Origin: Undaria pinnatifida
Lineage: Eukaryota; Sar; Phaeophyceae; Laminariales; Alariaceae
Assembly (NCBI GenBank): GCA_012845835.1
Contig: JABAKD010000016.1
Coordinates: 10,120,121 to 10,184,120, forward strand
DNA: 64,000 bases
Reading direction: 5' to 3'
Part shown: piece after piece, positions 1 through 64,000 of the stretch
Layout of the letters: every line of letters begins with the position of its first letter
Position numbering within the stretch: the first letter of the stretch is position 1
Translations under genes and position numbers: made by a program
The notes under the pieces: generated by a model
The model's input: the letters and a program-made list of their open reading frames with translations, nothing else
What the model was told of the DNA's origin: nothing
The model's database searches: none

Positions 1-3000
1 GTTGCACATGCTGGAGCGGTTTTATTGGTGGGTTGGCATGGATATGTGCACCCGGTGGTGGCTTCGCCACTGCCTGAGCGCGGAAAACCCCACGGCTGAC
101 TGTCCGCTGGCCCATCATATCAATGCCTCTATCGGAAGGTTCAGGTGTCGCCGTCAGTGTTGACTACTTCGGCCCCCTTCCGGTCACACCACGAGGCAAC
201 CTACATCCTGCTGTTCACCGATCGCTTCAGTCGTCGGGCCGGCATGTTCCCCGTCACTGCCGCTGAGTTCACCGCGGAGGGTACAGCCAATATCCTGGTG
301 AACCAATACATCCCCTTGTGGGGGTGCCCGCGCACCATACTCTCGGACAACGGACTGCATTTCTGCTCCAAGCTTTCACAAGCTGTATATCAGCTGTTGG
401 GTGTGCACAAGCTTGCTACCAGCTCCTATCATCCCAACTGTAGCGGGGGCGTTGAGCGGGTAAACCACACTATGGCACAAATGCTGGCTATGGTCGTCAA
501 GGAGCGACAAGACGATTGGGACTTGCATCTGCCCCACGTCGAACTCGCTGAAACAACAATTCAGTCAGCGCGGCGACAGGTCTGGCGCCCAACGAGGTCC
601 ACATGGGCAGACTCCCACGGCTCCCCCTAACGGTTTTCGACCGCACTGGCGTCGTGGGACACCAGAGTCTGACCCGTGACCACCTGGCCTATTGCGACTT
701 GGCCACCGACCGGCAAAAGCGCGCGAACGACATTGTCCGCGCACACCACGCCTTCACCGTTTCTCGTGTTAACCGCATAAACTCCGCCCTCGCCGACGCG
801 CTGCGTCCAGCACCAAGACTTCGATACGGATGGTTGGGCATGGGTGTACGATTCTGCCTCTACCATCTGCCAGGGTATGAAGGCGAACACCGACGCCAAG
901 GTACTCAAGGCCAAACTCGCGCTTAACTGGACGGGCCCGTACAAGATTCTGGCAGTCGGTCCCTGCTCCGCCGCCGAGATCCCGGACGGTTCGCCGCTCG
1001 GCAGCAGCCTCCTTTATTTGGATCTCCCTTTCGACCTGCCCGGTTCGAACGCTCGTCGGCGTGTGGCAATCGAGCGCTTCAAGCCCTTCGCCAACCGCCA
1101 CGACAGTGGGGACATGCCTAAATACCCACCGGCGGGGCTGACGCAGTACGTACTCAACAATTTTTCCAAGAAGTCCCCGCCGTACCACGTCACTCAAGAC
1201 AACGTTTCGACTCCCCTACAACGGCTGGAGGTGGAGCAGATCACTGGTCCGTACCACTTCACTCAAGACAACGTTTCGACTCCCCTCCAACGGCTGGAGG
1301 TGGAGCATATCACTGGTCATCAGTCGGTACAGGGGCAGGTGGCGTCATCGCGGTGCTATACAAGACGCATTGGGCGGGACTCTCCGAACCTTCCTGGGGG
1401 CGCGAAATGGACCTCTACCTCTCCCGCTCCCACATCTTGCGTTGTTGGGCCAGAACCCCGGACCAGCACCGCCAAACCAATCGCCTCTATCACCGAATGC
1501 GGATCGGGGCGGCACAGCGCGAGCTCTCCAGCAACAACGGGGAACGTTTCCTAGCGCCGGGCTACGCCTGTGTTCCCGCGCCGATTGGCTCCGTCGCTAC
1601 CACAACACGGCACTTCCTAAGCGAGCCCACTTTTGGTACAAGAGAGACGATGGGTTATGGTGGCTTGGAAAAATCAGCGCGAGCACTACCGAGGACAAGG
1701 TATACCTGGTCCGCTTGTGGACGACCAGGGACCGATTAAACTTCCTCTTCCCCCGGCGCGCTACATGACTTCGACGGGAGCCGTACGAGGCTCTTGGTGC
1801 CTGCAAGTTCACATCGCCAGTGCGTTTCCTCGGGAATTCAACGTAACGTAGATGAATCTCGAGGCGCGGCCGTGGCCAGTTGACTTTCAAGCCGCCACCG
1901 CTCCTCGATAGTTCTTCATTTTTTGGAGTTATGATGTTTGAGTCTTTGTCTTTGGGTTCGCAGTATCCTGAGAGTCTTCGTCGGGTTTGGGGCGGGTCTT
2001 CCCATTGTTGTTTTTCTTTTTGTCCTGCCTACCCCCCTGCTCAGTGCCGGGCCAGGGTTCGGGTAAAACGCCGCTATCTGAGGCGCAGGGCTATCGCTTT
2101 TTCGTCGTTGTTCGATTTCGCCCTGCCGACGCCCTCCTCAGCCCAAAGCCGGGGGGCGACCAGGGTACCCTGTTCGCGCGTAACATGGTACAGGGCTATG
2201 TACGGGTCTGTGCGTCATCTTTTATCTTTTGTGTGTTGTATTTGTTCTACTTTGCTTTTTCGACTAAACACTTCCCCCCCTAGTGGGGCTGTAGGTGTTG
2301 CCACCTTCCATCCCGGGTATTTGCCGTTTCCTCGTCTGACCCCTCGCCTTGCCGATGGCCCGCGGGAGATTTTTCGCATGACTTCTCCCTTGTGTCAGCG
2401 CCCGTGTTCCCCTCCATATTGACGAGGGCTCGCCTCGCAATGGTACCTTTTCTGTGTTTGGTTTGCCGTAGAGCCTTTCCTGCCCCCCCCCGCCACACCG
2501 GCGGCATGCGGCAGGTTCTAGAGCCTTTTCTGCCCCCCCCAGCCACACCGGCGGCACGCGGCAGGTTTTTGATGGGCGACTTTTGCCTTGTTGTAGGGTC
2601 TGCGTTTCTTTCAACTGCTCTTTTTCGCGTGTTCCTGGCTCCATAGCCAGGCGGTTAGAGGCGTGGGAGTGTGTTTTGAGGAGCCGCATCTTCGACTCAT
2701 GGTCTAGTTCGTATAACCGGAGTTTCCCCGAATCTCCCATATTTCTGCATATGCGACTCATCAGGGTGTGCTAGTGTTAAGATACGGCCTCGAAAGGCCT
2801 GTAATTATCCGTATTTGAGATCATTTGGATGGGTTTCGTATGATAAGGTTGGCGTTTTATGTTCGGGAAAGTTAGGAAATAGATCGGGAGGCACGTGCCT
2901 CCGATCTCAGATGCTATCCTGGGCTCTGGTGGAATCGAATAAAGCAACGTCTTACGAAGGAAAAGAAAGTGAGTACTCTCCGAGAACCTGCTCCATTGGC

Positions 3001-3047
3001 AGACCTGCAGGGGGCACTCTGTGTCCCCACCTATAACCTTACAAACA
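1..3047 (+). mobile_element. Ty3/gypsy LTR retrotransposon remnant (integrase to 3' LTR)
   Basis: Fossil LTR retrotransposon, cut by the window edge. From 1 to about 1,850 the DNA matches the integrase and C-terminal chromodomain-like part of the better preserved element at 41,886-48,933: zinc-binding region, catalytic core, then the tail. From about 1,880 to 2,773 it carries the same kind of 3' non-coding region as that element. A 3' LTR probably starts at 2,774 (TGTTAAG) just after a shared purine-rich stretch, contains an AATAAA-like signal near 2,939, and may end near 3,047; that end is uncertain. The element is broken in several places and looks much older than its relative. Confidence 0.8.
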
Positions 3048-3051
3048 ATAG

Positions 3052-3311
3052 ACTGATTCAACGATAGCCCCCCCAAAAAAACAAGCAGTTTTCTTTAACG
3101 AGAACGTTTCGTGGCTGCTCGATACAAGGAAGGATACTACTGGGAAACAAGTACTTGTACATCCATATATTTTCTTGTGTGCAAAAGGCCTATCGATCGA
3201 TGACGTCGGGGGGTGTCGATGGACACCGTATTTCAGGAGACACGACCGGGAGCTGGTTTTGAAACCGGCGATTTCGTTGTAAGAAAAGTTGGGGGGGGCT
3301 AACGGAGAACA
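3052..3311 (-). repeat. MITE-like repeat, C-rich inverted ends (family M1, copy 1)
   Basis: About 260 bp, reversed relative to copies at 4,331-4,610 and 32,941-33,186. All three share a C-run beside AACTTTT, a 'GAAACCAGC' segment, and an opposite end reading as G-run plus TCGTAGAATCA. The two ends are imperfect inverted repeats of each other, as in a non-autonomous DNA transposon. No coding capacity. Confidence 0.6.
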
Positions 3312-3718
3312 ACTCTATGTACATTAACTAGCACTTTTTTACTATTTATGCTAATAATAGAGTCATTCCACGCTATTAATAGTAGTGAGAGTGCAGCGCA
3401 GACGTTCCTGAGCTCTCCTGACACGCTCGTGGAGCGCAATATCTCTCTGACGGTCTCCGAAACACATGACTCTTGGAAAAACGCATTCGAGCTCGAGTGT
3501 CGCAATCCGACCAACGCTTTCTACAAAATGTGCTACGAAGCGCGCGCTGTCAACCAAATATGCTTGTATATAACAGTATTGTACTAAACCGGTTTATAGT
3601 TCCTCACTCGCGGAGCTAAAAAAAAAACACACACACATATGGCCCAAGAACATACGCAACCCCTACGTACCTACCGTGGGATGAGTCACATTTTGCCTGA
3701 ACGACGATCGGGTTCCTC

Positions 3719-3814
3719 AACGCCGTTACAACTGGAAACCCCCGTTTTGGGGACAGATTACTTGAAATTAGTATAGGGAGGGGTTTGGGGTGGGCGGGCT
3801 CTAAAGAGGGGGTT
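3719..3814 (-). repeat. TTAA-flanked MITE-like repeat (family M2, copy 1)
   Basis: Degenerate copy of an approximately 90-bp dispersed repeat. Its core is 'actggaaacccc', 'tggggacagatta', 'ttagtatagggag' and 'gggctctaaag'. Well-preserved copies start and end in TTAA (see 5,022-5,110). Confidence 0.6.
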
Positions 3815-3896
3815 GATATTATAACACACAAAATCGTCTGAGAACGTCATTCTTGTTTCGCAATACAGGTATAAATATATTAACCTTTTTTTAAAG

Positions 3897-3990
3897 AAAC
3901 CTAGGACATCACGGGTGGGTTTTTTGTTCATACTTAGGACACGGGTGGGTTCTTTGTTCATACCTAGGACACGGGTGGGTTCGTTCATAG
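3897..3990 (+). repeat. Short tandem repeat, three units of about 30 bp
   Basis: Three imperfect head-to-tail copies of a unit containing 'ggacacgggtgggttc' and 'ttgttcatac'. A single related unit lies at about 4,297-4,323. The flanking DNA from 3,600 to 5,180 is a patchwork in which larger blocks are also repeated, for example 4,225-4,300 against 5,112-5,180. No gene is visible there. Confidence 0.75.
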
Positions 3991-4330
3991 ACGGGTGCTA
4001 CGGTGACTAGAGGTGCGCACCACTTTTTTTCTTAATACTTCCCCTCACTTTCTGAGGTTTAGACACGTCCTTCTTAACCCCCAAAAAAACTGTTTTATTT
4101 TTTCACAAACAAAATAAAACTGAGCTCCCGGATAAAAATTCCATGGCCTAGGTATACAACGAGAATCATGTAAGAAAGAAAATATATAATAACATAGATT
4201 AGACCGACGAAAAATGGGTTAAGGAGCCCCGTCATCCAGAAACCATTTCAGACGAAAAGTGCAACCTGGCACACCTCTATCGTAGCACACGTCGATCCTC
4301 AGGACACGGGTGGGTTCGTTCATGTCGGGG

Positions 4331-4610
4331 AGTCGTTCTATACAGTGTAGCCCCCCCCCGCCCAACTTTTTTTGACGAAAAATCGCTGGTTTTGAAACCA
4401 GCTCTAGGCCGTATGTATCTCCTGAACTACGTGTGCCCCCCCTCAACTGCCGGCCCGACGTCATCCCGTTCGATCTAGCCCCTTGTGCAAACGACGAAAA
4501 CTTTATTAAAGATGTTGTTTCGCGCACGGCATCCTTTCTCGTGTCAAAAGCAGCGATGAAACGTTCGTCAAAGAAAATCGCTGGTTTTGGGGGCGGGTAT
4601 CGTAGAATCA
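4331..4610 (+). repeat. MITE-like repeat (family M1, copy 2)
   Basis: Starts 'agtcgttctatac', runs into a long C-tract, and ends in a G-tract followed by TCGTAGAATCA. It is collinear with the copy at 32,941-33,186, including internal blocks such as 'gatgaaacgttcgt'. The C-rich and G-rich ends form the inverted termini. Confidence 0.65.
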
Positions 4611-4662
4611 GTCCGGGGAGAAATTTTCTGTTTTAGCTCAAAAACAAAAGTCTTTCGATAAA

Positions 4663-4750
4663 TTAACCCCTCTAGAGCCCTGAAATCCCTCCCTATACTA
4701 ACTTCAAGTAAATTTCCCCCCAAAAGGGTTTCCAGTACAGAAGGCGTTAA
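4663..4750 (+). repeat. TTAA-flanked MITE-like repeat (family M2, copy 2)
   Basis: Begins TTAACCCCT and ends GGCGTTAA. The 88-bp body matches 'gagccctgaaatccctccc', 'ctatacta' and 'gggtttccag' of the family, in the orientation opposite to copy 3. Confidence 0.7.
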
Positions 4751-5021
4751 GGTGTAGAGCCCCTTAGTGAGGAGCCTAAGAAAAAAACGGCGCACCTCTA
4801 CCGCAGCACATGCGTCGACAGACGCATGCTACGGTCCAGAGGTGGACCACTTCTTTTCTGCTCAAGGTTCCCCAATTTGGGAGCTCAAGACATGTCCCTC
4901 CCAAAAACTGATTTGGAGAAAAACAAAACTGCTACGAGTACACCGGACGAGAATTCTCATCGCCTGCGTACACAACGAGAATTACGCAAAATATATGAAC
5001 GAAATGTCCGACGATTTTGGA

Positions 5022-5110
5022 TTAACCCCTTTACAACTGGAAACCCGTTTTTGGGGACAAATTTACTTGGATTTAGTAGGGGGGGGGTTCGGGGGCTCTA
5101 AAGGGGTTAA
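5022..5110 (-). repeat. TTAA-flanked MITE-like repeat (family M2, copy 3)
   Basis: Runs from TTAACCCCTTTACAACTGG to GGCTCTAAAGGGGTTAA. The ends are short imperfect inverted repeats (TTAACCCCTTTA), and TTAA at both edges suits a piggyBac-type target duplication. A 230-codon open frame through this block (4,767-5,459) is made of repeat sequence and is not taken as a gene. Confidence 0.7.
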
Positions 5111-6326
5111 GGAGCCCCGTCATTCAAAAAAAAAATCACACCAAAAGTGGTACCTCTACCGCGGCACATGCGTCGACAAACCTCCCTTCCCCAGCGGCTC
5201 GGGCCGTTGCGTGGGGTTGATGCGGTGGACAAATAATCATCTACATATATCGTCAATATTTCTCGCTGTTTTCCCAAAACGGGGTGAACATGAACAGGGA
5301 AACATGACGCAAGCACCGGAGCCGCCGATGTTTGAAAAACGAACACTGAAAGGGGTTTACCGCTGCTTGCCCGTAACAAAGATGATGTCATCACTTACCC
5401 TCAAACTGTGTCCACCCCAAATTCCCAACCAAACCTCTCTATTCTTCCCTACCAGGTAGAAAATAAGTGTCCAAACAAATACACAACCAACCCTTTAGAA
5501 TCCTCTTGTTGTAGGGTAAACTTGATGGACGACAACATTAATGGCGGCACAACACGAAGGGATTGGTGGAGTCACCTACAATGATACAAGAAAACGAGGC
5601 AGCGCTGAAGCGAACCCAAGGAGCACGACGCAACGCAGAAACCGCACAATAAAAACCGGCTGTAGTGGTGGGCGACAACCTCGACGCCGCCCAACTGATG
5701 CGCTTTTAGGAAGGCAAGAAAACACACGACACACGGGCCAACGGAAATAACACCAACAGTCTGTCCCGCACGTACACGTACAGGAGACACGCACGCACAA
5801 GCACGCACACACGCACGGAAACCCGGCATCAGCAATGTACACAGCGCAAAACAAAAAAAAATCGTACATAGTCTCCACTGCCTCTATATGGCGCGTAGAC
5901 GTCATGCATACATCAGCGTCTTCGAAGCCAGCTTTTTTTTTCTGAGATAGCGTAGTGTTACGGTATCAGGGGCAACACCTCCCGCGGTCGGCGTATCTGC
6001 CATCCATCTATACCATAACTTCAGAGTCCATCCCGTCCTACTCGGTGTGAACGGTATACCAGGTGCCCGGTGAGCACTAACCGTCTCGTGCAAAATTGCG
6101 GAAGAACGATAATGCAATTCTTACTTGAGCCCCACCCCAAACAAAAAATATCTTGTGACCTATGGTATACCTGGATACAGTATAATAGTACCATTACACA
6201 CCGCATTGCGCAGCACCAGGTGCCACTTTGGGCAAAAGTATAAGGACCTTTGGGGTAGTGATATGAGTACAGAACGGATATTTAACTTTCGTCCAGAGTT
6301 CGTCCAGAGTGGTATACCGGAACGAT

Positions 6327-9300
6327 CTACAAAACGTTCCTCCCTGCAGCCTCGTCGGTGGGTGTCTTGTGATCCTCCGCCATTGGCCTCGACTCGTACA
6401 CGCACTCAACCACGCCGTGTCGGAACTAATCACGCAAAAAAGGGGCAAAGCGGCAAAAAAAAACGGAGCTCCAGGATGTCAGGAAGGCGTTATTTTGGCT
6501 TATTAGTCTATAGGTAGAGAGCATACAGTATAGAGTAAGTCAACGTGAATCATACCAGTATGAGTGAAGTTAAACCCTTTCGCACCTTGGACGGATCACG
6601 ATCTGAATAATCGACGAGTACACCCGGACAGATCATGATAAGAGATGATCAATTAGTAGATCCGGACAGTTCATGATCAAGATAATCTATTATATATAGT
6701 ACATACGGACAGATCATGATCTAGATAATCCATTAGTACATCCGGACAGATCATGATCTAGATAACATATTAGTATATCCGGACAGATCATGATCTACCG
6801 TCGATAATCTATTAGTACATCCGGACAGATCATGCTAGATAATCTACTGGTATATCCGGACAGACAATGTATATCCGGACAGATCATGACCTACCGTATA
6901 TCATCTATAAGTACATCCGGACAGATCATGCTAGATAATCTATTGGTATATCCGGACAGATCATTATCTACCGTAGATCATCTACAACAAATACCCATGT
7001 CTGCCGATATGAAACGTTATGCTGGATCTGTATCTATCGAGTACAGATGTACCCCAGGAAACACGTGTTAGTTGTAGAGCATATGATGCAGGTCGTACGG
7101 CTCTCACAGGGTAACACGAGCTACAGTGGTAGACCATAACCCAAGAAACATGTGCCAGATCATACAGGTCGTACGACTCCCACCTGATAAATAACATGAG
7201 CTACCTTGGTAGATCATACAGATCTCCCTTGCAACATCATAGATCATCAAGTAGGAATCGGTGATCTGTCCGCGGTGTGAACCCTTTGGGACTTCAGAGG
7301 GAACTAGCGCCGGGAAAAAAAAGAAGGATTTTTCACGACGCGCATCATGGCTCGAGGGCCGGCTCGGTTCCGGGTGACTCGGCCCGACCCCTGATACGTA
7401 AAAAGCTCTCGACCCGACCCGTGAGATATTTCGGACACCTCTTGATCCGTCCCGACTCGACCCGCCGGCCGGGTTATGACCCGTGGGAAGCTCTAAAAAA
7501 AAGGGGGAGGCTACCACCTCCGCCGTAAGAAAACAATCACCCCTCGCTAACACCACGAACCCACCCGGGAAGAAGGGAAGAGGGAGAGAGAGGAGGGCCG
7601 GGAGGATACTGTACATGAGACATGTACACAGGGAAAAAAAAACATTATTGTTGTTGGTCTTGAAGCCGCAGTTTCGATGAGAGACCGAGAGCCCACAAGC
7701 TTACGTTGCACCTATATATGGCTATCAATTCACCTCTGGCAGATGGCCAGGTATTGCACCACGCTGATTGCCGACCCGAAGGGACCACCGACACCGTCAG
7801 TCGCGAAGCGGCAACCGAGGAAGGACAGTAAAAGCCTACCAACGTTATTGAACTCCCAAAACACAGGGTAAACGAGAAACCGTTCCATCCCCAGCGAGAC
7901 CAACCGGTTCACCATGCAGCCATGCAGACAAAAAAAACGGTTTTCTGCACGATTAACTGATACATACTGCCACGTGGGAGGCGCGGGGACGGGGGGGGGG
8001 GGGAGGGGGAGCATGATTTTCAGTTTCGCACAAATTTTTCTGCGGCCATGAAACTGCTGCTGTAGTGCCACTTGCCTTAGTGCTTTCGCCCTTGAATCCG
8101 AGGTAGGTGATCACGGTCGAGTCGGCCCCGAAGTTGCTTGGGACGAAAAGCGTTATGTCGCTGACGTTCTGCATCTTGGACAGCTTCGTCGGGTAGTCTA
8201 CCTGTGCGTGCGTGTGTTCAAGCATGGAGGCGGTGGGGGCGGGGGGGTACTAGAGCGTTGCACGAACATCGGTCTGGCATAATGCGGCATTGAAGCGGAG
8301 CAGCTGCCTCAGCGGCGGCGCCTTTCTAGAGGAAGGTCGTGCGACAGCGTTTAATATGATGCCACGTTTTATCTATACATATTTCCTCAACCCACTCATC
8401 TCTACGATCTAGGGGAGGCAAACCATCATCTCTCGAACGTGTGAATGGTTTACAACTTTTAAGAGCCTCACCTCTATGCCTCCGTCATCTCGGACCATCT
8501 CCAGGGTCTGCACGGCCGGGAGGTCTTGCGCCAGGCCAAAATCGACGTCGTCCCGATTTACAAACCTGCACACATTGGACACATCAGATTCCCGTTTGAC
8601 TATAGATTTATCTAGATATTGCATGGCAGATGGATTCCCTGATTTATGTGATCTGAACGATCTTGATCAAGTTTCACCGGATGGGATCTGTATGACACGG
8701 CTCTCTCACGGATACCAGTATGTTCGTCTGGTGGATCTGTGTAGTATGGATCTTGCGCAGCATCTCATAACGGCCAATAAAGGATCTACATTATGTACTT
8801 AATATATCGAGGCCTGTCCGGTGTGCGCGAACCTGCACAATGTCCGCGGCAGCCCGGTGAGTCAAAAAGAGGCGTTTCGTGATCCTTGCCTTGTCGCCAG
8901 ACGCAATCGATCTACAGTCATGATCGGCGGCTGATAAAAGTTGGTCTCGAGACGTCAAAAAAACGAACGAACGAACGAATGAAAAAAAAAAAGCACAAAA
9001 AGCGTACCGTATTACGACCCATCGAAGTACGAAAGACAAAAATATTCAAGAAACCCTCTCCGACTTGGGCCCATCCCGTAGCGCAACCGGTACACACGCA
9101 ACTCACACTTTCATCGCCGAAGGTGCGCTGCCGTCAGCTCCGCCGATGACGCTGATAGCTCGAATCTTCACCACCTGAACAATGGCACAGCCCCACCGCC
9201 CGCGAACAAAGCAGCAGCGACAACAAAAAATCACAACTCTATCGCGCGCAGTAGAGAACATACGGTACGAGGACGTAGTAGATGTGTACCGAGCATGGGC

Positions 9301-12173
9301 GATCGGTTGGAGCCCTTGAGCGTCTCTCGATGTGATACCGCCAGACGCAGAACCGTTTCGCAGGGCCCGCGCGGCAGGTAGAAAAAGGCGGGTGCACGCC
9401 TTGCGAGACGACGAGTGACGAACACACGCCCGACGCACGCTACCGCCGTAGAGTGGGGAGTGGCATTTTTTCGCATTTTTTTCCCGAGGAACAGCATGTT
9501 TCCCCCCATTTTTTCCCCCATTGTATTCCCATTTTTTTCCCGAGGCTCCTGACTCGAGGAGCAGCATTTTTTTCCATTTTTTTTCCCCGAGGCTCCTGAC
9601 TCGAGGAGCAGCGTTTTTTTCCCCATTTTTTTCCGAGGTTCCTCACTCGACGAGCAGCATTTTTTCCCGTTTTTTCCCGTTTTTTTCCCGAGGCTCCTCA
9701 CTCGAGAAGCAGATTTTTTTTTCCCATTTTTTTCACGAGGCTCCTCACTCGAGAAGCAGCGTTTTTTTTCCCCGATGAAACAGTCCCACGGCCAAGGTAC
9801 ACAACAACAACAAAATAATATAAATCCCGAAAAAACGCAACTGGGATTGTGTTTCATTGGTGTTGAGAAATCCCTCTAGTTATAGAACCCCTTTAGAGCC
9901 CCGAACCCCCTTCCTATACAAATTACAAGTATTTTTGTCCCCATAAACGGGATTCCAGTTGGAATGGCGTTAAGGCGCGCTGCGTGCCAGAAACAGCGTA
10001 GCCTAAAAGCGATGCATACCGCGGATCTTCACGGGTCAGACTACTGGTGACGGGCCGGAACGGGCCAAGGCGACCTGACCGGACCGGTGAGATTTTGGAA
10101 AATTTCCTGACCCCACCCGTTCCGACGCGTGAGGTCTCGAACACACACCTCCTGGCCCGACCCGACTCTACCCGCGAGTTTTTGAAAACCTTCTGACCCG
10201 ATCCGCGGTCCGGGTCATGACCCGCGAACAGCCCTGCTGTATACCGTTATCGTAGCACGCGTCGCGGGCATTTTTCGCAGCGACGACATGAAAGCGGGCT
10301 AACAGCCACCGGGGGGGGAAACCATCTGAGGGAACACCGTTTCAGAAATTGAAAAACGCACGTGAGACCGCACGGCGACAAATATTCCGGCGACGCGCTG
10401 TTCTCGTTGTTACAGCTCTCGCCTCCGCCTCGCATAGCCGCAGGGTTAACCTGCTCAACGCCGTCGAGCTCCGCCACCGCAAACCAACCTGCTTGACCTA
10501 ACTTCCATACCATCCACAAAACATTACCAGTCCGACGAAAACAAGCTCGGTTGAATAACGTGCGAAGCGCCGATATTTTAGGGAGGGGGCGATAAATGAC
10601 CATCCCCGGGTCAACCAATGGATGCTTCAATCCTTTGATCTATCAGCATGGGGACACGATCATCAAACGAGTCTAGGTTCTATATGATAGCAGTACCGCA
10701 TAGCCTCAATCCCATGTCGAGCTATATTTATTGTTTTTCATGTCGAGCTTGTTTTTATTGTCGGTCTTGTGACAACAAACCAAAAGCGCAAAAAAAGCCA
10801 TTTCGATCCCGGGAGCAACGCCAGGAACGCCTCTGTCCACCCGACCCGCCCTGTGCACTGTCGACAACGGTCGCACGCGCAGCTTACTCACACCTACGAC
10901 GTCACCGAGACCGACCGCCTTGAAAAAAAATCGGCGTCAGCCCGAAACCACACCCAACGAACGGCAAAGGATAAGCAACGGGCGGGGGGCGCGAAAGTGC
11001 CTGTCGGCGTGTTTTATCGCCGCATCCTGCGTCCCACCTACTTGCTTGAACGACACGAGCATCAGCGTCTTCGTGTTTTCGCCTCACCCCGCGACCCGCC
11101 CACCTGCGTGAACGGCACGAATATTATCAGCTCTGGGTCGTCCTCTTCGCTCTCCAGGCGCGGCAGAGGATCTCGCCGTTTGTCCCACGCTTTCAGGCAG
11201 TTCAGAGCGCCGCCGGCCGAGCTTTCGTTTAGGCACCGGACGCTGTTCAGGGCACACGACAGGACAGGGCAGGGCAGGGCAGGGCAGGGCAGGGCAGGAC
11301 AGGGCAGGGCAGGGCAGGGCAGGGCAGGGCAGAGCAGGGCAGGACAGGACGGGACAGGACAGGACAGGACAGGACAGGACAGGACAGGACAGGACAGGAC
11401 AGGACAGGACAGGACAGGACAGGACAGGACAGGACAGGACAGGGCAGGACATGACAGGAGAGCGAGGGAATTTGACCAAAAAATAACGCATGCGTTTTTG
11501 AGTGATCGCGCGCGCGATAAAAAATATCTGCAGTAATGTGAAACTTGTGTTTGTGGTGACGGGGTGGGGGGGGGGGGGGGGTTGCGGTTGACAGCGAGAA
11601 CACTGCGGGAACGCTGCAGCGAAGCTGATAAATGCCAGTTTGTGCCGCCGAGGGACCCGGTCGCGGGCAAGCGAAGAAACAACCAAGCCGTCCGATGGTT
11701 GATTCTAGGGAGTCGGGGGTGTCTGCACACGAGCGGTGGACATCACAAAAAGCGTCTGTCCATCGCATCAAGCAACGAAGCAGATAATCTCTCTATTTCA
11801 GAACTGGACCCACGTTCCGTTGGTCTAGACACAAACTATTTGTAATCGTAACAACAACACGAATTAGAGTCGAACTGGATGCTCTTTTCTGAGGCAAACT
11901 ACTTACACTTGGAATATTAATTAGATGGGTTTCGCAGCAGTAAAAGGGACAAAGCTACCTGTGCGACTTGAATTACTTGGAATAAGAGTTAGAGTTTTTC
12001 CCACAGCAGTTCGAGTGACCGTACCGCGTGGTGTCGATGAGGCCGAACAGGGACATCCCGTCCGGGTCCTCGACGTCGTGGCTGTGGTCGTGCCCGTGCC
12101 CGTGGCTGTGATCGTGGCCGTCCCCTGCTCCCCCACCCCCACCCGCTTCCTCGTGATCATGTCTGCAAGCCAT
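6327..12173 (-). CDS. PITHD1: PITH domain-containing protein, PITHD1 type (six exons)
   Basis: Minus-strand exons 12173-12025, 11242-11104, 9174-9107, 8565-8472, 8201-8076 and 6425-6327 give 224 residues; human PITHD1 is about 211. Phases agree at every junction. The family consists of a PITH domain, known from thioredoxin-like and proteasome-associated proteins. Exon 1 (ATG at 12173) is His-rich (HDHSHGHGHDHSHD, residues 20-33), then reaches LFGLIDTT. Exon 2 has VRCLNES, KAWDKR and a VPFTQ end. Exon 3 has VVKIRAISVIGG, and exon 4 FVNRDDVDF. Exon 5 has the signature SNFGADSTVITYLGFKGE, and exon 6 VYESRPMAEDHK before the stop. Each block aligns with the human protein in order. Introns reach about 1.9 kb and hold a satellite, short tandem repeats and a pentanucleotide run. 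The intron after 8076 starts GC (AAG|GCAAGT); the others are GT-AG. The protein may act on or near the proteasome; the sequence shows no catalytic residues. Confidence 0.95.
6590..6990 (+). repeat. Tandem satellite, unit about 36 bp, in last PITHD1 intron
   Basis: About ten imperfect units of 'atccggacagatcatgat' followed by 'ctagataatctat' and 'tagtac'. Unit length varies because internal pieces are missing or duplicated. The array lies entirely inside the intron between PITHD1 exons 5 and 6. Spacing is irregular and units touch directly. Confidence 0.9.
7330..7490. repeat. CCCGACCC-rich low-complexity repeat
   Basis: A GC-rich stretch built from short blocks such as 'cgacccgacccgtgag' and 'gggttatgacccgtgg'. 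Related tracts lie at about 10,035-10,235 and, reversed, at 37,625-37,865. All are intronic. They look like degenerate simple repeats with local palindromes ('cgggtcatgacccg'). Confidence 0.55.
9460..9780 (+). repeat. Tandem repeat of about 46 bp in PITHD1 intron
   Basis: Five or six units of 'cccgaggctcctgactcgag' plus 'gagcagc' joined by T-runs. It lies in the intron between PITHD1 exons 2 and 3 and creates long but artificial open frames on both strands. Confidence 0.85.
9881..9973 (+). repeat. TTAA-flanked MITE-like repeat (family M2, copy 4)
   Basis: Contains 'cccctttagagccccgaac' and ends 'ggcgttaa'. The left TTAA is degenerate. It is intronic in PITHD1. Confidence 0.6.
11259..11456 (+). 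repeat. (GGGCA/GGACA)n pentanucleotide microsatellite
   Basis: About 200 bp of pure GGGCA then GGACA repeats. It ends 17 bp upstream (in the minus-strand sense) of the start of PITHD1 exon 2 at 11242. On the transcribed strand it reads as CCTGY repeats, so it supplies a long pyrimidine-rich tract in front of that splice acceptor. Confidence 0.95.
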
Positions 12174-12810
12174 GCCCTTGACTTAGTCGCCGTCCTCCTT
12201 GTGGCGGAGCAACTCGAGGTTTTCCTGCTGGTTCCTGTGTGCCGCCAATGGAAAGCGTTAAGAAACGAGCAACACGAGGGTTTTGAAGATTGGTATCAAA
12301 TCAGCCTCGAAGCAACACATCCGTCGCCGACGAAAAAAATTCAGCCACCAGGATCATTACTCTGATGAAACAATCACAGAACAACTGATGAAGGGTTTTC
12401 AGTAATTGGCCACTCGCTCGCGGTAAAATAACCACCAGATGCCGACAACCTTGCAAGCTAGCCGACTATGACATGGCGTTGAAGCAAGGGAGTTTGTAGT
12501 TTCGCGTCGCACACCTGGTCTACTGATCCTTGCTGCAGCAGTTGCTGGCAGTAGTATTACATGTATTATACGTACTCCAAATAAGCTACGGTTAGGGGTA
12601 AGGTCAGGATTAGGGCTAGGGTACATAGGGGTCGGATCTACGCGGGTACTTTCATCATATACATACTAGACTAGAAAACGCTTCCTAGCTCACCATGCGT
12701 AAAAGAAAGCCGACTCGCGGCCGCCGCTTGTGCCTCGGGTCTACTACGTTGCGACATAAAATACGATGCAGGCTTGCAAGGCCGCCAAACCACCAGCTCT
12801 CCGGGGACCG

Positions 12811-13050
12811 GTCATTTCAGCTCCCAGGTAGCCTTGGGACTGACGTCAGTCATTTCAGCCACCCTTCGGATTGGTGGGACTCAGCAGTTCAACCGCCAGG
12901 TACCCTTGGGACCGGCGGCACACGTGTCGTTTCAACCACCTGTTACCGTTGGTACTGGCGGGGATCAGTCATTTCAGCCCCCAAGTACGCTCGGGGGTGG
13001 CGGTACTCAGTCATTTCAGGCCCCAGGTACCCTTGGAACAGCATCCTCCA
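12811..13050 (+). repeat. Tandem repeat, 35-42 bp units
   Basis: Six units, each with 'gtcatttcagcccccag' followed by 'gtacccttgggactggcgg'. The last four have an exact 42-bp period. One frame stays open across the array and would encode a 14-residue repeat (SFQPPxTLGTGGTQ), but no flanking exon or domain supports a gene. A lone related unit lies near 13,805-13,870. Confidence 0.75.
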
Positions 13051-13135
13051 ACAATACTGGTATGGTGAGTCATCGACTGAGTCCCGAGGACTGGGACTGA
13101 CCTTTCTCGTTTTCTTCGAGAATTGTCAGGCCGGC

Positions 13136-13712
13136 TCTTATGGGAGCCGAAACCGGGACACAAAAACAGGATTTCCCTTCATCGTGAAGAAACTCCAGGG
13201 CAGTGCCGTCGGTAGACATGCGCCATTTTCGATCACTGCCCCAAACCTAAAAAAAAAAAGTGTGCGTTCCCCACACAGCACCGACCGTCGCCGATGATTC
13301 CTCGCCTCACAGGGCACGAGGTGACGTTGACCAACGCTTCCAGGATGCATACTCCACTGCTCAAAGGGTGCTCGATGCCAAGTTTGAGGGGCGCCCATGC
13401 TGCGTGGCAAATCGCCCAGAAATGGGTTGGGCTCTTACGTCTCGAGCGAGAAATTCCAGCAACGCAAGCATTATCGACCCTCAAACTTGGCAGCGAGCAT
13501 TCTCAGAGTAGTGGAGCATACAGCCTCGAAGGTTTTGACGCCATCTCGTACTCCGTTATGGCGAGGAATCATCGGCGGCGGCAGGTGCTGTGGGCAGAAA
13601 GCACAGTTTCTTGCTGCTGCGGCACACAAAAACAAGACTTCCAGCGAGTGCGTAGGTTTCAAGACTGTAAAGGGGGAATACTGTTTTGTTTTCTCGTTTC
13701 GTCTCCCATAAG
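13136..13712. repeat. Long imperfect inverted repeat (hairpin IR1)
   Basis: Left arm 13,136-13,393 and right arm 13,475-13,712 are imperfect reverse complements around an 80-bp centre. The outer ends are CTCTTATGGGAG and its complement. Well-conserved inner blocks include 'gccgatgattcctcgcc' and 'gccaagtttgaggg'. It resembles a fold-back element or an inverted duplication. Confidence 0.75.
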
Positions 13713-14214
13713 GGTGGGGCTTAAGGGAGAAAACAAAATACACGACAAACATCTTTGTGGTTTGTTTGTGTTTTGTTTGGCAAGTTGGCTCGAAACTCGC
13801 GAGGACTCCATCATTTTAGTCCCCAAGTACCCTTGCGACTGGCGGGACTCGGGCATTCGTACAACCAAGCACCTGAGCCTCTCCTCCCTCCTCTCCTCTC
13901 CTCTAAAAGAAGTTTTCAATGAAAACGTCAGCAGTGAGTTCGATCAATTTAACCCCTTCAGAGCCCCAAGATCCCTCCCTATACTTATTCCAAGTACTTT
14001 TGTCACCACAAACGGTTTCGATACTCATGTTTGCAAGCTGCGTCAGACTACATATTCGTCTCATACGGAAACCAAAAACCACTAGTTTTATTATCATTAA
14101 CATGCAAACACCACGGCGTATAGTTTGCTCCCATCCACCTCAAAGATTTTCCTTGATGTTGCGCATCTATCTGCATTTAGCATGTAGGTAGCAATTTTTG
14201 CTCCCATCCACCTC

Positions 14215-14352
14215 TCCCGCCCCCCCCCGCGAATAACACTCCGCCCCCCCCCCCCATCCCCTCCCCTTACCAACCCCTTCCCCCCTCCAACAACCCCTCC
14301 ACCCCCCCGCCCCCCCCCCCTCCCCCCTCCCTCCCTCCTCCCTCCCCCTCCG
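14215..14352 (+). repeat. C-rich low-complexity tract
   Basis: About 140 bp that is nearly all C with CCCT and CCAC interruptions. It has no coding or RNA feature. It is pyrimidine-pure on one strand, so it could adopt non-B DNA structures; that is inference. Confidence 0.8.
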
Positions 14353-14825
14353 CCCCATCAAAAATCAATATCTGCCAGAGTTATAAACACTACCCGACAG
14401 GTGATATTATCTCTTTACCTTTCGAGCCACCCATGCAGTAGCTGCAATTCATTTATATGGTCTTCAATTTCAATTTACCACCCCCCCCCCGCCGCTTTAC
14501 CGCCACCCCTGCCATCTCCTACGATCATTACGCGTGCAGTAAGCTCCTGCTCATTTATGCGACCTATTCCCCCGATACCCGGCCTCCTACCCTCACCGTT
14601 CATGCTATTATTTGTATACTACTACAAGATATACATAATAAACTGGTGCATTCCAAAGCCAGCCATCAGATTTTCCCCTCAAAAACGGGTTTTATAGTTT
14701 CCGCGCACAGATTGATCAACATCGCCCTTTAGAGCCTGGTACAAGCTACACTGCTGTACTGTAAGTGGTAAGGGGAGTCGCCGACTTATGTATACGAAGT
14801 ATATCCTTAACGCGGACACACACAG

Positions 14826-14930
14826 TAGTAACACGCGCGATCGGAGTATCACACACAGCTTGCAAATACGAGTTTCGACCAAATCTACGATCTCACACAC
14901 TGGGGTGTATTTTTGTTTTTTATAATATAC
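14826..14930 (+). repeat. Dispersed repeat family M4 (copy 1)
   Basis: Shares 'cgcgatcggagtatcacaca' and 'cagcttgcaaa' with 41,425-41,530, including the downstream 'gtgtattttt' block. It has no coding content. Confidence 0.65.
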
Positions 14931-15937
14931 TTAGTATCTCCTGGGGTTTGTGAAGGGCGTTCTCTTCGCTCTATGTTGATGTTGATACTTGGTTGTGCGT
15001 GAGATAGGTGTGAGAGCTTCTTGCCCAACAACGTCAAGTGGTGTCAGCCCAGTCTTGAAAGTACTGTAATGAGGGCTGGCTCCTCGGAAAATATTGGGAC
15101 TGGCGTGTAATTAACTGAGTGACTGGTACTGATAATCTGACGATCTTCGAGGAAAAGTCTTGCAGCTGCACTCGTACTACTGCTGTAGTACGAAACCTGC
15201 GATACGTTCTGGGTGCTGAGTAGAGCTGGGTGCTGGTGTGCTGGTGCATGCCGAGATTTGGAGTTGAACCACAAGTAGCATCTTGTGGAAGCCTTCAGAT
15301 TGAACGTTGAACGTCCATTGCGGAAGTACGTAGTGAGAGCATCCGCGATGATGCATTGGTACATATAAGGTGACTAGTTTACCCTACGTAGAACTACCAC
15401 CACAACTAGAATAGTAAAGTTGCTACCTAACAGCAGTACAGTAGTACCGATTGTTGAGCTCTGTGCACCTTGCTGCCCATGCGTGTACTGCTTTGCCTCC
15501 TGGCGGAACGCAACACAACACAACAACACTCAATTTGGAAGCGTTCAACACAAACGTTGCAAGTTTACAACGCGACACTTTACGCATAGAAAAAAGCGAG
15601 CAACTGGTAGGGGTCACCTGCACCAAAGATGAGAATGGGCTACCCTTGGTGCTCTCGTCCCCTAGTATATATCGGAGCGCGTCGGAATATGCTGTGCCGT
15701 CGTGTTATGCACGCGCAGTCGACAGTAGTCGAGAGTCGAACCGAGAGTCGAGACGTGCGAGGATCGTCGAAAAAGACAATGTCTTGAAAGGCGTGTTTGT
15801 ATAGGGCTTCGGGAAACAATTACGGGGACAGTGTGCGTGACCCCCTGTACTCAAACGCCGCTAAGGTTGATAAGTACGAGGAGTGGTCGGGAGGCACAGT
15901 CCCTGGACCGGACTAGTGGGCTGCTGCCGTCGCAATC

Positions 15938-18900
15938 ATGGTGAGTAACTCGGTAACCATGCCGTGTGATGGTCGTTGGTGATGCTGCCATGATGCAAGA
16001 AGTAGCACCACGGCGGTGATCATCTAGAAGTTCAAAGTTGTGGCCACAGAACGACGCAAACATCATTTTTTTTTTCAGGTTTGCTGTGGGAAGTGTGGAC
16101 GGACACCTGCTTGGCTGAGGGGCGATGTTGGATGGCTAGCGGGGATGTAAGGCCAAGGCATGGCAAAGTAACATGGATGTGGACACGCAGGCTTGCATAC
16201 TGTGGAGCGGGCCGGTGTTGTTTTACGAGGGTGGAAATGTTTTTGTTGGTGAACCACCGGTGTTGCTTCCTCTTCGCCGAGTGACAAGACATATCGAATC
16301 GATCTAAAGGTTCCTGTGCCACGAGCCGACCCGAGACCCCAACCCGAACGAAGCCTCGTTAGCCAGGGTGAATCCACTCTCTCTGGCATTCGTGTATTCA
16401 TATATCTCCCCCATCTTTATGGTTAGGTGACACCGATGCACTTCCCGCATCTTGCTCGTTTCCTAGGCGTCCGGATATTCTTGCTTTTACTGGTACGTGC
16501 TTTGACCTCCATATATATAATGAAGATAAAATCGGAGTTGTGGTGTGTTTTGTCATTTTTGTGGCGGGCAACTTGTCTTAAAAGAAAGGCGCACTGGATT
16601 GGCCGCGTACTCTGTAGTCTTTCCTGCATTGAACCACTACAGCGAGGAGCGTGAAGCTCAAAGCGCCGATTTCCTTTGTAGAGCCAAAACGCTTGGCGGT
16701 GCTTGATTTAAGTGATGTGGTTGCCTATCATACGTTCTTTGTGGTTGGAACAGGCTCGGTACGTGCAGATCTCTGACTTCGTCCTTTTCGAAGGAAGGTT
16801 AGCGATTACTCGCCGTCTTTCCGTTGGTTGCACGCTGGTGGGCGGTGTGAGGCGGTGTGTGTAATCGTTCTCATTAGGGAACAATACAAATACTTTTTGC
16901 CCACGTGCTCACTGCGGTTGGCATTGGATGGCCAAATCGCCTTGTAGTATTTCCAATGTATCTCTGTCTCGTAAGTTTGTGACAAAAGAGCTCGTCGCTC
17001 TATGAGGCACCAGAACGGACACTGGTTGTGCTGAATGCACATGGATGGCAATATCAGTTGACTGTAAAGAACTCACCCAGTAGTATTAGTGGTACTCTAT
17101 GTACGAGCAGGCCGCAGGTGCACGAGTACCTCGTGTCGGTTTATAGTTGTAACCTCGTCGATCGTGGGTCCTCGTGTTGTTGGAGAAACTCCCTACCAGG
17201 TACCTGGTATCTGGTATCTCGTACTGCTGTAGGAGAGGCCCTGATTCCAACCCCACCTCCCTCAGCAGTAGCCCACTGCTCTTTCAACAATGCTCTCTGC
17301 TTGGTCGAGGCTAGCGACCATTCTATCGGAGAAACGCTATCGAAATACGCGGGGGAGCGGCGCGACCGCAGCAGGGACTTCGAGCCTCTCAAAAGGGTGT
17401 GGTTTAGGGGTGTCGGGCCGGGTTGGGCCTGGGCCGATGTGCAAGATACGTTCGTAGATTGGCTGGAATATGCAAGGGAATATGCCGAGCTAGTTTGTGT
17501 TGAAGGTGGTGTTGCAGTCAGAGGCACCTAATAATGCTTACTGGTACCGCGTGGCTATACGACTAGGAGGTTGCAGTTTGCAGTAGTGATAACATAGCAG
17601 CGATTTCTGCTGCCTGCTTCTGTTGGCCTGCGTCCGAGGTGTACCCGTTTTAGAGCCCCACCCTGCACGTCTAATCACCGAATCAATCAGTACGTCCTTC
17701 AAGCTTTCACACAAGTTGCCTACTGCAGATGCATGTACAATGCTGTCTGCCGGTGTGGTATATGCGTTGTATCGCAAGCCCGCAGCAACCGGACAGGTCT
17801 TCGTATTTATTATTTGCGGCTTCTTACGAAAAAATCGTCTTCGCCACGTTCTCTCCCTCCCTCCCTCTCGTAAAGGTTTCTCTGAAGCTTCAAAAGCGGC
17901 TTGCCGCCTCCGTACTCAAGTGCGGAAAGGGGAAGATCTGGCTCGACCCCAACGAGGTCAACGAGATCTCTCTCGCCAACTCTCGTCAAAACATCCGCAA
18001 GGTACTGCCCCGCCGTTACATGCCTTTTCTTGATTCGGGTGCTTGGGTATTTTCGCATCGTGATATCTTGCGCACCTGGTACAAGAGAATGCTTGTCTTT
18101 TTTGTGTTTCTTCGGGACTGCTTATGCTGTACATAATGACAAAATAAAGCACTGGAAAAAAAAGTGCCCCCCAACGCGGCTTTTGCGGGCAGGCGGCAGG
18201 CAACATAACGGGGTAAAATCGTTTTCACGGCCGCACTGCTCCACGTACTGCTCTCTCACGCTATACTCGCAGACTTACCGTAAGGGGTGTCTGCGCCGAA
18301 ATCCGGCGTACCCGGTGTCTGCTGCTCTCGTGGAAGTATTATCCTCATAATTTTGGTTTGTCATGAATAAAGCCAAGGGCCGAGTGCAACATTCCCTGCT
18401 GATACCATCAGAGACGCTTGAAGACCGGTATTCTAGTCGCGTCGAGGCCTCTGGTGCCCTCGATAGAAAGGCGTTTTTTAAGCGCTTGAAAGCCTCTGTT
18501 GGCCGTCATAAACGCAGGGTTTACCTGTTGGTTTTCGCTTAGGGGGCGGTCAGTCAAGAGTCAAACCGCGGTCTCCTGTCACCCATCACCGTATCTCTGC
18601 AATATGGTGCGTTTTCGCTGTCACCTGCTTGTATATACCTGGCGCCTTCTGAATACACGACCACCCTCCACCCTTCCGTCCCCCTCGCAGCTTGTGAAGG
18701 ATGGCCTGGTCATCCGGTTGCCTCAGGTCGTGCACTCCCGCGCCCGCGTCAACTTGCGCCACGAGGCCAAGAAGTGAGTACGTTTTGCTTTACTGGGTTG
18801 ATATTGTTGAAGCTGCCGGGCTTACCGATTGAGAATGCAAGAGCCTTGAGATGCGCGCTTGCACACCAATGGCCTTGACATTTACAAGTAGCTGAGAATC

Positions 18901-21900
18901 GACTACTCAGCCGGTCGAACTCGCGCTGACGTATTTGTAATATTTTTGTTACGAAGTTCTACGGGTATTTTAGTGTCCCGATACCTTATGTACATATTTC
19001 TCACGGGTCAACCCTTTTGGGACTACTTTATTGTAGTGTAACGGCCATAAAAGTGATGAGAGCGTGATCTAGTCACTCTTGATCATGCCTCTAGGAGGAG
19101 CGTGCAACAGCACCAGCATTGGTATGCTCCACGCGTTTCTTCGAGGTTTCTTTGAGATGCGGGCAACACAGTTCGGCCCGATCTCCTTCCCCCAGCAGCT
19201 CGGATTGCCTCGTGCGGCCGATGCTGTAATTGTCGCTTGTTTTGATCAATGGTTCCCTTTCAAGTCCCGAAGGGGTTAAGTTACGTTAACGCCTATATAT
19301 TTGGACACCCGTGTTTGGGGACAAGTTGCTTGAAATTTGTATTGGAAGATATTGTGGGTCTCAAAGGTGTGAAGACCCTCGCAGAGGGGTTGATTTGGGC
19401 GTGCATCTACAGTCATGTATACCGTAGCTGAAGAACAAGAATGATATGCTTCCGGTATTTTCTTGATTTCCGGGAAGCCGGCTACGGGTATTCGGTAGCG
19501 GTGTTTTTGCCGGTGCTGTCTCAGTATTTCTCCCAACAACCCGCGTGACGGAAGTGCGTCAAGCTGCCAAAAACATGTACTTCGCCTACTACAGCAGTAT
19601 TGGCCGCTTCAACAGGCGAAACACAAACGACCTTTTTTTTCAGCTCAAGTGTGCAAGTGCCTGGGTTAGTGTTGGGAACTATGGTGGGCCGAAGGTGCTT
19701 GGAAAGCACTTGCCTCGTAGGACTATCTCACACGGAGGCTACTTTCTTACAGGGGAGATGCCAAATCCCGGAGTGCCGTAAGAACATGTTACGGTATCGA
19801 TATTTCGGGTGTCGGTGTTCGATACCGTACATTTTTGATACCCTCCTTCGGTGGATGGGGAAAAATAAAGCTCAAGCTCCGCCACTTCCACGTATTTTCA
19901 TACACGTCGTCTGTCGATTTATCAATTGGGTTTGCAATCCAGCGCTAGCTGACGTGTCCTTCGGTTCCCACTATAGCGATAGCGCGAGCTGTCCCTACGG
20001 GCGGTCCCCGTTAATACTCGTAGTTTGATAGCGAAACCGTATTACGATATTTCCAGTACCGTGTGATTCCTGTATGCATCACTGGCATCTATCTGTACAT
20101 AAGAGAAGAGGAGTCACGGTCGCGGCAGGGAGTTAATAGAGATATTTTGCCGTCGACTTTGGTCGCTGTTCACGTAGAAGGATGCCCTATTGTCGCCCTC
20201 AGCACCCCCATAGCCGCTGGTCGTTAAGGTCAGCGTGTGCTGGAGTCCCGCGCTGGCGCAAACTGGAAGGAGGAAGGGTTGCACAATGAGGCTGTAGGGG
20301 TGCCTCCGCCGTTGCAGGATGCACAGGCCTAACCTCTATTAATAGTGCGTCGTAATTGGTGCGATGGTTGACCCTGGTGGTGGTCTCCCGAGGACGCAGT
20401 CGGTTTGTCATTTTTTAGGCTGTTTGCTGGTTTCGGTCAAGTGGTTGTACGCATCCCGTATTAATTGCTGTAGCCGTTGGGGCCTTGAGGCAGGTTGGGC
20501 ACTCTTATCGTCACCCCTGACCTTCAATCCTTCATATTGCACCCACTTTTTTGGGAACAGGAACATGTTACTTGGAGTTTTGCTCAGGACCTGTTTGCCG
20601 GTGGTGAAAATCGTTATAGACCCACCTAACCGTCTCTTGCTTGTTTCACGTCGACGTTTTCGCCTGTTTCAGGAAAGGGAGGCACACTGGTCCCGGTAAG
20701 CGCAGGGGTACCGCCAACGCGCGCCTGCCCTTCAAGCTTATCTGGCAGCGCCGCATGCGCATCCTCCGCCGTATGCTCCGCAAGTACCGCGAATCGAAGA
20801 AAATCGACAAGCACCTCTACCACGAGCTGTGAGTGCAGTGCGTGCGTGCATGCGTACGCCTTTTGTTTGGTTTTTGTAAATGCGCTTTAGTTCCGTGTCT
20901 TTTTCATTTTTTGTTTCGTCGTTGTCAACGGCGACCGACCCGTATGTCAGCATTTTTTCTTAGCGGGGATACCGATCGCGGCTGTTGCATGCTAGACCGA
21001 CTGTCTCACGAGAGATGGTATTCTGAGTTGGGCTTATTTGTTCCTTAGCGACAATTACATGACCAGCTCGTATTCTTTCGACAGGCGGAAGCATGGGTTA
21101 TACGGCGATAGTGCCTGTTGCTCGTCCATGGCTGAGTTAGTTTGTGTGTCTCGTATGGCAAAGTTGACGACCAGGCGTTTGTTTGCACGTTCGTGCAAGG
21201 TTTTCAGATTTGCACGTAAACTCAATACTGCCCCTGCCGACCTCGAGAGCAGACCGAGAGCCCCCCAAAGGGTTGGGTTGGGGTTAGGGTCAGGATCAAG
21301 TCTGGGGTCGAGTTAGTCTGGGCGCCCCAACCGTCGTTTTGTGCGGACCTGCACATAGGGAGCCGCCATACACAAGTCGCTATTGAATTTACGTGCACAT
21401 CCGAAAGCCTGGCGCGCAAGTGCAACTTGGCGGGGGCTAAAAGTTGACTGCCAACTCGCACCCATTCAATCGGCGCAAGCACGGGTTGTTGAGCGATATC
21501 GCTCCTATTCTCCTCGGGGTTCTGCGTTACGCATCGATAGGAAGAACAAGCGGTGTCGGTCTAAACTATTGCGCCGTTGTCAGGATCAAGTGAAGGTTTT
21601 GCTGTGGGCGGCGGCGTGGGCAGCATAGGCGTTGCATCGTTTACATTCCTTTTCGATATCTCATGCACGTGTGTTTGTGTCGGTACTTTGAGCGTTGGTG
21701 TTGACGCGGAGGCCGGAACACGATTGTGCACTGCCCGGTATTGCGAGATCGTCGCTGTCGCTGTGTGCGTAGTTTAGTCGACCCCCTCTTACTGGTGTCA
21801 GCCTCCCGTCTTTTCCTACGTTTTTAGTTGTTGGTGTCCAATATACTACTGCGTGTTTGTGGAGGGTGACATTTTGTGACCTCAAAAGTTGCCCCAAGCT

Positions 21901-22999
21901 TCGAGATTGTTGGTGGTCCTCCTATCTCACTCGTCTGCATTTTTTGCGTTGCCGTGTCGGTCGTGCTTGTGTTGTTGTCGCCGTATTCTTGTTGTCTCCA
22001 GTTACCTGGGATGCAAAGGTAACCAGTTCAAGAACAAGCGTGTGCTGATGGAGGCCATCCACAAGAAGAAGGGGGAGACCGCGCGCATCAAGGCGCTCAA
22101 GGAGCAGGTGGGCAACAATCCGAGGAACAAGCTGCGTAGACAAAATCCGTGCCGTTTTTTTTTTTCGTGTTGCGAGGTACTCTTGTGTTGCTGGTGTACT
22201 TTGTTTCTGTTTGCCTTGCAGGATTGGAACTTCTTTGGTTTATGCGAACGACTTTCCCGCTTGTGTGTATATTATAAGCCTAGAAAAATGATCTGGATCC
22301 CACCAGTTGTCCTGTGCGGGTGTTGACTTAGCCACGAGGAATCTTATGATGAACGACCGAGCGACCCCTTGAGGTGTTCTGCGTCGAGCGCTGTGTAGTG
22401 CTATGTCGAACGGTGGTCCTAAATAGGAGCTGAACACTTTTTCCTCTAGAGTAATGATCCCGCACTAGTTCCGCGTAAAACTCACTGTAACATGTCGGTG
22501 TAGAGGGGCTTACGTTCCGGTTTATTATTGTGCCGAGCGTTGTGTACTACTGCGTCGAACGGTGGTCCTGAATAGGATTCAACACAATTGCCACCAGAGT
22601 AATTATCCCACACTAATTCCACGTAAAACTCACTTTAGCATGTCGGTGTAGCTTTAGAGGGGCTTTATGCCATTTGTCAAAGATATAACGCTGCTGAAAC
22701 GTCCCCCAACCCGCCCTGAAGCTGCTGGTTTTCTCCAATGCTGACGCAGTTTCCATTGACCAAGTGCTATCCATTCCTCAGTGCGAGCATGAAAACCGAC
22801 CTCTTGTTAATATTTGGCCACTTCCCCCACCCTTCCATCCCCTCGCCTACCCCCGCTGGAACTTGCGTTGCATCTCTTTTGTTCTTGTCTGCCACAGGCG
22901 GAGGCGCGCAAGCTCAAGGCAAAGCAGAAGAACGAGCGCAAGGAGGACCGCAAAAAAGCGGCCGCCGAGGCGCGCGCTGCGGAAATCGCCGCTATGTGA
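15938..22999 (+). CDS. RPL19: 60S ribosomal protein eL19 (six exons)
   Basis: Exons 15938-15940, 17876-18001, 18691-18773, 20673-20828, 22002-22107 and 22898-22999 give 191 residues (usual length about 190-196). eL19 is a large-subunit ribosomal protein of the eukaryotic and archaeal cytoplasmic ribosome. Exon 2 starts [20 protein letters not shown] and contains [19 protein letters not shown]. Exon 3 has LVKDGLVIR and HSRARV. Exon 4 has [19 protein letters not shown] and [17 protein letters not shown]. Exon 5 has [15 protein letters not shown]. Exon 6 is a Lys/Arg/Ala-rich helix ending EIAAM. All later junctions are GT-AG with matching phases. The first exon is inferred: the only strong ATG|GTGAGT upstream is at 15938, and an intron just after the ATG is also known in human RPL19. 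That exon is the least certain part. Introns of 0.7-1.9 kb hold repeats. Confidence 0.97.
22380..22675 (+). repeat. Tandem duplication, about 160-bp unit, in RPL19 intron 5
   Basis: Two diverged copies, about 22,380-22,512 and 22,541-22,672. They share 'tcgaacggtggtcct', 'aaaactcact' and 'catgtcggtgtag'. They are intronic, with no coding potential. Confidence 0.75.
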
Positions 23000-24999
23000 G
23001 GCGTCAACGGCAGCAGCAGCATCAGCAGCAGCATCAGCAGCAGCAGCAGCGTTACCATCAATACCACTGGCGACAGCAGTAGTTTAGCGTTCATGGTGGA
23101 GCCCCTGGTTGTCGTTGCTTGGTCTCTATTGGTTGACGAGGCGGAACATTGGTTGGTCTCCGTTCGGTATAGTCCAATGCGATGGCTAGCGAGGCGGAAT
23201 GAGGTGGAGGGCGGAGGGGTTTTGAATCTCTTTTTGCCCTCGGCTTTTTTTTCGCGGTGTCTTGACACGCCACGAGGTTGAGCTGCAACTATGGTCCCAA
23301 TCCCACTAATCCATTGAGAAAATATACATGCCACGGCAACGATTTTCATTTCATGATTTTATTGTTTTGTTTTTCGTGTTTGGTGTACGAAGTCGGCGCC
23401 TCTGCTCACCCAGACAGGGTGAGAGGGCTAATGCACGCAAGCAAACACATTTTTTGTGTCACGGGTGGATCCGGAAGCGATGCCCTCGAACGATTTTATG
23501 CGTGTAAAGTATCACTCGATGACATTAAGTGCACCAAGGGACTGCTTTCGTGCATTTGCTAGGCTGGATGTCACCGCCGCCGTCCAAAACTATCACTTTT
23601 TTCCCAAAGTTACTGGAGTATCTACTGCTGATACCTATCTGTGGCCCTTTTAACGAAAATGTACCATCGTGGAGAAACGAGTCCGGGGTATAAGCGTTGG
23701 TGGGACTATGATATTCGCCCCGAGGTTTGAAATCACGCACTATCGATCTACGAAAATACCGCGACGAGGCGAGATTGCGAGACACCCGTTTCCGGTTACG
23801 TACAGAAACACGAAAATATCGTGTGGCAATACCAGCCTACTATCGTACGATACGATGATTCGAGCTTGTGAATAACCCGCAGCCAAACAATCGTCTGTCT
23901 TCAGAGGTACTCAGTTCAGTCAACCCATCCAGTACGTGCACAGTTGCTTCGGCATAACATACAGACATATGATCGCCGCCGTCATCACAGAGGGAAGACT
24001 CCATTACATCACACGCAGTACTTGACATGAATTTTTACTTTGGCTTCCAGTACTAAATCTTGCTCCTGTCCGATCTGACCTTGTAGTGACTGGTAATGTG
24101 ACAAACAGCTCTATCATGGTTCATATACGTACGTAGACTAGTCGAGGAAACTCTGCTTCGAACAAAGCCCCCCAGGCCAGACGGACGTGCGCGTTCCTGC
24201 CTTCGAGGACTTGAAACACAAGAAGGACGATGGAGTAGCAGATGACGTGTGGACGCTAATAATTCCAGGCTGTGCTCTCCGGTGAGCTTTTCACGTTTCC
24301 TACTTGAGCGAAGCTCCAAAGACCATTTTTTTGAACAGGGGGTTTGCTTGCGATGGACATACAACTCTGCCACCTCCGATACATTCTGAGATGCACTATT
24401 ACTATTAGTAACTCCCCAGTGTCATGGGGTCCTCCATATTGCGGAAACCTCAACTGCACGTAGCCCGGATGGAGCCGTGCATGCTCTATTAAAGCTAGCC
24501 TTGACCCATACCAGTTAGTGTTTGGCACCAACGTGCAGACTTGCCGCCCGCTTTCCATTGTTTTTAATTTTTTTGGAAAAATGACGTCACGATCCCGGAT
24601 GACGACATATTCCGACAACGATTTCCCACCAATAAAAAACTCCACCCTAAAAAAAGCGACCACATCAGAAAATTGTGGGCACAAAAAGTCCTCAATCGTT
24701 GTATCGACCCAGCACGCAATACCCGCCGGATCAACCCCTCGCTGCAGGAGGCTCAATATTTGGCCACACTCCTGCTTGCCACTCCAAGTAGTGTCTACGT
24801 CTTGGCCCAGCTTCGACGAAAGGTGAAAAGTCCACACTAAACCCTCATTGCATCTTTCCTAGAAAGTTCCCACGGCAGTCAGTTGGGGTTTAGAGCTTGA
24901 AGCAAAGTGCATTTAAACCATCTGGGCGAATCTGGGGCCATGGTCTATGCCGCTACAGTAGTAGAGCCGGGATCCCCCGTCGGTTCATCCGGCCCGGTG
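23000..24999. other. Intergenic stretch between convergent RPL19 and APH1
   Basis: This should contain the 3' untranslated ends of both genes. A 193-codon open frame on the minus strand (24,256-24,837) lies just downstream of the APH1 stop. It has no recognised domain, no clear start context and no homology I can name, so it is left as a possible but unsupported gene. CAG-rich DNA just after the RPL19 stop (23,008-23,050) probably belongs to its 3' UTR. Confidence 0.5.
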
Positions 25000-27900
25000 T
25001 CATCGTCCAAGACGCGTCATCGTATACTTAAGAGGGCCAAACCGCCCGAGGGAAACCGCCGACAGAACCACCACGCCGTACAGCAGGGGCAGAGACACCG
25101 CACAACCGCCCTCCATGAAATTGAAACTCGTCTGTGCGGAAAAGGCGTGCGTTTTTGCGGGCCGGGGGGGCAAGGGAGTCGAGTTTTGAAATGTCTCTCG
25201 CAGTAAGGCTTAGACTGGCGATCAGGGAATTTCATGGGAGCATCATGCTGTTGACCAGGAAGCGGGAGGGGGTGGGTGGGGGGCGGGGAAAAGACAACTA
25301 CAGCCCTACCTCTCTTGTGTGTCACCGCGCCCGGCGGGGCGGGGAAACTATGGAAATTCCAACTGTTTGCAAATTTCATTTTTATGATAGCTACCGCACC
25401 CAACAAAGATCTTAGCGCTCATCGGCCAACCACTGATGCAAGAAGGTGCCTAGCCGTTAACAAACAAAAAACACGGTTCAGAGCACAAACGGGCGACGAC
25501 GAACGCGCGCACGTACGCGCGCGCTTGCCCCTGTGGCACACCCCAATCGGGGCTCATGCGTGTAGTGGGAAGAACGGAAAACAAGTACGCGAAACCCGAA
25601 AAGTGAAATAAGAAAAAAACATAAACGTCTCACCGTTAGAGCCGCGAGATAGTGCAACCCGAACGAGCAGAACAAAAGCACAGCGTCTGCTGACCGGACC
25701 GCCGCGAAAGCCACCGCCATGAGAAGCAGGTCTAGCACCACGAAAGCCTGCGCGCTGAAAGCTGGGGGAGAGTGGAAGCATGGGCGACGCGGCGAGCGCG
25801 TTGGAAGGGCGAAGCATGCGCGAGCGTGTTGCCCGGGTTTAAACCGTCCGCTTTAGAGTTGGGGTTAGGGGTGGGTTTGGTTTAGGAATAGGTTCAGTGT
25901 TGGGGTCAGGCTTGGGGTGCGCACTGAACGGGCGTAACCAAGGGGGGTCAGGGCGCGAGCGGTAGGATAACGTTTCACGCTAAGGTGTGGCTTCCGTACA
26001 GTCTGCCACTGCACGAGTAGGATTCTGCTGACACAGAACATAAAAGCTTATGCTCCTACCGACCGCCACAAAAGCACATAGAAATCCTTGCGACTGCGTG
26101 TTTTCTCCCATCATCGTCAGAGGTCACTACAGTACCGCTGCAGATAGGGCTAGCTTCGCGTGTGGCACGTGACTTTTTTTTTTCCGTCTCGGCTGTGGGA
26201 CTGCGGGATATCATTTTTCCCAGCGAAACAAAGTGTTTCGTTCTCTATTACGGAGGCGCTCGTTCCTGCATGCTTGCGCGCTTTATTTATTTGCATCACG
26301 CGCCACTAAGGGTGTACGTGTTCAGCTTCGCTTGGTGGGGACGTATAATAGCCGCAAGAGCTGTGGTCCACGCCCAACGAATACTGCGATATAAGCACTC
26401 TCACAGGAATTGTATCCCCCGACATCTCGCCGTCGCACAGAGGTTTAAGCGCTACTCTGCGCTGCCATGATATTCTCTATTCCCACCTGAAACGATGACC
26501 GAGGGTACTCGAGGGCACGAATGAGAGAAAGCCGCTCCTGGCCCCGTGTTCTTCGACAACGCCGTGCCGACAATAATCATGGCGTGAATCGCACCCCACC
26601 CTACGCCGGCGGCTGCACGTACAGGCAGGGGGCGGAGGGGGGGGGGTACGGTAAAAATACGCGCCACTAAACTCAAAAAACACCCTTCCTATGCGCTCGG
26701 TAAAAACAGGTAGGGGAGGGAGGGCAGGAGGGGGGGTGCAGGGGGGGGCAGGGTGCTGCCACGGTGGGGAAGCCATGGCCTTTACTTCACGAGACGAGGG
26801 TCACCTCATCTATGTAAGCAGTTCAAATAACGTACACGTGCTGTCGGGGCAGCGACAAGGCGGTACCTGCCAACAAACAAAACACATTGGGGCGCCACGT
26901 CGAGGCGGCCACCCTCACCTATCGAGGAGGACACGCGGTTGATTTTCAGAGAGGCCGGGTCATGCCGTCGGTCAGGCGACGTTGCCCCCCCCCCCCCACC
27001 CCAACCACCACCCCCACCCCCGCCTCCATTCCTGGCTTCGCTCTCCCCAACTTGGCCATTTCGCCCGCTGAAATCGTCCGCTTCGGAGGCAGCGTGAGCG
27101 TCATTAATGACCTTCTCTGTTTTCATGCACACCCTTGCGAGCGCAAGTCGGCCGAGCCCTTGGAGGCCTACCCCCGTGATCATCGCCAACATCCACACGT
27201 CCTGCGGGGAGACATAACCAAGGGGGTGGCAGGGGGAGGACGTACTCAGCCGTCGCTTGCCTTAGTCATATAATCAGGGGGAAGGGGGATAGTGCAAGCG
27301 GCAAACGTTAACGGTAGTGGCATGAGATGAAGGAGGTTTGGGAGTTGGGCGCCGGTGTACACGTGCCGTTCGCTACTTGGCCTTCGGGGCGCGTTTGGTG
27401 TGCGTGGGTTTCAAGTAAAAGTGGGCCATTTTTTCGCCAAGCGGTTGAACGCACCGCATTCCGTTACCGCGCGCACAACTGCAACGGCTACGTCCCCAAG
27501 GCGCCCCCCTGTCGTGTTGGTTCCAAACCTAATTTGATAACACGCTTGTGCCGGGTGGAATAAGTTATCGTTAAGAGATGCAGGAGACGGGGATGTCGCT
27601 AACGATGAAAACAAGACTTTGCCGCATTCGGCGTGCAAGGAAAAAATACGGGTGGGACATCCTTACCGTTGATCTTGCAGGACAACGAAAATACCGCAAT
27701 ATTTGCAGGGATAAGGCACTCGCGCAGAGCTGTGGCAACACTCCGAGCACACCGGAGGTTTGTACACTGCTGTGCGTTTTTTTCGGGGTTCCACATGCAG
27801 GCACTACCACGGGATAACGTTTACCTGCGCGGCTGGAACGATGGTCCAGAGGACAGATGCCAGCGCGAAGGATGCCAGCCAAAAGAAAGCGCTGCTCGAG

Positions 27901-29551
27901 GTAAAAACGAAAAAAAAGCAAAACAAAATAAGACAAGCTAAGACGTAAAAAATGTGGGGCAAACTGCGCAGCAGTCAGTTTCACGAGTATAACCGTATAA
28001 TGCTGTGTGTACTGCTGCCGCCTGCTGCTGCCTGCTGTCGTAAAAGTACGGTATACAAGCGGCGCGTGCGCGGTGTGGTCTCCAGCAATGGGCGCCGGTT
28101 CAACTGCTGCCAGCTGCTGCTAAATTTCGTGGTTATACTGGGCGGGCGATCAAAGGCGACGCATTCGGACAAGCAGCACCGCCGTGCTTGTACCGTCTCC
28201 ATCGAAGTCTGCTTACAAGGCACCCATCGCAGTTGCTTGCAAAAAAATCGTCGTAAAACTGAGATCCCGCGTTATCGAACGGTACGGTCCGCGCCTGGGA
28301 TGCGTTCCCGTGCGGGGATGCAGCGCCGGCAACGGGTGGTCGACGGAGTTGATAGCTTGTGCGGACAGGAAAATCTGTTCCAGTACTCATATTAATAGCA
28401 GGGTTCTTTACGTCGTCTTCCTAGCCGGTAACAACCACTGCACAGTAGTAGGGTGTAGTACGAGTAGCACTCTGCGGTCGAGCAGCGAACAAAGTGCGTG
28501 TTTTCTGTGTTAAGTTATGCTCTATGCAAGTGTGGAGTCTAGAGTGGAGTGAACGCGGATTATCTTACGCAGGGTGAGTGCGTGCGTATGATTCACCACT
28601 ATCTTACCCTCAGAGACCTTCTGTGTGCAAGCCGTGGCGGCAGCTGTCTGCCCTTCTTCCCCCCGGTATATGCGTCCATTTTTATCGCGCATCTCAGCTT
28701 TTCATGCTGGTCAATTTTCATCGAATTCTGCTGACTCATGCTGTTGCGCTTTCCGCCCTTTATTTTTCACGCAAGGAAAAGTCCCCCTGAGCACGAGTAC
28801 ACGTCGTGAGTATGCACTCGGTGAGACTTGAATTGAACCCACGGCCTCGACGTTAGCAGGGACGAGATCTACTAATAATATGGTACTGGCGCGAGTATTT
28901 ATCGGGGACGCCGACTTTTCCACCTCAGATTGTAGAAGGATGATGATTGGATGATGATTGGTGTCTTCTGCCTATCGCATTATACCGTGAACACCAAATC
29001 ACTGTTTGCTGCAACTGCTTGCATCCGATATGAGTACCAGGTGCCAGGTGCTACTGTTGCTGCTGCTGCTGCTGCTGTGTCCTGCCCTCTGCCGGTAATT
29101 AGTGCCGCGGTGCAAGGTACCGGGAGTGTTCTTGCTGTGAACAGCAGTGAATCAAAGCGCCAAATTAAGCAATTGACATTAAAATTCAATTTGATTTTGA
29201 GCTCGGTTGTTGACTAGTGCTGACGAGCAGACAGTAGTAACCAAGGGCATGCTATGTATGACTGCTGTGTATTCGTTTCCATTTGGCGATCGGAACAACC
29301 CACGAGCACACACAGCAACACAAACACTCAATCAAGGACGACACACAACATATCCTGATGGACCTAAGCGTACGACTCAATCAAAGGTGGAGTAATTGCT
29401 TGAGAAAGCACGAGCAACGAGCTGCATGTGTGCTTCACCTAACTATCCCGATGATGACGAGACTTGGTCGTCTTCCAACAACCAGCACCCAGAGCATCAT
29501 TGACGGCCCAAAAGCGATCAGGCCGGAGCCCACCACGAGCGCAAAACCCAT
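25000..29551 (-). CDS. APH1: Gamma-secretase subunit APH-1 (six exons)
   Basis: Minus-strand exons 29551-29439, 27891-27825, 27201-26919, 26612-26487, 25761-25634 and 25131-25000 encode 282 residues; human APH1A has 265 and the Arabidopsis protein 250. Every junction is GT-AG and phase-consistent. APH1 is the seven-helix scaffold of gamma-secretase, which cuts membrane proteins within the bilayer together with presenilin, nicastrin and PEN-2. Exon 1 is TM1 (MGFALVVGSGLIAFGP). Exon 2 is TM2 (SAFFWLASFALASVLW). Exon 3 carries TM3 (DVWMLAMITGVGLQGLGR) and a long loop with a Gly-rich insert. Exon 4 has the helix-packing AGVGWGAIHAM and NTGPG. Exon 5 has FSAQAFVVLDLLL and FGLHYLAAL. Exon 6 has FMEGGCAVSLPLLYGV. 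The spacing tracks the plant protein closely. The family's first conserved histidine (human H171) aligns with Asp (AFVVLD), while the second (H197) is present. Confidence 0.95.
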
Positions 29552-29916
29552 GGCACACACTCTTTGCTGGTCGCCCCACAGCTCAAGCCAAACCTAACCA
29601 AACACGAAGCACTTAACACGAACCTTCCTCTCGAAAGAATACCGAGCCAATATAACGTAACGCCTTCAAGAAGAATGGAACACCCCCTCTGCGAAACCTA
29701 AAAGCAACGGCCACTTTCTCGTTCATCACATCGATCTGCGGCCTCGTCCCATTGGAGCCAACGCAACAGAGCTCTCACCTGGCAGAGGGCAAGTGCTTCT
29801 GGTTGTCACCGGTGCCAGCACAGGAAGTAATTCTAACAACTATTTGGCAAGCCGGAAGACGAGTGATTCGGACTTGAACGAGGGCAAAAGCACCTTCGGA
29901 AAAAGCGAAGCAAAGC
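29552..29916. promoter_or_regulatory. Divergent promoter interval, APH1 and borealin-FHA gene
   Basis: The start codons of the minus-strand APH1 (29551) and the plus-strand borealin-FHA gene (29917) are 365 bp apart, with no other coding sequence between them. Both promoters and 5' leaders should lie here unless an upstream non-coding exon exists. No clear TATA box or repeated operator was seen. Confidence 0.55.
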
Positions 29917-32900
29917 ATGCCGCCGCGGCGAGGCGTGAGGCGAAAGGCGGGCGCGAGGGGGGCAGGAGCCGCGGCAAGCAGTGTCCTGGCTCGTGGTGCC
30001 TGCAGCGACCTCGAGGAAAAGCACCAGGAGCATGTACAATACATTGAGGACATTGTCCAAGGGCTCAAAGACAAGGGTGAGTGAGGAGGAAGTCGTTGCT
30101 TCGTGCTGGGCTATTGACGATTGAAAGAGAGGCTCCTCGCTCGCACGTTCGATGACCCCCCGGTGTGATCCTCGTATGATACAAGTACAAGCAACTGAAC
30201 GAGAGGGCTCTTCCAAAGACTGGATAGGCGATAGGCTAAGTGAGACACTGCAGGGGTGGGCATAGTTCCACTTGTTCTTTATCTAGGAGGCATGGTTCCT
30301 TAGGTGTATGCATGCCGTGCCTATAAGCTGCAGCTTCCCCAGGCTTACTTTCAAGCCCACCAGAACCAAAGGGTACGTGCGGTGCGTGCTCGTACTCCTA
30401 GAGATTGGTGCTACGTGCGCGGGCAAGAAATCGGTGCCACAGGTACACAAACAGTATACAGCATAGACTACACCATGCAGATTGGAGTAGCAGATAATTA
30501 CGAGCACACAACACAGGGTCCCGCAAGCCAGAACGCACGATCTTGAGCAGCTGGGCACCAAGAGGCTGGCAGGCAGTTCGGTTGTACGAAGTCACTAAGG
30601 AATGCGGGTGCAGTTGCGACGCTCGGCAAATCTGGTCCGTGCAACTCTCAGCCCTCGAAACATAGCCTTATACCCCCAACCTTCCCCATCCCTAACCCCA
30701 ACTCGAAGCCGAAACACAAGGCCTTAAACCCGAGGATGGCTCCTAAACGCCTCTGCAGACGTAGTTTAAGTCACGATTATTATGTAGTCATGATTGTCAG
30801 TTCCCTGCGACGCTGCGTCCTGTCGTCGTGGCCGCTGCCAAATGGTAATACTCGTGCAGCAAACAGCAGTATCGCAATGTCGCAAGTACGCGGTAATTTT
30901 CCGTGTATTACAGGCCAAAAACGAGGAGACGGGCTTAACCCCTTTAGAGCCCCGAAACCCCTCTCTATACTAATTCCAAATAATTTAATATTACCTAAAA
31001 ATGGGCTTCCGGTTGTAAAGGCGTTAACCGCTTTACAACTGCACCCACGTTTGTGGACACAAACTACTTGTAACTAGACCTGGGTCTTTTTTTTTGCAGC
31101 AGTTGAAGATTTAAGACGCATGATTCGTAGCGTGCTAGTGATTTCAGCTAAGCAAAAGCCAGGTATGATACACGTTTCGTATACGTTCGTAGTAGCACTA
31201 CAGCGCCACAGCACGCCAAAAAATGACCCCCCCCCCCTTTCCCCCCCCTCCCCTCCCTTTTCTTTGTTCTATGTTTCACTCCGTGCATCGCGCGCGCGAA
31301 AAGTGGACAATAAGTGCGCCTGCATCATGAACGAACAGGCGCTTACCATAGATGCGCTTTTTAGAGCCCGCGCTCGCGCCAAGTCGTCGATCCCCAAGCA
31401 GTTTCGCGAGATGAACCTTGCGGAGTACTGTGCCAACTACGGGGAGGATTATGACGCGATTCTGTTCCACGCTCTTCCACCTGAGGAGAGGGAAGAGATT
31501 ATGGCCAAGGGTGGACGGGGCGGGGATGGGGACGAAGAGGAGGACGAGGACGAGAACGAAGAGAACAATCCAGGGTACGTGGGAGCGGAAGAGGCGGGTG
31601 GGCTCGCGTCGGGTAATTGGTGGTGATGGTAGTGGTGGGGGGTGGCGTTGGTGTTGATGATGGTGTTGATGATGGTGCTGCTTCTTTTGTTGCTGCTGCT
31701 GTTGTTGCTGCTGTCATCGTTATATGATTAACACCAACGCCTTTCTTCACCCGCTGGAGGCAGCACACAGCACATGTATGTGTTCCCATGTTGGTATTTG
31801 ATAAAGCCAAAGGGTGGTTTCTTTGGTGGCTAATGTCTTCAGGCCACGAGTCGCGCACACACACACATTACCAAACGTGAACAAAAACGTGACGTTGCGC
31901 TCTTTTCGTCCCCTTCTCACTGATTGCTCGGTGCCGCGCCTCGACTTCACTGTTGCCGGGTCAAAACGTCTGCGAATCGGTCCGACAACCGTTCCGACAA
32001 CTGACTCGCCACCTGCCCCCCCTCGCCCCCCCCCCCCCCCCCCGCCTGACTCGTTTTCAGGACAAAATGATCGCCAACCGATTTACTGATCGCCCCAACA
32101 TCTGATACGCTGTCTTGCCGCCCCCCTTTGCCCCTGGAAGTGGCCACACCAGAAAAAAATTGAATGCATTCGAAGCTGTCAATCCACATGCAAGAAAAGT
32201 ACGCACAAGGTGCGGAAGCCCGCCCCAAACGGGTTTCGTAGTAGGACGCAGCCCACCCTTCATACCACTCCCCGAACACCTCACGGCGCTTCGCGCTTGA
32301 TGCACGCGATATCTTCGTGGTCGGTGAAAACCCCGACGTGCTCCGTCCCGGCATTGTAGGTAGGGATGCGAGGGTCAATGGTCATACGACTACGGCTATG
32401 CATGAAATGAGTAACCCCCCCCTCTCCTCGCTCTCCTACTCTTCTTGATCGCGGCGGAAACCCTTTTGCGCTTCGCAGCACGGCCGTCAGGGGACGGCGC
32501 CCTCGAGTGGTGCCGCAGACGCCTTCAGGCAGGAGTAGGCCTCCCGCTGGACGCGCAACGCGCTCTGCCATGAAGGCCAAGCCTGTGGCTTTGACTGCGG
32601 CGCTGCCACTTCGAGCCGTGCCATCGACGCCCTCAGGCAGGGACAGGCCTCCTACCGGCCGTGTGATGCGCTCTGCGATCAAGGCTAAGGGCGGAGGGTA
32701 TGAGGCACCGACGCCGATGATAGCAAGTAAGGTAAGCTTCGCAAGCCTCTGTGTTGAGGAGAGATGAAGCCGGACGTTTTGTGCTCCGCGTCGAAACTCG
32801 GCGCCGCTTAGAGAGCAGTAGTATTAATGTGTTAGCCCTTTAGGTACCCGGGTATAGCCACCTAAAAAACCAGAAAGAAGGCTTTATCACCCGCCTACGA

Positions 32901-35900
32901 ATAGCATGGAGCAGTTCCAGTGTTTTATGCTGCGCGCGTGAGTCGTTCTACGGTAGCCCCCCCAACTTTTCTTTCACGAAATCGCCGTTTTCGAAACCAG
33001 CTCCCGCTCTTATCTCCTGCGATACGATGCCTCTTGCCACCCCGACGTCGTCTTCCGATAGTCCTTTGCAAACAAGAGAACACATGGAGATATTGTTTTC
33101 GTAGCATCCTTCCTCGTGTCGAGCAGCCATGAAACGTTCGTTAAAGAAAATCAATGGTTTTTGGGGGGGGGGGGTGTCGTAGAATCAATCGCGTGTCCTG
33201 GGCCGCTCTGCATTGCAAATAGTCCCCCCCTTCCCTATCTCAGCAGTCCGGACCGCTATGTGTGGCCGACCCCGTAATCGTCTATTTTGTTTAGCATGTT
33301 TTTTTCCTCAAGTTCCGAAGTGGTTGATGTACGTATTTATTTTCAGTAATTCATGGTGTGATATGCCATGTATAGGTTATCCTCGCAGGTCAGATTTTCC
33401 TTCGGCCAAGCGGCACTCCAACCTCTCGGCCCAGGAGAAGAGCTGAAGGAACACGAGCCTTGTCTAGCTTGCTGAAACACGCCTACCTACCCTTTTGCAT
33501 ACCCTCCCTTTCCCCCTTCGGCTTCTTGTTGGGGGTTGATGACAGGACGAACCAGAGCTGCCGGCTGGCGTCGTTACGGAACTCCGCAAACGTGAGATTT
33601 TACGATGTTTCAGTTGTCAGTTGTTGTGTGTATGTCGTATGTCGTAACCCAGACAATGCTTATCATTTCGCTCTGCCTGACGGGCGCTCCCACCTGTCTT
33701 TCCAAAACTGGAATTGTATTTTTTCTATTTTAGAATGCAGCAGTGGGTTCCCCGATTTAAGCGCGCCTCGCGACCAACCGAAACAGGCGTTCTTATTGCC
33801 TTTATAACTGGAAACCCGTTGTTTGGGGACACATTACTTGGAATTAGTATAGGGAGGAGTCTTGAGGCTCTAAAGGGGTTAACTCCAAGTCGTTATTATC
33901 TGTAGTGGGAAATATGTGGCATTTAGTGTGGCGGGACATGCCAAGTTGGCCGCTCTTATCTCCCGAGTGGTCTTAACAAGGGTGCTCTTAAATCGGGGTA
34001 CCCACTGTATACTGTATTCGATTTGTCACCGCAACCATTGAAAGCTCGGTTATCTGTGTGTTTCGCTATGGGGGGTGTGCTTCCAAAATCTGCGAAAATC
34101 CGGTCGAACGGTCAAGGTATAAAACGGTGCATGTTTTTTTAGTTTTGTTTACGATTTGTTAGGATAGTGTGTGTTAACGCTGGCACCTATTGTTTGCTAG
34201 GTTTGTTACGATATCGTTTGTTTACGCTGGCATCTGACCCTTGCCCCCCCGCCCCCCCCTTCCCCTACTTCTCCTCTGGTGATGTGCCTAGGTGCGAACC
34301 CCAATCACACCGTCTATGCGCACCTGGACGCGATCGTCCAATCCAGAATCGACGTGAGCATTTTTTACGGTTATAGGTTGCTGTTGCGCTCGAGCCGTAA
34401 GCCTGGTTTGGTTGGGTTGAGTGTGTACTACTGATGTACTCCCGTGCTCGTGCAGTTTTACTGCGCGCCGATGGTCGATCGTAAATATTTGTCGCCCAGG
34501 CTCGGAGATACTGCTGTACTTCTGTACTCTGACAGTTTTGTTTTCCAGTTTTTTTTGTACCCGTGTGGCCGACCAACAATGCGTCAGCAGTGGTTATAGG
34601 CGACGGTCGTATGCCAGCTGCATAGGAGACCGTGCTGTGTCGGCCTGTGTTTTTACTGGCATAGGATGGGTGTTGTGGTTTCTCTATCCTCGCTCCCGCG
34701 AGACTCGCGCTGTCGATCTACCGCGAGGAAATACAAGCGTGCTCAAGGCTCGGCGCGCAAGGCGTACTAGGCGTTTCCCGCGCTCGTCACGCGGTGGCAA
34801 GGGTTGACACTGCAGCTGCATCGTGCCTCGTGGTGTGGTCGCTCCGTCCCCCCATGTCGGTGTCTGCTCCCCTTTTCCGCGGTTTTTCGACAAGGGGGGT
34901 CGAGCTTTCGATGGAACAATAAAATGCTTCCACCTTCCTTGTACCACCAGCTACGGTTGTGGCTTTTCCATGAGGACGGTGGCGTGCCTTTGGCCGCGCC
35001 CTAACTCCCTGCCTTGCTCCCGCCTCCTCCGCCCACCCCCCCTTCCGCTCCTCTCACCTCCCCGCTCCCATGCATTAAATGAGTGAACCCCCTCCCCTCC
35101 CGCCAGTCCATCTTACGAGCGGTTCTTGGAAGGATGTAGCTCACCCTTCATGCGACTCGCCGCGGTGCAAGCAATGTCTGCCTGGTTGGTGAAAACCCGA
35201 CGTGCTCCGTCCCGGCATTGTAGGGATGCGAGGGTCTATAGTCATACGACTACGGCCATGCACAAATTGAGTACACCTCCCTCCCCCCCCGCCGCCGCCT
35301 TTATCCCACTTGGAACGCGCCCTTGCGATATCAGGACGTGCCTATCAAGGCGGCGGAGCGATGTGAGCAGCTTCAACGAAAGTTCAAAGAAGGTTCCGCC
35401 GTACTGCGCGCCACGGTCCCGGGGCTTGCTAAGGGGGGTGCCGCGTCTTCTGGAAAACGGGCAAGGGTTGCGACCAATGAAACTTCACCCCCCGTCGACG
35501 GAGTAGAGGCGGGGGAGGCGACGCAGGAGGCGGAGGAAGAGGAGGTGGTGGTGGTGGTGGGGGGTCCGGCTACGGTTGATCTTTCGACGGAGGGAGGGCC
35601 GTACAATGGGTGCGTTTTCACGCTATCGCTGGAGGAGAAAGGAGAGGCGCGTATGATAGGACGATCTACGGGAAAGAAGGTGAGTCGAGGAGGCGGGGGG
35701 GGGGGGGGAAGTGGGCCATATGATCTCACTGCTGGTGTGTTTGTTGCTCGATAGGCTCCTGGTGGAGGCGCTGACTCGGGAGTGGGCGGGGTGTGACAGG
35801 CTTAGTGGGCGTTAAATGTTCGAAACGAGCTCACAGCTTGCATGTTTTTGTAGAAAAATTAAGATATGTAATTAATTTCACGAGAAGAGTGCCTGCGACT

Positions 35901-38900
35901 GACGTGTCACGCAAGCATGCAAAGCTGAGTATAGACCACTCAATCGTTCGGAGTCACAGCTGACGTCTTTGTAATTATATTTATTAAAGGGTGGCGAGCC
36001 GGGAGATTCTTCGGGAACGGCGACTGCCGCCGCGTATCGGTCGTTTCCCTTGATGTTGCCACTCGGGAGTTTAGTGCGGTACAATTACCTCCGATGCGGG
36101 ATAAAAAAAACGTTTGAACTTTGTTCCAACTTCAGAACGTATCCCATATTATTAAAAGTGGTATGTTTACGAAAACCAAGTTTGGTGGGTACTAGTCGGG
36201 TAGGAAAATACCATGGTATATAACAATAGAATTAAAGCTGCCCAATGTGACAATCCAAGGCCAACCCAAACCCACGAAAAGATTAGCGAAAAATTAGGTT
36301 ACATTTTCTTATTTCCTACCCTTCATGTATATATATCCATATATATTTTTTTCGTTTTTTTTCTAACCCAGCTTTTTGGTGGGTTGGTTGTTGACCTTGG
36401 GTCATGACGTCCGTCGGTTTCTATACTGTTGATGGTATGGTTTGTTTTCCAACCCAACCGAGTTTGGAAATCGCTAACACTCTACTACTACTCGTAGCGA
36501 ATAATTTGTCCCTTAAGACACGGGTGCAGTTCTGAAGGGGATGCTGTAATGTCGGTTATGGTATCTGGTGAAGCTGGGGAGTCGTCTGCTCTTGACAAGG
36601 AGCTTTCTGTTTCGAGTGGAGGCTTTGCAACCAGTGAGTCGAAAATACATGTCGCCACCTGCTAGAGATACTATAAGATAGCACTGTAAGCGACCGAGCA
36701 ACATTAAGAAGTCTGTTTTTTTTTCTGAACTACTCTGTGTACGGGCGTTCGTTCTCGGCACGGCTGTAACAAGCGTTGTTTGGGTTGGGCTGCCCTCCCT
36801 CTCCGCTCATCGTCAACTCTTGTTGGGATGCCTCACACACCTAATACAATACGATATATAAATGCTTGGGGGGGTTTTTCAGGTGTTCCAGGCCGGGGAG
36901 GATCTTGCTCGGGCTTGGGTCGATCGATAGCTGTTTCGACTACTGTTCTCTTCGTTGATTGATGTCTAACGATAATCGAGTTCAGTATACGTGGTACACG
37001 ATATCGATAAATGAAAAACCTAATCGATGTACGTTTTATACGATATCGATGTTCGATACACATCAGTGTGTCGATTGTTTTAGTCCGGTGTCAGCGTGAA
37101 AAATACGAAATACGGAGATGCAGGGGGGTGCAGAGGGCAAAACGCGTTCGATGAGACACATCGAACTCCGATATTTCGATACATCGAAAATTTTGCCAGG
37201 TATACGATATCCAACAATGCAAATCTACATATCTCGCAACCTCTGCCGCCCACAACAACGACCCAGAAGCCACCAGCGACAAAAGTTTTTTGTTTACATA
37301 AGACCCAGTTTTTTTATCATGCAATATGTTGTGAATGATTTTTGGCTAATGTTCCTGGTGTGTGTGTGTGTGTGTGTTTTTTTTTTCAAAATTACGTTTT
37401 TTATTGTCTTGATAGTTCAAGCAGAAGGGCATCAGCCTGTCGAAGGACTCTGAGGTGTCGATCTCCCACGGGAAGTTCGAGAACGCCAACGGAAAGGTGA
37501 CCTTCACGGATGTGGGCAGCACCAACGGGACCGATGTTGACGGGTGAGCACAAAAAATGCCGGGCTTTTCATCGACAAATGCGGGGCTTTTCATTGAAAA
37601 ATGCTGGGCTTTTGATGGGCCATAATCCAGTCCGTGGGTCGGGCCAGCAGATTCTAAAAAAGTAGCGGATCGAGTCGGGTGGAGCCAGGAGGCGTTTTAA
37701 ATTTTACGGGTCCGGTCGGGTCGGGCCAGGGGGTTTTCAATTCTTACGGGGCGCGGCGGGGCGGGGCGGGGCGGGGCGGGGCGGGGCGGGGCGGGGCGGG
37801 GCGGGGCGGGGCAGGGCAGGGCGGGTCACCCTGATTCTATCCGACCCGTGTGAAAAGCCATGAAAAAATGCTGTAATATTAGACCACTGCTATGACCGCC
37901 CCCCCCCACCAAAAATATATGGTATTATAATTCTATCCGACCCGTGTGAAAAGCCATGAAAAAATGCTTTAATAATAGACCACTGCTATGACCGCCCCCC
38001 CCCACCAAAAATATATGGTATTATAATAAGTGGTGTATAAAGGCCAAACTACGTCTCGACGCGTCAAAAGTCAAAATGACCGGTCTCCTAATAATAGCGC
38101 CTTTGGTACGCGGTGGCGAGATTATTGAGTTTACCCCCCCACACACACACCTTACGCCTGGTTGGTGAAAACCCGACGTGCTCCGTCCCGGCATAGTAAA
38201 GAGCGAGGGTCTATGGTCACACGATTACGGCCATGCACAAACTGAGTACACCCCCCCCCCCACCCTTAACCCCGGCTTAGAATACATGTATAGTAGTTGG
38301 CCTTGGTTGGCACCGACGCCGTAAAACGTTTTATGTATATTGGGGTTGGCGTTGGTTGGTAACGATACTGTAAAACATGCCAATCACTGCGTGAGCTAGG
38401 CAACCAGGGTACCTTTTTGTTTTATTTTATTTTGGCGGTCACCATGATGGTTATCGATTTAGATGATATTGTGCGGGGTGGAGAACCCTAACTCCGCACA
38501 AGGGAAATGATCGCATCACGTCGTAGTGTGAGTATGGTAAGGAACCCACGAGGTAGTTACATGGTACTACCCATTGCTGTCTCTGGAGTGGCCACACCAG
38601 AAAACAAAGTAACTCATTGGCGCTGTCATCCATTAGCAAGAAAGTAGGCACATTATGCCGAAGTCCCTCTTACGAGCGAGTTCTTGGAAGGACGCAATTC
38701 ACACTTTTCATGCGACTCGCCGAACACCTCACGGCGCTTCGCGCTTGGTGCAAGCAATGCCTGCCTGGTTAGTGAAAACCCGATGTGCTTCGTCCCGGAA
38801 TAGTAGGGGTACGAGGGTCTATGGTCATACGACTACGGCCATGCACAAACTGAGTACACCCCCCCCTTACGGGACCCAGGGATAGTATGAGGTGCTAAGT

Positions 38901-40341
38901 GACCGAGCAACGTTGAGAAGTCGTTTTTTTTCTGAATCGCCGAAGTTCCATTTTAAGTAATGTAAGTTTGGGTGGGTTGAGGAAACATGGCTCCAGGCGG
39001 GCGGTCAAGGAAAAGAGAGAAGTTCGGGTGGGACCACCGGCGGGAGCAGGAAGCCTCATCCAATCCAATACTTAGATGAAATGATCGATAACAGAGTTAA
39101 AGAATACCGCAGCACTGTGTATCGGTACTATATACGGGAGAACACAGTTACCAGGACCCAATATGTTAATTAATAGTAAACAGAGGATTATATAGGTTTA
39201 TTTATGTTGTAGGTTCTGGTTTCTACTGCTGTGGTCCTCTGATGAAACATCATGCTGTGAGTGCGCAGCGGTACAAGTATTTGAAACGAAGAAAATAAAA
39301 GAACGTTTCAGCTGTGATGATGATGATGAGATCGACCAAGAAGGACTTTGGTCAAAACTCATCTATGCAAGCTGCGTGAGATACTTCGATCGCAAGTGTT
39401 ACGGCGTGTGTGCACCCTCGTGAAGGACACAGGTCGGTGACCCCCCTGACTGAAGTATTTATAGTATCTTGCTGTGCGCGTGTGATATGGCTTCTCGCGT
39501 TGTACATTGGGTGCTAAAGCCGCGGGCGATGATGTGTGATTGTGGCAAGCGCCTGAGAGCTTTTGAGTTGACAACATTTTTTGTTCAGGAGCGATCCAAC
39601 AACTTCGACTCCACAACCCTGGACGCTGCACGCTTGTTGTATCGACACAGCACCGTCAGCGACAAGATATCTGTTTGTCGGACGCTCCTTCAGCTTCATT
39701 CACCCTTGAGAGGACTAGCTTCACCCCCGCCCTCCCCAACAACCCACCCACCCACCCACCCACCCACCCCCGAACGTCATTTGCTTGCTTCATGTAGAGC
39801 TGACTGTGTTGTTAGTTGTCTAGACGGAAACCGCTTTGTTTCGCCCCGTGAAGTTCCACCGCGCTTCAATAATCGCGACGAGAAGACCGATCTCCCTCCC
39901 CCACGTTCTTGTTTTTTGGATGTTAATTTTTTTTGTCACGTTCCTGCGCTGCAAGACGAGCCTCGCACACGGCACCACCTCGCTCTCGAGGCCGCTTCTA
40001 TCTCCTTGTCCTTGTCGTTGTTATTGTCCTTGAGTCGTTGTGTCGCCGTTTTTAAGTCCTTTTTTTAATGTTAGTACTGTAAAATTGTCGCACTCTAACT
40101 CCAAGCAGTGTGTCTCCCAACACGTTTGTTGCAGTTTTAAAATGGTGGATTCAGCACACGTCCGTTTCCTGCGCACGCTGTATTTTTGACGCGCGCGGAT
40201 TTTTGTGTGTGTGTGTTTTCGTGCGCAATTTTCTTTTTCAGAGAGCCAGCGGAACAAGGCCACCCGTACGAAATTGTGGATGGGTCGAAGCTGCTGATTG
40301 GACAGGGTATCTTCACGGTTTCCGTAACGTGGGGGTGTTGA
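29917..40341 (+). CDS. Borealin-like protein fused to a C-terminal FHA domain
   Basis: Exons 29917-30076, 31304-31574, 32479-32731, 33546-33591, 34292-34353, 35335-35679, 37416-37543 and 40242-40341 join in frame to 454 residues. An extra 18-codon exon at 33389-33442 is likely (see findings). The basic N-terminus [12 protein letters not shown] is followed by a helix ([20 protein letters not shown]), then [15 protein letters not shown], which matches human borealin LPKALREMNWLDYF, then an acidic run ([12 protein letters not shown]). The third exon has paired TPSGR-RPP-GR-RSA motifs like borealin's TP-rich middle. Next comes a coiled region ([20 protein letters not shown]). The FHA domain spans three exons: MIGRSTGKK, then SISHGKFE, then [12 protein letters not shown], with Arg, Ser-x-x-His and Asn-Gly-Thr all present. 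It ends [12 protein letters not shown]. Borealin belongs to the chromosomal passenger complex (Aurora B, INCENP, Survivin) at centromeres and the spindle midzone. A phosphopeptide-binding role for the FHA part is inferred. Exon order and phase argue for one gene; separate genes remain possible. Confidence 0.8.
30935..31076 (+). repeat. TTAA-flanked MITE-like repeat (family M2), full copy plus partial
   Basis: The full copy runs from TTAACCCCTTTAGAGCCCC at 30,935 to GGCGTTAA ending at 31,026. A second partial copy in the opposite sense (TTAACCGCTTTACAACTG) follows, sharing the TTAA. Both lie in the first intron of the borealin-FHA gene. Confidence 0.7.
32127..32420 (+). repeat. Intron-resident repeat family M3 (copy 1)
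   Basis: About 290 bp, from 'gtggccacaccagaaa' to 'atgagtaacccccc'. Includes 'acctcacggcgcttcgcgct' and 'gacgtgctccgtcccggcat'. Other copies lie at 35,100-35,290, 38,155-38,262 and 38,580-38,872, all in introns of the same gene and all in the same orientation. Each ends in a C-run. It may be a SINE or small transposon; no clear RNA polymerase III boxes were established. Confidence 0.7.
32941..33186 (+). repeat. MITE-like repeat (family M1, copy 3)
   Basis: Best preserved of three copies. 'agtcgttctacggtagcccc' begins it and a long G-run plus TCGTAGAATCA ends it, with 'gaaatcgccgttttcgaaac' near the left end. It lies in an intron of the borealin-FHA gene. Confidence 0.7.
33798..33882 (-). repeat. 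TTAA-flanked MITE-like repeat (family M2)
   Basis: 'gcctttataactggaaaccc' through 'ctctaaaggggttaa', with the left TTAA altered. It lies in an intron of the borealin-FHA gene. A further degenerate copy sits near 19,285-19,370 in an RPL19 intron. Confidence 0.65.
35100..35290 (+). repeat. Repeat family M3 (copy 2, partial)
   Basis: Matches copy 4 from 'cttacgagcggttcttggaa' to 'gagtacacctccc'. It ends about 45 bp upstream of the exon starting at 35,335. Confidence 0.7.
37745..37822 (+). repeat. (GGGGC)n pentanucleotide microsatellite
   Basis: About fourteen direct GGGGC-type units inside a larger CCCGACCC-type region (37,625-37,865). It lies in the last intron of the borealin-FHA gene. Such a G-rich strand could form quadruplexes; that is inference. 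Confidence 0.9.
37834..38027 (+). repeat. Tandem duplication, 96-bp unit
   Basis: Two nearly identical 96-bp units starting 'attctatccgacccgtgtg' at 37,834 and 37,930. Each contains a C-run and ends 'atatatggtattataat'. The few differences point to a recent duplication. Confidence 0.9.
38155..38262 (+). repeat. Repeat family M3 (copy 3, partial)
   Basis: Contains 'gtgaaaacccgacgtgctcc' and 'acggccatgcacaaactgag' followed by a C-run. It matches the 3' part of the other M3 copies. Confidence 0.7.
38580..38872 (+). repeat. Repeat family M3 (copy 4)
   Basis: The most complete copy, from 'gtggccacaccagaaaac' to 'gagtacaccccccc'. It lies in the last intron of the borealin-FHA gene. Confidence 0.75.
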
Positions 40342-41885
40342 CTCTGAGGCATTTGGGTGACCGGCCGGGGGCGACGCGTTTGGTGTGGACAGCGGGAGGA
40401 GGCACAGGCGCTATCGTTGTGCTAGGTTTTCGTGCCAGCGATATGACGCGGTCGAAGGGAGACATGAACGCGCGGTCGGGGAGGGAGGGAAGGAGGGATG
40501 GAGGGAGGGAGAGCGTCTGTTTTTCTCGGTCGGAGGGCCGCTGTTTTCTGTTTTCCTTTTTTTTCTGTTTCTTAAGTTGTGGGCGTCTGTTTTTGAGGTC
40601 GTCGACGCTTGTGTGTGTTTTTCGTTTTCCGCTCCCGATTATTTTTGTGAAAAGCTTGGTTTTATGTACACGTACCGGATGCAGTGATATTGCAGCAGTT
40701 TTTTTTTTTGTGTTTTGTGTGTTCTAGTTTATTCGGTGTCGAGCATACCATGGTCTATTGTTGGCTTTGATGGTGAGTGTACGAGTTAGTGGTTGACCCG
40801 GACGGTGTCATGCGCTGGTCGAAGATTCTCCAGGGTGTAGCATCTTCCCGCGGCGTCTACGGAGGGCGGACGAATCCAGAAGCGCTTACCCGTTAATGTA
40901 TTGCGTTGTGAAACATCGTTGAAGGTGGTGGTTGTTTTGAGGAGATAACGACGGGCGACACCACTGCTGGGACAAGCTGCTCAAGTTAACACGTTTTACC
41001 AGCGTACGCGTATCCTTCTCTAATTACTACTAGGCTGTCCTCGAAATTATTGGTGCGGTTATGAGGGAGTTAGATGACATGCTTCGTCTAGGGGCGGCAG
41101 AAGGGGTAGGTTAGAACTACGCATGCTGCTGTAAAGGTGAAGGCGAAGGTTGCTATTGATACACCATTATTAGTCCTCTACTCCATCAGTATAAATAGAA
41201 ATACGCTATACTGTTACTACGCTACAGGTACACAGTTTGGATGGTATTAGAAGTCGACGAGGTAAGAAAGTGCTGAGTTTTTCTCGCAATAAAAATAAAG
41301 GCATGTACCGTAGGGGGGGGGGGGACAAGAGCCTGCTGAGCTTCCCCGGGTCTGAGTTACGTCCACGGGGGAAGGAGAAAGAAAAAGTGCAAATATGATA
41401 TAATATAAGGGATGAGGACACACAACCCGTAATACGCGCGATCGGAGTATCACACACAGCTTGCAAAGATGAGTTTCGACAAAATGTTCGATCTCACAGC
41501 TGGAGGAGTGTATTTTTATTTTCATAATAGAAGGGATGAGCAACAAAAATTACTTTTGCAATATACACTACCATAGAAAGGATGAGCCACAAAAACTACT
41601 TTTGCAACATTATAAAAAATGAAAATACACTCCAGCCGTGAGATCGAAGATTTTGTCTATCATATGAGAGATGAGCCACAAAAACTACGTTTTTTGCAAT
41701 ATACACTACTACTACTATTAATAAACTACTCTATGAATAAACTGCATGTCCTCTCATAGAGAAATAGCCCTTTTCGTTGCGTGCTCGATAGTTTAGTGCT
41801 CGTCTGCCGATATCTAGGATTTCCTACATAGTCTAATGCTACGAGGCATTATAATGTTGCCGGTGAGGTGTGGCTCGACGGCTCG
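40342..41885. other. Intergenic stretch before the Ty3/gypsy element
   Basis: No host exon seen. It contains T- and GT-rich DNA (40,500-40,730), family M4 at 41,265-41,530, and a local hairpin in which 41,489-41,528 pairs imperfectly with 41,611-41,650 ('gatctcac', 'gtgtatttt' and complements). The 3' end of the borealin-FHA transcript should fall near its left edge. Confidence 0.55.
41265..41530 (+). repeat. Dispersed repeat family M4 (copy 2, extended)
   Basis: The left half ('gaaagtgctga', 'tctcgca', 'gtaccgtaggggg') matches 55,340-55,470. The right half ('cgcgatcggagtatcacaca') matches 14,826-14,930. The family is therefore at least 260 bp, with truncated copies elsewhere. Confidence 0.65.
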
Positions 41886-42376
41886 TGTAATAGAGTGTCG
41901 GTATAGCGGGCAATAGATTCGGTAAGATAGTCCGCAGAGTAACGGTCTATTGGCCACAAGAAGATTCCCTTAGAACGGAATATTCTTAGTGAAGCGGATA
42001 ACCCGTAGAGAATAGCTAGCTTATACCACAAGAACGTTCTCGGTAATGGAACGTCCTCCTCTGGACAAGATAGGTAGAAGTAAGCGCGTTAAGCGCTCTT
42101 GGGAATATAGCACACCTAGGAGAACGTTCCTTGTACGTTCCATAGGTAAAGGTCCAGAAGAGAGCACAGCAGCAATGCTGGAGGGTGAAGCGAACTCTGT
42201 GAGCCTCACCCCACCCCCATGCTCTCACTCCTTCCCCTTTCCTGTCTCCTTCGAGCTTCTCATAGCTCAACGCCAGTAATAAGAAACCATCAAAGAAGAA
42301 CCGGTGCTGTCTCCAAGCGAAGCTGATACCCCTGCGTCCCTTCCCTCCCAACATCCGGCACCACGACTCCTTCACA
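41886..42376 (+). repeat. 5' LTR of the young Ty3/gypsy element
   Basis: 491 bp beginning TGTAATAGAG and ending CTTCACA, identical as read to 48,443-48,933. Preceded by CTCG, the left half of the target duplication. Confidence 0.93.
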
Positions 42377-45300
42377 ATCTGGCGTCGTCGGCAGGAGAAG
42401 GACGGCGGTGTCCGCATCACCATCAACTATAAGAAGCTGAACGCCATCAGCTCCCTCGGACAGCTTCCCATCCCCCGCGTTGACGAGGTCCTCGATTCTT
42501 TAGGAAAAGGGCGCATCTTCTCCCTCTTCGACTTGGTCTCCTCGTTCCACCAAATCACCATCGACAAGGATACCATCCCTTTGACGGCGTTTTGCACGCC
42601 AGACCGGCTCTTCGAGTGGCTTGTAATGCCGCAAGGCAGCAGTGCCTCCCCCGGTTGGTTCGTTAAGGTTATTAACGAGGTCATCAAAGGCTTGGAACGC
42701 GTCGCCGCGTACCTCGACGACATCATCGTCTTCGACCCCGACCCCACCGACCACGTCGCCAACATCCGAGCCCTTTTTGGTCGCCTCCGTAAGCACCGCC
42801 TCAAACTTTCTCCCTCCAAGGCCAAAATTGGCGCCACAACCGCCGACTTCCTGGGGCACACCATCTCCGCTGGCGGCTACAGCCCCAACTCCGAAAAGGT
42901 CGCCGCCCTCACCAAAATGCCCATGCCCACCGACAAGAAACAGGTGCGGTCACTCCTCGGAGGTATCAACTACTATGGCAAGTTCCTACCAAACCTTTCC
43001 AGACGCCTTCGCCCCATCAACGCTCTACTCAAGCAGGGCGCCACCTTCGACTTCACCCCCGCCATGGAAGCCACCATCCGCGCCATCCTCCACGAACTTA
43101 CCGAGCCACCGATCCTCGTCTACCCCGACTGGGACGCCGTCGCCGACGACTCCCGCCCTTTCCGCCTCTACTGCGACGCTAGCATCGACGGCTTTGGAGC
43201 GACTCTCGAGCAGGAACAACTTGACGGCTCCGTCCGCCCGATAATCTACATCAGCCGCGCCACTCTGGACTCCGAACGTTCATGGACACCCCTCGACCTC
43301 GAGGCCGGCAGCATCGTTTGGGCGATCAAGCGACTACGCGGGCATCTGTGGTCCACCCGTTTCGAAATTTATTCGGACCACAAGGCGCTCGAAAACATCG
43401 CCAAGGTTGGTGAGCACAACGCTCGCGTCCGGCGCTGGCTCGAGTTCCTTTCGGCTTACAACTACACACTGAAGTACCGCAAAGGTACGGCCAACGGCAA
43501 CGCCGACTTCCTTTCACGCCTACCACAACCAGCCACCGACGCCGACCGCACCGGACGCAACCGCCTCACTGGCCCGGACACTGTTGGCATCTACCTCATC
43601 CGCCCCTGCGGCTTCGCGCCGAACGAGCCGCCTACACCGGGTATCGGCTTGGGTGGGCTCGTGCCCCCCCCTTCAAGACCCATTCCAACAATCCAGCCTC
43701 TTCCCTTCACCGCCGACGACTATACCGACTTCCGCCTACTGGGACCACGCATGGAGCACCACGGCATCCCCAACAACTTCGTCGGGCCTATTTCGACCCG
43801 CGACTCCACCGCCAGGCCGCTCGTCAGCTCCGAGAATGCCGCCGTGAACACCGGCGCTCCTCCTGGTTCGGCTTCCAGGCCACCCGTCGTCTCCCCGCTG
43901 TCCACCATTGGCGCCACGGAACCACCGCCTTCTGGTCTGATCTCTTCACGGACCCGCCATCGCGCCGCCGCCGCCGCGGGAAACCCCCGACCTACCGCAG
44001 ACTATGGGTTCGGACGCCGTCCGAAACCAACCGTATCCAGAAGATCTACATCTACCCGTCGACCGCACACGCCCCCGGCCGGGGCCCAACCAAGGCTTCC
44101 CCCGACGACAACGCCTCCAGCTGCCGTCCCCACGCCGCCCGCGTCACCCGCACCAACCGCACCAAGACCGGTCCCTCCTTCGACGACTTCTCCGACGTCC
44201 CCATCAACACCGCCACTTCTGCTCCCGGAGCCTGTTGTCGACCTCAACATCGACCCCCACCTCCTCGCCCGCGTTGAGCGCTACACCTACAGAGACTGGG
44301 CGCGCGAACAACGCGCAGAGCCCGTGTGCTACGCCGCCATCCGCTTCCTATCGTTGGACTCCCCTTCTCCGCCGCCGGCTGACCTCTTGGATTCCATCCC
44401 CTCGGCCCAGCGCCCACTACTCTCCGACGTCCTCGCACTTGCCGCCAAAGGCAGACTCCACCGCACTGACGACGAAACAGCCCTCCTGGTCCAACGACCA
44501 CCCACATCTCAACCCGGGAACAGCCTACCGCCACCCGCACCCTATCCCCCCCGCATCTACGTTCCAATGCTGATGCGCCCCTGGGTGCTGAACACATGCC
44601 ACGCCGACACCTCCCTACACCTTGGAGTTACCCGGACGGTTCGCATGCTGGCACGGTTTTACTGGTGGATCGGCATGGACGTCTCCGCCCGCTGGTGGAT
44701 CCGCCGCTGCCTTCACTGCCAGGCGCGCAAGACCTCCCGACACACCATTCGCTGGCCGACCCTCTCCCTTCCTTTACCCAACGGCCCTGGCATCACCGTC
44801 AGCGTCGACTACTTCGGGCCCCTACCTCTCACACCGCGCGGGAACGTGCACATCCTTTTGTTTACCGACCGCTTCAGCCGCCGGGCCGACATGTTCGCTG
44901 TATCAGCAGAGAACTTCACGGCCGCCGGAACTGCCGACATCCTGCTCAACGAGTACATTCCTCTCTGGGGGTGCCCGGTGACGCTCCTCTCCGACAATGG
45001 TCAACAATTCACCTCCAAGCTGGCAACCATCGTCTACGACCGCGTTGGCATCCGCAAGGTCAACACCAGCGCCTATCACCCCTGCACCAACGGCGGCGTC
45101 GAGCGGGTCAACCATGTACTGGCCCAGATGCTCTCCATGGTTGGCAACGAGAAGCAAACCGACTGGGACGTGCTACTGCCGCACGTGTCGGCGGCCTACA
45201 ACAACTCTGTCAACGCCGCCACCGGACTGGCGCCCAACGAGATCCACATCGGCCGCCTACCACGCCTCCCGCTCTCGGTCTTCGAACCCGAAAACATCGG

Positions 45301-48300
45301 CGGTCACCAGAGCCTGGATCGCGACCACCTAGTCTACATCAACCTTGCCACCGACCGGCAACAACGCGCCTACTCCCTCGTCCGAGAGCTCCACCGACTT
45401 ACCGTCTCGCGTCTACAACGCCGCAACGCGCCCATCATGGCCGCCCTCCTCGCCTCCCCCCCTTTCTCCGTTGGCGGCTGGGCCTGGGTCTACAACTCCG
45501 CCTCCACTATCCGCCAGGGCGCCAAGAAGGGCACCGACGCAACCGTTTTGAAGACGAAACTCTCGTTGAACTGGAACGGGCCTTTCAAGATCCTCGCGGT
45601 GGGCCCGACTGCAGCCTCCGACACCCCCGACAACCGGCCGCTACAAGACAAGCTGCTTTTCCTCGATCTACCTTCAGACCTTCCGGGACGGGACTCCAAA
45701 CCACGCGTCTCCGTCAAACGGTGCAAGCCCTGCCACAACCCCGACGACACCAGCGACATACCCAAGCACCTACCAGCGGACCTCACAACATACGTCCTCA
45801 CAGCTTCCGCTGCCAAGTCCCCCCCCTACCACGTCACCCTCGACGACGTCACACCACCACAGGAGCGTCTTGAGGTTGAGCAAATCACCGGCCACCAACT
45901 CGTACGCGGCCGCGGCGGAGTCATCGCCGTCCTATACGAGACCCACTGGACCGGACTCCTCAGCCCCTCGTGGGAACGCGAGCTCGACCTCCAACACTTC
46001 AGGCGCCATATTTTACTCTACTGGTCCGGAAGACCGACACAACACCGTCAGACCAACCGCCTCTACCGCCAGATGCGCATCGGCGCCGCACACCGCGAGC
46101 TCTCCCGATCTCAAGGCCAACTCTTCCTCGCCCCCGGCTACACCCTGGTCCCCCGCGACCTTTGGCTTCGCAATTTCAGAAACTCCACCCTCCCCTCCGG
46201 GGCACACGTTTGGTACAAGGCACGTGACGGCCTCTGGTGGCTAGGCAAGATCGCTCACCGCGCGCCACCGGACGCCTCCTCGCGACCCCCCCCGGACCCT
46301 TCCCCGGGTAGTTCCTACATCATCAGGTTCCTAGACGACCCCGGCCCGATCAAGATCGACCTCCAGCCAGCTCGCTACACTACCGCCCGGAACGCCATCT
46401 CCGGATCGTGGTGCCTTCAACGCCATGGGCATGGGAGCCTATCTCGTGGGGTGCTACGGAATTCTGATGCTTCCCGCGGTGCCCCTACCGTTCCAACTCC
46501 CCCCATTGGTTAGTTTCGGGTGTTTTATCTGTTTTTGGTTATTCTACAGTAGTTTTGGGATTAGTTCTTCACGGTCAGCCTTCTACAACAGTTTCGATAG
46601 TACCACCTCATGGTTAGGCCTTTCACCTACGATAGCATTGGGAATGATTCTTCATAGTCAGCCTTCAACCTGCAGTAACTTTAGTGGTATTATCGTGGTC
46701 ATTCTTCCGACCTACAGGGTTTTTTGTTTCGTCATGTCTTCTCGTGGTTAGCCTACAACCGTTATCAGGCTTTGAGTTTGGTTTTAACATTGAGGTGTCC
46801 CTCGCAATACCTCCGCTTTTGGTTTGTTCTTCATACCAGCGTTTGCCTCTTTTTCTCACCACCATCGATTCCGTCTGTCCCACTCCGTGACGGCTGACAA
46901 CTCGTGGTGGTAGAGCAGTATTCATAATTTTCTGCAGTATGCAGTGTTTTAGGTACGCCCGTCTGACGACCCGGTCTTTCTTTGCCCCACTCTGTGATGG
47001 CTATCGAACCAGGACCGCCTCGTACCTAGGGTGTGTTAAGGTGTTTCTCCCCCTCTCTATTTTATATATTTTTTTTCTTTTGTTTTCTCTCTACCACTAC
47101 GGTCTCCGCTAGTCTCGTTTCGTCCAGGCTTTCGAACCGTGGTCGTCTCGTTTTCTTCTTGTGTTTGTACTTCACGATTCCTCCGCCGATACTCGGTGAC
47201 TTTGCCCCTAGGCGCTCGATCTTTGTGTTGTATCCTGACCGCCGCCGGTGCCGCTTTGCCCTGACGGCATCGCCGAGCTCTAGGCCTGATCGGTTTTCTG
47301 CGCACTTTGCCAAGTAGGGCCCCGGCAGCCTTGCAGACTTGCAAGACCACCGGAACGCCAACCAACCTTTCTTTCTTTGTATTCTCGTGTTTTCTTCGTG
47401 TTTGGGTCACGGTAGCTTTTGCCGCCCCACAAGGCTGCCGACTTCTCAGTAACCATATTCCTGCCACGGTTGATCCCCTCGAACTGTGCTCAGGTTCCCG
47501 TGAACTTCCCAAACACGGCGGTAATTATGCTCTCCCTTGCTTATGAGTCTTTTGGTTCCTGTTTTTTTTCTTCTAGGTGTACACGTTGCGTTGCCATTCT
47601 ACGCTATATGACGCGCCAGTCGACCCCCCCTGTAGGCGCTGTTTTGGCATGCTAACTCCGTCGCCCAGCGCTGCTGACATTTTTTTTTTCTGTGTTCGAA
47701 CGAATTAGGTCGATCCACTTGCGTACCTCTTTGGCTACCCTGACGTTCTGTTCGTGTTGGTTGAGTTACCTTGCTACGTTTGCCGGTTTTGTTCCCAGCG
47801 CAAACAGACCTCCCAAGTCGCCACGTTGTTCGTTCTACCAAGTGGTCCTAGCAGCCCCTTAGTTTTAGCAAGCCTTACGGCAACCTAGCAGCGTTCGTTT
47901 TGTCTTACGTGTTATTTTTCATTTTGTTCGGGCTTTGGCCACGCGGCTACGCATAATGCCTCCCGGCCATATATACTTTCGAACTTGGGTGATGCCCCTT
48001 TGCGAGCTTTCGAGTAACCGACCCTGTTCGGCGTACGACTCTCCGTTCGCTCCCCCCTGGGCCCTACATAGATCGCTCCGGTAATATGTTTCTGTTTTCC
48101 CTTTACTTTCGCTTTGATCTCTGCCTTTCTTAGCTGCCTTCCCTTTGTCTTCGGGTTTCCTTTTTGGTTTTAAGTTTTCAATACTCTACATAGGTTGCTC
48201 CATTCTGGTTTTCCGTTTCCCTCTCTTCCTGTGGCCTGCCTTTTAGCGATCTGCTTTATTAGTGAATAGCCCTATCCTTGGAGTTTAGGCCTCTTTACGA

Positions 48301-48442
48301 GGTGTGGGGGAATCTATAGCCTCATGTGTTTGTTTCGAATAGCCGCATCTTCGACCTCCTTTCCCGGTCTTTTAGGATGAACGTTGTGGTCATCTTTCGA
48401 CCGTCTTGAGGTCTGCATATACGACTATTCAGGGTGGGCTAA

Positions 48443-48933
48443 TGTAATAGAGTGTCGGTATAGCGGGCAATAGATTCGGTAAGATAGTCCGCAGAGTAAC
48501 GGTCTATTGGCCACAAGAAGATTCCCTTAGAACGGAATATTCTTAGTGAAGCGGATAACCCGTAGAGAATAGCTAGCTTATACCACAAGAACGTTCTCGG
48601 TAATGGAACGTCCTCCTCTGGACAAGATAGGTAGAAGTAAGCGCGTTAAGCGCTCTTGGGAATATAGCACACCTAGGAGAACGTTCCTTGTACGTTCCAT
48701 AGGTAAAGGTCCAGAAGAGAGCACAGCAGCAATGCTGGAGGGTGAAGCGAACTCTGTGAGCCTCACCCCACCCCCATGCTCTCACTCCTTCCCCTTTCCT
48801 GTCTCCTTCGAGCTTCTCATAGCTCAACGCCAGTAATAAGAAACCATCAAAGAAGAACCGGTGCTGTCTCCAAGCGAAGCTGATACCCCTGCGTCCCTTC
48901 CCTCCCAACATCCGGCACCACGACTCCTTCACA
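48443..48933 (+). repeat. 3' LTR of the young Ty3/gypsy element
   Basis: 491 bp matching the 5' LTR over its whole length and followed by CTCG at 48,934-48,937. Open frames within both LTR copies are artefacts of the duplicated sequence. Confidence 0.93.
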
Positions 48934-51568
48934 CTCGCCTTCCTGGGCAATCCACGTGATAGTATGGTACCAGTATATTTTTTTCTCAAAGAAAGTGAGA
49001 CGGGACTCATGTATGGCATGGGGTGCGTGACATAAAGATTCCACGCAATGCATGTGTTAAGGGTTTGCGACAGAAAGTTGCGGCCCACATAATTTGTTAA
49101 TGCCTAGTACGGCAGGAGACCACTGACTGATAGGAGTCGGGTCCTGCATGCTGTATGTGATGTGTGGTTGGCCTTTGGGGTAGATATGCCGCTGTGGACA
49201 GTCCGAGTCTCTGGACCATACCCAATCAATCCTCTCCTCCTTCCTTCCCTTCTCAGGCAGTACGGTAAGCCGGGTGGTATCGAACACTACGTCATGCCAG
49301 CAAATGCGTTTTCAAATAGGAAATATTGATTAAACGCATCATCTTCATCACCTTAATAGTATCACTCGACGGGGTGGCATACTTTAGGGGTGTGATCGAC
49401 GGCGCCATATTTCTTGACCACACAGTAGTGTACAATGTGGAGTACATATATGGTAGGGGTGCAGGATAAGTCCGTGAGGTCCTCGCACGAGAAGCTCAAT
49501 GTCTCACCCCCGACAAATAGGCTTGGAAGGCATTCGTTCGCACAACCCGACGAAGCTGCTTTGCCTTAGTTCTAAAGCAGTATGTGCTCGTCAAATTGCT
49601 TCACTAACCGGCAGTTCCCCTCTTGAGGAGCTCAATCGCCCAGGGACTTTTTGGTGCAAAAAGTGCAACCACTACCTACCGTGGGGGATGAGTCATATGA
49701 GGATCGCTTTGTACTACATACAGTGAGGGAGTCATCCCACCTTGTAGGGGGTGCAGAAGATTCTATACCAGTTAAGAATTTTCTGAGCTCCAAACACGAG
49801 GAGCAGCTCGATCTATCTCACCCGAAGAACGCCTTCGAAGGCTTTCGCGCAGTTCGCGTATTCCCGACCAAGATTTCTATTAAAACGAGTGTCCTACAGC
49901 AGATAGATGATGTATGTACACAACTGGTAAATATATCAAATACGTATCAACCAACAGTTCCCCACTTGAGGGAGCTCAACCGCACTACTAGACTATGTAT
50001 CGAGGAGAGCCAACAAACGTTTATTGGCCCAAACAAAAAGTGCAAGCCCTACCGCACTGTAGAGGGATGAGTCTACTTTGCTTTCGAACTGGTTCATTTA
50101 GTTATTGGCCGCCCCTCGCTCTAAGGAGGTGTTGCTATACGCGGGGGGGCTGACCTGCACACAGCCCGATTCCAGCATCCGTACACACGCAAGTAAAGTA
50201 ACAATATACCACTCCATCCGGCATCTATCAACTCCGTGTACGCCGGCCCCTCACCCGGCGAACAAACCTCATTACGCTCACCGGCTTTTAATCTCACATC
50301 CAAACAATATCACACCTTGCGCTGAACAACAAACAGATGAGGGCTCTTCGGCATTCATTCCATCGAACACACGAGAGCACGAGAACACACCAAGCACCAC
50401 ACTCTGTTGCCCAGGGGGAAGAAGATGGAGATTTAGATCGAGGCTGGGGCTATCCCAGGCGATTCCATATTATAGTCTATACTTCGTATAACAATAATAG
50501 TTGTCGTCAACGGGATACCATCCTCGTTATGTATATGCCATTCGATAATTTACAGTACTCATAGCTTCAGTATCGGCCGCGCAAAGCTCACAGGCATCCC
50601 CGGAGGAAAGGAAATCGATGGGATGGAAAAAAATATGGAAAAAAACTTGATGGGATGGAGAAAAATCAAACCAAGCGTTCCAAACCAAAAAGAAGTTTTA
50701 ACACCTGATTCGATTGCATTGATTATGTCATTCATCCGCGCCACTCCTTCCCTCCTCAATCACACACTCTAATTCCAACCCACTCCTCGGCTGGAACGAC
50801 TCCGCACAGTTCCTGCGCTAGACGGAGGGTTATGATAATAATAGCACATGTCAATACAGCGAACCGACGCAGTTGAGACTTTGCAGGCCCATCCCGGTGC
50901 GGCCACCACCGCCACCATTACCAGGTTATTAACGACCAACACTGTTGATATACCAGCTGTTCCTCTGCACACGATGGTCACAGCGCTCATTTGGTTGTAT
51001 GCGCTGTATGTCATGCTACTATAATACTCCGGAGTAATTAGTATATAGAGTACCGCGATGCGTGTTGACACTGACTGTGTGCATCGCACTCGATTCGTGT
51101 CAAAACACGAAGGAAGAGCACGAAAATTTCCAAGAAGATCAGAAGGTTGGCGGTCATGACCGTCGTGGCCGAAGACAGGGAGGACTCGGCCGAGAAGAAA
51201 AAAGCACACGCGCGGGGTGTGTGTGCGTTCGTGTCTGTGTGTGCTTTAAATTCTCGTCGGAGTGCTCACCGCGGGGTCATGACTGTACGGCTTTCGTTCA
51301 ATGTAGGACGATGACAATACCTACTTCTTGTTGTCGCAGAAAAAGTTAAACGATGCGACACTCTGATGATAACTGAAAGAAGCCACGTGAGAACGGGGGT
51401 ATCGTTCATGTTTGTCCCGGATGTAGAGTTGTGTTCGCCTTTCTCGGGTTTGCAGTAGTAGTACTATATTATAGGCGAACCCAGACTGCACCGAGGATCG
51501 CTGATGCTTCGCTTTTCTAGTGAGTGGTAGTAGCAGAACAAGGGGGTTTCCAAGGAATCATGTACCAG
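48934..51568. other. Intergenic stretch without a recognised gene
   Basis: An open frame of 139 codons (49,651-50,070) has no domain I recognise. It overlaps an internal duplication: 'cagttccc', 'gaggagctcaa' and 'aaaagtgcaa' near 49,610-49,690 recur near 49,955-50,070. No splice-supported exon series was found. Confidence 0.5.
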
Positions 51569-52237
51569 TGCTAAGGTATGAGTGGGGTATTAGTCCGTTT
51601 GACCACTTGCGAAAAGGTTAACCAATAGCTTACCCAAACTAAGCCTTATAACACTCTCCCCCCCTGCAACGGCGGGATACCAGGTCGACCGGACATGCCG
51701 GCGGACCTGTCAACACATCCAAGCCGTTTCGTTTCCTGGGTATACCGGAGAGAGTATTTTTCAAGTTCGACATGGGGAAACTTTGAAAAAGTTTACCATG
51801 GTGGATGTGGGATTTGAACCCACGACCCAAAAAAAACATGGTCTGTCGACGACGCCATTTGTTAAGGTTATTAGTGGGGTACTAGTCGGTTTGACCACTT
51901 GCAAAAGGTTAACCAATAGCTTACCCAAACTAAGCCTTATAACACTCTCCCCCCCTGAAACGGCGTGATATCAGGTCGGCTAGATATACGGGCGGACCTG
52001 TCAATTATCCACGTCGTTTCATTTCCTGGGTATACCGGGGAGAGTATTTTTCAAGTTCGACATGGGGAAACTCTGAAAAAGTTTATTATGGTGGATGTGG
52101 GATTTGAACCCACGACCCAAAAAGCCCATGTTCTGTCGACGACGCCATTTTTTTTTTAAGGTATTAGTGGGGTATTAGTCCGTTTGCCCACTTGCAAAAG
52201 GTTGACCAATAGCTTACCCAAACTAAGCCTTATAACA
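51569..52237 (-). mobile_element. TRIM-like miniature LTR element, three LTRs and two internal parts
   Basis: Three copies of an approximately 85-bp TG...CA repeat (51,569-51,653, 51,860-51,944 and about 52,155-52,237) separate two roughly 205-210-bp internal segments. Read on the minus strand, each internal part has a primer-binding-like TGGCGTCGTCGACAG after one LTR and a GGGGGGAGAG purine tract before the next. It encodes no protein. The layout suggests LTR-LTR recombination between neighbouring copies. It looks whole as a non-coding element; the target duplication is not clear. Confidence 0.8.
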
Positions 52238-54600
52238 CCACTAAGTTAACGGGCTGATGGCTTAGGTGGATGTTTAGCAGTGCGCGGGGGGGGGGGGGGG
52301 GGCGACGACAATAGGCCCGAACAAAAAACAGAAGAGAGGCTTTGGAACTGCCCGCACATTTTTGTGGACAAATTACGTGAAGTTAGTGTAGGATACTTCT
52401 TGCAGTAGTAACACTATATGTAGTAAAAAAAAGGTGCCACGTGAAAAAAAAAGAAGCCGTACGTTTTTAGGTGTAGGCAGTTTTTTTCTATTTATATTTC
52501 TCTCCTTCGTCGGCGTCGACGTACTCGACTCCGCCCAAAGGACAACCGAGACACCGCTACTGCACAAGGGCCACGCACGGCAGGGTACAACAAGGTCAGC
52601 GCGGCTCCTTTTGTCCTCAATCGATAGCCCGAATAGGGTCAGGTTTTGCCCTGGGCGGGCGGGTGGCTGGTGCGGGGGTCGCGAAGAGTCTCAGTCCTAC
52701 ATACTGAGAACACCGACGATGCCCACAATAGTATCAAGGTCAGTACTGTTTACTTGAAGCGGCAGTAGAAGTACGAAGGGAGGAGGAGGGAGGAACGGAC
52801 AAGGCAGAAAAGAGGGAAAAGGGCAGAAATGGCGAGGACGAGGGACGGCCGTTTGTTCGTTTCGTTCTTTAGAGATACAGCAGCAGTAGTAGTAGTAGTA
52901 TTAGTAGTAGTAGATAGATGTTGTGCTAATAAACTTGCCGCATATGTAACGCCTTTGTCGCGCTTCGTCCGTCGCGAAAGCCTGCCGGTCGAACGTGCCC
53001 ATTCCCCGCACACACATGCGCTATGGAGCTCTTGCAACAGCACGTCATTTCCCATGGCAGATGGGCGTCCTTCCAAGAGGCTGCTGCTAGGATCAAGCGC
53101 GCTCCACGACATCAGTCCCACCTCGGGGCTGTATTTTTCTCGTCAACGGCCGGATCTTCCATCGTCGACGAAGATATGATAGAAAGGCTGTGGATTGCCG
53201 CGCCTCCAGTCTTGCCGTTGTGATTGTTTTTGCCGTTGTGCTTGTGTTTTCCGTGATGAGGATTATCGGCATATATCTGTCGTGTGTCGCCCTTGGTGTG
53301 TCTCGATCACCGATGTTCTCAGACTTCATGGCTATGGCCAGCCTTCAACGCCAAGGCTGCGGTGCTTACTACTAATACTCGGTCCAGACAAGGTGGATAC
53401 TGAGTGAGTGACAACGCTGGAATGTTGGGTGGTCAAGCCTAGCCGTTTCGCGTACTTTGTCCAGAAGGTGTAAACATTGATTGGGTGAGTGTTACGAGTA
53501 ACGCAATGAATGAAGGAATGCCGGGTGTCAGATCTTGTAGTGTCACTTTGCCCGCATGATCGCGTGACTGCACAACGTGTAGTCTGGAATATACGTCACG
53601 AATCGAGCCCTAGCGCAGTGAGGTCTAGAGTCAGGGCGAGACAGACGGGGATATCTATCAAGGCGAAGCAGACGAGGATATCTAGCCTACTAGCATCGCA
53701 GGGTCCCCTTCTGGGCTATGTCTGTAACACGCCTCAGATATTTATAATGACTGACCTCCGAAAAACCGATACGACCGAGTTCAGAAGGCGCCTGCGCGTT
53801 CCTCGGAGAAAGAGAGCAAGTCCCCTGTGCAGGTGCTCAAGATATGAAGCCTCCCAAGAAAGTAGTGTGTAAATGGTAACTTGATTGCTTATTCGAAGGG
53901 TTTATGAACATGAAGGAATTGATAGATTGTGTCCCGGTGGGGCAGCCACACCCGACTTAGGGAGGTGGCGTAAATATCGCGCCCCCTACTATCACAAAAA
54001 CGCCTCTGCCATAGTAACTCTTGAAATTGTCACGGAACCGTAACATATACTTGCATTTGATCGCCAATACATCATTTAGTCGAGGGCGGCAAGCACACAA
54101 AGAACGAAGACAGCCAGTGGCAGCTAAACATCTACAAATCGTTCACCCTGCTGCTTCATCACGGTGTCGTGAACAGCCGGATCATATCTACGCCTAGCGC
54201 GGGCACCAGGTTCCTATCTTGAGCAAAATTGAAAGCTCGATCTTGAAGACGCCTCCCTTTTTTCTCGGGCCGGTTTGATGAGGCGCTCAAAGGTTGAAAA
54301 TCTTCCATCCTGTACTCTTCGTAAAAAAAAAGGAAACTGCTGATTGTAGTAGTTCAGATACCAACCAGGTGCACCACAAGCTTTCAGAAAGCCATCGACT
54401 CAAACCGATTGCCGGCAGTTGTTTGCGAGTATCATACGTGCTACTACAATCGGGAATCTGGCGACTACGTACGGTAATGCTGGTATTAGACCATAGCCGT
54501 AGAACCTACCCTGCTGGTGCGTCGCCCTCAATCTCGAGGGGGAAAAGGCGCGCGGTCGAAGCTGTCCCGAGGCGGGTACGTCAACACCTGTGCCACGTCA
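52238..54600. other. Intergenic stretch without a recognised gene
   Basis: Includes a G-run (52,288-52,303), a partial M2-like block (52,350-52,400), and AGT trinucleotide repeats (52,880-52,915). Open frames on both strands (52,750-53,179, 53,510-53,872) lack recognisable domains and overlap each other. Confidence 0.5.
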
Positions 54601-56678
54601 TCGTGTCCAGAGTTGTGGATCTTTTGATACGCGAATGGTTAGTGTCGACAGGAGGTAGAGGTGTCGTGTTGTCCATGCGACGTCCATAAACGCGGGGACT
54701 GCAATCCGGATCTCCTGGACAACCTGGAAATCAACGCGGAAGAGCTGACATCCACGGTAAATTATGTTACCGTCATGTGTGCGATCTTGGACGACTCCAC
54801 CACCAGGCAGGTCGTCCTCGCCACGATAGAACATGGGCTGAAGGTGGTGGCGTTCTAGATCAGCAGCCGTCCAGAATCGGTTGAAGACATGCCCAGCTCC
54901 CCCCTTCCTCCACAAGATCGATGAAGTCCTGCAACAATGCGCGCACGAGGTGTCCTTTAACCGCGGTGGCCGACGCCCTATTGCCGAGCATGGAACTCCT
55001 GCCGATAGGGCCAAAGGACAACCTCAGGTCTACCAATAGAAGGTGTCCCTTGCATCTCCGCGTCTGCCTGCAAGAGACACCTTTTCGCGAAAGACCCGAG
55101 GTCGCCCTTGCTCCCATCGGAGGGAATTCCATACTTGGCAGTATAAGGGCGTCGGCCACCGCTGTTCACTGACACCTCGTACGCGCTGTGTTGAAGCACC
55201 TCATCGGTGCTGTGGGAGAAGGGGGAGCCGGGAATGTCTTCGCCTTCTTCCGAGCAATTTCTGGTCTGGGATACCACCACCTTTTCCCCACCGTTTATTT
55301 CCTGGTACGGTAAGGGAAAGTTGACGCAAATCAAGGGGGGAAGAAAGTGCTGAATTCTTCTCGCGATTAAAATCGAGGCGCGTACCGTAGTGGGGATGGG
55401 GGAGAAGGGCCCGCTTGATGACCCCTCATCTGAGCTACGACTTGGGAGGGAGAGGGAGAAATAAAAAGCGCCAAGATACAACAGATGGGATGAGCAAAAA
55501 AAATAAACCGGGTGGGATGCTTTGGCGATAGGCCATTGCTTCGGTAGGTGATGTCTTACGCCTATGATTGGTGCCGACAGGCGGTGTCGTGGCCCATCCG
55601 TCTATAGACCCTATGTGACACTTTCTAGCTCTCGCAGCTGACTTGTGCACTGTCTGTATACAGCGTGTGCTATGGATGACACCGAATATTCCACCGAGGT
55701 TGGCTACGCGTAGTGAGTGACCACAATCGAACCGGATATTGACGTATTTTAGTTGCGATAGTGCACCCCGTCTGTCAATCCGGTTAATACCACCGCCCCC
55801 CAGGAATGGCTAAGGAAACACGTAGTTCTCTCCTTCAGCTTCTGTGCGACACCTGCGGCAGAAGAGTTATGCCTGGGGCGTGTGTCGTGACCTACGGCCA
55901 GTGATGCCCGACGCTGCAGATTTGATGAAGAGGGGCCACTCGAGGGCATCGACGTGGAAAGAGCGGGAAATGGTCCTATGACTGGGCTGTCGTCCGCGAT
56001 TGTATCGACATCCCGGACTGTTCAACGCGTGCGCTTCCGGACGTTCTGGCAGACTTCGGCAATGCTGTTGCCACCACCGTGTATGTGATCTCCGACTTCT
56101 CGACCAGGCAGGAAGTTCATACACCGGCAGATTTCGGAGCCAGTGTGGGGAGGGTGAAGGTCCAGATCAACAGTTCCTAGGAAAAAACAGAAGACACCGA
56201 GACTGGAGTTAACGTGCCCAGTGTCTCCTTCCCTCACAGCATCGTCGCACTTCCTCAGCACGGCGCACAAGGTGCCCGTGGAACGAGGTGTCCAACGCCT
56301 TATACGGCCCAGATCGACGCGCCTGCCGATAAGTAGGGAATGCCACAATCGAGTCTACGAGGGAAAGGTGTGTATCCTCCAGGCGGAACAGAAGATGGGA
56401 TGCATAGTCGAGAGCTATCTCGTCCATAGGTTTAGGTCTTACGCCCACGATTGGTGCCGACAGACGATCGCGTGTTGTCGACAGACCCACAACAGGTCCA
56501 TTTGTGACAGTTCTGTTTTTCGAGGCTGGTTTATCTATGCTTGGCTTGCGATGTATACCATTGAACGCTACCGAATATGTTGCTTGGACGGAAAGAACCT
56601 ATCGAAGTTGGCTACGCGTGGTGGACCACCAGAACATGGCGTTCTTGCGGCTTCTTGGTGAATCGCCCAAGCTGCGCG
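54601..56678. pseudogene. Degenerate copies of an unrecognised repeated coding family
   Basis: Two stretches share a protein-level pattern. At about 54,680-54,856 one reads LTSTVNYVTVMCAILDDSTT then RQVV; at about 55,990-56,180 a related one reads AVATTVYVISDFSTRQEV. Other blocks recur too: 55,540-55,740 resembles 56,430-56,640 ('gattggtgccgacag', 'gttggctacgcgt'). A relative lies near 60,690-60,790. Frames are interrupted, so the copies look inactive. I do not recognise the family; it may be a mobile element or a local gene family. Confidence 0.45.
54838..55287. repeat. Long imperfect inverted repeat (hairpin IR2)
   Basis: Left arm 54,838-55,053 and right arm 55,070-55,287 are imperfect reverse complements around a 16-bp centre. 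Matching blocks include 'gcggtggccgacgccct', 'cacgaggtgtc', 'agctcccccttc' and 'gaaggtgtc'. Both arms, read on their own sense, give similar peptides (ADALLPSME). Confidence 0.8.
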
Positions 56679-59600
56679 TGTTAAATGTAGATTATATCAA
56701 CCAATATAGTGTGGTGCTCGGGGTATTACGGGATGTACGGTAGCCCAGGAATAATATGTGGAAAGTCCGTTTGCTATAGCGAACGGGACATTGCGGGGTA
56801 TCCGCCATAGTGAGAATTGTTACATTGTGGCCAGTTGATGGACAGTTTATTTGTGGTTTGGGGAGGTATGGAGGATTATGGCTCGTGGGCGAGCGTGGTG
56901 GGGAGCAGCTTATGCCCCCCTCCATCTCACTCTTCTCTACACCCACCTCTCCCCGTTTCTCTCCGTTTTCGCTTGGGTACTGCTGTAATATTCAAGACAA
57001 AAACACCACATTATTTTATCGCGGGCATACTGCAGAGGGCAGTACTTTGTCTAAGCACACAGCTCGGGGCTGTTGTTGCTACTCCGTTTCCTGAACATCA
57101 CTGTCATTGAACACGTTAACGATAAGTTCGAACTTGACGGTGTTTGATCTGAGATGGGGGACCACGAGACCATATAAGATTTGAAGGCGCAGCTCGCTTC
57201 GCAGGCAAGGCTCTTTGAGGAAAGGCTATCGGCAACAGAAGGAAAGTCGGGAGAACACCGGCGGACTGCAAGCGACACCCACCGGTGGAGACCTGCCCTC
57301 ATCAGGTGTAGATATTTCAGGGGGTGTGTAGCAGTCTATCCATTGGACCTAGGGAGACCAGTACCATCAAGTGGGCTGTTCCCAAATTCAACGGCAGTAG
57401 TGGTGTGGAATACCCTCTGTGGAAGCGACGTTTTGAAGGCTATGCAATAATTAGCGGTTGCATGCAGGCCTTTACGACTGTGACTGATACGACGGCAGGT
57501 GATCCATCTGTGACGTCCCGTTTTTCGCTAGACCAAGGATTTACTGAAATTAGCGTGAACAGGTCCCGATTAGCTTGGACTTGCATAACGGAGAGTGTTA
57601 CCGACCGCGAGTTGTTGAGCAGGGTGTTCGACACTAATTCTCCTAATGTAGCTTGACGTACGCTCAATGACTGGTTCTTGCCGAAAACACTGGCTGAGAA
57701 TTCCAAGTGGAAACGACTGTTCAACGATCTGGTCGTGGAGAAGAAGGAAGAACCGGTGAGATTTTTAGCGCGTGTAGACAAGATTGTCGGCGTTTTGGGA
57801 TCCCTGGGAGTGCACTTACCTACAGAGGATGTGAACCTCAAAATTGTAGAAGTTCTCACTGACGACTACGAGTTCGATCAGCGTACCATATTGTACAGAG
57901 ATAACATCACCCGGGCCGAGATAGAGGCTATAGTCAGGCAAAGACACACAATCATGTCAAGAGGTGCGAGCACCAAAGTTCGAAATGTAGGACAAGCCCT
58001 AATTGCGAACAAGCCTGGCCGCCGAAATCGTAAGCAGGAAGGTAGTGGAAAGGGTGGCCGAGCTGGTAAGGGTGTTTCCGATTATGTTGTTGCAGCCAAG
58101 AACGACAACAGCAGCAGTACGAAGGTCGGGAAGTACGACGACATGCGAAACAAGTGTCACCGATGCTTGGAGCCAGGCCATCGGTGGTTCAACTGCATAG
58201 CGCATGTCATCCCTGCCGCGAAGAAGTCGCAAAACGGCTCTGGTGAGATTATAGGGTGTTTGGCGATTGGTATGCTTGGTGAGAGAGATGCGGTAGGAGA
58301 GCGCGAGAAGGGTACGGACGGCACAGAGAAATGGATAGCTGATAGTGGTGCGACCTTTCACATGACTAGATCAGCTGACTTACTCCGTGACGTGCAGCCT
58401 TCCGAGGACAAGGTTAAGATTGGCAATGACACCCCTGGTAGACGTTGAGGGTTACGGGTCGATGACTGTAGTTTTCCCGAACAAGGCAGAAGGTGCCACT
58501 GTAAGGCTAGACGAAGTGGCATACGTACCTAGCTGGCTTTCAACCTTTTTTCTTCAATGGCTGCGCACACGCGAGGAGTAGGTTTCGCAACTGACGATAA
58601 GGATATGAGCGTGACCCTAGCGGATGGGTGTCTCAAGTTTTGGAGTAATGGATCTGGATACTGTAACTATGGTAGAAGGATTGATCCCGATGACGACTAC
58701 ATCCCCTTTTCCCTGTTGGTTCCCGAACCCATCGAGAACGTCGTGCAACCTGCCCACCCCATTTCCTTGGAGTTTCCTATTGAAGCCCCCGGCAGTGCTA
58801 ACTCGTGTGAGACTGAATGGCTCAGTAGTTTGGCCTTCTTGCTCGAGAACCCCATGCAACCTGCCCATACTATTCCCCTGGCGTGCCCTGTGATAGCCCC
58901 CGGCAGGGCTAACTTGCGTGATACTGCTGTAGACATCAACGTCTTCCACTGCGTACACGGCCATGCAAACGAGTTGTTGTTGAGAGAGACTGCAAAATCT
59001 TTAGGTGTAGAGCTACTCGGTAGGTCATGACCGACCGTGCACTGGGTGTTCCATGGCCAAGGGGTATCGTAAGCCGATCGCTAACAGTACGAAATCACGC
59101 GCCACAAAGTAGCTAGGAAGAGTTTTCGTGGATCTCAGTGGCCCTAAGAGTATTCCTTCGTTGCTTGGTAAGAAATACGTCATGATAGTGAACGACGACT
59201 TTACCCGGGACGCATGGGTATACTTTTTCGAGCGTAAGTCCGATGCTGCTGACGCCTTCAGGAAATTTTCGGCTGACGTGCGTGGGGATGGTGTGCCGTC
59301 GGAAGTAGAGAGAGTAAGGTCTGACAACTGAGGAGAGTTTTTTTGGGGGGAGTTCGGGGACGTGTGCAGGTAGTACTGTGTAAAACAGGAATTCACCAAC
59401 GCAAAGAATCCGGAGCTAAACGGCGTTGCCGAGAGAGCTCTGGGTATCATCCAGAACGCGGCACTTGCCGCGCGCATCCAAGCCCCCATCCTCTTCCCTC
59501 ACGTCGAATTGCCACCGTCGGAGACCTCCTGGGCCGGGGCAGTACACTGGGCGTGCGAAGCCTTGAACCGCACCGCGACCACGTCCAACCCGGGCAGCAA

Positions 59601-60480
59601 GTTGCCGTACGAGATGTGGCATGGTAAGGCAGCACCCGCATCACCGCACCCGTTTCTTCGTCCGGAATATTGCCGCTGGAACCGTCCGTCGAAGTCGTTC
59701 CCCAGGTGCGAGAGTAGCTTCTACCTCGGGCCGGGCATTGACCACCCTCGTGGCTCATTGCGGATGCTGACGAGGGCGAACAAGGTGGTGGAAACAAGGA
59801 ACGTCACCTGGGAGGCGCCACCGGTCATGGAGGTGCCGCCGGTGCAACTGCAGCAACTGGCATCGCCGGAGCTGGCAGGGGCGCCGGAGCTGGGAGGGAC
59901 GTCAGAACAGGGAGGGGCATCGGAACTGGGAGAAATGGCAGAGCCGGGAGGGCTAGATTATTTCGATTCTGGCCCAGCGACTCGATTGCCGATGCTGGGG
60001 AGAGGAATCCCCCATCAACCTCGAGTGGCTTCTCCGGCGGGGAGTGTAGGCATTGGTGGTCAAGGTGAGCGGGGTTCTGTTGACGGTGTTAATATGCCGG
60101 GCCCCGACGCTACAACTGCCCCGTCAGGTGATTATTTGTCGTCGGTAAGCAGTGAATCGTCTGTCGACGGGGAAAACCCGGGCGAGGCGTCATCATCGGA
60201 CGAGAATGGTCCGGTTACTACGATGGCGCGGACTGCGGCGCGCCAACTTGAATCGCACCTGGTTGGACCTGGAGATGGAGAGCAGCTGGGACGGACTAGA
60301 GCGCAGACGCGAGCGCTCAATCACCCCGTCTTCTCTCCGTTTTCGCTTGGGTACTGCTGTAATATTCAAGACATAAACACCATCTTTTTTTAGCTCGGGC
60401 ATACTGCAGAGGGCAGTACTTTGTCAAAGCACACAGCTCGGGGCTGTTGTTGCTACTCCGTCTCCTGAACATCACTCTCA
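56679..60480 (+). mobile_element. Ty1/copia LTR retrotransposon remnant
   Basis: Fossil copia-type element. A 5' LTR probably starts at 56,679 (TGTTAAATG) and ends near 57,106. A shorter copy of its 3' part lies at about 60,329-60,480. In between are gag with a CCHC zinc knuckle (CHRCLEPGHRWFNC, near 58,160), a protease motif (DSGA), and integrase zinc-binding and core segments, followed by a Gly/Glu-rich stretch. This protease-integrase order is typical of Ty1/copia (Pseudoviridae). Reverse transcriptase and RNase H are not seen. It is broken in many places (at least five) and the LTR copies differ at several sites, so it is old. Confidence 0.85.
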
Positions 60481-60924
60481 TTGTATAGCGCCTCCCTGTC
60501 CACCCGTTGAACACCCTTCGCCTCCCGGGTGTGGTCGCACGACTACGTAGGTGTTGTTTCCTCCAGCACACGTTCGACCCCTGCGACGGAAGAATGCTGC
60601 CTATTTGCGCCGCCGTCTGCGGCTAGCGCTGCCCACGTACAACTTTCCTGAACTGAGACGATCTGGAGCATCGACGTGGAAAGGACGGGCACTTGATCTA
60701 CCGTTGAACTGTCGCCTGCGATCGCGTCAACGTCCCGCACCATGCAACGAGTGCTCATCCGGACGCTCTACGTGGTGGACGAAGGGCTGGTGCTGTCCCC
60801 GCATGCCGCATCTGACTCGCAACACAACGAAGCCTTGACCTACCCGGCAGAGGTCATGGAGACCATCAAACTAGTCAACGATGAAGACTAAGGACAATGC
60901 TACGCAACAAAAGACGACGGAAAC
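60481..60924 (+). pseudogene. Further degenerate copy of the unrecognised coding family
   Basis: Around 60,690-60,790 the DNA resembles 55,985-56,080 ('gcatcgacgtggaaag', 'caacgtcccgcac', 'atccggacgctct'). An open stretch near 60,736-60,889 reads RVLIRTLYVVDEG and LTYPAEVMETIKLV. No known domain and no intact gene. Confidence 0.4.
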
Positions 60925-61960
60925 AAAAGACGCCCGGCCCAGCAGCTCAGATGCCAACTATCTCCTGATCGAATCGAGCGAACAGGAGGAGGAAAAAAAC
61001 TCATCATGGTAGTCGGTGTTTCCCTTCGTGGAATAGGTGGCAGAAAAGTGTCCAAGCCCATCTCCATCACAACCTGGCTTGTCGGAATCCCACGACGCGT
61101 TTTAGGTCTTGACCGTGGCTATCCACAGGATGTACCTCACCAAAACCTGATATGTATCGCGATGCGGGAAGAACCACGACTTGCGGAAGGATATGGCCCT
61201 CGGCACCGGTAAGTGAGAACGGGTGACCCGGCGTCGCACGAATTGGGACAGTTCGCACTCAAGGGGCTGAGCGAGGTGATCATTCCGTTGTCGGTGTGCT
61301 TCGCGTTTTTTTTTTCCTCCGGTTGGGATGCTACACACACCCGGCTTGTGATCATGGGAGCCTTAAGACCGGTTTTCAACGCGGTAGGAAGTCATGTATG
61401 TGCAATAGCACGACAGAGGCGATGGCGATAACGTCGGGCGTTTCGTGCATCCCAAGAGACCATACGACCGAACTTACCAACGAGACTTCTGGCCACTATA
61501 CGAAACGATATGTGCACACCCCATGACTACGATTCGGCCGTAAGCGGAACATATGTAACAGAAACGAAATTAACAACGCGTGCCAACAGCGACGAATTAG
61601 TCACCCCTCTCAGGTCTATGCCTACAAACGCCCCGAACCCGTGCAACGCCGGGCCAACCGTCCGTACTTTCCCTGGCCGAGGACCATATCCTTCTGAAAG
61701 TTTTGGTTCTTCTCGCACCGCGGCAGATAGTAGGTTCTTGCTAGGTACATCCCGCGGATGGGCTCTCCTAAATGCCACGTAGCATCCTGACAAGGCGGGT
61801 TGTCACGGAGGCGGGGCTCGGAATTCTGTCATTCGGCCGATCCCACCTTAACGGGTACCGACAGCAAACGAGTGAGGCCCCCGTCCTTCTCCTCTTCCTC
61901 CTCCTCCTGGCTACGTTCCACTAGGAGACAGTCGACTTCTGAGCTGTTGGGCCGGACGTC
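60925..61960. repeat. Large inverted duplication (IR3) with protein-level similarity
   Basis: Left arm about 60,925-61,290 and right arm about 61,575-61,960 are diverged reverse complements around 285 bp. Read outward they encode similar peptides: REEPRLAEGYGPR on the left (plus) and REEPKLSEGYGPR on the right (minus), plus an acidic block (SSEQEEE against SQEEEEEE). This points to two head-to-head or tail-to-tail gene copies now decayed, rather than a simple hairpin transposon. Confidence 0.65.
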
Positions 61961-63306
61961 GAATGTCTCCATCTGTGCATTGACATTTCTCATACTCTTT
62001 TTTGATCGCCTCGCCGGCTAGCAGGATGTTCTTCATGATCGGCGGCGGGCTCTATCAGGCCTTCGCTGCGCCGCGAGTTAGACGCAGCCTGAGAAGGCGG
62101 TTCCGGCTCTTCGCTCATCAGGGACAGCGCCCGGAAAAAACACTCGCTGCACATGCAGCCCTAAGGGTGACCTTCAACAAACAACGGGCGATAGTCCTGC
62201 CATGGATCCCGACATTTCATTGCCAACATCTTTTCCACGTTGATACCACGCGCCGGGTTGTCTCTCCCGAAAAGTTGTACGAGACGTGTTTAGCGTTGAC
62301 CGTGGGTGGCAACGCATTACACAGAGGCAGTTTGTTTTTGCTGTCGCAGGGCTCAGGCGGCTGCTTGGAGTTGGTAGCGACGTGATCGTGCTCACAAACG
62401 TCGGAAGAGAGAAGGGCACTGTGTGGAGAGGGGACAGAAGAGTGAGTAGCGTACCCAAGGCAACACCAAATTGTACACAAGCGACTCGAATGTAGCGGTC
62501 CACCATACACGTAGAAGTGCCAACTTTGGTAGGATGGTTCCGTTCGCGAAACTATGTTATTGTGTGGCATTCATCATAACACAAGTCGCGCGCCAAGCAA
62601 GCGCATGTAGTCAACGTCGAGAGCTAGAACTGTCGCCGATATGTATCTATCTGTTGGCTCTAGCCATCGACTTTCCCCCCCAACGTCTTTCGAGATCATT
62701 TCGAGGCGTGGACGCCGTGCCTGGTGGAAAACAGAAAAAAAACAATCACCCAAGAATGGAGAGCGCAAGTTTTCGCTAAAATCGTGTTTTCGTTTTAAAG
62801 CTTCACATGTAACTCGGGTGCGTATGAAGCTTTGTGAACAAACATGATTGCATGTGTTCTAATCTTAGAGGGAAAGTGACGTTAGAAAAAATGGGCAGTC
62901 CCATTTACTTGATTTTCGGCTGTCGGTGGAGTGAAAATTACGATATATCACACAAAACGACGGTCCATTTTTCAAAAAAATAACATGATTCCAAAAGCGT
63001 TGACATGTGGGTCAGGGTTGAGACGAAGGTCACGGCTGATACAGGTAGTTTTGAAACATTGAAAAACCAATGTTGGTTTTGGGACACTGTCTGTGTCCAT
63101 GTGGACTACACGGGCACCTGTTTGTTTGTGTAGTAAATGCCCAATTGTCATCGCCGGTGGACGCCGAGACTGTGGACCTGCTCAACGGGATTTTTGTTTT
63201 AAAACCTAGTTGAGGCTAACCCTAACCCTAACTCCCGCTCTGAACCTTTGTTGATCGACTTTTTTTCTCGAACTAGTTAAATTTCAGCTGGCTTTGCAGG
63301 GGCTAC
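61961..63306. other. Intergenic stretch, possible further decayed copy
   Basis: On the minus strand near 62,010-62,160 an open stretch (CMCSECFFRALSLM, then SQAASNSRRSEGL) faintly matches 60,740-60,880 and may extend IR3. Beyond 62,570 nothing is recognised except a short telomere-like CCCTAA run at 63,213-63,230. Confidence 0.4.
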
Positions 63307-63678
63307 TGTTACAAGGTTTAGTTTGGGTAAGCCATTGGTTAACCTTTTGCAAATGGTCAAACGGACTAATACCCCACTAACACCTTAACAAATGGCGTCG
63401 TCGACAGACCATGGTTTTTTTGGGTCGTGGGTTCAAACCCCACATCCACCATAATAAACTTTTTCAGACTTCCCCATGTCGAACTAGAAAAATGCTCTCT
63501 CCGGTATATCCAGGAAATGAAACGGCTTGGATAATTGACAGGTCCGCCCGTATATCCGGCCGACCTGCTATCCCGCCGTTTCAGGGGGGGAGAGTGTTAC
63601 AAGGTTTAGTTTGGGTAAGCCATTGGTTAACCTTTTGCAAATGGTCAAACGGACTAATACCCCACTAATTCCTTAACA
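63307..63678 (+). mobile_element. TRIM-like miniature LTR element (complete-looking)
   Basis: 372 bp: 84-bp LTRs at 63,307-63,390 and 63,595-63,678, both TGTTAC...TTAACA, differing at two positions. A 4-bp duplication CTAC flanks it. Inside the 5' LTR is TGGCGTCGTCGACAG, a likely primer-binding site. Next comes a tRNA 3'-half with a perfect T-arm (GTGGG TTCAAAC CCCAC) and a CCA-like end. A purine run (GGGGGGGAGAG) lies before the 3' LTR. It has no coding capacity and must rely on proteins of another element. It looks whole and fairly recent. Confidence 0.88.
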
Positions 63679-64000
63679 CTACGCTAGGGGGGAGTAATGT
63701 TTTTTTGGGGCGTTTTCTTTTTCAGAGCCCCGTCCGGAAGTTACTCGCGCGACGAGTGATGTCCATACCCCCTGCTCCTTTGCGGTACAACGTTTTGGTA
63801 CTAATTTATTTTCGCGGCGTGAATCCGCAACGCAACAGTTAGCCACGCGCTGCGCCAAGCATATCGCGTAAAGTCTTTTCGTCAGGGGGGCACGGAGTCA
63901 CTCGCGCGCGAGTATGACACCCCTCAATTACATTGACGAAAAACAGGGGTATAATTCCACAATTATTTATACCGTGTATTCTCAAGGTCTTCCGATGGGG
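63679..64000. other. Right edge of window, no feature recognised
   Basis: No gene, repeat copy or RNA feature was recognised here. Two short blocks, 'actcgcgcgacgagt' and 'actcgcgcgcgagt', are locally palindromic. Confidence 0.4.

Follow-up and report, generated by a model that had tools for sequence, protein, structure and literature searches.

A conserved gene of Undaria pinnatifida that joins a borealin-like segment to an FHA domain

The gene and its exons

The window analyzed here is a stretch of 64,000 nucleotides from contig JABAKD010000016.1 of Undaria pinnatifida. A gene of eight exons occupies positions 29,917-40,341 of its plus strand (Table 1). All introns are GT-AG with compatible phases, and the joined exons encode a protein of 454 residues. 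The gene ends, junctions and intron phases agree with those described in an earlier reading of the letters alone (the sequence-only reading). From end to end it measures 10.4 kb, and its longest introns reach 2.7 kb.

The sequence-only reading gave the product as 454-472 residues. The lower value stands, whereas the longer variant, which includes a 60-base exon, scores lower against the homologs described below. Local alignment scores to P0001 and P0002 are 809 and 808 without the 60-base stretch and 791 and 791 with it, and the stretch would add 20 residues inside residues 42-90, a region otherwise free of gaps against the homologs. Because the homologs align better without it, it was rejected as a constitutive exon and dropped, which gives the corrected product of 454 residues. 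The alignments suggest that it is probably noncoding, or a cassette exon of an alternative transcript. An open piece after 33,388 was also rejected as an exon: no fitting donor was seen, and the scores drop to 776 (P0001) and 787 (P0002).

Table 1. Exons of the borealin-like/FHA gene and a rejected exon candidate (positions in the window)
Feature	Position	Strand	Content
Exon 1	29917..30076	+	Basic N terminus MPPRR; beginning of predicted helix A (helix mapped from the P0002 model via the alignment)
60-base open stretch with splice signals	31103..31162	+	In frame; counted as an exon in the longer model of the sequence-only reading
Exon 2	31304..31574	+	Remainder of helix A; borealin-like core 31,390-31,428; acidic run 31,516-31,569
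Exon 3	32479..32731	+	Basic middle; internal repeat TPSGRxRPPxGRxxRSAxKAK; two conserved TP sites (32,519; 32,627)
Exon 4	33546..33591	+	Conserved linker between the two halves; 7/15 residues identical to P0001, likewise to P0002
Exon 5	34292..34353	+	Start of predicted helix B (helix residues from 34,312); identical residues 10/21 (P0001), 8/21 (P0002)
Exon 6	35335..35679	+	Helix B continued (to 35,412), then linker and first third of FHA domain; GRS 35,659-35,667
Exon 7	37416..37543	+	FHA core; SISH 37,458-37,469; STNGT with NG 37,524-37,529; 28/42 residues identical to P0002
Exon 8	40242..40341	+	End of FHA domain and TGA stop

Homologs and the unity of the gene

Two proteins share the whole layout of the window protein at 44-46% identity: P0001 (EukProt g12609.t1, 536 aa) and P0002 (Ectocarpus sp. 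8 AP-2014, 502 aa, NCBI), the latter in a cluster of 11 member sequences. Each aligns to the window protein in one chain over the full length, beginning with the initial Met, with gaps in low-complexity linkers. The linkage of a borealin-like segment to an FHA domain is therefore not a product of chance exon chaining, and the fusion gene is real. No closer paralog of it was found in the genome: P0002 has six matches there, of which four fall at this locus and the remaining two have E values of 0.41 and 0.56.

The long span and introns, together with a gene model drawn from genomic DNA alone, could fit two adjacent genes, one borealin-like and one FHA, wrongly joined by exon chaining. We consider this extremely improbable and reject it, since annotated proteins of other genomes cover both halves, conservation extends over exons 4 and 5, which join the halves, and the exon-6 frame has no Met from its upstream stop as far as ARMIGRS, which already lies inside the FHA domain. 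Conservation over the whole chain likewise argues against two separate transcripts, with a break between 34,353 and 35,335, which the sequence-only reading had named as evidence that would count against a single gene.

The FHA domain

The identity of the C-terminal domain is secure. The FHA domain, which the sequence-only reading described as complete with Arg, SxxH and NGT, indeed runs across three exons with all of these residues and matches the Pfam family at 6.8e-8 (33.3 bits against a cut-off of 20.7). P0001 and P0002 also exceed this cut-off, and GRS, SxxH and NG are invariant in all three proteins. FHA folds rank first in a Foldseek search. Searching the PDB with the full-length protein or a profile gave FHA chains whose best E values, 0.12 and 0.061, were nonsignificant. 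A census of FHA domains in the genome returned nine matches at E <= 0.01; that of the window gene was not among them, probably because it is split over three exons.

The borealin-like N-terminal half

The likeness to borealin depends on a short core, aligned against LPKALREMNWLDYF, which lies after a predicted long helix and before the acidic run. In the P0002 model, this helix comprises 50 residues (52-101), in a block with pLDDT of 65-84. The borealin pattern of the sequence-only reading is present as described, but profile support for it is partial. The Borealin/Nbl1 family (PF10444) is the best Pfam match for the N-terminal 124 residues, and the window protein scores 14.3-17.1 bits (17.1 for these 124 residues) against a curated cut-off of 24.4. 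Within residues 30-120, where the sequence-only reading would expect a profile match, the weak match found covers residues 78-97 only. PF10444 was absent from P0001 and P0002 in a Pfam search with E up to 10, and its profile, run against the genome with an E limit of 0.001, found no match. The C-terminal borealin domain of animals (PF10512) has no match in the window protein, P0001, P0002 or the genome. PDB searches with the N-terminal part gave no borealin chain; one returned two unrelated matches (E values of 1 and 1.9) and the other none.

Using a profile of all three sequences, HHalign aligned the core with P 8.5e-5, and none of 400 shuffles scored as well; for a profile without the window sequence, 83 of 400 did. 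In single-sequence comparisons to primate borealin, the p value was 5e-4 for the N-terminal part of the window protein, 0.94 for P0001 and 0.93 for P0002. A loose pattern composed after the fact, I/L-x-x-x-F/L-R-x-M-x-L/W-x-D/E-Y/F/L, occurs at the same place in the three proteins and in 114 of the 120 borealins listed. A stricter version fits the window protein and 113 of these 120, but neither P0001 nor P0002. The N-terminal half is probably borealin-related, with statistical support that is moderate and uneven. It shares with the Borealin/Nbl1 family, whose human member is CDCA8, a basic start, a long helix, an I/L-P-K-x-x-R-E-M core, an acidic run and a TP-containing basic middle. It differs from that family in its score under the Pfam cut-off, in the lack of PF10512 and in the addition of a second helix and the FHA domain.

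Helix B

The second helix, helix B (residues about 251-290; 275-314 in the P0002 model), is conserved and precedes the FHA domain. The sequence-only reading is silent on it, although this predicted helix may matter more than the features named there. A stand-alone protein, P0003 (250 aa, NCBI/JGI), has the same order of helix, acidic linker and FHA domain, and its FHA domain aligns to that of the window protein at E 9.8e-16. Unlike the window protein, P0003 has no borealin-like part within its 250 residues; as its contig is just 1,249 bases in length, the full protein may be longer. With P0003 as query, the window gene is the best match in this genome. For the helix B profile, 5 of 400 shuffles scored as well against P0003 and 78 of 400 against Survivin, and the single-sequence p values against the P0003 and Survivin helices are 0.12-0.60. 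A Survivin-type identity of helix B was set aside as an assignment from sequence alone, the similarity being nonsignificant.

Searches for passenger-complex components in the genome

A profile search of the genome found three INCENP IN-boxes over the cut-off. The window protein contains no BIR domain. In keeping with the sequence-only reading, no separate Survivin or BORI gene emerged: the genome search for BIR gave one match (E 0.85), below the cut-off and with a stop inside, and that for a BORI-like gene gave no separate one, both being weak negatives because the searches read exon by exon and miss intron-split domains. The search for Haspin, the H3T3 kinase, gave four matches; all lie under the cut-off and cover just a short piece of a kinase, which counts against the role proposed below.

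Plant BORI1 and BORI2 (Borealin Related Interactors) are FHA proteins that bind phosphorylated H3. Likened by description, they have in common with the window protein an FHA domain with intact phosphate-binding residues and possibly a bundle-forming helix; in the window protein, the FHA domain is joined in one chain to the borealin-like part. With Survivin, a BIR protein, the window protein would share only the proposed equivalent place in the complex.

Proposed role

From the gene, the FHA domain, the core, the predicted helices and the IN-boxes, we infer a role in the chromosomal passenger complex. On balance, we lean toward a gene encoding a borealin-like subunit of this complex with a built-in phospho-reader. 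On the model of the Survivin-Borealin-INCENP bundle, helix A together with the REM core would pack against the N-terminal helix of INCENP. The basic middle, which bears the TP sites, might touch chromatin and undergo mitotic phosphorylation. Much as plant BORI proteins bind phosphorylated H3, the FHA domain could dock on a phosphothreonine of mitotic chromatin. More tentatively, it is possible that one polypeptide gives two of the three bundle helices (borealin helix A and a Survivin-type helix B) together with the FHA reader. In this lineage, one partner would then be enough to bring INCENP to mitotic chromatin, and the protein would amount to borealin and BORI fused covalently and so held at a 1:1 ratio.

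Whether helix B plays this part bears on a related reading that we hold to be rather doubtful, in which the protein, borealin-like and equipped with an FHA reader, still depends on a Survivin-type helix protein encoded by another gene, helix B being unrelated to Survivin or BORI. The nonsignificant similarity of helix B to the P0003 and Survivin helices favors it, as does the failure of the exon-by-exon genome searches to recover the split FHA of the window gene itself, by which a small separate gene could escape; the domain order of P0003 and its best match to the window gene speak against it. A reading that departs further, and that we regard as unlikely, is that the protein is a coiled-coil FHA adaptor acting elsewhere (in DNA damage, the cytoskeleton or transcription), its REM core resembling borealin over ~20 residues by chance or convergence. 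FHA domains occur in many pathways, and the likeness to borealin is confined to a short stretch, stays below the Pfam cut-off and is nonsignificant in the orthologs by themselves. Against this, the core aligns at the right place relative to the long predicted helix and the acidic run, no shuffle matches its three-sequence score, and no Pfam family matches the N-terminal part better than PF10444. Should the borealin half prove wrong, the gene would still encode a conserved and uncharacterised brown-algal FHA protein.

Among the literature matches listed, no title or abstract opening names a borealin-FHA fusion. A passage in PMC12946202 states that heterokont algae have Survivin-like proteins, citing Komaki et al. 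2022 (PNAS); judging from that passage, Komaki et al. may already list this protein.

Many eukaryotes, to our knowledge, lack a BIR-type Survivin, and the route of their passenger complex to chromatin is only partly known. If the reading as a passenger-complex subunit is true, a natural borealin-like/FHA fusion would argue strongly, in the manner of a 'Rosetta stone', that FHA readers replace Survivin beyond plants as well, and INCENP with one partner would offer a two-chain system for structure and binding tests.

Gene structure and genomic setting

In the 511-Mb, 68-contig assembly, the window occupies positions 10,120,121–10,184,120 of contig C22, and the gene is surrounded by retrotransposon-like open frames, recognised by eye. 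The gene itself (29,917–40,341, forward strand) reads as eight exons separated by GT–AG introns of 700–2,698 bases in compatible phases and encodes 454 residues followed by a TGA stop, which bears out the sequence-only reading that phases match at canonical junctions throughout. GC content at third codon positions is 0.675, compared with 0.45–0.57 in the introns. The product had been put at 454–472 residues, and the lower figure is probably right: a longer variant with 31,103–31,162 gains 20 residues in frame, but its alignment scores to the homologs P0001 (EukProt g12609.t1, 536 residues) and P0002 (Ectocarpus sp., 502 residues) fall from 809 and 808 to 791 and 791. The middle exon (32,479–32,731) carries an internal repeat of two 21-residue units, each holding a TP site, and both sites are kept in P0001 and P0002. 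This is almost certainly one single fused gene.

Positions of repeats around the gene (window coordinates) and of INCENP IN-box loci (contig coordinates)
Feature	Position	Strand	Remark
Retrotransposon-like pieces, Ty3/gypsy-type and copia-type look	42,266–46,510; 100–627; 57,657–60,390	+	Open frames, judged by eye
Dispersed repeat, four intronic copies	32,254–32,430; 35,164–35,290; 38,156–38,265; 38,702–38,873		Aligned pieces 74–100% alike
96-base tandem duplication, 98% identical	37,834–38,025		Within last intron
Inverted 50-base arms, 88% complementary	30,935–30,984 and 33,833–33,882		2,848 bases between; two introns
INCENP IN-box L008	C22:9,988,501–9,988,629		About 161 kb from fusion gene
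INCENP IN-box L009	C33:8,757,273–8,757,407
INCENP IN-box L010	C24:10,504,429–10,504,557

Homologs

A first protein search (E up to 1; 7,993 candidates scored) returned two proteins, P0001 (9.4e-78) and P0002 (1.8e-77), the latter from a brown alga, which points to a member or relative of the brown algae as the likely host; a profile search at E up to 10 added only P0003 (1.6e-10), a stand-alone helix–FHA protein. P0001 and P0002 are 70% identical, and the window product is 46% identical to P0001 and 44% to P0002. All three share an MPxRR start, the region of the N-terminal helix (helix A), the short REM stretch that follows it (the core), an acidic run, the two TP sites, exons 4–5 and the FHA domain. 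With P0002 as query, four genome matches fall at the fusion locus (best E 1.5e-12) and two elsewhere (E 0.41 and 0.56). Likeness and genome matches together therefore indicate that the gene is conserved, and this query turned up no further copy.

The FHA half

The predicted FHA domain with its Arg, SxxH and NGT held up: Pfam FHA scores are 33.3 bits for the window product, 28.9 for P0002 and 25.6 for P0001 (cut-off 20.7), and the Gly-Arg-Ser, Ser-x-x-His and Asn-Gly positions of the phosphate site are invariant across the three. A structure model of P0002, built from a two-sequence alignment, is of low confidence as a whole because its mean pLDDT is 53.6 and its pTM 0.31; it has helices at 52–101 and 275–314 and a beta-rich domain at 390–501, much of the remainder lying below pLDDT 50. 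Searched with Foldseek, this model draws FHA chains first (lowest E 5.3e-5); 25 matches reach E 0.001 or better, and the Arabidopsis FHA structure 1uht, presumably At4g14490, stands at rank 37. AT4G14490 is listed as BORI2 (PMC11794483). The domain is very probably a working phospho-reader.

The borealin-like half

For the N-terminal 124 residues, the borealin family PF10444 is the best Pfam match among 24,736 families (17.1 bits, E 0.0042), although the score is under the Pfam cut-off and P0001 and P0002 give no match at E up to 10. HHalign compared the three N parts with 104 borealins of 260–300 residues, drawn from 120 listed among 243 matches; the named borealins inspected are mammalian. 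It aligned 21 columns on the core (P 8.5e-5, probability 60%), and none of 400 column shuffles reached that score (best 24.2 vs 38.0). When the window sequence is left out, the score becomes an ordinary one, equalled by 83 of 400 shuffles, and the best stretch still lies on the core. Taken one sequence at a time, the window N part resembles a primate borealin (p 5e-4; 0 of 2,000 shuffles as good); the p values for P0001 and P0002 are 0.94 and 0.93.

A loose core pattern, written after the fact, sits at the same place in all three proteins, and fits 114 of the 120 listed borealins. It turns up a single time across the 127,996 residues of the window's six-frame translation, and 4 of 200,000 N-part shuffles contain it. 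A stricter one, equally post hoc, fits the window product and 113 of those 120, not P0001 or P0002. The animal borealin C-terminal domain PF10512 has no match in the window product, P0001, P0002 or the genome; a PF10444 genome search gave nothing at E up to 0.001, and PDB searches with the N part returned no borealin chain. Given the sub-cut-off score and the negative ortholog, genome and PDB results, the N part is named borealin-like, short of family membership, and the claim of a borealin half survives to that extent. That it is both borealin-type and serves a passenger-complex role is somewhat favoured.

Helix B and a possible separate partner

A second conserved helix, helix B (window residues about 251–290, mapped from the P0002 model), is followed first by a linker that includes an acidic run, then by the FHA domain. 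P0003 (250 residues) has the same order: one helix (39–89), an acidic linker and an FHA domain, which aligns at E 9.8e-16. Helix B starts TVYAHL in the window product and TVWQCL in P0002, and the P0003 helix TVEQFL; LTLGEFL opens the helix of human Survivin. In shuffle tests, the helix B score against P0003 is reached by 5 of 400 shuffles and the one against Survivin by 78 of 400, with p values of 0.12–0.60 for single sequences; these tests do not establish a link to either helix. In BORI proteins, a conserved helical domain joins INCENP and borealin, and the FHA domain reads H3T3ph (PMC10987093). If helix B were that domain, the gene would be a borealin–BORI fusion; that helix B is a Survivin-type helix is a tentative, less probable reading.

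Alternatively, the fusion protein would still require a separate Survivin-type partner. This is mostly a variant within the favoured passenger-complex reading, and the estimates therefore do not total one. PMC12946202 cites Komaki et al. 2022 for Survivin-like proteins in heterokont algae. The sole BIR match in the genome (E 0.85) is under the cut-off with an internal stop, and the best match of P0003 is the window's own FHA exon (E 0.001; two others at 0.19 and 0.69). The suggested search for a separate Survivin or BORI gene gave no BIR domain above the cut-off and no separate BORI-like gene, but these scans go exon by exon and can miss split domains. The FHA census did not pick up the split FHA of the fusion gene itself, and genome absences are therefore weak evidence.

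Other candidate passenger-complex components

Of four INCENP IN-box matches in the genome, three exceed the cut-off, all in open readings (L008, E 1.4e-8; L009, 6.2e-8; L010, 1.4e-5), and the remaining one, at E 3, does not. Four Haspin matches in the exon-by-exon search are all sub-threshold. A term search of PMC7784034 did not find phosphorylation, H3T3, T3ph, haspin or aurora. Elsewhere, an intron-free 580-residue frame (L013, C50:38,702–39,319) encodes a bacterial-looking Ser/Thr kinase with two FHA domains, and contig C50 may come from an associated bacterium.
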